DNA of 42,780 nucleotides from a virus: positions 1 to 42,780 of IMG/VR virus record IMGVR_UViG_3300044712_001170. One strand, written 5' to 3'. The position numbers and the translations under genes are program-made. Under the pieces are notes generated by a model. The model searched no databases. It worked only from the letters and a program-made list of their open reading frames with translations, and was not told where the DNA came from. Below are positions 1 through 42,780 of this stretch, one piece after another (position 1 is the stretch's first letter; each line of letters begins with the position of its first letter).

Positions 1-94
1 TGAAGACGAGTTCAGCCAAGTTTGCATCAACATTCTTCGGGCGGCGTTGCTTGGAGAGTACAAGGAACAGAACGTCGATCACTTGGATTTCTGA
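1..94 (+). CDS. 3' end of small zinc-finger protein (partial, duplicate of 42395-42751)
   Basis: Reading from base 2, this is the C-terminal 30 codons of the protein encoded at 42395-42751, ending in a TGA at 92-94. It is the same gene seen across the circle junction, not a second copy. After trimming the terminal repeat, the gene is continuous with the IntI-type recombinase downstream. Confidence 0.9.
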   Translation, partial: EDEFSQVCINILRAALLGEYKEQNVDHLDF

Positions 95-123
95 GTCCGA
101 CGAACTTTTTATTGATACGCGCC
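1..123. repeat. Terminal direct repeat, left copy
   Basis: These 123 bases are identical to bases 42658-42780. The simplest reading is that the contig is a closed circle (or a circularly permuted headful genome) whose assembly overlap was not trimmed, giving a unit of about 42,657 bp. The repeat covers the last third of a small zinc-protein gene and the start of the spacer before the IntI-type recombinase. A genuine short terminal repeat is less likely, because it would cut a gene. Confidence 0.95.
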
Positions 124-151
124 GCGCATGATTAACTGGGGATAATCTGTG

Positions 152-1180
152 ATGACAATCGAGCAAGACGATGATTTTGTGCCGTTGATTCGGCAGACGC
201 TGCGAGCATGCGGAAAAGCTGACTCGACGATAGAAAACTACAGCAACTGGTGGATTCGCTTTCGAGCGCATTCGCGAGCAAACGGGACCCTGAAGACGGC
301 ACCGGAGCCAAGAGTTACTGCATGGCTTACCGATCTAGCGGTTAAAGGTCGCGTGTCAGCTTCTACTCAGAACCAGGCGATGCAGGCGATTTGCACGATT
401 TGCAAGTTGGTTTTTCATCGACCACTCGTCGGGATCGACGCCTATCGACCGAAGAGGACGAAGGCCGTCAAGTCGGTGATTTCGCCGGAGCGTGTCTTTG
501 ATGTGATCTCTCAATGCCGGGGCGTGGCAAGGAAAGCGGCTTACCTCATGTATGCTTCCGGGTTGCGGGTCGGCGAGGTCGTCAAGCTGCGGATTAAAGA
601 CTTGGACTTTGATCGCCGAACGATCACTATCCACGAAGGCAAGCACAACCGGGACCGGCTGACTCAGTTTCCCATCGAGATTCACGAGCTGATCCGATCG
701 CAGATTGAGTCGACTCGATGTCTATGGCGATTGGATCAAGAGGAGAACGCAAACGGGGTATCATTGCCGCACGCCTACGGTCGAAAGTGTCCTCGCGCTC
801 ATCGTGAGTTTGCTTGGTACTATCTTTTCAGCGCCGATCGGTATTCACGCTGTCCGCACACTGGGAAGCTCTTTCGTCACCATCGAGACAAGAACCATTT
901 GAGCCGAGAGATTTCGGCTGCGGTCGCTAGGACAGGCTTACCTGTGCAATTCACCGCCCACAACTTTCGGCACTGCTATGCGACGCACTTTCTCGACAGC
1001 AACAACGCGGCCAGTGCGTTGAAGTCGCTACAGACTTTGATGGGCCACGAGAGCCTAGAGACGACGGAAACTTACCTGCACGCTTCGACAAGTGGGCCGA
1101 CGAATCTGGTCTCTCCGTTGGCCGCATTTTTATCGAGTGCGCAACCAAAGAGAGACAATGCGATGCGAATTGTGGGATAA
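152..1180 (+). CDS. IntI-family (integron-type) tyrosine recombinase
   Basis: About 342 residues, the normal IntI length. Numbering from the GTG at 149, the tyrosine-recombinase residues are complete: R140 (SGLRVGE), K165, H271 and R274 (HNFRH), H300 (MGHESL) and nucleophile Y309. Between the K and the HxxR box lies the extra segment that marks integron integrases, with the pattern LP-A-x-RK-PxA, then W-Y-F, then G-RHHR, at residues 206-245; the C-terminal SPLAAF stretch also matches IntI proteins. Ordinary XerC/XerD and phage integrases lack this insert. In integrons it binds the flipped-out bases of folded attC sites. Start is GTG 149 or ATG 152; a GGGG ribosome site at 137-141 serves either. 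No cassette array is seen, but a small attC-like hairpin follows the stop. The phage has a separate integrase at 31113, so this enzyme is probably not the lysogeny integrase. Confidence 0.88.
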   Translation: MTIEQDDDFVPLIRQTLRACGKADSTIENYSNWWIRFRAHSRANGTLKTAPEPRVTAWLTDLAVKGRVSASTQNQAMQAICTICKLVFHRPLVGIDAYRPKRTKAVKSVISPERVFDVISQCRGVARKAAYLMYASGLRVGEVVKLRIKDLDFDRRTITIHEGKHNRDRLTQFPIEIHELIRSQIESTRCLWRLDQEENANGVSLPHAYGRKCPRAHREFAWYYLFSADRYSRCPHTGKLFRHHRDKNHLSREISAAVARTGLPVQFTAHNFRHCYATHFLDSNNAASALKSLQTLMGHESLETTETYLHASTSGPTNLVSPLAAFLSSAQPKRDNAMRIVG

Positions 1181-1211
1181 CGTTCTTCGGCTATGCCGAG
1201 AACATGGTTAT
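1177..1211 (+). other. attC-like imperfect hairpin next to IntI gene
   Basis: Immediately after the recombinase stop codon, GTTCTTCGGC (1182-1191) pairs with GCCGAGAAC (1195-1203) around a TAT loop, leaving one bulged T. Outside it, ATAAC (1177-1181) faces GTTAT (1207-1211). An imperfect inverted repeat with an extrahelical base and AAC/GTT ends resembles a folded attC, but at about 35 bases it is shorter than known attC sites. It could equally be a weak terminator or translational hairpin. Confidence 0.35.
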
Positions 1212-1260
1212 GTTTGGATTGGAAACAGGCCCGAGAAATGGATGGGCTGAGAGGAACGAA

Positions 1261-2160
1261 ATGACGGTCTACAAGATCGCAAAATGGGAATCGGTTTTTG
1301 AACGAGCCGAATCGCGAAAGCTAAAGCAATTGACCTGGGTGGCCATGCCAATCGGGTTCGATAGCACTGGCTACCAATTGCTGCTTGACGAGTTCGGCGA
1401 CGATGCGGCCGCGATCTACGGAGCATGGTGCGTCCTTTGTGCCGTGGCAGCATCCTGCCATCGTCGGGGCGTGTTGGCATCTTCCCGGGGGATTCCCCTG
1501 AAGGTCTCCCACATAGCCAGGATGACCGGATTCCAGTCGCAACTTTTCGAGAGACTGATTGCTTGGGCCAGTTCCCCGGAAGTCTGCTGGCTCGAAGTTG
1601 TCGACGATCAAGAGGTTGCTTCTTTCACTGAGGAAATCCATGATTTTCCCAAGGAATTAAGCATATCAGGGGATTCCCCCGACGTTACCCCGACGCTTCG
1701 GGGGAATCCCCCGGATACACAACATCACCCAACAGAACAAAACAAGACAAGACATAACCCAACATCACCCAACATAACATCACCAGACACCGGCAGACCG
1801 GATTGGGATGAGGTTTGGCGGATGAGGTTGGGGGATAAAGATTTTTGTTCTCGTGTGGGTGTCGTCGCCAACCGATTCGCGAGGCTAAAGTGCAGCTCGC
1901 TTGATCGGGACTTGATCTTCCAGGCATCCTGGATCGGAGTCGAGTTTGACCGCGACACTGTGGACGATTTAGTGGACAGGCTGAAGGATCGCGGCGAGAA
2001 GCGAGTCGAGAAGCCAAAGCAGTATCTCGCGTCGGTCATGCGAAAGCTTTGTAGCGCTCATGGCGAGACTTGGGACGCACTGCGAAAGCGCGTACCGCCA
2101 GCTCCACCTCCACCGAAGCACAAGACAGTCGAAGAAGCGTTACAGGAGGTGCAAGCATGA
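1261..2160 (+). CDS. Phage replication initiator / replisome-organizer-like protein
   Basis: 299 residues from ATG 1261, chosen over ATG 1204 because GAGAGGA lies at the right distance upstream and 1204 has no ribosome site. The N-terminal 120 residues look like the conserved winged-helix-type start of phage replisome organizers (a DEFGDDAAAIYGAW-like helix, then an ARMTGF helix). Residues around 140-180 are a Ser/Thr/Pro/Asn-rich linker. The C-terminal part is charged and helical, possibly for a helicase-loader contact. The linker DNA carries repeated palindromes and a strand-biased A/C tract, as in lambda O, where the origin lies inside the initiator gene. RusA follows with an ATGA overlap, placing the gene in a DNA-metabolism operon. 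The role is inferred from architecture and position; no catalytic motif is present. Confidence 0.6.
   Translation: MTVYKIAKWESVFERAESRKLKQLTWVAMPIGFDSTGYQLLLDEFGDDAAAIYGAWCVLCAVAASCHRRGVLASSRGIPLKVSHIARMTGFQSQLFERLIAWASSPEVCWLEVVDDQEVASFTEEIHDFPKELSISGDSPDVTPTLRGNPPDTQHHPTEQNKTRHNPTSPNITSPDTGRPDWDEVWRMRLGDKDFCSRVGVVANRFARLKCSSLDRDLIFQASWIGVEFDRDTVDDLVDRLKDRGEKRVEKPKQYLASVMRKLCSAHGETWDALRKRVPPAPPPPKHKTVEEALQEVQA
1487..1790. other. Probable phage replication origin inside the initiator gene
   Basis: Three copies of the palindromic word GGGGATTCCCC or its complement occur at 1487-1498, 1669-1680 and 1700-1712. The last two face a 70-base tract (1715-1790) in which the + strand is almost only A and C. 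Within that tract the word AACATCACC recurs at 1721, 1761 and 1776. The combination of initiator-binding iterons beside a strand-biased, easily melted tract, all within an initiator-like gene, matches the lambda/lambdoid origin plan. No functional evidence is available from sequence alone. Confidence 0.5.
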
Positions 2161-2594
2161 TCGAGTTCCAAGTCCCAGCGATACCAATCGCTCAGCCACG
2201 CCAACGCACGCGAGTGGTTCACTCTGGAGGGAGGGCTTTTGCTAGCAACTACACTCCTACCCGTGATCCGGTGAACGCATTCAAAGCGACTGTTCGACTA
2301 TCTGCTGAAAAAGCGTTCGGTAATAGCTCAACGATACTTGGGCCAGTGAAGCTCGAAATCGTTTTCGTAATGCCAAGGCCAAAGAATCAATTCTGGAAGT
2401 CGAAGCCAATGCCGCGAACGAGGCACACGAAGAAGCCCGACATCGACAATCTGCTCAAGTCTGTAGCTGATGCGTTGACTGGTCTGCTATGGCTCGATGA
2501 TGCACAAATCAGCGAATGCACAGCGAAGAAGATGGTAGCAAGCGGCGACGAGCAACCGCACGTTGTTGTTCGCGTAGAAGAAGTATCCGATTAG
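2157..2594 (+). CDS. rusA: RusA-like Holliday-junction resolvase
   Basis: 145 residues from ATG 2157, which overlaps the previous stop as ATGA and has AGGAGGT 9 bases upstream; a longer in-frame start at 2070 lies wholly inside the previous gene and is rejected. The RusA signature is clear: KKPDIDNLLKSVADAL at residues 92-107 and LDDAQI at 113-118, giving the acidic residues D95, D97 and D114/D115 that bind metal in RusA. The enzyme is a homodimeric nuclease that cuts four-way junctions made during recombination-dependent replication. It fits with the YqaJ exonuclease, RecT and initiator genes in the same circularly continuous cluster. Confidence 0.93.
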   Translation: MIEFQVPAIPIAQPRQRTRVVHSGGRAFASNYTPTRDPVNAFKATVRLSAEKAFGNSSTILGPVKLEIVFVMPRPKNQFWKSKPMPRTRHTKKPDIDNLLKSVADALTGLLWLDDAQISECTAKKMVASGDEQPHVVVRVEEVSD

Positions 2595-2617
2595 CCAAAC
2601 ACACCGAGGGACCCGAC

Positions 2618-2845
2618 ATGAAGTCCGGCGATAAGTGCGAACGATGCAGCGAAGGGCATCTGGTGATTTACTGCTCAAGGCAACTCGGCGATGATCCGAC
2701 GAAACGAATCGGGTATCTGCATTGCTACGCTTGCAAGTTTAAACCGACGAGCAACTGCATCGAGTATGAATCTCGTCGCAAACCTCGAGTTCCAAAGTTG
2801 AGGATTCAACGCCAAGGCAGTTCGAGTGAGTTCGTCGATGCCTAA
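2618..2845 (+). CDS. Small zinc-ribbon protein
   Basis: 75 residues from ATG 2618, with GAGGG upstream. Two Cys pairs, CERC near residue 7 and CYAC near residue 38 (with HLVIYC between), suggest a single zinc ribbon; the tail is basic (SRRKPRVPKLRIQR). Such proteins in phage early operons often bind nucleic acid or regulate late transcription, but no family was recognised. It is the last gene before a hairpin-rich gap and the exported-protein genes, so it may close the early operon. Confidence 0.7.
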   Translation: MKSGDKCERCSEGHLVIYCSRQLGDDPTKRIGYLHCYACKFKPTSNCIEYESRRKPRVPKLRIQRQGSSSEFVDA

Positions 2846-2859
2846 AGAAATTTTCAACT

Positions 2860-2947
2860 TTCGTACTTCACTGTAGTACGAACATCCATCGAAAGATGAA
2901 CCGTCGCCGGTATCGTTGAGAGTTCTCAGTTTTTCGAAAACTCTCAA
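2860..2947 (+). promoter_or_regulatory. Two perfect hairpins between early and lysis regions
   Basis: The 120-base gap holds two perfect inverted repeats. TTCGTACT (2860-2867) pairs with AGTACGAA (2875-2882) over a 7-base loop; TTGAGAGTT (2916-2924) pairs with AACTCTCAA (2939-2947) over a 14-base T-rich loop. The second ends just before the GGAGAAGG ribosome site of the next gene. Neither has a clean T-run, so they are more likely operators, antiterminator/RNA-processing sites or a translation control element than simple terminators. Confidence 0.5.
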
Positions 2948-2965
2948 TCTTGGAGAAGGTGCGGT

Positions 2966-3505
2966 ATGCGTTCGCTGAAATGGGTTCGATGGTTTGCTTT
3001 TGGTTTTCTGGCGTTGATGCTGGTTGGTTGCTTGTCCGGTTCGGCGTTGATGGCTCAGGACGGCGATGGTTTTTCACCTGCTCCGGCCGTTGAAGTTGCA
3101 CCAGTCTACGGAGAGCCAAGTCAACAAGAGCTCAGCAAGTTCCGACGCGAGTTACTCAAAGTTGCCGAACAAGAGGTAAAAGCCGGTAATCTTTCGCGAT
3201 TCAACATGATTCGGCTTCGCATCGCGGCGAATAGCCAATTCGGTATCAAGCTACTTCATCAATGCTGTGCCGAACAAGCATTCGCGGATGGCCAAATCAA
3301 ATCGTACTCTGAAATCAAATGGGATCAGCTTCTAGAGTTATTCAAAGAGCTTATTCCGATCATCCTCGAACTTATCAAGGTGTTTGCCTGCATCGACCCG
3401 TCAATGCAAATGCTTGGATCCGAGCTCCAGTTTGTCTTCTACGATCTTCCTCGGCCGATTGGTAGGTCGAACCTCATAGGTTGTTCCGTTTCGCTGGCGG
3501 CGTAA
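2966..3505 (+). CDS. Exported lipoprotein-like protein
   Basis: 179 residues. A basic start and a long hydrophobic stretch (residues 8-31) form a signal sequence; LVGC at about residues 19-22 fits a lipobox, although SALMAQ further on could be a type I cleavage site. The mature part is helical, with a hydrophobic LLELFKELIPIILELIKVF segment near residues 126-144, followed by a short Cys-containing tail. It opens a run of exported and membrane proteins (2966-6116) that looks like the lysis region, so it may act in the envelope. No family was recognised. GGAGAAGG precedes the start. Confidence 0.7.
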   Translation: MRSLKWVRWFAFGFLALMLVGCLSGSALMAQDGDGFSPAPAVEVAPVYGEPSQQELSKFRRELLKVAEQEVKAGNLSRFNMIRLRIAANSQFGIKLLHQCCAEQAFADGQIKSYSEIKWDQLLELFKELIPIILELIKVFACIDPSMQMLGSELQFVFYDLPRPIGRSNLIGCSVSLAA

Positions 3506-3546
3506 TCGCGGTCGATTGTCCGTGAAAATGTCCAAAGGAATGTCCT

Positions 3547-4296
3547 ATGCAAACCAAACAAATTTCCATGCGAAACCTGATTTTTGCGCTTTGCTTTGTC
3601 CTCGGTTCTGTCCCGATGGTAACGGCAGCCGATCTCGAAGTGATCGTCACCAAGCAGCAGGCTATCTCCGGAGCGGAGGACGCGCGTAAAGTCGGCAGTG
3701 TGATCCTGATACCGACCACGTCAACGATCAGCGCGGAAGAAGTAGCGACGCTCAAAGTCGAGACGAAAGCCCGCTATGTATTCGTCGATGCCGAAGATGC
3801 AAGCGAAGAGTTCATCGACGTGCCGAAGATCGGAGACAACGAGTATCTGCTAAAAGGGACCGGGAAATTCAAGGTTACCGTCAACGCTTTTGACGAACAG
3901 CATGGATTTTCACGGCGTCGTTTGCGGATCGAGCTCGGACGAATTGAGCCGCCGAAGCCTCCGGAGCCACCGCCGACACCTACGCCCGAGGTTCCGAGCG
4001 ATGCGTTCGACAACATCGGCCAACGAGTTGCAAACTGGGCAAAAGGTTTGCCGAGCAACAAGCAGATGGCGGCAGCGTATCGGAAGTGCCAACCATTGCT
4101 CACCGAATCAAATCAGACCATCAATGAAATCACCGTCTTTTTGTTGGCCGAACTAGACAAGGTGCCGTCGATCGATCGGTACGCAGAGGTGCGGGCAAAC
4201 ATAAACGCCGATCTGCGACAGCGAACCGGAATGCCTCGTGGAGTATTGGCCGATTACTACTCGGCTCTTGCAGCCGGATTTGAGGGTGCGAAGTAA
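3547..4296 (+). CDS. Secreted protein with Ig/PKD-like domain and Pro-rich linker
   Basis: 249 residues. A signal peptide (hydrophobic core near residues 9-23, ending VTAAD) is followed by a beta-rich region of about 100 residues resembling PKD/Ig-like domains of planctomycete secreted proteins. A proline-rich linker (residues 137-155, PPKPPEPPPTPTPEVP) then joins a helical C-terminal domain. ATG 3571 is an alternative start that keeps the signal peptide. Its stop overlaps the next ATG by one base, so it is translationally coupled to the cysteine-peptidase-like gene. Function unknown; envelope action is inferred from the signal peptide and neighbours. Confidence 0.75.
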   Translation: MQTKQISMRNLIFALCFVLGSVPMVTAADLEVIVTKQQAISGAEDARKVGSVILIPTTSTISAEEVATLKVETKARYVFVDAEDASEEFIDVPKIGDNEYLLKGTGKFKVTVNAFDEQHGFSRRRLRIELGRIEPPKPPEPPPTPTPEVPSDAFDNIGQRVANWAKGLPSNKQMAAAYRKCQPLLTESNQTINEITVFLLAELDKVPSIDRYAEVRANINADLRQRTGMPRGVLADYYSALAAGFEGAK

Positions 4297-5357
4297 TGGC
4301 TACGTTGAATCCCGATTTCCGAAGCGCTGACGAAGTAGTAAAGCCGGAAGGCGTTCTCTTCGGCTACTCGGATGGAAAGCTGACCGAGTCCGAATGCGTT
4401 ACCAGCGAGGCTCGTGCGCTCGATAAGCTTGCGAACGACATGCCGGTAGCTTTCTCAAGTCCAAGGCAGGTGACGATACTGCCTCGGCAATGGGAGAAGT
4501 TCAACGCGTACCAGAAAAGTAAGGGCCGCGCCGAAGGAAGCTGCGATTGGAGTCTCCTCGACGAATACGTGACTGGCTCGCCATTGCTTTGGCTTCCGCA
4601 GATCATCGGATCCTGTGTTACGTCAAACAGCATGCGACCGTGGGTCACGCGATTGATGTACCAGATTGCAATGCTTGGCAACCCGATGGAGTATCTCGGA
4701 CGTAGCCAAGTCGGCTTTCAAAACTATTGTTTCTTCAGTCCGTGGTCTTATGGCATGGCTCGTCGTCGTGCAAATATGCGAGGTGGCGACGGGCTTTGGT
4801 GCGGGCCACAGCTCGAGTCCTACATCAAAGATGGCGTTCTTTCTTGCTCAACGCCTGCTCTGATCGACTTGATGAAATCGCTCGGTTTCGCGGCCGAGCA
4901 GCATTTCCCGGAACCGCAAGGCAGCAACGGAGCGCGGCTGTATCGCGAGTTTGGCGACTGGAAGTATCTCGATCAGCTCAAGCAGTACGCAGACTTCCGG
5001 CTACTTGAAGGCGGAATCGTCAAAACCCTCGATGACCAGATCGCTCGCCACAAGAACGGCGAGACAACCTTTGTCTGCTCGATGCTTGCGATCAAGAAGA
5101 TCGGCGAGCACAAAGACGGGTTCGCGATCCACGGCGAGGACACTCGAGACGGCTGGCCGCACAATATGTACTTCGACGGGTTTTTCTTCGCGAGCGACGG
5201 TGAACTGTTCATGCGAATGGGGAACGAATCGTGGGGCGAGCGTCATCGATACAACATCCGGGCGTCCGAAGTTGGTCGCTGGCATACAGGCAATCGTGTC
5301 ACGATGGCATCGATAGGTCAAATCGACGGCCCGGCTTCGACGCTTATAGCCGCATAG
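4296..5357 (+). CDS. Papain-like cysteine peptidase-fold protein, candidate lysis enzyme
   Basis: 353 residues. The order of a papain-type active site can be read: C107 in IIGSCVTSN, H289 in GWPHNMYFDG and N310 in GNESWGE, the last close to the papain N-S-W-G box. The segment between is aromatic and Cys-containing. No signal peptide is visible, so export would need a holin or the neighbouring membrane proteins. It sits between secreted and membrane proteins and upstream of a holin-like gene, suggesting an endolysin or other envelope-degrading hydrolase; a processing protease is the alternative. The family assignment rests on motif order alone. Confidence 0.6.
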   Translation: MATLNPDFRSADEVVKPEGVLFGYSDGKLTESECVTSEARALDKLANDMPVAFSSPRQVTILPRQWEKFNAYQKSKGRAEGSCDWSLLDEYVTGSPLLWLPQIIGSCVTSNSMRPWVTRLMYQIAMLGNPMEYLGRSQVGFQNYCFFSPWSYGMARRRANMRGGDGLWCGPQLESYIKDGVLSCSTPALIDLMKSLGFAAEQHFPEPQGSNGARLYREFGDWKYLDQLKQYADFRLLEGGIVKTLDDQIARHKNGETTFVCSMLAIKKIGEHKDGFAIHGEDTRDGWPHNMYFDGFFFASDGELFMRMGNESWGERHRYNIRASEVGRWHTGNRVTMASIGQIDGPASTLIAA

Positions 5358-5364
5358 GTGAATC

Positions 5365-5901
5365 ATGAATCGAAAACGGATGACATTGACTGAAGTTGCT
5401 GAGGCATCGTTTGGGATCTTGTTTGCGGTAGCAATCGGCTATATCTGCGGATGCTTGACGGCCTTCGCTCTTGAGAATGTCGCTACGGCGGACGAACCGA
5501 AACCGGCGTTTGTCTTCGACGACTACGCTACGGCCTATCGCAAGGCGGAGCTCGAAAAGCGAATCATCGTCGTGGTCATATCCGGGAATGAATGCCCTGC
5601 TTGCGTTCGATTGGTGACGGCATGGATACCTCAAGTCGACGAAGAGGGCCTACTTGAGGACTGTTACGTTTGCAAGTTGAACCGAGACGCTTCGCCGATG
5701 AAGTGCGAGGAAGACACCACGAACGAACGGGACTTGGTTCGACGGTTTCTTGAGATCACGAAATCGAGATCCGTTCCGCAGGTCATCGCATTCGACATGG
5801 CGAGCAACCCAGTGAGAACGACTTTTTTGACGTCGATCCCCTCGATCGAACGTTTACGAGACTTGCTGCGACAATCACGATTAAAGGATAAAACGCAGTG
5901 A
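5365..5901 (+). CDS. Membrane-anchored thioredoxin-like protein
   Basis: 178 residues. One transmembrane segment (about residues 14-36) anchors a thioredoxin-like domain outside the cytoplasm. The domain shows a redox CPAC motif (77-80) after a beta strand (IIVVVISG) and the cis-proline in SVPQVIAF (P138); two further Cys (C100, C103) precede it. It may act as a thiol-disulfide exchanger for Cys-rich envelope or tail proteins, or activate the Cys-dependent enzyme encoded upstream. The next gene starts with GTG overlapping this stop. Confidence 0.75.
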   Translation: MNRKRMTLTEVAEASFGILFAVAIGYICGCLTAFALENVATADEPKPAFVFDDYATAYRKAELEKRIIVVVISGNECPACVRLVTAWIPQVDEEGLLEDCYVCKLNRDASPMKCEEDTTNERDLVRRFLEITKSRSVPQVIAFDMASNPVRTTFLTSIPSIERLRDLLRQSRLKDKTQ

Positions 5902-6116
5902 ATATCCTAGAATTTCTAGCGGATGCTGACGCAAGCAAGTTGACCGAGTTAGTGAATTTGGAGCGTGCGCTTGTAGCTGCGGTCGCGACGCTCACAGGTG
6001 TGGTTGGGTACTTCTTTCGCATGTTCGAAAAGCGACTAACTGCCTGCGAGGATGATAGAAAACTTCTTTGGCAGAAAGTCGCAGAAATATCTGAAGATAA
6101 GCCGCGCGACCAGTAA
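5898..6116 (+). CDS. Small one-TM protein, holin/spanin-like
   Basis: 72 residues from a GTG start that overlaps the previous stop (GTGA). An N-terminal amphipathic part leads to one hydrophobic segment (residues 27-43, VAAVATLTGVVGYFF), then a charged helical tail with coiled-coil character. Size, topology and position in the exported-protein cluster suggest a holin or inner-membrane spanin, but neither can be proved from sequence. Confidence 0.6.
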   Translation: MNILEFLADADASKLTELVNLERALVAAVATLTGVVGYFFRMFEKRLTACEDDRKLLWQKVAEISEDKPRDQ

Positions 6117-6144
6117 AAGTGAAGCCATAAACAATGAGGAAACC

Positions 6145-6438
6145 ATGAAAGCATTAAACCCATCCGACGCTCTGCTCGCTCGCCGAATCGCCGTCGATGC
6201 GTTCGAGGGAAACACCGAAGAAGTAGACATCGCTAAGGCGATCGCAGCCGATAGGCGGTTACGCGAAACCAGGAACGATGCGGCAATCAAGAAGGAAGCA
6301 GCTCGATGGTGCTTGCAATGGCGATCCAAGGGTGTCAAGAAGCCTTCGTCGTTGACTGATGATCGACTGGATGTCGACGATGCACCGATCGAACCCGAAG
6401 ATCCAGAAGTTCCCATCGATCCGAGCGAGCCTCAATAA
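6145..6438 (+). CDS. Hypothetical protein
   Basis: 97 residues from ATG 6145, selected because TGAGGA is 8 bases upstream; a longer in-frame start at 6052 lies inside the previous gene. The first two thirds are helical and charged (a DAAIKKEAARWCLQW helix). The C-terminus is acidic and proline-rich, with an EPEDPEVPIDPSEP stretch. No family was recognised. It lies between the holin-like gene and the fibre genes, 2 bases before the next start. Confidence 0.65.
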   Translation: MKALNPSDALLARRIAVDAFEGNTEEVDIAKAIAADRRLRETRNDAAIKKEAARWCLQWRSKGVKKPSSLTDDRLDVDDAPIEPEDPEVPIDPSEPQ

Positions 6439-6440
6439 GC

Positions 6441-6821
6441 ATGATCGTAGATTTGCTTGGAGATTACATCGAAATCCGAATGCACCAAGGTGATTCATTC
6501 GGGCCGATAGAATTCGAGTTGACGAACCCAGACGACTCACCAGTCGATCTTACCGGATGCACAGTCACCGGAAAGGTCGGTCGAGTTAACGACAGCGGTC
6601 AAGCTGTGTCGGAAGATGTTAATTTCGAATGGACGGATCAGGACCAAGGAAAATTCAAAGCGACTCTTACCCAAGAACAGACCGACAGGCTGCAAGCAGG
6701 CAAAACTGTTTACTCTCGTTCGAGCCGATACGAGTTTTGGATCAGGATCGAAGATAGCCTAGGCCGGTTAGTGAAACCGTACCATGGCTGCTTTTTGATG
6801 CAGGGAACAAAGGTCGTTTGA
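6441..6821 (+). CDS. Beta-rich tail/baseplate accessory protein
   Basis: 126 residues. The pattern of an N-terminal IRMHQGDSFGPIEFEL strand pair, then SPVDLTGCTVTGKV and a C-terminal FWIRIEDSLGR segment, resembles the Ig-like N-terminal domain of phage baseplate/fibre attachment proteins (BppU-type). The stop overlaps the ATG of the large fibre (TGATG), so the two are probably made together and may bind each other. The assignment is by pattern only. Confidence 0.55.
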   Translation: MIVDLLGDYIEIRMHQGDSFGPIEFELTNPDDSPVDLTGCTVTGKVGRVNDSGQAVSEDVNFEWTDQDQGKFKATLTQEQTDRLQAGKTVYSRSSRYEFWIRIEDSLGRLVKPYHGCFLMQGTKVV

Positions 6822-8344
6822 TGCCGACTTTCATTGATGGTACCACCCTTCGAACCCGACTTGTCATCGACGAGAACAAGATTCGAACTCGTTTGGTGAT
6901 TGGGCAAGGTCCGGCTGGTCCGGCTGGTCCGGCTGGTCTGCAAGGACCGCCTGGAATTGTGCCAGGTGTCCCCGGAGCGGCTTACGTTGAGACGACTGGT
7001 AACAACGAGACGGCCGAGCTTGGCAAACTGGACAAACCGTTTCAGACGCTTGACGCGGCAATACTTGCCGAAGCAACGGAGTTTTACTTCGGAGGGGGCA
7101 CGTTTAACGCAACCAACGCACCGGCCGAAGGGCAGTATCGGCTGTTCGGGCGTGGATCCGACCAGACGCTCGTTAATTGGCAACTCCAAAATGGCGCAAA
7201 CGGAGCCAATCCCGGCGATTCGGGAGGAGACGTTAACCTCAACGATTTAACTTTAATCGGTGACAACTCGATAACGTTGAATCTCATCGGCTACGCAGGC
7301 CAAGGCAGCGATGGGGCCAATGGAGACGGCAACGGCGATCCTAGTAATGGGCAAAACGGGGGCAACGGAGGATCTATTACCGGCGCTGCAATCATAAGCG
7401 GAGTGGTATGTGATATCTCGCAACTCGCTCGTGGTTTGGCGGGCGAGGGAGGTGTCGGTACCGACGGAGGCGACAACGGTTTTCCGGGCGATGCGGGTGA
7501 AACCACCGCAACAATCACAGCGATTTACAGCGAGATCACAGGCAACGCCGGACGATTTCCCATCGCTAGGCGGTATAGCACGGTTGATGGTGCAATGCTT
7601 GATGTTGGAGAGTTGACCAATGGAAACTCGGTCGGTAGCGGTGCGATAGTACGTACTTCGGGAGGTGCTTTAAATTCGCCGACAATTAGCGGCAACACAA
7701 CGATTACCGGAAAAACCAATTACACCGGAACAACCAACGTCGGTTTGTGCCTCAATTCCTTGACAACCGCTCAGCGGGACGCGATTACCTCAGTTGCCGG
7801 TGACACAATCCGCAATTCGACAACCAATCGAATGGAGCATCGCAATGCTTCGGGATGGGTGCAGGTTCTTGACACTACGGGCGGACAAGTCATTCAAATA
7901 CCAACCGCCGCTACGGTAGGTCGAACAGTGCGAGTTGCTACCGGACAAACTGCCGACTGCGATCAATGGCTTAACGCAGCCGGAACGATGATGACTCGTA
8001 TAACGGCTGCCGGTTTGATAGACACCACTCAACCCGTCCATACGTCAGTCGGTTTGCGTTTGACGGCTTTTGCTACCTACGTCGGGATTCTTAACTCCAA
8101 TCGCTTTGTTTTCAACAACACAGCCGACAACGGCATTGAAGCTTTTTCGCTTAACGGCACTAGAATTTTTAGAGTTTCAAACGGCGGTTTGCTCGTCGAT
8201 CAGCCTTTAATCTTGATCAACACTTCAGTGCCAGCAACGGCAACTTCCGGTGGTACTGCTGGGCAATTCGCCCGAGACACGAACTTCCTCTACATGTGCG
8301 TAGCAACGAACACTTGGCGACGAACACCATTATCGACTTGGTAG
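6821..8344 (+). CDS. Tail fibre with collagen-like and beta-helix segments
   Basis: 507 residues from ATG 6821, preferred to the TTG three bases earlier. After about 28 residues a short collagen-like Gly-Pro-Ala repeat (GPAGPAGPAGLQGPPG) appears, a common trimerising stalk in phage fibres. A Gly/Asn-rich region (residues 110-240, many GxxG and NGG repeats) is typical of a right-handed beta-helix or glycine-rich shaft. The C-terminal third has repetitive RVATGQTADCDQW and VGLRLTAF segments like those of phage fibre heads. It likely forms the host-recognition fibre. The collagen-coding DNA has a perfect CCGGCTGGT repeat, a likely site of length change. Confidence 0.8.
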   Translation: MPTFIDGTTLRTRLVIDENKIRTRLVIGQGPAGPAGPAGLQGPPGIVPGVPGAAYVETTGNNETAELGKLDKPFQTLDAAILAEATEFYFGGGTFNATNAPAEGQYRLFGRGSDQTLVNWQLQNGANGANPGDSGGDVNLNDLTLIGDNSITLNLIGYAGQGSDGANGDGNGDPSNGQNGGNGGSITGAAIISGVVCDISQLARGLAGEGGVGTDGGDNGFPGDAGETTATITAIYSEITGNAGRFPIARRYSTVDGAMLDVGELTNGNSVGSGAIVRTSGGALNSPTISGNTTITGKTNYTGTTNVGLCLNSLTTAQRDAITSVAGDTIRNSTTNRMEHRNASGWVQVLDTTGGQVIQIPTAATVGRTVRVATGQTADCDQWLNAAGTMMTRITAAGLIDTTQPVHTSVGLRLTAFATYVGILNSNRFVFNNTADNGIEAFSLNGTRIFRVSNGGLLVDQPLILINTSVPATATSGGTAGQFARDTNFLYMCVATNTWRRTPLSTW

Positions 8345-8348
8345 CATC

Positions 8349-8699
8349 ATGATCGTAAATACATCCACTGTTCCGGCTCAAATGCTTTACGGCTTGGCTT
8401 ACCGTTTTCAATCGCGAATCGACTACTTGAATTCGGTAAACGTTGAAATTGCAAACGCGAACGTTGGCCGACCTGTCGAAGAACAAGTGTCGCTACATCC
8501 GGTTCCGTCTTGGCAAGAATTTCTTGACTCCGAGTTTGTTGCGCGCGCGAACGAAGCAAACCAAGTGCTGCAAGCCGAAGCCAATAGCCAGCTTGCTACG
8601 TTCGTGAACTCGATGCCAGAAGAAACGATTAACGCTCTGAAGCAGCAATTCAATGTCCCCAACCTCATTCGAGACGACATCCTCGCCGAATTTGTTTAG
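8349..8699 (+). CDS. Hypothetical protein after tail fibre
   Basis: 116 residues, mostly helical, with no signal peptide or TM segment; EEQVSLHPVPSWQEFLDSEFV in the middle and a helical acidic C-terminus. Directly following the fibre gene by 4 bases, it could be a fibre-assembly chaperone, a frequent arrangement. No family was recognised. Confidence 0.6.
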   Translation: MIVNTSTVPAQMLYGLAYRFQSRIDYLNSVNVEIANANVGRPVEEQVSLHPVPSWQEFLDSEFVARANEANQVLQAEANSQLATFVNSMPEETINALKQQFNVPNLIRDDILAEFV

Positions 8700-8765
8700 C
8701 GAATGACCTGTCATGCCGCGACGCATGAACGAATACTGAAATGAACATTGAGGGATAAATCGAGC

Positions 8766-9170
8766 GTGAGAAACGTCCGAACCAAATCGCAATACCTAAC
8801 CGCCATCGCTGGATCCGGTGGAATGACCGGTGAGATCGCTAAGCGGCTGGGCTTAACGATTCGTGCCGTTCAGAAACGTCGGTTGAAGGACAAGGACATT
8901 GCGCAAGCAATTGAAGTTGAAGAATCGATTGCAATCGGATACGCCGAATCGGTTTTGATTGAAGCAATTCGAAGTAAGAAAAACATTAAGGCCGCGATGT
9001 GGTATCTCGAAAGAAAAGGGAAAGAGCTCGGCTATGGAAAGAGCGTCAAAGTCGATGGCAACGTCAATCCTGTTGGTACGGTCCATCTGTATCTGCCTGA
9101 TAACGGTCGCGACCCTCCACCTCCCACGCTCGGCAAAAGCAATGGAAGCGATGGAACAAGCGACAATTAG
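8766..9170 (+). CDS. Terminase small subunit
   Basis: 134 residues from GTG 8766, with GAGGG 11 bases upstream; a TTG at 8748 is the alternative. Residues 8-40 hold a helix-turn-helix (GSGGMTGEIAKRLGLTIRAV) typical of TerS DNA-recognition domains; a long helical stretch follows (YAESVLIEAIRSKKNIKAAMWYLE, given here across residues 56-79), as in the oligomerisation helices. It overlaps the large-subunit gene by 29 bases, the usual TerS-TerL pairing. TerS binds the packaging initiation site and regulates the large-subunit motor. Confidence 0.8.
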   Translation: MRNVRTKSQYLTAIAGSGGMTGEIAKRLGLTIRAVQKRRLKDKDIAQAIEVEESIAIGYAESVLIEAIRSKKNIKAAMWYLERKGKELGYGKSVKVDGNVNPVGTVHLYLPDNGRDPPPPTLGKSNGSDGTSDN

Positions 9171-10641
9171 GATCGCGCCGCAAGCAGGTCCGCAGATGGT
9201 CGCTTGCGCGTCTTCCGCCGACATCCTGATCTATGGAGGACAAGCCGGTGGGGGTAAGTCATGGCTACTCGTCGCCGAACCACTTCGCCACGTCGGGAGG
9301 AAGGGCTTCAACGGAGCTATCTTTCGTCGAACGTTTCCGCAGCTCAAAGGACAAGGAGGAATCTGGAACGAAGCTTGGGGGATCTATCCGCAATTCGGCG
9401 CACGCATGCGAGAAGGGCAAGAGCTTGATGCGACATTCCCAAGCGGTGCAAACATCGCTTTCTGCCATTTGCAGCATGAGAAGACGAAATACGAGTACAT
9501 GGGGCACCAAATATGCTACCTCGGCTTCGACGAGTTGACGCACTTTTCGGAAACTCAGTTTTTCTACATGCTCTCGCGAAATCGATCGACATGTGGAATC
9601 AAGCCGTATGTTCGCGCGACATGCAATCCCGACGCTAGGTCTTGGGTTGCCGGATTCATTGCTTGGTGGATCGACCAGGAAACCGGCTATGCGATTCCAG
9701 AGCGGTCTGGGGTCCTTCGGTACTTCATTCGGGAGAACGAGAAGATCGTTTGGGGCGACACGAAAGAAGAGCTTCTCCAAGATCGACCGGATTACGGTCC
9801 AGATGACATTCTCTCTGTGACTTTCGTTCCTGCAAAGCTAGATGATAACCCGGCGCTCTTGCAGAAAGACCCAAGCTATCGGGCCAAGCTTCGCTTACAG
9901 CCGAAAGTTGAGCGAGCAAGGTTGGAGCTTGGCAACTGGAAAGAAACCGAAGGATCACAAATCGATCCTAGCTGGGTGAGACGGTACTCAATTCTCGATG
10001 ACATGTTCGAGTTTGTGTTCCAATCGCATTTGCACCGTATCCCTCAGCATGCTTTCCAACGAATTGCGGTGATCGATACTGCTGGGACGTCAAAAGAGAA
10101 AGCGGCTGAGAAGCGAGGGGATAATCCAAGTTGGTCCGTGTGTTCAGTTTGGGACGTGCTGCAAAGCCATGCGATCGCGATCGGCAATCAGAGAGTAGTC
10201 TTGAGCAACCTGCTCTTCCTGCGGTACATTTGGCGGGATCGAGTCGACTGGAATCAGCTCAAGGTTGGTATCAACGATACGCTTTCGACATGGTCGGTTT
10301 CTAGGGCTTACTGCGAAAACGCCCATTATGGCAAGCCATTAGCGACGGAGATAAAAAGCTGCCAAGTGCAGCTTATCGGCCCAAAGATTCCAGGAATGGA
10401 TGACACTTCTCGAGGTGCGAAGCTTGAGAGAGCTATCGCTTCGGGGATGCTATCGGCTTTCGAGCTCGGGCGAGTCTTTGTTCCGGAAGACAAAGCCAAT
10501 TGGCTGACAACTTATCTCAACGAGCTGACGACGTGGACAGGCCTGCCCGATGAAACGGCCGACCAAATCGATGTTACAAGTTACGCTTGCTACGTTAGCA
10601 AGCAACAATCAGGCCGCTGGGGCGGCGTGATAAATCTCTAG
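9142..10641 (+). CDS. Terminase large subunit
   Basis: 499 residues from ATG 9142 (ATG 9151 is also possible); the open frame begins earlier, but that part overlaps TerS. The Walker A motif GGQAGGGKS is at residues 32-40, Walker B CYLGFDE at 125-131, and the RNase H-like nuclease starts with AVIDTAG (D312). The motor packages DNA into the prohead and cuts it. A headful mechanism would agree with a circularly permuted assembly, but the class cannot be fixed without a tree. Confidence 0.95.
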   Translation: MEAMEQATIRIAPQAGPQMVACASSADILIYGGQAGGGKSWLLVAEPLRHVGRKGFNGAIFRRTFPQLKGQGGIWNEAWGIYPQFGARMREGQELDATFPSGANIAFCHLQHEKTKYEYMGHQICYLGFDELTHFSETQFFYMLSRNRSTCGIKPYVRATCNPDARSWVAGFIAWWIDQETGYAIPERSGVLRYFIRENEKIVWGDTKEELLQDRPDYGPDDILSVTFVPAKLDDNPALLQKDPSYRAKLRLQPKVERARLELGNWKETEGSQIDPSWVRRYSILDDMFEFVFQSHLHRIPQHAFQRIAVIDTAGTSKEKAAEKRGDNPSWSVCSVWDVLQSHAIAIGNQRVVLSNLLFLRYIWRDRVDWNQLKVGINDTLSTWSVSRAYCENAHYGKPLATEIKSCQVQLIGPKIPGMDDTSRGAKLERAIASGMLSAFELGRVFVPEDKANWLTTYLNELTTWTGLPDETADQIDVTSYACYVSKQQSGRWGGVINL

Positions 10642-10655
10642 GCGAAAGGTGCGTG

Positions 10656-10937
10656 ATGGCGAACACAATCAACAAGACTCAGAAAGAAGAATTGAAGGGG
10701 ATTCCGACCAATGCGGACGATCCGATTCTGAACCTATCGACGGTGGCCGATGCTCTCGGCAAAAGCCCGACGACGATTGGTCGATGGATTGAAGAAGGAG
10801 TCATTCCTCACATTCGCATGCCGAACGGCTTAGCGAAAGTGCGCCGAAGCCAGCTCGTCGACTGGCTCGGAACGACTGCGATCGGCGAAGACAAAGACTT
10901 GTGCAAGCGAGTTTCCGAACTAAGTGAGGTAGCATAG
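10656..10937 (+). CDS. Small HTH (excisionase/MerR-like) protein
   Basis: 93 residues from ATG 10656 (GTG 10653 alternative), with AAAGGTG upstream. The LSTVADALGKSPTTIGRWIEEG segment (around residues 27-48) is a winged helix-turn-helix of the excisionase/AlpA type. Its position between the terminase and head structural genes is odd for an excisionase. It may be a second DNA-recognition subunit for packaging or a late-gene regulator. Confidence 0.75.
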   Translation: MANTINKTQKEELKGIPTNADDPILNLSTVADALGKSPTTIGRWIEEGVIPHIRMPNGLAKVRRSQLVDWLGTTAIGEDKDLCKRVSELSEVA

Positions 10938-10942
10938 CGATC

Positions 10943-12118
10943 ATGGCGACACGAAGATGGCTCGGCGCAGCAGCGCCAATAACTCAGATCACGACCGTAA
11001 CGATCGCTGGAACGGTTGCGGCGGCTGAGAATTTTACGCTGGTGATAGGATCCTCTTCCGTGCGGATCACGACGATCACCGGCGACACACCGACGACGGT
11101 GGCCCAGAAGCTGGTAGCAGCAATGGCCATATCGACAGCTCCGCCGGAGTTTCGCGATGCGACATACACTTCGGATGCCGGAGTCATTACATGCACCGGA
11201 AGATTCCCGGGCAAACCGTTCACGATCACCGGGTCGGAAACCTCGACGGGAGCTACGATCACGATTGCCACACCGACGGCGGCGACTGGTCCAAATTTCT
11301 TTGACAACTCTGCTAATTGGACAGGCGGCGCGGTGCCGGTATCGACTGACACGGTTTACTTTCAGAATTCTTCCGTCGATTGCTTGTACGCTTTGGCAAA
11401 TGATTCCATCACGCTCGCCAATCTGTTCATCGAACGGAGCTTCACCGGCAACATTGGTTTGCCATCATCTTCGGACGGCGGTTACTCAGAATACCGAACC
11501 AAGTATCTGAGAATAAAATCGACGAACGTTTTTGTAGGCCGCGGTGCGGGAAGAGGCTCCGGAAGGATTAGGCTGGATCTACTGAATCACGGCGCCGATG
11601 TGACGATCTACACGACCGGCAGCACAAACGGAGAAAATGCAGCCGTGCAAATGCTTGCCAATAGCGGCACTACCGTTGTCACTTGTTTGTCAGGCAGTCT
11701 TTCAATGGCGGCAGAGGCCGAGGAAACGGTGATGATCGATAGACTGACTGTAGGGAAGAATGCAGCCGTGCTTCTTGGTTCCGGCGTCGGCGTTGGGTTA
11801 GTGAACAACGACGGGATTTTGAATTCTTATACAGACTTGCCGACTCTCAACAACAAGGATGGCCGTGCAACGATTCACGATTCTGAATTGACGACTCTGA
11901 ACCAGACGGGCGGTGTTGTATTCCACTTCAGCGAATCGACGATCGAGCTTGCTGAAGTAGGACCGGGTACATTATCCCTTGAGAACGACACGCGATCGCG
12001 AACAATTACCGATCTGACGATACGACCCGGCGGACGGTTCCACGATCCGAACAAGGTAGCAGTATTGACGAACGGCATATCTTTCTCCGCTGCCGTGAAA
12101 GATGTGTCGGCCTACTAA
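10943..12118 (+). CDS. Beta-rich (beta-helix-like) virion protein
   Basis: 391 residues, poor in Cys and Lys and rich in Thr, Ser, Gly and Ala. The first 110 residues have regular TIAGTVAAAE and TITGDTP strands, as in tail-type beta-sandwich domains. The rest has ladder-like repeats of Asn and Thr (SANWTGGAVP, ANLFIERSFTGNIG) suggesting a right-handed beta-helix. It lies between the terminase/HTH genes and the protease, so it is probably a virion component such as a head fibre. No family was named. Confidence 0.65.
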   Translation: MATRRWLGAAAPITQITTVTIAGTVAAAENFTLVIGSSSVRITTITGDTPTTVAQKLVAAMAISTAPPEFRDATYTSDAGVITCTGRFPGKPFTITGSETSTGATITIATPTAATGPNFFDNSANWTGGAVPVSTDTVYFQNSSVDCLYALANDSITLANLFIERSFTGNIGLPSSSDGGYSEYRTKYLRIKSTNVFVGRGAGRGSGRIRLDLLNHGADVTIYTTGSTNGENAAVQMLANSGTTVVTCLSGSLSMAAEAEETVMIDRLTVGKNAAVLLGSGVGVGLVNNDGILNSYTDLPTLNNKDGRATIHDSELTTLNQTGGVVFHFSESTIELAEVGPGTLSLENDTRSRTITDLTIRPGGRFHDPNKVAVLTNGISFSAAVKDVSAY

Positions 12119-12177
12119 CATTCTCACGTTTTTCACACTTTTAACGTTTGTAACGTTTTTGCTTTGACCTAAATTCG

Positions 12178-12213
12178 ACGCCGCCCATGATACCACTCAT
12201 GAGCGGCGTTTTT
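12178..12213 (+). terminator. Hairpin with T-run across start of protease gene
   Basis: ACGCCGC (12178-12184) pairs perfectly with GCGGCGT (12203-12209) and is followed by a T-run to 12213. The 18-base loop contains the ATG at 12187, and the 3' arm begins just after the ATG at 12199. Upstream, 12125-12160 has repeated ACGTTT words. The hairpin may end the upstream transcript, or fold to hide the start codons of the protease gene. Confidence 0.5.
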
Positions 12214-13362
12214 CACAAAGCGATTCTAAAAGTATCGGACTATCACAGTCCCGATGGCCGGGTTTCCGTTACGAAGCAACGGTTGAAACATTGGGCCAAC
12301 GAAATCGGTCGTCTGCAACGGGCCGGTTATACGATTCCGATGCACTTCGACCATGGCAAAGATCTTGAGTCGATGTCACCGGTACGGCTCGATTTGAACG
12401 ACAAAACTCGATCGGCATCGAATACCGTCGGGAAGCTTAAAGATTTCAAGGTTGCCAAAGACGGTCTGTCGGCGGAGATAACCGTCGAAACTTTGACACC
12501 GAGTGCAACCGAGAAAGTCAAATCGAACGCGGTATTCGTATCACCGGTCATCATGGATTCTTGGACCGATGGAGCCAACAACCGCTATAGCGACATCATC
12601 ACGTCGGTTGATTTAGTCGATCACCCGGTCGATCACTCGCAAGGGCCGTTTTACACAGCCACCCCCGAACCAATTTGCTGCGCTTTGCGAATGAGCGCGA
12701 CAACCCAAATTTATCGACTCTCGGAGAATCCCAACGTGGAAAACGAAGATCAAGAAATGCCGACCGAGGAAACGCCGGAAGCAACTCCGGAGGGTTCATC
12801 AACGAGCGTTGCTGATGTCTTGGCGGAGTTGGCTAAGCTCAACATCATTTTGCCCGACGACACTACCGAGGCCAATTTCCTCGATCGTCTTCGTCCAGCT
12901 TTGATGACGGCGGCTGCTCAAAGCGGCATGACCGATCAGGCACCGACAGAAGATCCGTCGGAACCACCCAAGGCGGTCGATCCGGCAATTGCGACGATGA
13001 GTCTGCGAGTCAAGCAGCTCGAGGGTCACTTGCTTGAGCAAGGTCGGGCAAAGGCTGCCGATCGAATGAGAAAGATTCTCGAAACCGGTCGATGCACACC
13101 GGCGGAATACGACTCGAATTCCAAGGCACTCAAGGCCGTGAAGATGAGCCTCGGTTCCGACAACACCGTTAGCGCCGGAACCATCGAGCACTGGATGGCT
13201 TCACGTGAGTCAATCCCGTCCGGCTCTTGTTGGTCCCCGGAAGAAAAGCTTCTACGAATGGGTTCGAGACCTGTCGATGCGCCGACTGCATGGACCCAGA
13301 AGCAGCAACCAGACGTCGAGGAACTCCGACGTCAGAAGCGTGAAATGCTTCGCCAATCGTAA
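12187..13362 (+). CDS. Mu I-like prohead protease/scaffold protein
   Basis: 391 residues from ATG 12187 (ATG 12199 also possible). The N-terminal 170 residues match phage Mu protein I-type proteases, with HFDHG (about residues 55-59), a VGKLKDFKVAKDGLSAEI strand pair, NAVFVSPVI and the SVDLVDHPVD motif near residues 139-148. An acidic linker (EDQEMPTEETPEATPEG) and a coiled helical tail form the scaffold part. In Mu the uncut protein scaffolds the prohead and then cleaves itself. Decoration and major capsid genes follow. Confidence 0.85.
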   Translation: MIPLMSGVFHKAILKVSDYHSPDGRVSVTKQRLKHWANEIGRLQRAGYTIPMHFDHGKDLESMSPVRLDLNDKTRSASNTVGKLKDFKVAKDGLSAEITVETLTPSATEKVKSNAVFVSPVIMDSWTDGANNRYSDIITSVDLVDHPVDHSQGPFYTATPEPICCALRMSATTQIYRLSENPNVENEDQEMPTEETPEATPEGSSTSVADVLAELAKLNIILPDDTTEANFLDRLRPALMTAAAQSGMTDQAPTEDPSEPPKAVDPAIATMSLRVKQLEGHLLEQGRAKAADRMRKILETGRCTPAEYDSNSKALKAVKMSLGSDNTVSAGTIEHWMASRESIPSGSCWSPEEKLLRMGSRPVDAPTAWTQKQQPDVEELRRQKREMLRQS

Positions 13363-13404
13363 ACACTCAATTCAGTTCGCAACTTTCGATCGGAGTAGCC
13401 CAAC

Positions 13405-14253
13405 ATGGCTCAACTAGGATTCGCGACCCCCGGCATGGGGGCTGTAGCGGTCAGCCAGACCAACCAATTTTTGTGGGGTGGCACCCGCTCGGAGATTCTG
13501 GAAACCGATTTTCAGATCGATTCTGCTGCAGAGGATGCCGGTTCCAATAACACGAAGGTCCTGCGGGCTGGTCTCGCGATGGGCCGTGTTACTGCCACGG
13601 GGATGCTTCGCCAGTTCAATCCTGCCGCCACCGACGGGACGCAAGTGCTTGCCGGGTTCCTGAAGGAAGAGACCCCGCTGATCGATTCGCTTGGACGAGC
13701 GCAAACGGCGTTCGCTCCGATCATCGTGAAAGCTCCGGTGAAGGTCCGTAACATATTGATCCTTGGGGTTGTGTTCGCGGGATCCTCCAACGATACCGGC
13801 GCTATTCGCAATCAGCTTCGATCGCGGTTTTTGCTTGACGACGAATACGCTTCCGGCACCGTTCCGGCGGCTGCCAACGTCCAGCATATCCGCCGACGCT
13901 TCACCATCGCTGAAGTTAATGCAGGCACAGCGTTGCTTCCGGCTTTGGCTGGCGTTCGCTATCGCGTGGTCGATGCCCAAATGATTTCGATCGGTGGAGC
14001 AGTGGGGGCGGCTACCTCGGTCGACATCGCTGCTACTCAGGCTGCATCGTCCGTCAATATTCTGGCGGTCGCAGTCGCAGCATTGACGCAAAACACGCTC
14101 GTCCGGGCCGGTGCCGCAAACGCGGCGATTCTGGCCGGTGGAGCCTCGTTCGTCACCAACGACGTCAACACGGCCGTCGTTGTACAAAAGACCGGTTCAA
14201 ACGCGACTACCGCGACGCACGTCGACGTCCTGCTGTCGTATGTAGTCGAGTAA
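13405..14253 (+). CDS. Head decoration protein with extra C-terminal domain
   Basis: 282 residues. Residues 50-90 carry the lambda gpD-like pattern: LRAGLAMGRVTATGML, then FNPAATDGTQVLAGFL. Canonical decoration proteins are about 110-130 residues, so the Ala/Thr/Val-rich C-terminal half (from about residue 160) is an added domain, perhaps exposed on the capsid. The gene sits between the protease/scaffold and the major capsid gene, as in many siphoviruses. Confidence 0.75.
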   Translation: MAQLGFATPGMGAVAVSQTNQFLWGGTRSEILETDFQIDSAAEDAGSNNTKVLRAGLAMGRVTATGMLRQFNPAATDGTQVLAGFLKEETPLIDSLGRAQTAFAPIIVKAPVKVRNILILGVVFAGSSNDTGAIRNQLRSRFLLDDEYASGTVPAAANVQHIRRRFTIAEVNAGTALLPALAGVRYRVVDAQMISIGGAVGAATSVDIAATQAASSVNILAVAVAALTQNTLVRAGAANAAILAGGASFVTNDVNTAVVVQKTGSNATTATHVDVLLSYVVE

Positions 14254-14291
14254 TTCCAAGCCAACCCAGAGCCTTACGATAAGGATAAGCA

Positions 14292-15452
14292 ATGTACTCC
14301 CCGATTCTAGCGCCGCAGGTTTTGACAAACGTCATCAGCCAGCAAGCGGCCGTCTCCGAGTGGATCCTCAACCTGTTCGGTGTTAATCACGGCGGCGACG
14401 GAGCTGATCCGTTGTTCGACCCGCAACTGGATGTAGCCAAAGGGCAGAACGTCCTCAACTTTGGTCATGGACGCAATGGATCATTCCACGTGTTCAACAA
14501 CTCGCGAGGCGTCGCTAAAGGGCGAGCTCCAGGCGCTCCGGCCTCAAAGTCGTCGCTTCAGGGCATGTCGATGGTGCCGTTCACTTATCCACGGCTGTCG
14601 GATTCCATCGACCTGCTTGCTGAGTTCTTTCATAACCTCGGCCAAATCGATAATCCGGCGCAGCGTGATAGCCAAGGCCGCCGAATGATCGAGCTTCAAA
14701 CGAAGGTGAAGGCTCAAGAATGTGCCAACTGGCGTAAGGCTGCTTTGATTGGAGCCCTTCGCAGCAGCCTTTCGGCCAATCGCGACGGAGAGGATTACAA
14801 CTGGTCGTTTAGCTCCGGCTTCTCGGTTTCGAACCAACTTCCGTCCGGCAACCGCAACCGCCTCAATATGCTCGGAGCCGGGAACATTATCTCTGCAAGC
14901 TGGGCACTCGCGAATACGAACATCGATGCACAGCTCAATGAAATCAATCGAGCCTATCAGCGTCTTTGCGGTGGAGCCCTTCGAGCCATGATCTGCGGTT
15001 CGCAGGTTTGGAGCCGGATGGTTGCCAACGACTTTATCAAAGGCGTTGCCGGTATTGCAAACCCGCCATTCACTTACCTCGATCATCAAGTCATGCCGAA
15101 ACTGGCAACGACGATGAAGAACGTGAAGGTTGCCAAGATCATCAGCCAGCCTCAACTGACGATCTACGTCACCGACGAAACGGTGCAGCTTGCCGACGGA
15201 ATCCAGCAACTCGTTCCCGACAACTTCGCCATCTTCCTCGGTTGCGAGCCAAGCGATGGAACGATCGCGATGTACGAAGGTTCCGAGCCTGTCGCCGAAT
15301 ATGACGGTGGTCCAGAGGCTTTGCGATTCGGCTTCCATTCGTGGATGGTCAAGAAATCCAATCCGACGCGAACCGAAGTGTACTTCCTCGACAACGCTAT
15401 GCCGGTCATCCACGTTCCGAACGCGGTCGCCTTTGGCGAAGTCGTGTTCTAA
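14292..15452 (+). CDS. Major capsid protein
   Basis: 386 residues, the usual size for an HK97-fold capsid protein. It follows the protease and decoration genes and is followed by a strong terminator, typical of a highly expressed capsid gene. The N-terminal LAPQVLTNVISQQAAVSEW helix, long beta-rich centre and C-terminal RTEVYFLDNAMPVI fit an HK97-like subunit; the exact family was not identified. GATAAGGATAAG precedes the ATG. Confidence 0.8.
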   Translation: MYSPILAPQVLTNVISQQAAVSEWILNLFGVNHGGDGADPLFDPQLDVAKGQNVLNFGHGRNGSFHVFNNSRGVAKGRAPGAPASKSSLQGMSMVPFTYPRLSDSIDLLAEFFHNLGQIDNPAQRDSQGRRMIELQTKVKAQECANWRKAALIGALRSSLSANRDGEDYNWSFSSGFSVSNQLPSGNRNRLNMLGAGNIISASWALANTNIDAQLNEINRAYQRLCGGALRAMICGSQVWSRMVANDFIKGVAGIANPPFTYLDHQVMPKLATTMKNVKVAKIISQPQLTIYVTDETVQLADGIQQLVPDNFAIFLGCEPSDGTIAMYEGSEPVAEYDGGPEALRFGFHSWMVKKSNPTRTEVYFLDNAMPVIHVPNAVAFGEVVF

Positions 15453-15513
15453 GCCACAACAATTTGATCCCCTGCTGTCGCCGCAGTTTCGCCACCAAGC
15501 CGACAGCTTCGCC

Positions 15514-15556
15514 GGGCGAGCCAGCGTTTAACTCGCGTTGGCTCGCCCTTTATTTT
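15514..15556 (+). terminator. Strong intrinsic terminator after major capsid gene
   Basis: A 13-bp stem, GGGCGAGCCAGCG (15514-15526) with CGTTGGCTCGCCC (15536-15548), has one G-U pair and a 9-base loop and is followed by TTTATTTT. It ends the capsid transcript. It overlaps the open frame of the next gene, which shows that gene must start later, at GTG 15571. Confidence 0.9.
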
Positions 15557-15570
15557 CGAAACGACTTACC

Positions 15571-16095
15571 GTGTCACTTCCAGCGATTACCGACAAACCT
15601 CGCATGATACGCTACCTCTCCGAGGTTGGCGTTGTCGGCTTTTCGGATCACGAAGAGTACGGAGAAGTCGACAATGCAGTTGTCGACGATTGCGTGACCT
15701 ACGCGACGAACCATATCTTTGGTCTGCTTGCGACAAGATACGCGATTAGTGCGATTGCAAACGCATCCATCCTACCGGAGCTGGCCACAATCATCGCTTG
15801 CCGGACTCTTTGCTTGCGACGAGGGAATCCGATTCCTGATTCGCTCGAGATGCGGTACCAAGAAATTATCGCTCGCGACGGACTCCTCGAAGAGATCGCG
15901 AAGGGTGACGTAAAGCTGATTGATGCAAACGGCAACATCTTGAATTCGAAAGGCGGATTCGCGCCGTCATTCTCGAATTTAACCGTCGATCGACGATACC
16001 GGCAGGAGAATATCCGAGTGGTCACTGGATCGTCGCCGATGTTGCCGACAAGACTCGAAGTTGATTCGCAGTCGAGGTGGCCATTCGATGGTTGA
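15571..16095 (+). CDS. Head-tail connector, Mu gp36/DUF1320-like
   Basis: 174 residues from GTG 15571, downstream of the terminator; ATG 15604 is an alternative. The order of a MIRYLSEVG start, a helical VVDDCVTYATNHIFGLLATRY segment and a second helix pair (PELATIIACRTLCLRRG) matches gp36/DUF1320-type adaptor proteins that join portal and tail. The stop overlaps the start of the next gene. Confidence 0.6.
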   Translation: MSLPAITDKPRMIRYLSEVGVVGFSDHEEYGEVDNAVVDDCVTYATNHIFGLLATRYAISAIANASILPELATIIACRTLCLRRGNPIPDSLEMRYQEIIARDGLLEEIAKGDVKLIDANGNILNSKGGFAPSFSNLTVDRRYRQENIRVVTGSSPMLPTRLEVDSQSRWPFDG

Positions 16096-16921
16096 TATTA
16101 TATTTCGCGGTGGGCGAGATGATGCACGACGAGTCATCAAAGGCTTGATTGGCCAACTGACCGGCAAGGAGCCGGATCAAGGAGGGTTGGCTCGTAGTGT
16201 TTTCTTTTCTCTCGGATTCGCTGCATTGTCCGACATTCAGGCCGATTTCATCACTAAGTCTCGTGGTGGAACCGGCGAAGATGGTGTCGCGTGGGAGCGG
16301 CTGAGCAAAAAGTATCTCGCCTACGGTCGACGATTCGGCCCCGGAGAGCAACGCGATCTCAAAGCGGCCGCCGGACTTGGCAAGCAGCATCGACACGGAG
16401 TAGGCGGCAAGGGAGGGCTACTGACAGTCGATCAAAAGAAGCGTTGGAACGCCCTTTATCGACAGAACATTGCTTTGCTAGCTGCTCGAATGGAAATTCA
16501 GTATGCGCGAAGCATGGCGGCGGCTATGGCCTGGAATACGATCAAGGCCGAAGGCGCCAAGACGAAGCTCGAGGTTTATGGCAATCGCCAAGTCGACATC
16601 CTTCGCGATACGGGCGTCTTGTTCAATTCGATAAGCCCCGGATACTTCGACGGCACTGGTAGCACAGCAAACTATCAAAAGCCCTCCGGCGACGGCGGCG
16701 AACAACAGATCTTCACAGCGCTCACCAACGGCATCGTGATCGGTACCAACGTGCCGTACGCTCGAACGCATCAGGAGGGCGACACGAAGCGAGGAATACC
16801 GGCTCGGCCGTTCATACCGAAACGCGTGCCACAAACGTGGCTCAATCGTTGGGAAGGCATATTGATTCAATCAATTCAACTGGCCGCCCAGCGAGCCTTC
16901 GCAATGCAGGGGGCCGCGTGA
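16088..16921 (+). CDS. Mu gpG-like tail completion / virion morphogenesis protein
   Basis: 277 residues from ATG 16088, inside the last codons of the previous gene. The C-terminal pattern GIVIGTNVPYARTHQEG, then RGIPARPFIPKRVP, is the hallmark of Mu gpG / tail-completion proteins (GTNVPYAxxHQxG ... PxRPF). The N-terminal part is basic and helical. It acts at the head-tail junction. Its stop and the next ATG share bases (TGATG). Confidence 0.8.
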   Translation: MVDIIFRGGRDDARRVIKGLIGQLTGKEPDQGGLARSVFFSLGFAALSDIQADFITKSRGGTGEDGVAWERLSKKYLAYGRRFGPGEQRDLKAAAGLGKQHRHGVGGKGGLLTVDQKKRWNALYRQNIALLAARMEIQYARSMAAAMAWNTIKAEGAKTKLEVYGNRQVDILRDTGVLFNSISPGYFDGTGSTANYQKPSGDGGEQQIFTALTNGIVIGTNVPYARTHQEGDTKRGIPARPFIPKRVPQTWLNRWEGILIQSIQLAAQRAFAMQGAA

Positions 16922-17493
16922 TGCTAGACGGGGAAACTTACATCCTTGAAGCAGTCCGCGATACTCTCAGAGAAGAGCTTGGACTCAAGCCGGAGCAGTG
17001 CGATTGTGAAATGGATGAAAAGGTACCGGCCATCGCTGGCGACACTTACTTGGCTGTTATTCCGGCTGGGGTCGAGCCAGGGCCTTATCAAAACACAAGC
17101 GGCGGCGTGCATGACGTCGTTCATTTGGTCCAAGTGACCGTTTTCCAACGTTGTGGGAGCGTACCACGAGACAAAAACCGATCGGTCTTTATGGATCAGC
17201 TTTCGGGGATTAACGCATGGGTCAATCGGATAATCATGGCTCTTGATTGGCAGATCAAACCCATGGCTTACGCCAACAAAAGACTGATGACTTTCGATCG
17301 AGATGCTCAACCATTCATCGAGCGTCTTCGGTTTCACCGGGTCGATGCTAAGCCGCGAATGGTGAACTCCGAAACTTACGGCGCGGTGGCCGGTTTGCAA
17401 AAGGGCTCGACACCTTACGTCGCAATGGTCCGAAGTGTTGTTTTCCGAGGATTGCCACGAACCCAAACGGTGACGCATGCCATTCCTAGCTAA
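16921..17493 (+). CDS. Head-tail joining / tail terminator-like protein
   Basis: 190 residues from ATG 16921, coupled to the previous stop. An N-terminal helix (YILEAVRDTLREEL) is followed by a mixed alpha/beta domain and a C-terminal TPYVAMVRSVVFRGL strand pair, a layout seen in tail-terminator (gpU-like) proteins. The position between gpG-like and tail tube-like genes supports this. Fold-level inference only. Confidence 0.5.
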   Translation: MLDGETYILEAVRDTLREELGLKPEQCDCEMDEKVPAIAGDTYLAVIPAGVEPGPYQNTSGGVHDVVHLVQVTVFQRCGSVPRDKNRSVFMDQLSGINAWVNRIIMALDWQIKPMAYANKRLMTFDRDAQPFIERLRFHRVDAKPRMVNSETYGAVAGLQKGSTPYVAMVRSVVFRGLPRTQTVTHAIPS

Positions 17494-17926
17494 CGATGAA
17501 CTCGAAAAATACGGAACCAAGTTCCTGCGATCAAACGGTGTTCACATTCCGGCAGAACGATCGATCAAGCAACGCCAGTTTGCTTACTGTACAAACCCGG
17601 AATGCCGAGAAAACGGAGCCGAATACCATTGGGAGATCAAACACGATTGGACGTGCTGCCCGAAGTGCGGCGCGAATCAGGCCCCGATGGTCGGTATTCT
17701 CGCAAAGATCCACCTAATGGTCCGCGACAAGACTGGTCCTCTCCAGGGCAACGGCGGTTTAAGGTACCGGCTTGCTTGTGACACGAAGAAAAATCGAGAG
17801 GGAATCTCGACATTGACAAATTACGAAGTTGCTACCGATCAAAAAGAGGTTTGCAACTGCCAAGATTGTTTGATTGAAGCCATGAAACTAAACGTCGGGC
17901 CACGGTCCGGAATCGCTATCGCGTAA
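17477..17926 (+). CDS. Cys-rich zinc-binding morphogenesis protein
   Basis: 149 residues; starts 17 bases inside the previous gene. Four Cys in two knuckles (CTNPEC near residues 38-43 and CCPKC near 60-64) form a zinc ribbon. Two more close Cys pairs (CNCQDC) near the C-terminus may form a second site. Virion zinc proteins in the tail region are unusual; it may be a tail assembly factor. No family was recognised. Confidence 0.65.
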   Translation: MPFLANDELEKYGTKFLRSNGVHIPAERSIKQRQFAYCTNPECRENGAEYHWEIKHDWTCCPKCGANQAPMVGILAKIHLMVRDKTGPLQGNGGLRYRLACDTKKNREGISTLTNYEVATDQKEVCNCQDCLIEAMKLNVGPRSGIAIA

Positions 17927-17938
17927 GGAGAAAGAACT

Positions 17939-18469
17939 ATGCCATTCGTAGCCGGAGTGTATCTGGTCGTTTACAACTCCAAGGTTGTCGGACAAACCGC
18001 CGAGGGGGTCGTCTTTGATCGCACCGTTTTCAAGCAAATGATTACGGGCGATTGGATGGGGCAAGCACCACAGGACGGCATCAACCAAGGAACCGAGCTC
18101 ACCTCGATGCTCGATCTTTTGGAATACGACGCGCCAGCCGTTGTCGATTTGATTCGACCATACAACGGAACGAACGTCGACATCCGAGCCGGGATGGTCG
18201 GCACGCTCGACGTGTACCATCAAATCGCGAAGTCGATGGTGCTAACCGGTCTGTTGACCGCAACCAACATCACCGCGAACGGCGGTACCGGATCTTCCGT
18301 TACGCCACTCACCAGGACGTTGCCGAGAACGATCCTGCACGAAAACTATCCTGTCCGGGAAGCGTTCTCGTCGCGTTTGCGAAACCTTCCTGTACGGCTA
18401 CGCCACTACCCATCGCCTCACACTCAGGCCACGGGCGTAGGCGGTGGAGTTTTTGGAACGGAGACCTAA
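17939..18469 (+). CDS. Tail tube-like protein
   Basis: 176 residues, following an AGGAGAAAG ribosome site. It begins with a beta strand (GVYLVVYNSKVVG) and has alternating strands with a Pro/Gly-rich C-terminus, comparable in size with short siphovirus tube proteins. It precedes the assembly-protein and tape-measure genes in the order normal for tail tube, chaperone, tape measure. Assigned by order and fold impression only. Confidence 0.5.
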   Translation: MPFVAGVYLVVYNSKVVGQTAEGVVFDRTVFKQMITGDWMGQAPQDGINQGTELTSMLDLLEYDAPAVVDLIRPYNGTNVDIRAGMVGTLDVYHQIAKSMVLTGLLTATNITANGGTGSSVTPLTRTLPRTILHENYPVREAFSSRLRNLPVRLRHYPSPHTQATGVGGGVFGTET

Positions 18470-18475
18470 TCCATC

Positions 18476-18796
18476 ATGGCGAAACTGCAATTGAACACCG
18501 ATCGCAAAGCGTTTGAAATCAAACGCGGTGGCGAGACAACAAAGTGGGAGTACGACGTCCTAGAGTTGAAGCTCACCGCTGAGAATCTCGAGCGAGAACA
18601 CGGAATGCGACACGGCGATAAGGTCAAACCGCCGACGATCGAGTTCCTACGGCAGTTCGCTTCGATTCTCAATGATGAATTTGGACTGGTCGGTTGCTCG
18701 TCGGACATCGCTTTCCGAGTCTACAACGTTGTGAACGCGCAGTTCGTCGAACTCCAAGACGACCTTGAGTTGCAGCTAAAGGCAGCGACAGAATAA
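18476..18796 (+). CDS. Tail assembly chaperone-like protein (paralogue of 22275-22775)
   Basis: 106 residues between the tail tube and tape measure genes, the standard place of a tail assembly chaperone. Residues 26-86 align with the N-terminus of the protein at 22275: VLELKLTAENLEREHG with LVELSTCVEKLEREYK, PTIEFLRQFASIL with PTVPFLRRLASWL, and SSDIAFRVYNVV with SSDAWIVWKAL. This indicates an old duplication. No slippery frameshift site was seen between the two genes at this end. Confidence 0.6.
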   Translation: MAKLQLNTDRKAFEIKRGGETTKWEYDVLELKLTAENLEREHGMRHGDKVKPPTIEFLRQFASILNDEFGLVGCSSDIAFRVYNVVNAQFVELQDDLELQLKAATE

Positions 18797-18818
18797 CACC
18801 AAGCAAGGAATAAATCGC

Positions 18819-20585
18819 ATGTCAGCCGTCGAAATGGAAATCCGGCTGATCGACGGCAGCAGCGAAGCCCAGGCCGCCTTCGATCGGCCTCAAAATAACC
18901 AGGACAGCCTGGACGTCCCTTCGGCTGCCGACAGTGGCAAACAGGGATCGGAATCGACGAGCATTCCTGCGACGCCACAATCGCAAGAGAGTAACTCTAC
19001 GGCTTCGCAAACTATCGGGACACCAGCCTCAAATTCTCCACCGATGGAAGCGATCGCAACGCTCGACACGGTGGCAGAGCGATTAAATGAGCTTATCGGC
19101 CATCTTCGAGCAGGCGGAACCGGATCGACGACGGGATCCTTCGACGTTTCCCCTGAAAAGTTTGCTCGCGATGTTGCCACCTTCCAACAGCAAATCGCCG
19201 ATCAAACCAATGGCAATCGAAAGAACGGCGGCGAGTCGCGTCAACCGAGTCAAGAGCGTGAAGATAAAACCGGTCCATCAAAAGACGATTACCGCGAACT
19301 TCGTACCGCAGTCGTCGAACTCACTCGCAGCCTTGCACCTCGTTGGCTATCGGAGCCGATCGAGAAGCTGATCGGCGTTTTGCTCGGGGATGGAAAGAAA
19401 GTCGCTAAGTCATCGGCTCCATCGCCGATCCAATCCGCGCCGGAGGCATCGAGTAATTCCGATGGTTCCGCGAGGTCTATGATCTCACCGGTCGAGCCAG
19501 CAACTACCACCACTTCGATCGCAAAATCGACCGAGCAGAGCGACTCCAGTGCGACGGTTCCGGTGGTGCAAGCAATTCCAGCCATTCAAGAAGATCGATC
19601 ATCGGAACCTCGCAGAGACGATCCGCCTACGCTTCGGCAGGCGATCGAGCATCGCGTCCGATCGACGAAGACAGGACGCAATCTGCTTGAATTGGGGAGT
19701 CGGGCAAAAGCTTCAATGAAGCGTTCGCTTCAGCAATCGAACATCGGGCAGCAAATACTGCTAACTGGTCGACGAATGCGTTCTCGATCTCGTCTTGTCG
19801 GGCAACGAATCGCGTCGTCATCGTTCGGGCGTGGTGTGGCATCGGTGGCAAGACCAATGGTATCAGGGGCTGCGAGAGTCATCGGTGGAGCATCACTAGC
19901 CGGTTCGTCCACGACTGCCGCAGCCGGTGGAACCGCAGCCGGAGCAACTACAGTTGGGGCGGGATCTGCTTCAATCGCTGCTGTAGTTGGTCCTTTGGCG
20001 GTCGTCGCTGGAGCTGTTGTGGCGTTGGCCGCCTTCGTTCGCGCCGTAAATAGTGCTCGAGACGAACTGCAAAACTACTCGCCGGAAATCGCTTATGGCA
20101 AGGCCGTCGGGCAATATCAATCGGAAATGAACAGAGTAGATCGCGCGCAACGCATCGGGCCAGAACTTGGTCGCGTCGAGCGAATTTCGAATCGATTCAA
20201 CGAAGCTTCGCAGAAAGCGATGACTGAGTTGCTCGATCTAGGATTAAAGTTTCTTCCAATATTCGAGGCTATTGCCAATACGGTTACCGTCGGGATAGAT
20301 CTCACTCGGAATGGAACTGCTTCAGTCAACTTGCTTACTTCTTACGTTCAGCAGGGAATTGCGATGATGACGGTTTGGAACGGTGAGGACGATAAAGCCG
20401 CTGCAAAAGAAGTTGAACAGGCCAAACAGGCCGTCGGTCAATCAGCCTTGGATTTGACGAGATCTTTGAAGGAATTGATGGGTCGCGGTCGCACGGATGA
20501 AGACTTTGGGTTTCATCGTGATCCCGATTTGGAGGCGATTTTGAAAGACGATGGCGAAGGTAAACCACCGGGGAGGATGCCATAA
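18819..20585 (+). CDS. Tape measure protein
   Basis: 588 residues. A Ser/Gln-rich low-complexity N-terminal half leads to a hydrophobic Ala/Gly/Val-rich stretch (about residues 358-411), as in tape-measure proteins that insert into membranes. A helical C-terminal part follows, with LLDLGLKFLPIFEAIANTV. At about 0.15 nm per residue it would span at most about 88 nm, so a short or medium tail is predicted. The stop overlaps the next ATG. Confidence 0.8.
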   Translation: MSAVEMEIRLIDGSSEAQAAFDRPQNNQDSLDVPSAADSGKQGSESTSIPATPQSQESNSTASQTIGTPASNSPPMEAIATLDTVAERLNELIGHLRAGGTGSTTGSFDVSPEKFARDVATFQQQIADQTNGNRKNGGESRQPSQEREDKTGPSKDDYRELRTAVVELTRSLAPRWLSEPIEKLIGVLLGDGKKVAKSSAPSPIQSAPEASSNSDGSARSMISPVEPATTTTSIAKSTEQSDSSATVPVVQAIPAIQEDRSSEPRRDDPPTLRQAIEHRVRSTKTGRNLLELGSRAKASMKRSLQQSNIGQQILLTGRRMRSRSRLVGQRIASSSFGRGVASVARPMVSGAARVIGGASLAGSSTTAAAGGTAAGATTVGAGSASIAAVVGPLAVVAGAVVALAAFVRAVNSARDELQNYSPEIAYGKAVGQYQSEMNRVDRAQRIGPELGRVERISNRFNEASQKAMTELLDLGLKFLPIFEAIANTVTVGIDLTRNGTASVNLLTSYVQQGIAMMTVWNGEDDKAAAKEVEQAKQAVGQSALDLTRSLKELMGRGRTDEDFGFHRDPDLEAILKDDGEGKPPGRMP

Positions 20586-22285
20586 TGGGTATGTCGAAGA
20601 TCACCTACAACGGCTTCACGTTCCCGGATCGGTCCAAGTTCTCTGTATCTGAAGAGTATGTTTACGATGATGCTGGAATGGCCATCACCTACACGAAGTT
20701 CAAGCTTCGCGTCGAAACGATCATCGTCAACCCCGAGGGAAGCCTAAACTACGATCCCGAAACATCATCGAGCTTCTTCGCCGGTCCGGAAGTCGAACGC
20801 ATTCGCAACACGCTGAGCAAATCCGGCCGCGAGCTCACAATTGAACACGACGGCTACGGTGAGCGCCCTCACTTATCGATCGGAGGCGGTAGCAGCTACG
20901 CGCGGCAGGACGTCGCGATGGGGCCGAAGCCTCGCGTCCTTTCATGGTTGCCGATTGGACACACGACAAGCGTCGAAGTCGTTTGGGAGTGTGAGTATCA
21001 TATTCCATCTTGCTACAATGCTCGATTCATTGGTTTGGCGGCTTACAACTACGGCGTTTCATTCGACTATGATCGACGCGGATACACGACGCGACGAATC
21101 ACTGGCTATATCGAAATCGCGCTGACTAAGGTCGGAAGTAAGATTCTCGATTCGGTCGATGAGTATCGCGATGAAGTCATCATTCCGAAACCTGCCAACT
21201 TTCATCGAGAGGTTTCCTGGAACGTATCGCTTGACAAGCGTAGGGCGGACTTCACTGTCGTCGATTCGGAGATCCCATCGCAGAACATATATCCGAACGG
21301 AGTTGTCGCCATTCGCGCAAGGCATCGAGCCGGGTGGTCACGACGAGACCGGGCAAAAATACCGAATACCATTTCCGCAACCATTGAACTTGCCGCAACG
21401 GAACAGCGGGTGCGGGCTTGGCTTATCTTTCGGGACATCGTGAATGCTCGCCTAAAATACGCTGAGAATTTGCAGCGTCCAACGTTCATCGAAACATTCG
21501 AAGTCGACGAGGAGCTATTCGAGAACCAAATCAGCTTTTCGCTCTCGTATTACATTCTCTCCAAGACTGCGATCGCGGAAATCTTCGCTTCGACCGGCAT
21601 CATGCAGCCGCTGGAGGATAGTAATAGGACGTGGGAAGACTGGGAAAACTCGGTCGCGAAACTACATCCGCTAACAGGCAAAGGGGAAGATCGAGGCTTG
21701 GCCAAGCTGAGGCATAAATTCGAGGATGATCGAATTGTTAACCTGTGTAGCATTGATAGCCCTTTCGCTACTCCCGAGGTGGTCGAACGCCCTGAGCCAA
21801 CCCCATACCCGAATCAAGTCTACTGCAATCGAAGGCCCCCACCGGAGTATAGCTGGCTGCATTTTGAAGGACACCTTGAATACGTGGAGTACCGCAGCTC
21901 GTACACTTCCACCACCCTTGGCCCAGATGATCTTCAGCAGGAGGAATACAATCCAAACAAGCCCGACGACTACCTAGAGCAAACGCAAAGACTTGAGCGG
22001 TTCATCGAGTCTTATGGTTCAGGAAGCGAATTCCGCTGGAAAGGCTACGCTGAACGGATCGGCTATCCAATCCCAAAGCCCGGCAAATTGCGAATCGGGA
22101 ACTATGTCCTAAAGCCGACAGGAAAGGGGAAGTTCGCGAATAAGTTTCTTGGCAACCATTTTTGTCAGCCAAAGTACGGCGCTTCCTGGAACATGACTTA
22201 CAAAGTTCAGTACGTGCCACCTCGTACCGGCGCGAAAGATGCAGACCCGATTAACGTGCCGGACGAGAGCGAAAATGCTGCTTGA
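20585..22285 (+). CDS. Distal tail / baseplate protein
   Basis: 566 residues from ATG 20585 (ATG 20591 alternative). Mainly beta-rich, with aromatic segments (YVYDDAGMAITYTKFKLRVE near the N-terminus, FSLSYYILSKTAIAEIF in the centre). Directly after the tape measure is the normal place of the distal tail protein or the hub adaptor. A proline-rich linker near residues 398-425 separates the last domain. Function is inferred from position. Confidence 0.6.
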   Translation: MGMSKITYNGFTFPDRSKFSVSEEYVYDDAGMAITYTKFKLRVETIIVNPEGSLNYDPETSSSFFAGPEVERIRNTLSKSGRELTIEHDGYGERPHLSIGGGSSYARQDVAMGPKPRVLSWLPIGHTTSVEVVWECEYHIPSCYNARFIGLAAYNYGVSFDYDRRGYTTRRITGYIEIALTKVGSKILDSVDEYRDEVIIPKPANFHREVSWNVSLDKRRADFTVVDSEIPSQNIYPNGVVAIRARHRAGWSRRDRAKIPNTISATIELAATEQRVRAWLIFRDIVNARLKYAENLQRPTFIETFEVDEELFENQISFSLSYYILSKTAIAEIFASTGIMQPLEDSNRTWEDWENSVAKLHPLTGKGEDRGLAKLRHKFEDDRIVNLCSIDSPFATPEVVERPEPTPYPNQVYCNRRPPPEYSWLHFEGHLEYVEYRSSYTSTTLGPDDLQQEEYNPNKPDDYLEQTQRLERFIESYGSGSEFRWKGYAERIGYPIPKPGKLRIGNYVLKPTGKGKFANKFLGNHFCQPKYGASWNMTYKVQYVPPRTGAKDADPINVPDESENAA

Positions 22286-22775
22286 AAAAACAGGGCGAGA
22301 AATCGAGATTAGCCTCGTCGAACTATCGACGTGCGTTGAAAAGCTGGAGCGAGAGTACAAACTCGAAACGCCGGAGCGGAACCTTCAACCGACGGTTCCA
22401 TTCCTTCGTCGCTTAGCTTCTTGGCTAGAGGCTCGTGGCGTTGCAAATGCTTCCTCTTCCGACGCCTGGATCGTTTGGAAAGCACTTGGGCCGCTTACAC
22501 GGCACTATCGCGAGAAGCACGCGAACCAAGCTCGTCTGGCTTACTGGTACAAGATCAATCCCTTCGAACTGACCGACGAACAGCAGGCTGGACTACTTGC
22601 CAACTTAGTTGCAGTCCAGTGCCAGGAGCGGATCACGAAGGGCGATTTTGACCCGACAAACTACGAACTCGTTTACTGGCTCTATAAGGAAGCCTACGGA
22701 GACGAAGACTTGGCGGCCTATCAAAAATCTGAAGCTTTCAAGGCGTACGTGTACAAAACGACCAAAACGAGTTAG
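22275..22775 (+). CDS. Paralogue of tail assembly chaperone with extra C-terminal domain
   Basis: 166 residues from ATG 22275, which overlaps the previous gene by 11 bases. The first 70 residues resemble the 18476-18796 protein. The C-terminal half is new, with an aromatic YWYKINPFELTDEQQAGLLA segment and a NYELVYWLYKEAYGDEDLAAY helix pair. A duplicate assembly factor placed before the portal gene may help link baseplate and head assembly. No family was recognised beyond the similarity. Confidence 0.55.
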   Translation: MLLEKTGREIEISLVELSTCVEKLEREYKLETPERNLQPTVPFLRRLASWLEARGVANASSSDAWIVWKALGPLTRHYREKHANQARLAYWYKINPFELTDEQQAGLLANLVAVQCQERITKGDFDPTNYELVYWLYKEAYGDEDLAAYQKSEAFKAYVYKTTKTS

Positions 22776-22850
22776 TCAATGGCGAAGCGATTGGTATACT
22801 GATCGTGCGAAACTGCGGCGACAGCGTGTACTTTTTTAAGGTAGCACGCG

Positions 22851-24734
22851 ATGCCCAATTTGATTCAACGAATGGCGAGCCGCATTGCATCGCCGTTTGC
22901 TCAAAAACCAAAGCAAGCCTCCGAAGCGGCGCGGCCGAAAACCAAAGGTTATCGTCCGCTTCCGCAAATGTGGTTCCAGCAACCACGGGACTTACCACCA
23001 TTCACCTTCGAGACGATCCGGGCGATGCTTCTCGACGGAGGCATTCGTCTCAATCTTGCCACGCGAGCAGCTCCAATCTACGGCATCCAATTCGCCTACA
23101 AGCAGAACGATGCGTGGGTGCCAGGCGTACAAGCTCGCAATCCTGCCGTCGGTGCTTGGGTTCAACGACAACTCGAAACAATTTGGCGAAACTACCTGCC
23201 TTATATTCTCCGGGCCCAAGTATGGGGATGGTCGGCCGGTGAGGTAACGCTCAAGCTTAGCACAGCCAACTTGCTCGAGATTCATGAGCTTTTACCGAGG
23301 TTTGCCGGTGACTGCCGAATGCTCGAACGAGACGGATGCCGTTATGGTGTCCGAGTGCAGCGTGTGATCGGCAAGGGCGATGTCGATCTTCAGTATCCGT
23401 ATTGCTGGATTCATCAACACAACGCTGAAGATGGAGAACAATACGGTCAATCGGTGCTGCTTGGTGCCTATGATCCGTGGGCCGATAAATGGTTCCAAGG
23501 TGGTGCTCTGGACGTCCGAAAGCTCTTCATGCGCAAGGATGCTTACGGCGGTGCAAAAGTTGGATACCCCGAACGCGATGTCTTTGTCGAAGGACAAAAC
23601 GCACCAGTCCCAGCTCGAGACGTTGCAATGCAAATTGTCCAGCAGGCCGCTTCGGGTGCCGTGTTGACATACCCAACGACCAAAGATCAAAACGGCGGCG
23701 ATGAATGGGTAGTCGAACGAGCCCAAGTATCAAGCAATCCGCAACACATACTTCAATTTCCAAAAGACCTCGACGACGAGATTCGCATCGGGATGCTAAT
23801 CCCTGATGACGTCATAAGCAACGACGGATCGGGTGCATGGGCAGGAAAGCGAATACCAATGGCAGCCTTCTACGCCAGCCTTGATTGCTGGGTAACGCAG
23901 ATTCTCAACGATCTTCGATTCACGCTCGACCCGATCGTCATGATGAACTGGGGAAGGGCCGAAGAGTATGAAATCACCCACAAGCCGCTCGCTGAACAAG
24001 CGATGGAACAACAATCCAACGCCGGGCCGGGACAGCAACAACCGCAACAGCAAGCCCCCATTGCCCGTTCTTATGGGAGAGTTGCCGGTGGTGAGGGATC
24101 ATACCCGGAAAACCCGTACCGAATGTCTCTTGGCATGGATCCAATTGAAGCCGTCGGCAAAGGCGTATTGGATGCCGGTTCACTAGTTAAAGCGGCAAAG
24201 ATGGCGTTAAGGATGGGTTGGTCACACCATGAAGGTAAACTCGGTGGTCAAGGATGGAAGAACGATGAAACGGGGGAAATTCGTTATCAAGACTCAATGC
24301 CTAGCGAACATCAAGTAAACGAAACCGAACCGGTAGAAATCGACACGACAAAATATGAAGGGCTAGCACCTGAAGAAATTCGCAAGATCGTGTTTCGGCA
24401 AGCGATGGACACGCTCCGTAAAGAACCGATTTTGAACGCCGAAACGAATGAGACAATTCGCATCGGACGAATCGGAATTGAAAAGACGCTTAGCCATTCG
24501 TCCGATATTCGTGTCGCTATGACGATTCCACATCTTCCTGAAATACTTCGCGTTGCAAAACCTATTGGATCGTCCGAAGTAACTGATCCTGGGAGCAATA
24601 TCGTTCGGTACCGGTACTTTGAAGCAACGATTCAAATCGACGGAGGCACAGCCCAAACCAAGCTCAAGATTCGTGAAATGCGAGACGGCAATTGGTACTA
24701 CGACCAGCACATTACGGGAAAACCAAAAAAGTGA
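22851..24734 (+). CDS. Portal protein (Mu gp29/DUF935-like) with added C-terminal domain
   Basis: 627 residues. The first 380 residues fit the Mu gp29-like portal family: LRAQVWGWSAGEV, then YDPWADKWF, a long helical segment and IRIGMLIPDDVIS, then IVMMNWG. A Gln-rich linker (about 386-409) joins a C-terminal domain of about 120 residues (502-625) that starts LAPEEIRKIVFRQAM. That domain has the pattern IPHLPEILRVAKP, then YRYFEATIQI, ending MRDGNWYYDQHI, resembling LPD3 / polyvalent-protein-associated or barnase-EndoU-type domains. Portal genes normally lie next to terminase; here 12 kb of head and tail genes intervene. Confidence 0.8.
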   Translation: MPNLIQRMASRIASPFAQKPKQASEAARPKTKGYRPLPQMWFQQPRDLPPFTFETIRAMLLDGGIRLNLATRAAPIYGIQFAYKQNDAWVPGVQARNPAVGAWVQRQLETIWRNYLPYILRAQVWGWSAGEVTLKLSTANLLEIHELLPRFAGDCRMLERDGCRYGVRVQRVIGKGDVDLQYPYCWIHQHNAEDGEQYGQSVLLGAYDPWADKWFQGGALDVRKLFMRKDAYGGAKVGYPERDVFVEGQNAPVPARDVAMQIVQQAASGAVLTYPTTKDQNGGDEWVVERAQVSSNPQHILQFPKDLDDEIRIGMLIPDDVISNDGSGAWAGKRIPMAAFYASLDCWVTQILNDLRFTLDPIVMMNWGRAEEYEITHKPLAEQAMEQQSNAGPGQQQPQQQAPIARSYGRVAGGEGSYPENPYRMSLGMDPIEAVGKGVLDAGSLVKAAKMALRMGWSHHEGKLGGQGWKNDETGEIRYQDSMPSEHQVNETEPVEIDTTKYEGLAPEEIRKIVFRQAMDTLRKEPILNAETNETIRIGRIGIEKTLSHSSDIRVAMTIPHLPEILRVAKPIGSSEVTDPGSNIVRYRYFEATIQIDGGTAQTKLKIREMRDGNWYYDQHITGKPKK

Positions 24735-24796
24735 GGCCCACCTTATAAGGAGGGCGTCTCGCGTTGCCGCTTACGTTTTCTCCGGGTGAGCCTCAT
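24731..24796 (+). repeat. Imperfect inverted repeat between portal and minor head genes
   Basis: GTGAGGCCCACC (24731-24742) pairs with GGTGAGCCTCAT (24785-24796) in 10 of 12 positions, and an inner CCTTATAAGG palindrome (24741-24750) sits inside. The outer arm starts on the portal stop codon. The next gene has no clear ribosome site, so the RNA fold may control its translation, or the element may end transcripts. Confidence 0.35.
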
Positions 24797-24829
24797 TACT
24801 AGTATCGGACATTCGCTCATAAAAATCAA

Positions 24830-25864
24830 ATGGATTCCGTTCTTCCACCCCTCGAAACTGTCATTGGCCGATCGCTGATCGGTGCCGAGGCGTTGCTGTC
24901 GGAAATTCGGGAACTGCTCGCCAAAGAACTTGGCGAGCAGTGGGATCGTCAGCCGTCACTCGGTGCAATCTCCGAGACCGCTCGTCGTGTCCTCGATCGA
25001 TTTCAGCCCCTTTTGATCGATCACCTCACCGACACCGATTTAGCGGCTTGGGTAACTGGATTCGACACATTGTCAAAGCAGTTCCCAGGCTGGTTGGTCG
25101 ATGAGTTTCAAACGGGGATCCGCGCGAATCGCAGTTTTCAACCGCCGACAGATCCGCCCAGGATTCGACTTTTCGATATGTTCGAGAATGAACCTCGGTT
25201 GCGGTTTCCGTTGATCGAGAACGCGGCCGCAAGGCTCTTCGAACGAAATATTCTGACACGAAGCCAGTGGAACCAAGCTAGCGACGAAGCTCGGCAACGA
25301 GCTTTCATGATTACCGGCGACATATCGGCGGAAACAATCGAAGATGTTCGCAACATCTTGGCGGAAAACATCGATCGAGGAACATCTTTACGCGGCTTTC
25401 GGCAGGCAGTCCAAGATACGCTTGAGTCATCCGGTATTGGTCCAGCGCGAATCGAAACGATCTATCGAACAAACGTTCAGGCTTCGTTTCGTGACGGTCG
25501 CGAATCGCTTGCCTCCGATCCGATCGTTTCAGAGGTCTTCCCATACCAGCAATACTTGGCCATCCACGATCGAAGAACTCGGTCGCATCATCTTGAACTT
25601 GAGTCATTAGGACTCGACGGAACAAACGTCTACCGGCGCGACGATCCGTTTTGGGACTTATGGACTCCACCCAACGGCTACAACTGCCGCTGTGGCGTCC
25701 GGCTCATGACAGTGGAAGCGGCAGCTCGAGCCGGAGTGCGCGAAGCCCAAGAATGGCTCCGCACAGGCCGACCACCTGAATCGCCGGAGTACCGTTACCA
25801 AGCCATCCCATTTGTCAACGAGCCAGGCTTCGGCTCACGGGGTCGCGTAGGGGTACTCGTATGA
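24830..25864 (+). CDS. Minor head protein (Mu F-like / SPP1 gp7 family)
   Basis: 344 residues. The family motif IYRTNVQASFRDGR (about 211-224) and the C-terminal HHLELESLGLDGTNVYRRDD and WTPPNGYNCRCGVR segments (about residues 260-290) are those of Mu F-like / SPP1 gp7 minor head proteins, which bind the portal. The two Cys of NCRCG are preserved. The ATG has no good ribosome site; the start was chosen for its length and position. The last four bases overlap the next gene (ATGA). Confidence 0.85.
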   Translation: MDSVLPPLETVIGRSLIGAEALLSEIRELLAKELGEQWDRQPSLGAISETARRVLDRFQPLLIDHLTDTDLAAWVTGFDTLSKQFPGWLVDEFQTGIRANRSFQPPTDPPRIRLFDMFENEPRLRFPLIENAAARLFERNILTRSQWNQASDEARQRAFMITGDISAETIEDVRNILAENIDRGTSLRGFRQAVQDTLESSGIGPARIETIYRTNVQASFRDGRESLASDPIVSEVFPYQQYLAIHDRRTRSHHLELESLGLDGTNVYRRDDPFWDLWTPPNGYNCRCGVRLMTVEAAARAGVREAQEWLRTGRPPESPEYRYQAIPFVNEPGFGSRGRVGVLV

Positions 25865-28770
25865 CGCAGTACGCCTACACTTGGGAAATCGACGGCAAGA
25901 AGGCTTTGAACCCTGAGCAGTTCCAGCGAGATGCAGAGGGAGCCGGATTCGACATCGGGACGACCGAACCGATGATCGTGATTCGTACGTCGCGAGGCTC
26001 GATCCCTAGTATCTCACGAATGCTCATGGCAAAGGCAGACGCCGATGCCATCCTATCCGCTGGCAGTCCTGTCACGATAAAAGTCACCGAGTACGCGGCC
26101 GAGGACTCCGGCGGATGGAACGCGCGAGGCAGCCTTGAGTTCAGAAGCTTTTATCCGTTGCGATGCTCGACTGCATTCGGTCTCGATCAACGCCAAGTCA
26201 TCCTAGAACTGGCCGATGCAAAATACGCGTTGGCGAACAAGCACGTCCGCAAGAAGTTCAATCTCACGATTCGGCAAGATACCGACGAGGCAGGAACCGA
26301 TGAGATACTTGATCCGCAGTCGACATACGAAGGTGAGCCTTGGACGTATCAAGAGATTCTAGAAAAGCTTTTAGATCCAATGGATTCTCCTCCGGAAGTC
26401 ACGATTCCCGGAGACTTCGACGCGCCTCGGAATCTCGTGTTTGAATGCAGTGTTGCCGATGCGGTGGAGCAGTTGCTCGCATCCATTGGTATGGCTTTGG
26501 TACATGATCCATTTGAAGACGAATGGCAAATCATCGAGCTATCCGAGGACCAAGATTTGCAAGTCCTCGAAGAGGCCGAGGATGATGGCCGCTTGACCGT
26601 CACGAGACAACCGGTCGAGTCGGAACTCCTCATTCCACAAGCCGTGTTGGTGCGTCCGATGCGTATCGCCGACAGCAATGGCGATGCTGGCCTACTTATT
26701 CCGATCGAGGGAGTGATCGAGCCGGAGGCGTCCGGCAGGATAATAGCAATCGATGACCACGAGTTTGAGCCGGACACAGGAAGAATTGCAGATTCCGTCG
26801 CGGCATGGTACGGAGAAGCGAACGACGACATCGACAATCAGTTTTTTGGCATTTTGCGGATCGCTCCCGGATCGAAGATCACTCATTGCGAATGGTTCTT
26901 CAGCGACGAAGGAACAGCTACTCGCGTTCGGCGGATGATTGATCGGGATATTCCGTGGCCGAAGCAACCGCAACTTGTGAGGGGAATCGGTTTAATACGA
27001 TTTACACTCGAAGAGGATTTGCTTTGGAATTACGACAGCTCGCCAGAGTATTGGCCTCGTGCTGCGGCAATTATCAATACCGAAGACATCGAGGATCCCG
27101 ACAACGAAAAGGAGATCGTCGTCACAGCCGTCAACACTCGCCAGCAGGGGCGAAAAGGCGATCGTGGAATAGCTTGGGTCGTTCCACCGGTCGAGCGAGA
27201 AGAAGCCGATCCGGAACTCAGAAAAACTCGGTACTACGTTTTGCAGCTTGCGGACCGGTCGGAGCTAGTGCGATTCGAGCTCACAGCCGATCTCGTTGCT
27301 GGTGCCACTTCGGCAGAAGCGAAGATCATCGGCGAGACTGATCCACCGTACCCTCTGAGAATACAGGTTTCGCCGTGGCTAAGGCTCGATGTGAAGTTCC
27401 GGTTTGGGAGCCATCCCGGCAACCAAGCTCCAGCCGGGACTCGTGGCTTTGCATGGCGAACCACCCTCGGGACCGAGGAAAAATGGTGGATCATCGCACT
27501 AGGTTCGTATCTCGATGACATGCGAATCACGGCCAACGTGAATTTCCCATACGGAACGCCGGACGTGGGTTTCAACGACCCAACGCCACCCGACCCAATA
27601 CCCATCAACAATATCAAAGGCATCAACAAGCGATGGACCGGCGACGCGGAGTATTTCGTCGACAATCCCGACGGCCATAAACTTTGGAACGGATGTAAGA
27701 TTCGCGCGGAGTGGAACCAAGACACCGAAAAATTCGAAGTTTACTCAGCTACGGCCGACAAGATCATTCATTCAGTCAGCCAAGCATTCTGCACTTTCAA
27801 GCGAAACAACGGCGCTAACGGAAACCAAGCATGGGAAATCGGTTCCGACGCCAACTGGGTTGTATCGGTGAGTTATCAAGACTGCCAGATCAAGTACACC
27901 AACAACTGTGGAGAGACTACCGTTGCAGGCGAACTCAACTTTGTTAAAGAGGTTCGGATGGGCGAGCTCGAAGGGAATGAATGCTGGCTCGTTTACACGA
28001 ACTGCGAGAAGACTCAGCCTCAATGCGGTTCTTGCACGTGGGTTGCTGCTGATGACGGAAACGGTGGACTTATGTGGGTTCCTGGAGATACTTGCCCGTC
28101 GGGTTGCACTTGCTTCGGTCCTCCTTCAACGCCGCCGACATCGCTCTCGGAAGTGGCAAATTCGTACTGTGTTTTTGATGATGAGGAAGAGCCAATTGAC
28201 GTCGAGCATCGCATTAAGGAAATGAAGTTTGTCACCGATGTTGTTTATGACATCGCTGCATGCGGATTGAAAGTTACGCGAAGCTGCGTCACTAACCCAT
28301 CGATCAGCCCGATGCACTTTGTGACTGCTGTGTTCGCAGTTTCAAGCGGAGTGTACTACTCCACCAACTGCGGCGTCGACGTGCTGGTATTCGAGTTCGA
28401 CGACTGTAAAAAGCCGTGCGAGGGTGAATGCGAATGGACCGCCGTTCCCGACGGTGAAGACAACCAAGGACCACTCTACAAGTGGGTGACGGAGTCGACC
28501 TGCCCGACCGAAGATTGCGGATGTGTTCCGCCAGTAAACCGCCCTGTCAGCATCAACGATACGGCGACAACGGGGTGTGAAGAAACTCCTCCTGTGCCGT
28601 GTGAGGGCGAGTGCAATTGGGTGGTCGTGCTAGGTGGGAACGGTACATTCCTCTGGGCGACCGAGGATAGCTGCGGTGCAGGTTGTGAATGTAATCCACC
28701 AGACAGACAGCCTATCAACGGGCTGGATACAGACGTGACTCAGTGTATTGATTCTGGGGGCGGAGCATGA
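25861..28770 (+). CDS. Large tail-tip / baseplate hub protein with Cys-rich repeats
   Basis: 969 residues. The N-terminal two thirds are beta-rich and acidic. Near the C-terminus lie three repeated Cys-rich units, at about residues 722-770, 853-905 and 914-964. Each has CxxxCxW or CxxCxW, about 16 residues to a second Trp, then a Cys cluster of the form CxxxCxC followed by a proline-rich turn and a final Cys. A linker domain lies between the first and second units. The units are probably disulfide-bonded outside the cell, or bind metal, and could form the receptor-contact tip. The start overlaps the minor head gene (ATGA), and the stop overlaps the next gene. Confidence 0.65.
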   Translation: MTQYAYTWEIDGKKALNPEQFQRDAEGAGFDIGTTEPMIVIRTSRGSIPSISRMLMAKADADAILSAGSPVTIKVTEYAAEDSGGWNARGSLEFRSFYPLRCSTAFGLDQRQVILELADAKYALANKHVRKKFNLTIRQDTDEAGTDEILDPQSTYEGEPWTYQEILEKLLDPMDSPPEVTIPGDFDAPRNLVFECSVADAVEQLLASIGMALVHDPFEDEWQIIELSEDQDLQVLEEAEDDGRLTVTRQPVESELLIPQAVLVRPMRIADSNGDAGLLIPIEGVIEPEASGRIIAIDDHEFEPDTGRIADSVAAWYGEANDDIDNQFFGILRIAPGSKITHCEWFFSDEGTATRVRRMIDRDIPWPKQPQLVRGIGLIRFTLEEDLLWNYDSSPEYWPRAAAIINTEDIEDPDNEKEIVVTAVNTRQQGRKGDRGIAWVVPPVEREEADPELRKTRYYVLQLADRSELVRFELTADLVAGATSAEAKIIGETDPPYPLRIQVSPWLRLDVKFRFGSHPGNQAPAGTRGFAWRTTLGTEEKWWIIALGSYLDDMRITANVNFPYGTPDVGFNDPTPPDPIPINNIKGINKRWTGDAEYFVDNPDGHKLWNGCKIRAEWNQDTEKFEVYSATADKIIHSVSQAFCTFKRNNGANGNQAWEIGSDANWVVSVSYQDCQIKYTNNCGETTVAGELNFVKEVRMGELEGNECWLVYTNCEKTQPQCGSCTWVAADDGNGGLMWVPGDTCPSGCTCFGPPSTPPTSLSEVANSYCVFDDEEEPIDVEHRIKEMKFVTDVVYDIAACGLKVTRSCVTNPSISPMHFVTAVFAVSSGVYYSTNCGVDVLVFEFDDCKKPCEGECEWTAVPDGEDNQGPLYKWVTESTCPTEDCGCVPPVNRPVSINDTATTGCEETPPVPCEGECNWVVVLGGNGTFLWATEDSCGAGCECNPPDRQPINGLDTDVTQCIDSGGGA

Positions 28771-30188
28771 CAAAGGTGATCAGGCTGCCAAACGGCGCAG
28801 TTCTCAAGACAGCCAACGGAGTAGCCGCTTCGAAAGACTGCTGCTGTGAAAATGAATGCCCCCAATGTCCGCCGCTAGATCGCATGCCTCAAATCTGCGA
28901 AGTATGGGTGAAGCCAAGAACGCCTGAATACGTCATGAACTTAGCCGAAGACAACGTTGCGCTATCTTGGCGGCTGAATTTCGACGGAGATGTTCCCCCG
29001 GCTTGGACGAAAGAAACTCGGGATGGAGTTTGCTGGTATCTCTATCAGGTACCTTTAACGCAAGTTTGCTGTGAATGGCGATGTAATGATGCGGCAGTTG
29101 TACCGATCACGCTAGACGGTGAGCCGCTCGAATGTGAACGTACCTACTCATTCGAATGCGAGGGCGAGAATGGTCCGGTGATGATAACTCGCAAGGAAAC
29201 TGTGACGCTCGATGGCGATGTGCGAGTATGCCGGATTGAGTTAGTCGCCGAATGCTCTGCGTTGCTTGAAATCGAGTTCAATTGCTCTACGGGGGTGGGC
29301 CGTGGTCGCGTGAGTGATTTCGAGTTTATCTATCGGCAAGACTTCACCGCTCGTTATGTTGGCACAGAAGAAATCGTAGAAGAAGACGTGAGTGGGTCAG
29401 ACCCGGCATGTCCTCCCGGTGGTTCAACAGTATCCTACAACAAAGATCCAATGATATATGGTTGCGGTTCCGCTGGCTCGCCATGCTTCAATGGTTTGGA
29501 CTGTAGCGGGGAAGAGCCAGGCGAAGGCAACGAGTCCTGTTGTGAAGATTTCGTTTCAACCGGTAACATCGAGTTCGGTGACACGATCTGCAATACGATT
29601 GCGCCATTCGTTCCATACCGCGATTACGTTCAGGCTGTTGGTGACGGGTTTTGCTGGAAGTTTCGAAGCGGTTGGCATTGTACGCCATGCAACTATCGAT
29701 ACGGCACTGCTAACTTCATCACGCAAATACCTCCAACTCCATGGGTTGAGTTCACCTTTGGTATTAATCAAGTCGTTCACTTCACGCCAAAATTCGCGGC
29801 AACGGATAGTAACAGAGTCTTCGGCTGTCCTTCGTCCTACAATCCGCCGTTTGACCGCATGACAATGCCTCACGGAGGATCCACGTTCGAGACGTTGCGA
29901 TGGGAGTGGCTTACTGTGTGGGGTGATAACGACACGCCGCTATATCGATGTGAGACTGATTTGAGCGAAGAAGGCGACAATTTACGATCACCGCCGTGGG
30001 TTGAAGATTGCACAGCAAGCATGAAGCCACCAGGATTACAAATCGAGACTCACGCTGAAGATGACCCCTTCACGATCATTGATTTTGAGTTCGACTTCTT
30101 GGCGACAATTGAACCTGCGGCACCTTGCGAGGCTATCGTTAATCCATATTGTGGCGAAGTAGGAAACCCAAATCCGGGCCCGGTCTGA
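28767..30188 (+). CDS. Large Cys-rich virion/tail protein
   Basis: 473 residues, coupled to the previous gene (ATGA). It contains more than 30 Cys, including DCCCENECPQC near residue 24 and CCEWRC near residue 100. Regularly spaced Trp and acidic runs suggest a beta-rich, disulfide-stabilised protein. No enzyme motif was seen. Together with the previous product it may build the tail tip or receptor-binding device. The stop overlaps the following ATG (TGATG). Confidence 0.65.
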   Translation: MTKVIRLPNGAVLKTANGVAASKDCCCENECPQCPPLDRMPQICEVWVKPRTPEYVMNLAEDNVALSWRLNFDGDVPPAWTKETRDGVCWYLYQVPLTQVCCEWRCNDAAVVPITLDGEPLECERTYSFECEGENGPVMITRKETVTLDGDVRVCRIELVAECSALLEIEFNCSTGVGRGRVSDFEFIYRQDFTARYVGTEEIVEEDVSGSDPACPPGGSTVSYNKDPMIYGCGSAGSPCFNGLDCSGEEPGEGNESCCEDFVSTGNIEFGDTICNTIAPFVPYRDYVQAVGDGFCWKFRSGWHCTPCNYRYGTANFITQIPPTPWVEFTFGINQVVHFTPKFAATDSNRVFGCPSSYNPPFDRMTMPHGGSTFETLRWEWLTVWGDNDTPLYRCETDLSEEGDNLRSPPWVEDCTASMKPPGLQIETHAEDDPFTIIDFEFDFLATIEPAAPCEAIVNPYCGEVGNPNPGPV

Positions 30189-30748
30189 TGTTGCGAGCTG
30201 AGCTAAAAGTGTTACCAGCGAAGCCTACCGTTGTTCATTCGTTGGACGTTACCCAAACGACGACGGATCACACACAAACCCTTCCTGCGGGTTATCGTCG
30301 ATGTGGTGTTTGTGGTCGTGCATTCGCCGTCAAGTCATGCCCAACTTGCCAACTTCGACGAGAAAAGAGCGGAAGTGTGCAACAATTCACAGCGCCATCA
30401 CCTCGACAAGCATCCCCGCCCAATGATTCGAAGGCTGTCGGTTCGGAGCCAACACCGCGAGAGAAGGTAAAGACACCCAAGCATCAGCCTTGCATCCATC
30501 GAGGCGAGGAAATTGGAACAATGAAATGCGGCTGCCAAGGAGACCGAAGAGCTTTCCGATGCACAAAACTAATTCGCCGCAACGTCACTCCGGTTGAGCA
30601 AGCACTTTGCGTAGCTATAGCGACTTCTAAGCCATTCGTCTCTATCGTAGCCAAAGACGGTTCAAAGCTATTCGAAGGGGATCCAGCCGAAGTTGTCGTA
30701 TGTGGAAAAAAAACGTGCGATCTGTACGAACCTTTGAGCATGTCATGA
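30188..30748 (+). CDS. Small zinc protein with two Cys clusters
   Basis: 186 residues from ATG 30188, coupled to the previous stop. CGVCGRAFAVKSCPTC (about residues 39-54) is a classical four-Cys zinc ribbon. A second cluster (CIHRGEEIGTMKCGCQGD near residue 103) has the CxHxGE...CxC form seen in phage and planctomycete proteins. The C-terminus ends with another Cys pair. It closes the tail operon before attP. Function unknown. Confidence 0.65.
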   Translation: MLRAELKVLPAKPTVVHSLDVTQTTTDHTQTLPAGYRRCGVCGRAFAVKSCPTCQLRREKSGSVQQFTAPSPRQASPPNDSKAVGSEPTPREKVKTPKHQPCIHRGEEIGTMKCGCQGDRRAFRCTKLIRRNVTPVEQALCVAIATSKPFVSIVAKDGSKLFEGDPAEVVVCGKKTCDLYEPLSMS

Positions 30749-30799
30749 CGACACCGCGCAGCAAGAAAACGAGGACCTTCAGCAAGTGGGAAGGAACGT

Positions 30800-30820
30800 G
30801 TCCCCAAAATGTCCCCAAAA
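30800..30820 (+). repeat. Arm-type site pair left of attP core
   Basis: Two copies of GTCCCCAAAA, at 30800-30809 and 30811-30820, start 11 bp apart, one helical turn. An equal pair occurs at 31016-31036 on the other side of the attachment core. This is the usual arrangement of integrase arm-type binding sites, about 100 bp away from the core on each side. Confidence 0.75.
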
Positions 30821-30907
30821 ACTCGGTATCAACACGTTTTCAACGGTTCTATCCGTACTGGAGCAACACGAAAGGCTTGGAAATAGGCGGTTTTCGTTGT
30901 GTTTTAG

Positions 30908-30952
30908 ACGTTCGGGACGTAGAGGTCGCAGGTTCAAATCCTGTCACTCCGA
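30908..30952 (+). other. attP core: 3' part of a tRNA-Pro(CGG) gene
   Basis: The sequence reads as the 3' part of tRNA-Pro: anticodon loop TTCGGGA (anticodon CGG), 3' anticodon stem CGTAG, T-arm GCAGG-TTCAAAT-CCTGT, acceptor strand CACTCCG and discriminator A at 30952. No 5' half exists upstream. Phage integrases often recombine in such tRNA 3' ends, so that integration restores the host gene. The integrase follows at 31113. Confidence 0.85.
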
Positions 30953-31015
30953 TTAGGAAAACCCAGCAAAATCACGGGTATCGCAGAGCGTCGGATCGCT
31001 GATGAGTTTCTGGAT

Positions 31016-31036
31016 GTCCCCAAAACGTCCCCAAAA
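31016..31036 (+). repeat. Arm-type site pair right of attP core
   Basis: GTCCCCAAAA occurs at 31016-31025 and 31027-31036, the same 11-bp phasing as the left pair at 30800. It lies between the attP core and the integrase gene. The rest of the attP region (30749-31112) shows nothing else certain beyond a short GTCC-like word near 31074. Confidence 0.75.
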
Positions 31037-31112
31037 TCCAGACGAGCCCGCGGGCGAAGGTAAGGACCAAACGTGTCCGAAGGTGTAGTCTCATTGGGAG
31101 AGAGGTGACACC

Positions 31113-32156
31113 ATGAGAAAGCCTTTTTGGCGAAAGAACCGCAAGTGCTGGTACGTCAAAGACGAGACGGGAAAAGACATCCGACTTGGGCCGGATAAAG
31201 AAGAGGCAATGAGGCTCTGGCATTCGCTGTTTGAGCCTCGAAATCGTGCCGATGATCCATCAATAGGGTTTGTTGCCGAACGATTCCTTTCCGAGCACGC
31301 CAGCGGCTCGCAGCGAGTCTTTGCGGATGCCAAACGAATCCTTCAGGCTCTAATTGATCGCTTTGATTCAAATAGCTTGGTGAGCAGCCTTACGCCTGGG
31401 AAGATAACCGCCTGGATCAAAGAACCGAACATTCAAACCAAAGCAGGGAAACGGGCTTGGTCCTTGTACCGGCAGAGAGATGTCGGGCGGATGGTACGTG
31501 CTATTTTCCAGTGGGCGGAAGACTCTGAACTGATACGAAAGAATCCACTAAAAAAGCTTCGACTCGAAACGCCGGAACCCCGGAATGCAGTTGTGCCGCC
31601 TGGAGTGCATCGACAACTCGTCGAGGCTTGCTTGGCTTCGCGGCAGTCGAGGTCATTCGCTCTATATTTGATCGCCAGCCACTGCGGGGCGAGACCTCAG
31701 CAGATTCGAGAAGTCACAGCGGCCAACGTATCGCATGATTTTCGGACCGTTGTATTCCCAAGGCACAAGAGCCGCAGGAAGACCGGCAAGCCGCTCGTTG
31801 TTTTCGCTTCGCCTTGCCTGCAAACAATCCTTCGGATCCTCGTTGCGGCTCGTCCGGTCGGCGAGTTGTTCCGAAATGATCGAGGTGAAGCATGGAAAAA
31901 AGACACCGTATCACATCGCATTCGACGGCTTCGTGAGTCACTCGGGCTGGATCCTAAGATCATTGCTTACGCTTACCGGCATACGTTCGCGACTGACGCG
32001 CTACGCGCTGGAGTCGATCTGGCCACGGTTGCCGTCTTGTTGGGGCACAACTCGACGGAGATGGTGAGCCGAGTGTATGGACATCTTGCCGAACATCCGG
32101 ACCACATTGCAAAAGCAGCTGTCAAGGTTGCCGCGAAGCGTATCGGCGGCACGTAG
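31113..32156 (+). CDS. int: Phage integrase (tyrosine recombinase)
   Basis: 347 residues. The N-terminus (RKPFWRKNRKCWYVKD) is an arm-binding domain of the kind found in phage integrases. The catalytic domain shows R194 (GARP), K219 (PRHK), Y286-x-x-R289 (YAYRH, where a His is usual), H312 (LGHNS) and nucleophile Y322 (VYGHL). The His-to-Tyr change in the HxxR box is tolerated in many phage integrases. AGAGAGGTG precedes the ATG. It lies beside attP in the canonical order and should catalyse insertion at tRNA-Pro. Confidence 0.93.
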   Translation: MRKPFWRKNRKCWYVKDETGKDIRLGPDKEEAMRLWHSLFEPRNRADDPSIGFVAERFLSEHASGSQRVFADAKRILQALIDRFDSNSLVSSLTPGKITAWIKEPNIQTKAGKRAWSLYRQRDVGRMVRAIFQWAEDSELIRKNPLKKLRLETPEPRNAVVPPGVHRQLVEACLASRQSRSFALYLIASHCGARPQQIREVTAANVSHDFRTVVFPRHKSRRKTGKPLVVFASPCLQTILRILVAARPVGELFRNDRGEAWKKDTVSHRIRRLRESLGLDPKIIAYAYRHTFATDALRAGVDLATVAVLLGHNSTEMVSRVYGHLAEHPDHIAKAAVKVAAKRIGGT

Positions 32157-32185
32157 TTATCTGAGGCGACTCGTATAAGTATCGT

Positions 32186-32944
32186 TCATCGGATTCTTTT
32201 CGTTACCCGACACTTGAACCTGCAAAGCCCGCGTCGTGATGGCTCTACGTACTTCCAAATCTCGTGACCGTCATCGACAAACGCAAGCGGAGTGCCAACG
32301 TATCCTGTATTGACTTTGACTTCGTACGCATCCTTAAACTGCATCGTGTCGAGCATCGACTTTGTCCCGTAGCAGTCGATTGCCCGTTGGCACGGGTAGC
32401 CATCCTCATCCGTGCAAGCAACCCATCTGTCGGCTTCCCATCTCGCGCGGTCTGCATCCATTCCGTACGTTTCTTTCGCTGGAGCAAAGTGCGAAACAAA
32501 ATGACCAAAGACGGCTAGAACAGCGTCTCGAAAAAACTTCATCGCCGCTGCTTCCACTCGTACTATTTGCCGGATTTCGCTGTTTGCGAAAATCCAAGTA
32601 TCCCGTGCGAAATCGCGTTCAGGATCATGCCATTTTTTCCCGTCCAATTCCCAGCCAACGGCATCAGCCGTCACAAAATCGAGGCGGAATCGACCGACTT
32701 GGTATTGCTGAAAAATATCTTGGGCGTCGTACCGTTTGAGAAGGCAATGGAGTAAATCGCCCTCTATCGGAGAATCGCAGCGAGCGAATGCACGCCCTAT
32801 CTCATGCGCATAAGCTTCATCGACCAATATCCTAAACGGATGCGGAACCGATGAACGTCCTCTGCTGCGTTCGAGGACGGCGTTTCGCTTTGCCCACCAC
32901 TCCGGTGAACAAAGGTATTTGTGGTAGCGTTCCTTGTCAGACAT
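32186..32944 (-). CDS. VSR/DUF559-like PD-(D/E)XK nuclease with HNH-like N-terminus
   Basis: 252 residues. The core shows SPIEGDLLHCLL (E61), RLDF (D89) and WELDGKKWHDPERD (E99, D101, K103), then helix IRQIVRVEAAAMKF, which fits VSR/DUF559-type endonucleases. The first 30 residues (a YHKYLCSPEWWAKRNAVLER segment) resemble the start of HNH nucleases, but the metal-binding Cys pairs are missing. The C-terminal 80 residues are unassigned. It faces the integrase from the opposite strand with a 29-bp gap, an arrangement typical of cargo genes. Its role could be defence or mobility; the target is unknown. Confidence 0.65.
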   Translation of the reverse strand: MSDKERYHKYLCSPEWWAKRNAVLERSRGRSSVPHPFRILVDEAYAHEIGRAFARCDSPIEGDLLHCLLKRYDAQDIFQQYQVGRFRLDFVTADAVGWELDGKKWHDPERDFARDTWIFANSEIRQIVRVEAAAMKFFRDAVLAVFGHFVSHFAPAKETYGMDADRARWEADRWVACTDEDGYPCQRAIDCYGTKSMLDTMQFKDAYEVKVNTGYVGTPLAFVDDGHEIWKYVEPSRRGLCRFKCRVTKRIR

Positions 32945-32992
32945 GGCGATTGAATTGACGCATGAAGAAAGAATTTTTTGAGGGTTGGATCG

Positions 32993-33283
32993 CTATTTAG
33001 CGCGAGATCCGTGGTTCAGAAAAAGCTTGCTTGGAAGTCTGCTCTTCACAGCCCTTTTTTTCGAATGTGATTCGATTGTTGGAAACTCGCCCTGTCGAAA
33101 AGCCTCGACGGCTGATGCGTTGATGCGGAATTCCTGACGAGTGCCCTTATCCGAGATGTTGAAGCTTCGGAGCTTCTTTGACTTGCAAAGCGCGCGAACT
33201 TGATCGACGCTGCATCGCAGAATGGCAGCAACTTCAGCGGGCTTCAGAACTCTGTCTTGCGAGACTGTAGATGATCCGTCCAT
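32993..33283 (-). CDS. Small HTH (excisionase/AlpA-like) protein
   Basis: 96 residues from ATG 33283; a longer frame reaches 33364 but would begin in the regulatory region. VLKPAEVAAILRCSVDQVRAL (around residues 11-31) is a helix-turn-helix of the excisionase/MerR type, followed by a short wing with FNISDKGTRQEFRI. The basic C-terminus ends in a KRAVKSR-like stretch. It could be the excisionase partner of the integrase at 31113, or a repressor of the leftward cargo. Confidence 0.7.
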   Translation of the reverse strand: MDGSSTVSQDRVLKPAEVAAILRCSVDQVRALCKSKKLRSFNISDKGTRQEFRINASAVEAFRQGEFPTIESHSKKRAVKSRLPSKLFLNHGSRAK

Positions 33284-33299
33284 TGGCTCAGCGATTGGA

Positions 33300-33320
33300 T
33301 TGGCGGGAGACGCTGAGGGC
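33300..33320 (+). repeat. 21-bp repeat, copy 1 (second copy at 37443)
   Basis: TTGGCGGGAGACGCTGAGGG followed by C is identical to 37443-37463. It lies in the 264-bp divergent region (33284-33547) upstream of the leftward HTH gene, in which no other clear signal was seen. Within it, GCG-GGAGA-CGC can fold with GGA in a loop, the shape CsrA binds, and this phage encodes CsrA. An operator for a DNA-binding protein is an equal possibility. Confidence 0.6.
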
Positions 33321-33547
33321 GGAACGGTGAGAAGTGTACCGACAATGCAAAAGTCGTCAAGCAAAATTCATCGTCGACAGGTTTTCCACGACAGACGCGA
33401 TTCAGAACAACCAATGATTCACGCGGTCGAATGATGGCGATGACCGGACGTGTCATCTGTCCACTGTACAACCGGCGAATCAGGAAAAGTCAGGACGGAG
33501 TAGCGAAACAGTCAACCAGTCAAACGTGAGGAAAAAGGGTAGCAGTA

Positions 33548-33859
33548 GTGTTCGAAATCAGTTTTAGAACAAAGGCCGGAGAAAACGAGCGACATGTAGT
33601 GCATCATTGGTGGATAGCTGAGGTGACAGCGAAAAAAGCGGTAGCCGATGGCTCATCAGCTGTGAAGATCCGGCGTATCCGAACCGACGTTTGGCTAGTC
33701 GATTCGGATGGCGAATTGCACGAAGTTAGCAAGCGGACCGACGCCGGAATCGCTGCTAGGTGGGCCAGGGACTACGCCGGGTTTGACCGGGAAATGGGGG
33801 TGCTGCTATGGCCGAGCCGCAGCAAATCTCCGAAATCGATCACCACCCCATCCAGTTGA
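33548..33859 (+). CDS. Hypothetical protein
   Basis: 103 residues from GTG 33548, with AAAAAGGG upstream. Beta-rich, with a WWIAEVTAKKAVADG helix and VWLVDSDGELHEVSKR hairpin; no known family. It is the only rightward gene in the cargo region, and a 34-residue frame on the other strand overlaps its last 20 bases. Confidence 0.5.
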   Translation: MFEISFRTKAGENERHVVHHWWIAEVTAKKAVADGSSAVKIRRIRTDVWLVDSDGELHEVSKRTDAGIAARWARDYAGFDREMGVLLWPSRSKSPKSITTPSS

Positions 33860-33944
33860 GAAATGCAACCCAGGCCACAAGCAACAACATGGCCATCAGC
33901 ATAGCCTCGTCGCGGCGTTGGTCGGATCGCTTGTGACGGTGCAT
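33840..33944 (-). CDS. 34-residue single-TM peptide
   Basis: A short leftward frame of 34 codons plus stop: a basic, His/Arg/Asp-rich start (MHRHKRSDQRRDEA) followed by one hydrophobic segment, MLMAMLLLVAWVAFLNWMGW. A GAGAG ribosome site lies about 8 bases before the ATG. A charged head with a single TM segment is the classic shape of small membrane peptides and toxin-like phage products. It lies 69 bp downstream of the three-TM gene 34014-34544 and may belong to that operon. Confidence 0.5.
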   Translation of the reverse strand: MHRHKRSDQRRDEAMLMAMLLLVAWVAFLNWMGW

Positions 33945-34013
33945 AGAGCTTCTCTCTTCGGTTTAATCTGCTTCACTGAATCGTCAACTTCAAACGACTG
34001 GTTTTTGCAATAG

Positions 34014-34544
34014 TCACGGTTTTGATTCTGCTTGTGTCGCAAGCCATTCGAGCCACCGACTAACAACCGACCGCTGAATGCGAAGAACGGAGAAGATGCG
34101 AACGAAAACCGCAATCGCCGCCACAAAACAAATAAAGGCCGCCCAGGGTGAATCAGATTGTCCGAAGGCAAGTTGAATAATCGCACCAATCAACGCGATT
34201 TTTGTTGAGTTCCGAAGGTAGTTCGCAAGTCTTTGAAGGGGTCCATAGACCGAGCAATCAAGGGACTCACGCCGCCACTTTCTGGGAGTGAGGTAAAACA
34301 GAAACCCAGACGGAAAACGAACTCGCTTTGGAAGTCCGCTTCGTCTTGCGAAAGCTCTATATTCCTCGTTCGAATAGATGTCGCGATTAAGGTTGATAAC
34401 CAAAAAGTTCTGCATCGCAAGAAGAATTGACGCGACGGTAAAGAACGACGAGTACAAAGGAACGTTGAGTGGGCGATACCAGTCCGGAAGATGTAACCAG
34501 ATCGAACTCAAAACGTTCAACAGATTTTGTGTCACGTCGGCCAT
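34014..34544 (-). CDS. Three-TM membrane protein, partner of 34547-35473
   Basis: 176 residues with hydrophobic segments at about residues 28-50, 113-128 and 132-152, separated by a basic cytoplasmic loop (KRVRFPSG). It starts 2 bp after the stop of the 308-residue protein, so the pair is translated together. A cytoplasmic partner plus a small membrane protein is the layout of several abortive-infection and exclusion systems, but no known family was recognised. Confidence 0.6.
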   Translation of the reverse strand: MADVTQNLLNVLSSIWLHLPDWYRPLNVPLYSSFFTVASILLAMQNFLVINLNRDIYSNEEYRAFARRSGLPKRVRFPSGFLFYLTPRKWRRESLDCSVYGPLQRLANYLRNSTKIALIGAIIQLAFGQSDSPWAAFICFVAAIAVFVRIFSVLRIQRSVVSRWLEWLATQAESKP

Positions 34545-34546
34545 AT

Positions 34547-35473
34547 CTACACGGGGAAAAGATCGGGATTGTCAGCCATCACATCTTTTAAGTTTACCAC
34601 CGCCGGGAACTCGAGCAAAGAATCACGGCTTAAATCGTTGCCGGTGACGAATTTGGAAAACTCGTGCGATTCCAAAGCGATTTGTCGCTCGTTAATGTTG
34701 ACCGTTTTAGGGTTTCCTTTTGCGTCAAGCCCCCGAGCTCGCCCACTTCGAAGCCCAAATTGCGAAATGGATTTACGAATAACGTCGATAACCGCGGAAA
34801 GTGACTGGTTGGCTCTGGAAAATCGATACGTTGCGAGAACGCTACTGGTAACCGATCGCGCATTCGAAAACTGATCATCGTCCGATTCAGGGAATTTGAA
34901 TGCGAAAAATTCGAATTCTGCGATTTCTTTTAGAAGCTGTTCGAACGCGGTCTCGCGGATACACGGCAATAGAACCAACGTTTTCCCCAACGGCATCTCC
35001 TTGTCGGCACGAATCTTTGCTTGCGATTTTGAGCAGTTGCCGCGATTGACATAAAATTGCATCAGTTCGTCGCGAGACTTTTTCACAGCGTCGTTAAAAA
35101 ACGGCTTTCGAAGATACTGCCCTAATCGCCGAAGCGGTAACGATCCACGCGTCGTTGAGAACACGCCGCGAGTCCCGCTGGGTGCGACTCGAAAGAAGTT
35201 GAAGCTGTAGTCACTTTCATCCGGGTTTGCGGTTATTCGATAGACTGTCGCCTCTCCGTCCAGCGTTCTTTCCGTTCGATGTTCTCGCGATTTTCGAGTA
35301 ACGATTGCGCCTACAAAGTGCTGTCCGTCGGGCGCAACGATAGCATGAGCTTCAGCCCCGCGAAATTCGGTAACTCGATCGTGATCGATCATCTCCGACC
35401 ATAAGTTCCGAAAATTAAATTTTGTATCCTGTTTCGGCTGGATTTCGAACGCATACGTATAGATTCGTGCCAA
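34547..35473 (-). CDS. Cytoplasmic protein of unknown function, candidate sensor of a two-gene system
   Basis: 308 residues from a TTG start, fixed by a strong GGGAGGT 6 bases upstream. No TM segment or signal peptide. The N-terminal 80 residues are beta-rich (MARIYTYAFEIQ, then HFVGAIVTRKSREHRTERTL); the rest is helical with an RKSISQFGLRSGRARGLD segment. No enzyme motif or family was recognised. Coupling to the three-TM gene and location in the - strand cargo region suggest a phage-versus-phage or host-defence function. Confidence 0.6.
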   Translation of the reverse strand: MARIYTYAFEIQPKQDTKFNFRNLWSEMIDHDRVTEFRGAEAHAIVAPDGQHFVGAIVTRKSREHRTERTLDGEATVYRITANPDESDYSFNFFRVAPSGTRGVFSTTRGSLPLRRLGQYLRKPFFNDAVKKSRDELMQFYVNRGNCSKSQAKIRADKEMPLGKTLVLLPCIRETAFEQLLKEIAEFEFFAFKFPESDDDQFSNARSVTSSVLATYRFSRANQSLSAVIDVIRKSISQFGLRSGRARGLDAKGNPKTVNINERQIALESHEFSKFVTGNDLSRDSLLEFPAVVNLKDVMADNPDLFPV

Positions 35474-35521
35474 GAGTTACCTCCCATTTTAGTTAAGTTC
35501 CGATCCGATCCGTTGACGAAA

Positions 35522-35550
35522 GCTAGAAAGCTTGGCCCTACGAGTGTCAA
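35522..35550 (-). promoter_or_regulatory. Possible leftward promoter for the two-gene pair
   Basis: On the - strand a perfect TTGACA (35550-35545) is followed 17 bases later by TCTAGC (35527-35522), a poor -10. It is the only -35-like word in the 92-bp gap upstream of the TTG-started gene. It would serve the 308-residue and three-TM genes. Confidence 0.3.
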
Positions 35551-35565
35551 AAACGCATTAGAAAC

Positions 35566-36564
35566 CTAAGGAAGTTCCGCCGGATGCTTATTCATGTCTT
35601 CAGGGCGAATCAACCACTCGGCGTTCTCTTTACTTGGCGAGATTCCCCATTTGTCAAAGTACGCGTTGCGAAGTTGTCTTGAATTGAGTTTGGAGTAATC
35701 GTTATTGTCAATCGGCTTTGACGCTTGACTGGCCGGAACAAAACCCGGTGTACCTTCCAAACGCGTCTGGACGGCCTCGAAAAATTCGTCGGCGTCGTCG
35801 GTATCGGTATCGGGAATATCCTTTAGCTTCTCGCGTAGCGACTCAACACCCGGTTTGCCCCCCGTTCCAGGAAGCATGGCATCGTTGATTGCCGTTTCTC
35901 GATCATCACGCGCCTTCGATCGGCCTTTTGGTAATGCAGTTATCCAAGTACGACCGTCGACTGAAACCTCAATCCTGGCATCCTTTGGCCGAGGTTCAAA
36001 CGCAATCTCGTGCTCCCACAGATCACGCGATCGAACGAGATACGAAACAGCAAGGGTCTCACCCGGCGAGATGCCACCGCGGATCTTCGTCGGAGAGTCC
36101 GAAGTTTCGAAATCAGCCGCAGGGCGACCATCTCGAATCGTCCTGGCGCGAAGCGGAACATGTGTTTGAACGCTCGGCGAAACATTCTTTACCTTGACGA
36201 CGAATTCATATCCAGGTGCATGATCGTAAGTCGTCGAACTGACGAATGTGTCAAAGACATCGCACGATTCAACGTGGAAGCTTTTTTCTAACTCGATTTC
36301 GCGTTGAGTTTCCGCCACGACTGATCGCGCCAGGCTAGAAACAAACCGGTCAGCAGGTCGCTCGCGGAGTGCGAAGTAGGCAGCCGCCGCAATTGCGATC
36401 CCGGCGATCACGGCGACGACGCTAGCCACCAAGGTTGACGCCGGAAGCTCTTTCTTTTCAATGATTGGCGGAGCCGATTTCAGAGCAAAGGTTAAATCGA
36501 ACGCGGAAGTTCTTGCCCGAGGATCGGATTTTTGATCGTTGTCCGGTAGTTGGTTCTCTGCCAT
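35566..36564 (-). CDS. One-TM membrane protein
   Basis: 332 residues, AGGAAG ribosome site upstream. An N-terminal cytoplasmic tail leads to one TM segment (about residues 43-66, LVASVVAVIAGIAIAAAAYF). The outside part begins with a beta-rich domain (residues 75-215, YEFVVKVKNVSPSVQTHVPL) resembling DUF4352/Ig-like domains, followed by an acidic helical tail. Superinfection exclusion or envelope modification are possibilities by topology only. Confidence 0.6.
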   Translation of the reverse strand: MAENQLPDNDQKSDPRARTSAFDLTFALKSAPPIIEKKELPASTLVASVVAVIAGIAIAAAAYFALRERPADRFVSSLARSVVAETQREIELEKSFHVESCDVFDTFVSSTTYDHAPGYEFVVKVKNVSPSVQTHVPLRARTIRDGRPAADFETSDSPTKIRGGISPGETLAVSYLVRSRDLWEHEIAFEPRPKDARIEVSVDGRTWITALPKGRSKARDDRETAINDAMLPGTGGKPGVESLREKLKDIPDTDTDDADEFFEAVQTRLEGTPGFVPASQASKPIDNNDYSKLNSRQLRNAYFDKWGISPSKENAEWLIRPEDMNKHPAELP

Positions 36565-36583
36565 TCCAGTTACTTCCTACGTT

Positions 36584-36922
36584 TCAATCGGCATTCTTTT
36601 TCTTTGCTGCCTTCTTGGCTCGAGCCTTCGCTTCTTGAAAGCTGGGCATTTGTGACGGCTTTCGAGCTTTCGAGCTTGTCGGCCCAAGCGGTTTGCCAAT
36701 GCTGCTCGCGTGCACGGTTCGCGTAAATTCTCTAGGCAACGCTTCGAGACGCTGAAGTCCAAGGTTTAAGCTGGAAAACCTCCAAAGATAAAGCTCGTCA
36801 ACATCTGGGTTGTCGTGAAACCACTTTTGAAAGTTCTCCAGCGCCAAAAGAAATTCTCGACATCGCGTTACAGCGAGGTCTATTTCGCGTCGATTCACTG
36901 GTCCGATTTCTTCTTTTGGCAT
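36584..36922 (-). CDS. Hypothetical protein with basic C-terminus, next to operator array
   Basis: 112 residues from ATG 36922 (the frame extends to 36940 but that part overlaps the operators). Helical first half with FLLALENFQKWFHDNPDVDE; the last 25 residues are Lys/Ala-rich (EAKARAKKAAKKKNAD), fitting a nucleic-acid-binding tail. No HTH was identified. Its start lies a few bases downstream of the CAAGTG operators, so it may be the gene they control or encode the protein that binds them. Confidence 0.55.
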   Translation of the reverse strand: MPKEEIGPVNRREIDLAVTRCREFLLALENFQKWFHDNPDVDELYLWRFSSLNLGLQRLEALPREFTRTVHASSIGKPLGPTSSKARKPSQMPSFQEAKARAKKAAKKKNAD

Positions 36923-36927
36923 CAAAG

Positions 36928-36953
36928 CACTTGAACACAAGTGAAAACAAGTG
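36928..36953. promoter_or_regulatory. Operator array O1 (CACTTG/CAAGTG)
   Basis: CACTTG at 36928-36933, CAAGTG at 36938-36943 and CAAGTG at 36948-36953: one palindrome with a 4-base spacer and a third half-site at 10-bp phasing. It is just upstream of the leftward ATG at 36922. A TTGACA on the - strand (36957-36952) overlaps its outer edge. Confidence 0.7.
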
Positions 36954-37021
36954 TCAACGAGAATTTTTTTATCTCTATACGCTGCAATAGCTTACGATGC
37001 TACTTGGGAACTTATCGAATG

Positions 37022-37048
37022 CAAGTGCGTTGCACTTGGTAACAAGTG
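37022..37048. promoter_or_regulatory. Operator array O2 (CAAGTG/CACTTG/CAAGTG)
   Basis: CAAGTG at 37022-37027, CACTTG at 37033-37038 and CAAGTG at 37043-37048. The last two form the same palindrome with the 4-base spacer GTAA as in O1. It covers the -35 and spacer of the rightward promoter, so a bound protein would block it. Together with O1 it frames a divergent switch. Confidence 0.75.
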
Positions 37049-37057
37049 CAGTATAAT
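37030..37057 (+). promoter_or_regulatory. Rightward promoter, probably leaderless
   Basis: TTGCAC (37030-37035), 16-bp spacer, perfect TATAAT (37052-37057). The expected start of transcription, near 37064, is at or beside the ATG at 37067, so the mRNA would be leaderless or nearly so. No ribosome site precedes that ATG, which agrees. Confidence 0.75.
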
Positions 37058-37066
37058 TACAGCATC

Positions 37067-37306
37067 ATGTCAAACACTGAGTTTTTAACGGTTGCTGAGC
37101 TTGCTTCCTATTGGGGCGTCCACAAGGCGACGATCCATCGACGGATCGCAAGCGGCGACATCAAGGCGATTAACGTCGCCCCAAGAAATTCGCCGGTCTT
37201 TCGCTGGAGGATTCCTGCTTCTGAAGCAATTCGTGAGGGAATGGTTCCGAGCAAAAGCCCGACACCGAAGCTTTCCAAGAAGCGGCAGGTAAAGAGATCC
37301 CGGTAG
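37067..37306 (+). CDS. Small HTH regulator of the early switch
   Basis: 79 residues from ATG 37067 (a GTG at 37046 would lie upstream of the promoter start site). FLTVAELASYWGVHKATIHRR (residues 5-25) is an excisionase/MerR-type helix-turn-helix with a wing (FRWRIPASEAI). The C-terminus is basic (SKKRQVKRSR). As the first gene from the operated promoter it corresponds in position to a Cro-like or early-activator gene. It may bind the CAAGTG operators. Confidence 0.75.
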   Translation: MSNTEFLTVAELASYWGVHKATIHRRIASGDIKAINVAPRNSPVFRWRIPASEAIREGMVPSKSPTPKLSKKRQVKRSR

Positions 37307-37410
37307 CGGGAAAAGTCCTCGTCATGCTGGAGGAGATGGCTGGCATGGCGAGGCAACGCCTGGGTCTGGTGCCAACGAAGAGCGACTAAGCATGAGGCCG
37401 CGAATCGTTG

Positions 37411-37436
37411 CGGAGGTTCGATTCCTCCGACTGGCT
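37411..37436 (+). other. tRNA 3'-end-like sequence (T-arm plus acceptor strand)
   Basis: GGAGG-TTCGATT-CCTCC is a good T-arm, followed by GACTGGC and a T in the place of the acceptor strand and discriminator. No complete tRNA can be built upstream: the best 5' partner, GCCAACG at 37371, pairs only four bases. It may be an old integration remnant or a tRNA-mimicking hairpin. Confidence 0.35.
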
Positions 37437-37442
37437 TTCTCC

Positions 37443-37463
37443 TTGGCGGGAGACGCTGAGGGC
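37443..37463 (+). repeat. 21-bp repeat, copy 2
   Basis: Identical to 33300-33320. This copy leads directly into the terminator at 37458-37494 and shares its left arm (GAGGG). After the repeat the two sites differ, although both go on to ACGGTGAG within 20 bases, so the related region is longer than the exact repeat. Confidence 0.6.
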
Positions 37464-37494
37464 ATCCGCCTCACGGTGAGGCGGACCCTCTTTT
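37458..37494 (+). terminator. Intrinsic terminator before csrA operon
   Basis: CCGCCTCA (37466-37473) pairs with TGAGGCGG (37477-37484) over a 3-base loop. GAGGG and CCCTC (37458-37462, 37486-37490) extend the stem across a small internal loop, and TTTT follows. It should end the transcript from the switch promoter, or act as an attenuator for the csrA-recombination operon. Confidence 0.85.
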
Positions 37495-37520
37495 GAAATA
37501 CTTTCGATGGACTGAGTTCT

Positions 37521-37784
37521 ATGAGTGCTGTGGCGAAGGATACGAGAACACTCGATGGCACTGACCGCGAGTGTATCGATCACCTCACTGATCAGATTCA
37601 CGAGCTGATTGAGCGTGTCAGAGTTCTCAATGATGCAAAGGAAAGATTGCGCATCGAGATTCGAAAACTGACGATCAAGCTCGGCGATGCAACCTCGGAA
37701 ATCGAGCATCGCGATGCAGTCATCGGAAGACTTAAGGATCGGATTCGAGAGCTCGAATGCAAGCTCGGTAAGGAAAGGGAATAG
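37521..37784 (+). CDS. Coiled-coil protein
   Basis: 87 residues, almost wholly helical with heptad-like spacing (LTDQIHELIERVRVLNDAKERLRIEIRKLT... across residues 22-80), so probably a dimeric coiled coil. No other domain. It stops 4 bases before csrA. Role unknown; a partner for CsrA or for the downstream protein is possible. Confidence 0.65.
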   Translation: MSAVAKDTRTLDGTDRECIDHLTDQIHELIERVRVLNDAKERLRIEIRKLTIKLGDATSEIEHRDAVIGRLKDRIRELECKLGKERE

Positions 37785-37788
37785 CAAG

Positions 37789-37974
37789 ATGCTCGTTCTA
37801 TCACGTCACATAGGCGAAGAGATCGTTATCGGCGAAGGAGTCAATCAAGTCGTGGTAAGGCTTGTGCAGATTCGCGGCGATAAGGCTCGTCTTGGAGTTG
37901 AGGCACGTCCAGACGTACCAGTCCATCGCCGCGAAGTCTATGAAGCCATCAAACGAAAAGGGGAAATCAAATGA
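37789..37974 (+). CDS. csrA: CsrA/RsmA-family RNA-binding regulator
   Basis: 61 residues, exactly the length of E. coli CsrA, starting MLVLSRHIGEEIVIG and ending with the VHRREVYEAI helix. The RNA-contact residues L4 and the Arg of VHR (R47) are present. CsrA dimers bind GGA in hairpin loops and block or protect mRNAs. A phage copy could reprogramme host expression at infection or control phage genes. GGAAAGGGA precedes the ATG; the next gene overlaps (ATGA). Confidence 0.93.
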   Translation: MLVLSRHIGEEIVIGEGVNQVVVRLVQIRGDKARLGVEARPDVPVHRREVYEAIKRKGEIK

Positions 37975-38390
37975 ATCACGCAGTGAGTACAGCCGAAATG
38001 ATTAGCAACGCTGAACGCGAGCCGATGATGGACGCACAACTCGAACAACACGTCGAGAATTTTACCAGTGAGTTGGCACGAGGTTTGGCGAGAGTGCTAA
38101 TTCACGGGAGTCGCTTGATGCTTGAAAAGCTCAAGACGCTCAAAAATCAATACGACCTCGGCGAGATCGGTATCTACGACCCGCGAGACCTGGCATACCT
38201 GCATGACGCAGAGAAGAGCCAAGCCGAAGCTCTTGTTCCGGGCCGATGCGAAGCAATCGACATCATCAACGCCATCATGGAAGAGTCTTGCGGTGAATCG
38301 CTCGCTGCGATCTACGAGATCGACGAACAATACGATCTTCGCGAGATCATGGACGAGCTGGCCAAGTGCATGGGGAGCGATGCGAAATGA
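37971..38390 (+). CDS. Hypothetical early protein
   Basis: 139 residues, coupled to csrA by ATGA. Helical and acidic, with the central GRCEAIDIINAIMEES segment and IDEQYDLREIMDELAKC at the C-terminus. No family was recognised. It lies between csrA and the exonuclease gene, with overlaps on both sides, so it belongs to this early operon. Confidence 0.6.
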   Translation: MNHAVSTAEMISNAEREPMMDAQLEQHVENFTSELARGLARVLIHGSRLMLEKLKTLKNQYDLGEIGIYDPRDLAYLHDAEKSQAEALVPGRCEAIDIINAIMEESCGESLAAIYEIDEQYDLREIMDELAKCMGSDAK

Positions 38391-39277
38391 GTGCTGTAAT
38401 CGCGGCAACCACCGACCGAGCTACATGGCTCGAAACACGCCGATCAGCTATCGGAGCTTCCGACGTGGCGGCGATCCTGGGCGTAAGTCCTTGGGCTTCG
38501 GCTTGGGATGTCTGGGCCGAGAAGACTGGTCGGCTCGAACCGTGGGCCGGTAACGAAGCTACTCGTCTAGGACAGTATTTCGAATCGGCGATCCTAGACT
38601 ATGCGGATGCAGAGTTTGGCGAGATCGTTCGCGGGGAAAGGTTCGTTCACGATTCGCTGCCGATAGCGGCGACACTTGATGCTCGCATCGTTTCAAGTAA
38701 TCGACCTATCGAAGCAAAGACTTCTGGTCTCGCTGGTCCGACGTATGGCGACTGGGGGGCACCTGGCACCGACGAGGTTCCGGATTATTACCTGTGCCAA
38801 GTGCATACTCAGTTGCTGGTAACTGAAGCCGACCTTGGCTACTTGCTTGCGTTGCTTCCTGGCCGTGGGATCGTGCAGTACGAAGTTCAGCGAAGCGAAA
38901 AGCTTCAGCGACAGCTTGGGGAAGTTCTCGCGAAATGGTGGGATCGTCACATTGTCAACGACATCGAGCCATCGAGAGAAAAAGCTTCGCTGGAGATCGT
39001 GAAGCGATTGAAGCGAGTGCCTTCGAAGTCGATCGAGTTATCGCAATTGTCGGACGAGCTTGCTCACGAGCTTCATCGAATCAAGACGGAAGAGAAGATA
39101 CTCAAGGAGGAGCGGGAGGAAATTGAATCGCGGTTGCTGGCGAGTTTAGGTGATGCGGAAGAGGGCGTTACCGAAGGCGGATTAACGATCACCTATTTCC
39201 AGCAAACCCGCAAGGCGTACCAAGTCAACGAATCAACCTATCGAGTTTTAAGAGTTAAGAAAGCGAGTACCAAATGA
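38387..39277 (+). CDS. YqaJ-type viral recombination exonuclease
   Basis: 296 residues from ATG 38387, overlapping the previous stop. IGASDVAAILGVSPWASAWDV (residues 22-42) is the YqaJ signature. The lambda Exo-like nuclease residues follow: E66 (YFES), D98 (ATLDAR), E109-x-K111 (IEAKT) and Q138 (CQVHTQ). The C-terminal part is coiled. It digests 5' strands to give 3' overhangs for the RecT annealing protein encoded next, overlapping by 4 bases. Confidence 0.92.
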   Translation: MSAVIAATTDRATWLETRRSAIGASDVAAILGVSPWASAWDVWAEKTGRLEPWAGNEATRLGQYFESAILDYADAEFGEIVRGERFVHDSLPIAATLDARIVSSNRPIEAKTSGLAGPTYGDWGAPGTDEVPDYYLCQVHTQLLVTEADLGYLLALLPGRGIVQYEVQRSEKLQRQLGEVLAKWWDRHIVNDIEPSREKASLEIVKRLKRVPSKSIELSQLSDELAHELHRIKTEEKILKEEREEIESRLLASLGDAEEGVTEGGLTITYFQQTRKAYQVNESTYRVLRVKKASTK

Positions 39278-40098
39278 GTGCGGCGACATTACCGGCAACG
39301 GCGAACGGAGCCAATGTAACGACAGCGATTGCAACGGCTAAACCGACAACCCTTCGTGGTTGGCTTCAATCCGATGCTCTGAAGAACGAAGTGGCAAAAG
39401 TGCTTCCGAAGCACATGAAGCCGGAACGGATGATGCGAATCGCGATCACCGCGTTGACGCGAGTTCCGAAGCTCAACGACTGCACGCAAGAAAGTTTCGT
39501 TCGCTGCTTGCTCGATCTTTCGTCGTGGGGACTGGAGCCGAACGGACGCGAGGCCCACCTGATTCCGTACGGCAAGGAATGCACGCTGATAATCGATTAC
39601 AAAGGGCTGGTGACGCTGGCCTATCGCTCGGGAGTCGTGAAGAAGATCCACGCTGACGTAGTGCGAGCCGGTGACGTGTTCGAATACAACCTTGGGGAAG
39701 TCTCGCGGCATGTTCCTTGGGCGTATCGTACCGACGCGAAGCCACCGGAACCCGGTGAAGTTGTCGCCGCTTATTGCTTCGTCCAGATGGCCGACGGCGT
39801 GACTAAGTGCGAGGTGATGACGAAAGAGGAAGTCGAGTCTATCCGCAAGCGATCCAAAGCCGGTAACTCTGGCCCGTGGGTTTCGGACTGGTGTGAAATG
39901 GCCAAGAAGACGGCATTTCGTCGCGCGTCGAAATGGCTTCCGCTCGCTGCCGAGGTCAAAGACGTGTTCGAACGTGACGACGATCGAATCATTGATTCTG
40001 TTTACGCAGTACGGCAGCCATCGACAGAAGATCGAACCGCAGCGCTCGAAGATCGTTTGAGCGACATGCTTAACGGATCGCCTGAGTCAGCGGAGTAA
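39274..40098 (+). CDS. recT: RecT-family single-strand annealing recombinase
   Basis: 274 residues. RecT features: an N-terminal helix region with VLPKHMKPERMMRIAITALTR, CLLDLSSWGLEPNGREAHLIPYG, LIIDYKGLVTLAYRSG and a WCEMAKKTAFRRASKWLP segment. It anneals complementary strands from the YqaJ exonuclease. With RusA in the same cluster the phage has a full recombination set. Confidence 0.95.
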   Translation: MSAATLPATANGANVTTAIATAKPTTLRGWLQSDALKNEVAKVLPKHMKPERMMRIAITALTRVPKLNDCTQESFVRCLLDLSSWGLEPNGREAHLIPYGKECTLIIDYKGLVTLAYRSGVVKKIHADVVRAGDVFEYNLGEVSRHVPWAYRTDAKPPEPGEVVAAYCFVQMADGVTKCEVMTKEEVESIRKRSKAGNSGPWVSDWCEMAKKTAFRRASKWLPLAAEVKDVFERDDDRIIDSVYAVRQPSTEDRTAALEDRLSDMLNGSPESAE

Positions 40099-40103
40099 GA
40101 ATC

Positions 40104-40421
40104 ATGCCTACCGAACTCCTCGACTACGCCGAGCGCTGCTTAGCAAGAAGGAAGGATCCGGCTTCATCGAAGATGGCGGCGAAGCAGGCCAACTCGAACA
40201 AAAGCAAGAACATTGAACTGTTTGTTGCTGGTCTAAGGATTCGAGGAGGACGCGGTACAGCCGCAGAGGCAGCCGCTGCTGTCTGCGATGATGTCAATCG
40301 ACGAGATTCGATACGGAGGCGTCAAACCGAGTGTTTGAGGCGTGGTTACGTTCGTGGAGTCGGTCTAGTGATTTGCTCTGTCAAGCATACGTCTTGCCAG
40401 TGCTATGAGGTGATTGAGTGA
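40104..40421 (+). CDS. Small basic wHTH-like protein
   Basis: 105 residues. Basic (ARRKDPASSKMAAKQANSNK), with a possible winged-helix region, GRGTAAEAAAAVCDDVNRRD, and IRRRQTECLRRGYV after it. The next gene starts at its stop (GTGA). It sits between RecT and a clamp-binding protein, and is probably a DNA-binding accessory. Confidence 0.6.
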   Translation: MPTELLDYAERCLARRKDPASSKMAAKQANSNKSKNIELFVAGLRIRGGRGTAAEAAAAVCDDVNRRDSIRRRQTECLRRGYVRGVGLVICSVKHTSCQCYEVIE

Positions 40422-40660
40422 GTTCCGCCGTCGTCGAGTTCGTTCGATCAAATCGCGGACCTATGGCGAGGTATGAGATCGCCGGAACGCTTGAGACGCT
40501 CGGCAAGCATGGAGCGGATTGGCCACGTGCCACGGCTCAACAGTGGAATCGAGAAATTGATAAGGCGATTGCCGACGGATTGCTTGTGGAAGATCAAACG
40601 GGTTTGGTTCGGCTCCCGATGGAAAAGCCGATCGTGCAAAAGCAATTGAACCTATTTTAG
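40418..40660 (+). CDS. Small wHTH protein ending in a sliding-clamp-binding motif
   Basis: 80 residues from a GTG that overlaps the previous stop. A winged-helix-like body (YEIAGTLETL and QQWNREIDKAIADGLLVED) is followed by the C-terminal pentapeptide QLNLF (76-80), which matches the beta-clamp consensus QL(S/D/N)LF. Placement at the very end and free of other structure fits clamp binding. It may recruit the host clamp to phage replication or recombination. Confidence 0.7.
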   Translation: MSSAVVEFVRSNRGPMARYEIAGTLETLGKHGADWPRATAQQWNREIDKAIADGLLVEDQTGLVRLPMEKPIVQKQLNLF

Positions 40661-40670
40661 GAATTGAAGA

Positions 40671-41258
40671 ATGTTGAACACAGTTAGCGAAGATGAACTG
40701 GACTATCACGATGATGATTTGGCCACGGCGAATGAAGAGAAACATCCATTGAAAGATGAAGACTCGGATCAAGTTTCCGTCGATTCACTGGAAGCCGATA
40801 AGCCTCTTTCGAAGCTTGAAAGAGAGTGGCTGGAAGAGATAAAGCAGCTTGAGAAGGATTGCGAAGTTTCCGAACGTGTAATGCGTGCGGCAGCGGAAGA
40901 AGCGAAGGACTGTAAAAAGGATTGGGAGGCCAATGTCGAGCGTCTGCGTCGCTGCATCCGCGAAGGCTGTGGAAAGCAACCTTTGCTTCCAGGCATGGAA
41001 ACTTCTTCGCAAGTGTGCGAGTCGGAAGCATGGAATTCGACTCCGATTGATGAAGTGCTGACACTCACAGAAAAGCAAGCCGAGAAACTTGCTGAAGCCG
41101 GAGTAAAGACAGCCGGAGAATTCGAGTTCCTGCGATCAGGCCAAAAGCCTGATTATCCAGACGGCCTCCGCAGCATCAAAGGCGTCGGCGAATCTACCGC
41201 CGAAAAATGGACCGATGAGATGCTTGAGTGGATCCGGATAAAAACGCCAATCGTTTGA
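40671..41258 (+). CDS. Coiled-coil protein with helix-hairpin-helix C-terminus
   Basis: 195 residues. Acidic N-terminus, coiled helix (residues 48-95), a QPLLPGME turn, then two HhH-like elements: LTLTEKQAEKLAEAGVKTAG (130-149) and GLRSIKGVGESTAEKW (165-180). The double helix-hairpin-helix resembles the RNA polymerase alpha C-terminal domain and RuvA-type DNA-binding modules. Role in phage DNA metabolism is likely; family not identified. Confidence 0.7.
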   Translation: MLNTVSEDELDYHDDDLATANEEKHPLKDEDSDQVSVDSLEADKPLSKLEREWLEEIKQLEKDCEVSERVMRAAAEEAKDCKKDWEANVERLRRCIREGCGKQPLLPGMETSSQVCESEAWNSTPIDEVLTLTEKQAEKLAEAGVKTAGEFEFLRSGQKPDYPDGLRSIKGVGESTAEKWTDEMLEWIRIKTPIV

Positions 41259-41309
41259 ACGCTTTGGATCAATGGGCCATCGAGGTAAAGCATGATTAAA
41301 CCAAACGAC
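41257..41309 (+). repeat. 53-bp leader repeat, copy 1
   Basis: From the stop of the HhH gene to codon 6 of the GNAT-fold gene, this segment matches 41907-41959 at about 38 of 53 positions without gaps. It contains the ribosome site (GAGGTAAAG here, GGAGATAAAA there) and the start ATG. A shared initiation cassette produces the similar protein starts MIKPND and MTTPND. Confidence 0.55.
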
Positions 41310-41900
41310 ATTATCGATGGCTCCATTGCATCCAATTGTTCCCCTGCTCGCGGTGATGATGTACGGGACGCATACCCTCTTTTCCAAGAGGGAAGAGGCG
41401 GTTCAACTCCGACCTCACCGCTTTCGTTTCGCATTGAACAGTTACCATTCGCGGAGGCAAAACGATTGAACAAACAATGGCATAGCCGATTGCCGCGAAT
41501 GGGAACGGGTTTCGTTGAGTCGATGCCGTTCCTCTGTTTTGGTGCAATGTTTGAAATGCGATGGTACGCCGTTGCGATATGGTCGAACCCAGTCGCACGC
41601 AATTTGCCGCAAGACACATGGTTGGAGCTCAGGCGGTTGGCAATCGCACCAGATGCCCCAAAGAACACAGCCAGCAGAATGCTTGGCGTGATGGCTCGCC
41701 TGATTCGCAAAGCGAAACCGCAGGTTGAGCGATTGGTGAGTTACCACGATACGGAAGTCCATAGCGGTGGCATCTATCGTGCCGCAGGTTGGACAGCCAC
41801 AACAGTCAACAAAGACGGGAACTGGACGCGAACCAAAAGACCGCGACCCAGGGCCCAGAGCGAAGCCGCAAAACAGCGGTGGGAATTACCTCTGGTTTAG
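41292..41900 (+). CDS. Mom/XF1762-like GNAT-fold protein
   Basis: 202 residues from ATG 41292, with GAGGTAAAG upstream. Residues 45-168 match the phage GNAT-fold family that includes Mu Mom and XF1762-like proteins: LNKQWHSRLPRMGTGF, YAVAIWSNPVAR, LELRRLAIAPDAPKNTASRM and GGIYRAAGWTA. Mom modifies adenine to resist restriction; the function here is unproven. The first 44 residues do not look like a domain and overlap a tRNA-like sequence (41350-41422). No good alternative start was found after it. Confidence 0.75.
   Translation: MIKPNDIIDGSIASNCSPARGDDVRDAYPLFQEGRGGSTPTSPLSFRIEQLPFAEAKRLNKQWHSRLPRMGTGFVESMPFLCFGAMFEMRWYAVAIWSNPVARNLPQDTWLELRRLAIAPDAPKNTASRMLGVMARLIRKAKPQVERLVSYHDTEVHSGGIYRAAGWTATTVNKDGNWTRTKRPRPRAQSEAAKQRWELPLV
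41350..41422 (+). tRNA. tRNA-Gly(UCC)-like sequence inside a coding region
   Basis: Seventy-three bases fold as a tRNA: acceptor GCGGTGA with TCACCGC (7 perfect pairs), discriminator T, D-arm ATGT-ACGGGAC-GCAT, anticodon stem CCCTC/GAGGG, 4-base variable loop and T-arm GGCGG-TTCAACT-CCGACC with one bulged A. The anticodon loop TTTTCCAA has 8 bases and contains UCC; GCGG pairs and U73 are glycine identity elements. The two one-base excesses suggest a +1 frameshift-type tRNA, a tRNA mimic or a decayed gene. It lies fully within codons 20-44 of the GNAT-fold gene, same strand. Confidence 0.6.
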
Positions 41901-41906
41901 TCAGGG

Positions 41907-41959
41907 GAACGCTACGGATAACCGAGTCGCGGAGATAAAACATGACAACACCAAACGAC
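41907..41959 (+). repeat. 53-bp leader repeat, copy 2
   Basis: Matches 41257-41309 at about 72%, again covering the ribosome site and start codon, between two gene units. The duplication suggests that the small genes here were added as units with their own translation signals. Confidence 0.55.
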
Positions 41960-42184
41960 GCTGGCCGCGACTTCGGTTCATCCGATTGTTCGTCGGCTCC
42001 TCTTCTCTCGCAGTGCAGTCGGCGGGTGACGATGAAGCCTTGCGTCAAGTGCGGAGAGCATACGCCCGTCGTGATGAATCAAGGTCGAAAGTATTGGATT
42101 CGGTGTTTCATGTGTCAGCATGACGGACCAAAAGCAAGAACAATGTTAGCCGCAATTGAACTATGGGAGCATGAAAATGAGTAA
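41942..42184 (+). CDS. Small zinc protein, Lar-like
   Basis: 80 residues from ATG 41942; ATG 42032 (50 residues) is an alternative that begins just before the domain. CVKCGEHTPVVMN and RCFMCQHDGPKA, followed by AAIELWEHEN, match restriction-alleviation (Lar-like) zinc proteins of phages, which carry CxxC...CxxCxxxG and a final W-N. Lar modulates type I restriction. The family is short, so confidence is moderate. Confidence 0.6.
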   Translation: MTTPNDAGRDFGSSDCSSAPLLSQCSRRVTMKPCVKCGEHTPVVMNQGRKYWIRCFMCQHDGPKARTMLAAIELWEHENE

Positions 42185-42392
42185 GCAAGAATACGAAGTA
42201 TGTTTGCCGATTACGGGCATTATTTGGGTGACAGTCGAGGCGGAAAGCGAAGCGGACGCAATTAACGCAGCGTTTGAGTCTGAGGAATTAAAGCTCGATA
42301 ACGTCGAAGAGTGGGAGGCACACAAGGAGATTTGCAGCGGCAACGTCTTGCACGCATCACACAATGAAGCCTACGCAGTAAAGGTCAAGTAG
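42177..42392 (+). CDS. Hypothetical small acidic protein
   Basis: 71 residues from ATG 42177, overlapping the previous gene by 8 bases. Acidic (VEAESEADAINAAFESEEL), with a WVTVEAESEADAI strand-helix of the kind found in small phage DpnD/PcfM-like proteins. No function assigned. Confidence 0.65.
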   Translation: MSKQEYEVCLPITGIIWVTVEAESEADAINAAFESEELKLDNVEEWEAHKEICSGNVLHASHNEAYAVKVK

Positions 42393-42394
42393 TC

Positions 42395-42751
42395 ATGGTA
42401 AGCAACGAGCACCCAGACATGAGCGGCAATCCGTGTGACGATCCAATCGTCTGTGACCAGTGCGGACGCGATTGCAACGAGAGCGATTTGTACGGCAGTC
42501 TTTTCGATGACAACAAGAATTTTTGCCGGTCGCAGTGCGTCCACGATTGGGAGGAACACGAAGGTTGGGAAATGCCAGACGCAGCCAAACAAGCATTCGT
42601 TGAAAACGAAATGCTGAGGGCGGCTATTCGTAGAGTTATGGCGATGCAGATGTCGCATGAAGACGAGTTCAGCCAAGTTTGCATCAACATTCTTCGGGCG
42701 GCGTTGCTTGGAGAGTACAAGGAACAGAACGTCGATCACTTGGATTTCTGA
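42395..42751 (+). CDS. Small Cys-rich zinc protein
   Basis: 118 residues. CDQCGRDCNE and CRSQCVHDWEEHE form a zinc-finger-like module near residues 20-55, followed by helices. Its end is repeated at 1-94 because the circle is cut here. It precedes the IntI-type recombinase gene by about 55 bp. Confidence 0.75.
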   Translation: MVSNEHPDMSGNPCDDPIVCDQCGRDCNESDLYGSLFDDNKNFCRSQCVHDWEEHEGWEMPDAAKQAFVENEMLRAAIRRVMAMQMSHEDEFSQVCINILRAALLGEYKEQNVDHLDF

Positions 42752-42780
42752 GTCCGACGAACTTTTTATTGATACGCGCC
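42658..42780. repeat. Terminal direct repeat, right copy
   Basis: Identical to 1-123. Removing one copy joins the gene 42395-42751 to the spacer before the IntI-type recombinase and closes the early operon. Confidence 0.95.

What the first reader, a model, noticed from the sequence alone, without database searches (positions are those of the whole stretch)
41350..41422. tRNA-Gly-like structure with an 8-base anticodon loop embedded in a protein gene
The sequence shows a 7-bp perfect acceptor stem, D-arm, anticodon stem, variable loop, T-arm with the T-loop word TTCAACT, glycine-type end pairs and U73, all within codons 20-44 of the Mom-like gene on the same strand. Two one-base excesses (anticodon loop, T-stem) separate it from a normal tRNA. 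Inference: a +1 frameshift-type tRNA, a tRNA mimic that controls the gene, or an RNase P-processed element that removes the gene's 5' end. The 44 residues it encodes do not look like a domain.
Basis: partly seen in the sequence, partly recalled or inferred. Interest (0 to 1): 0.8.

Follow-up and report, generated by a model that had tools for sequence, protein, structure and literature searches.

The report
Glycine tRNA nested in mom gene
A complete glycine transfer RNA is written inside the reading frame of a viral gene for a DNA-modifying enzyme (Mom), and the same pairing recurs in scores of other phages, which suggests that Mom decorates phage DNA with glycine taken from its own private tRNA.

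Summary
Window 41350-41422 is a tRNA-Gly(UCC)-like cloverleaf, in frame inside a mom-like gene (41292-41900; Pfam Mom, GNAT fold). A covariance model trained only on relatives outside 5' ends of mom genes finds it as the sole real hit in the window (59.7 bits, E 9e-15). In 32 relatives 98.7% of pairs form and 14 of 21 pairs show two-sided changes. The same element lies at the 5' end of mom, at its 3' end, or just downstream on either strand. Of 80 mom loci chosen by protein alone, 70 carry one beside mom (median gap 4.5 nt). In 20 whole phage records it is usually the only tRNA-like element. Translation features decay (U33, loop size, T-stem with a bulged A, sometimes the D-arm), while bacterial glycine identity elements (G1-C72, C2-G71, C35, C36, U73) mostly stay. 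Best explanation: a translation-excluded glycyl-tRNA dedicated to Mom, probably the glycine donor for N6-carbamoylmethyl-adenine. The tRNA, its conservation and its link to mom are shown; charging and donation are inferred. The frameshift-tRNA reading is not supported; cis-regulation or RNase P cutting may be an added effect in nested cases.

The parts
41282..41285 (+). Shine-Dalgarno-like GAGG, 6 nt before the ATG of the mom-like gene
   Evidence: sequence
41292..41900 (+). mom-like ORF (202 aa); Mom/GNAT domain from residue ~46; residues 20-44 are the translated tRNA
   Evidence: Pfam PF25680 E 1.9e-15, phrog_1384, best fold match Mu Mom 8bv8 Z 16.9
41292..41349 (+). leader codons 1-19 upstream of the tRNA; a similar leader starts the next gene at 41942
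   Evidence: alignment score 21 against shuffled mean -6, maximum 8.5
41350..41421 (+). tRNA-Gly(UCC)-like element, 72 nt (positions 1-72), in frame within mom
   Evidence: held-out covariance model R2 59.7 bits, E 8.8e-15; covariation
41350..41356 (+). acceptor stem, 5' strand
   Evidence: 5 of 7 pairs with two-sided changes in 32 relatives
41359..41373 (+). D-arm (stem 41359-41362 / 41370-41373)
   Evidence: 4 of 4 pairs with two-sided changes
41375..41392 (+). anticodon arm; 8-nt loop 41380-41387, UCC 41383-41385
   Evidence: 4 of 5 pairs with two-sided changes
41397..41414 (+). T-arm with bulged A at 41412
   Evidence: bulge flanked by pairs that co-vary in relatives; A kept in 70 of 79
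41415..41422 (+). acceptor 3' strand (41415-41421) and discriminator U73 (41422); CCA is not encoded here (TTT follows), unlike in most relatives

Best explanation
The element is a real tRNA-Gly gene that shares its bases with the 5' coding region of mom. The phage makes from it a glycyl-tRNA that is kept out of protein synthesis and is used by Mom. Proposed steps: (1) the mom transcript is either translated, giving Mom with a mostly disordered tRNA-coded N-terminal segment, or cut by RNase P and 3' processing into the tRNA [inferred]. (2) Host GlyRS charges it, since the bacterial glycine identity elements are kept [inferred from conservation]. (3) The bulged T-stem and degenerate anticodon loop keep it from EF-Tu and the ribosome [inferred]. 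(4) Mom, a GNAT-fold transferase, moves the glycyl group onto N6 of adenine in DNA; N6-glycyl-adenine and the known Mom product N6-carbamoylmethyl-adenine are isomers (+57 Da, one glycine residue), so an intramolecular rearrangement would give the known base [inferred]. Shown here: the structure, its covariation, the coding overlap and the tight linkage to mom in several positions and orientations.
For: Held-out model hit. 98.7% pairing and 109 two-sided cells against 31 in shuffles; the protein-selected set gives 21 of 21 co-varying pairs and 413 two-sided cells against 105. Linkage: elements found by T-arm/acceptor patterns lie beside or inside a Mom ORF in nearly all cases: 73 nested 5', 36 nested 3', 16 downstream, 2 upstream of 141 distinct. 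Converse test: 70 of 80 loci chosen by Mom protein alone have one within -120 to +250 nt of the matched mom end, median 4.5 nt, 64 on the same strand and 6 opposite; L276, negative with R1, is a further match with R2 beside mom. Sole tRNA-like element in 18 of 20 whole phage records; one more carries a tandem pair beside mom, one a second weak match. Present in cultured phages: Salinibacter B2_17, Psychrobacter Y8A, Arthrobacter BarretLemon, Microbacterium Appa, Pseudanabaena Pan3. Glycine identity kept: G1-C72 141/141, C2-G71 138/141 (partly by construction of the patterns); C35 46/48, C36 44/48; U73 75/79 in the model-selected set. These match the bacterial glycine identity set reviewed in PMC9976931. 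Translation features lost: U33 in 22/48, bulged T-stem 70/79, D-arm-less 65-nt forms. Precedent: S. aureus tRNA-Gly isoacceptors thought to escape EF-Tu by T-stem changes feed FemXAB (PMC4052509). Coding overlap is real: 72 of 73 elements nested 5' have a length divisible by 3, against 9 of 18 downstream ones (Fisher p 6e-7).
Against: No RNA, charging or enzyme data. Mu and 13 other fetched cultured phages have Mom but no match of this kind beside it, so Mom can work without a private tRNA, presumably with the host's. Some homologues within the nested clade (L008, L015, L016-L021) lack the cloverleaf but keep part of the peptide. A few members have lost the CC of the anticodon too (L115, L204), which weakens the charging argument for them. 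The closest folds after Mu Mom are ordinary CoA-dependent acetyltransferases. Microbacterium Appa carries an ordinary-looking tRNA-Gly. The protein survey started from Moms mostly chosen for having the tRNA, so 70/80 is not a family-wide rate.
Confidence: 0.74

Rival explanations
1. Cis-acting tRNA mimic: Mom, GlyRS or RNase P acts on the structure in the mom mRNA and controls mom expression, like the tRNA-like operator of thrS.
For: In the window the element covers codons 20-44, close behind the start codon; in many relatives the start lies only 4-13 nt before it. Folding or cutting there must affect translation.
Against: Related elements lie at the 3' end of mom, downstream of it, or on the opposite strand, where such control fails; an encoded CCA and U73 are not needed for a mimic.
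Confidence: 0.1
2. An ordinary phage tRNA that helps translation of glycine codons, next to mom by history.
For: Phages often carry tRNAs; a few members look canonical (L024 with a 7-nt UCC loop; Appa tRNA-Gly(CCC)).
Against: Usually the only tRNA-like element in the record and beside mom; U33, T-stem and loop size not kept; D-arm-less forms.
Confidence: 0.05
3. A +1-frameshift or suppressor tRNA with an 8-base anticodon loop.
For: 8-nt loop in the in-gene class.
Against: Loop size varies among relatives; the frame and 72-nt length fit a need to keep mom open. No programmed frameshift target was searched for in detail.
Confidence: 0.02
4. A tRNA relic or attachment site left by integration.
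For: The phage has tyrosine recombinase-like ORFs at 149-1180 and 31113-32156 (judged by eye from the translations).
Against: A complete cloverleaf with strong compensatory change in many phages; relics decay.
Confidence: 0.01
5. Peptide conservation alone: the N-terminal motif PLFQ...PTSPLQL is selected and the RNA pairing is incidental.
For: tRNA-less homologues keep PLFQ...SPLQL.
Against: Compensatory changes in the acceptor stem change the encoded residues; elements downstream of mom and on the opposite strand have no such peptide to keep.
Confidence: 0.01

Closest known systems
Non-proteinogenic tRNA-Gly isoacceptors of Staphylococcus aureus feeding FemXAB (PMC4052509)
   Same: tRNA-Gly with T-stem features expected to weaken EF-Tu binding; glycine used by a non-ribosomal transferase. 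FemX having a GNAT-type fold is from my own knowledge.
   Different: Those are host genes with G18G19 replaced; here a phage gene fused to or beside mom, with a bulged T-stem and G18G19 mostly kept in the in-gene class; the proposed acceptor is DNA, not peptidoglycan.
Phage Mu Mom (PDB 8bv8, 'methylcarbamoylase mom')
   Same: Same family and fold.
   Different: Mu has no such RNA beside mom or elsewhere in its genome.
tRNA-like operators such as thrS, and T-box leaders (own knowledge)
   Same: tRNA-type structure or tRNA sensing in the mRNA of a related gene.
   Different: Here a full tRNA, often with encoded CCA, found in 5', 3', downstream and opposite-strand positions.
Frameshift suppressor tRNA-Gly with an 8-nt anticodon loop (sufD type; own knowledge)
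   Same: Enlarged loop in a tRNA-Gly.
   Different: Loop size is not conserved and U33 is often lost.

Membership tests
tRNA-Gly (bacterial) | Cloverleaf with 7-bp acceptor, D, anticodon and T arms | tested here: met
   the T-stem carries an extra bulged A, so not a standard tRNA geometry
tRNA-Gly (bacterial) | Glycine identity elements U73, G1-C72, C35, C36 | tested here: met
   present in the window; conserved in relatives; element list from PMC9976931
tRNA-Gly (bacterial) | 7-nt anticodon loop with U33 and an unbulged 5-bp T-stem (translation competence) | tested here: not met
   8-nt loop and bulged T-stem in the window; U33 lost in 22 of 48 diverse relatives
tRNA-Gly (bacterial) | Charging with glycine | not testable with these tools
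   needs biochemistry
Mom (PF25680) | Pfam Mom profile above cut-off and the GNAT fold of Mu Mom | tested here: met
   57.5 bits against cut-off 27.1; 8bv8 Z 16.9 over 150 residues
Mom (PF25680) | N6-carbamoylmethyl-adenine in the phage DNA | not testable with these tools
   needs nucleoside mass spectrometry
Non-proteinogenic tRNA-Gly (staphylococcal) | Charged by GlyRS but weak EF-Tu binding | not testable with these tools
   T-stem bulge suggests it; not measured
Non-proteinogenic tRNA-Gly (staphylococcal) | Replacement of G18G19 | tested here: not met
   GG kept in most of the in-gene class; so it may work like, but is not a member of, the staphylococcal set
tRNA-like cis-regulator | Fixed position in the leader of the regulated gene | tested here: not met
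   5' nested, 3' nested, downstream and opposite-strand positions

The most novel reading that the evidence does not exclude
DNA is modified by an aminoacyl-tRNA: Mom transfers glycine from a phage-encoded, translation-excluded glycyl-tRNA to adenine in DNA, and in many phages that tRNA is dual-coded within the enzyme's own reading frame, so that one transcript yields either enzyme or co-substrate.
Probability: 0.68. Interest if true: 0.95.

Novelty: categorically new. Interest (0 to 1): 0.9.

Why it matters
The glycine-like group that Mom puts on adenine has been known for decades (own knowledge), and one review names glycyl-CoA as donor (PMC7824862). A dedicated glycyl-tRNA beside or inside mom makes a specific donor hypothesis directly testable. 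If right, DNA joins lipids, peptidoglycan and proteins as an acceptor for aminoacyl-tRNA chemistry. Separately, a complete tRNA gene nested in frame in a protein gene, with both functions under selection, is an unusual case of overlapping code. It also shows that standard tRNA finders can miss a class of phage tRNAs: the Psychrobacter Y8A paper reports none (PMC10434257), while the model finds two beside mom.

Tried and rejected
Rfam and ARAGORN alone gave no call. BLASTN of the region against phages: no match. A strict DNA pattern with long fixed arms found nothing. Frameshift tRNA, attachment-site relic and peptide-only explanations rejected as given under rivals. My automatic anticodon-loop finder prefers long stems, so its loop sizes are not used. 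Fold search gave Mu Mom and then ordinary acetyltransferases; no aminoacyl-tRNA transferase was in the 50 rows shown, which proves nothing either way. Ten paper searches found no report linking Mom to glycyl-tRNA, but subscription papers and preprints are mostly not held, and a main Mom biochemistry paper could not be read. One Mom locus (L002, second gene) lacks the nested element but has a longer tRNA-like stretch upstream that stayed unresolved.

Full report
1. The observation. ARAGORN and Rfam do not call it. The isolated strand folds better than shuffles (z -3.3), but its minimum-energy fold is not the cloverleaf, so energy alone proves little; comparison does.

2. Relatives. The protein is a Mom homologue. 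A search of IMG/VR with the protein gave L001 (92% identical), where the T-stem changes from GGCGG/CCGACC to GGTGG/CCAACC, and L002, whose first mom gene carries the element with a different but equally paired acceptor, GCGCCGA/TCGGCGC. A DNA pattern (TTCCAAG, gap, bulged T-arm) found 60 contigs, almost all with a Mom ORF on the same strand.

3. Covariation. In 32 elements nested at the 5' end of mom, aligned without gaps, 98.7% of cells pair (42-48% when partners are slid), 14 of 21 pairs have two-sided changes, and 109 cells change on both sides against 31 in shuffles. In 79 model hits from loci chosen by Mom protein, all 21 pairs co-vary, with 413 two-sided cells (that alignment is fitted to the model, so it leans towards it). 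L010, with GAGGG/CCCATC, and the varied flanking pairs show that the extra A is a bulge within the T-stem.

4. Held-out detection. Model R1 includes the window, so its 74.4 bits are not independent. Model R2 was built from 28 elements, none of them the window's and none nested at a mom 5' end. It finds 41350-41425 with 59.7 bits, E 8.8e-15, and nothing else above noise in 42.8 kb.

5. Linkage to mom. Of 141 distinct elements with a perfect acceptor, 73 are nested in the 5' part of a Mom ORF, 36 in its 3' part, 16 downstream, 2 upstream, 3 further away, and 11 have no Mom hit on the fetched DNA. Several of those 11 are explained: edges of the fetched DNA (L056, L075, L150, L180, L207), a broken mom (L058), and L214, fetched after that Mom scan was made (Mom found). 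L192, L195 and L212 are alphaproteobacterial tRNA-Gly genes with the same bulge and no Mom nearby; L123 is unresolved. In the converse direction, 80 loci were taken by protein similarity alone (query A2): 70 have a model hit within -120 to +250 nt of the matched mom end, median 4.5 nt, 64 on the same strand and 6 opposite, and four more have one elsewhere in the locus. L276, negative with R1, has an R2 match beside mom. Since 10 of the 11 seed proteins came from tRNA-selected loci, this is not a rate for the whole family.

6. Whole records. In 20 records with the element the model found no other tRNA-like element in 18; Psychrobacter Y8A has a tandem pair beside mom, and one contig has a second, weak match. 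Of 28 records without one beside mom by R1, 26 have no match anywhere at E <= 0.001; the two that match are L276 and Listeria phage LP-083-2, where the matches form a group at 34-38 kb, away from mom.

7. Architecture. On a tree of 137 Mom cores, 5' nested, 3' nested, downstream, opposite-strand and tRNA-less forms interleave: 37 changes, 0 of 200 shuffles as low, with at least 4 changes for the 5' nested and 6 for the 3' nested state forced by starred branches (a quick tree on few columns, many forks open). Such mobility in position and strand fits a trans-acting RNA better than a cis-element.

8. Two codes at once. Among 73 elements nested 5', 72 have a length divisible by three and 70 are read in the same frame; only 9 of 18 downstream elements have such a length (Fisher p 6e-7). 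So mom is read through the tRNA. The encoded peptide is partly kept in tRNA-less homologues such as L016 (IRIVHPLFQ...APSSPLQLH), yet the AlphaFold model gives most of the tRNA-coded stretch low confidence (mean pLDDT 43-52 over model residues 11-30) before the GNAT domain starts.

9. What is kept and what is lost. Kept: G1-C72 141/141, C2-G71 138/141, C35 46/48, C36 44/48, U73 75/79 in the model-selected set, mostly an encoded CCA (124/141, required by the second pattern for much of that set). Lost or variable: U33 (kept in 26/48), loop size, regular T-stem (bulged A in 70/79), the TTC word of the T-loop in many downstream elements, the D-arm in 65-nt forms. The kept set matches the bacterial glycine identity elements (PMC9976931). 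In S. aureus, tRNA-Gly isoacceptors with weakened T-stem contacts are thought to escape EF-Tu and feed cell-wall synthesis (PMC4052509).

10. Mechanism. Mom of Mu makes N6-carbamoylmethyl-adenine, a glycinamide (own knowledge). One review names glycyl-CoA as a possible donor (PMC7824862). A glycyl group transferred to N6 would be an isomer of the known product, so transfer from glycyl-tRNA followed by intramolecular rearrangement would explain both chemistry and genetics. This is inference; neither charging, transfer nor processing was tested.

11. Limits. No expression data. The window's own element lacks an encoded CCA, as do L001, L003 and L054, so it would need CCA addition. Mu and 13 other fetched cultured phages do without. 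The literature search covered open-access papers only; earlier work on Mom's donor may exist, in which case the new part would be the phage-borne, mom-nested tRNA.

Noticed in passing
window 41275-41352 and 41925-42002: The mom-like gene and the next gene (41942-42184, weak match to restriction alleviation protein Lar) start with similar leaders, as if a 5' module had been copied.
   Followed up: partly
L002 2736-2854: Upstream of a second mom gene that lacks the nested element lies a ~119-nt stretch that matches the ends of a tRNA (Rfam tRNA-Sec 27.2 bits, E 0.0018), with a long unexplained middle.
   Followed up: partly
L192 2335-2409, L195 5029-5099, L212 3380-3450: Alphaproteobacterial tRNA-Gly genes share the bulged T-stem but have no Mom nearby; perhaps another non-translational use.
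   Followed up: partly
L218 2156-2296 (Psychrobacter phage Y8A): Two tandem degenerate tRNA-like elements directly after mom, in a phage reported to have no tRNA genes.
   Followed up: yes
L216 966-1499, L217 993-1514, L218 891-1502: A ParB-like or ParB/sulfiredoxin gene lies immediately upstream of mom in three cultured phages; possibly part of the modification system.
   Followed up: no
L016-L021: A clade of mom genes keeps the peptide PLFQ...SPLQL without the cloverleaf, as if the tRNA had been lost and the peptide retained.
   Followed up: partly
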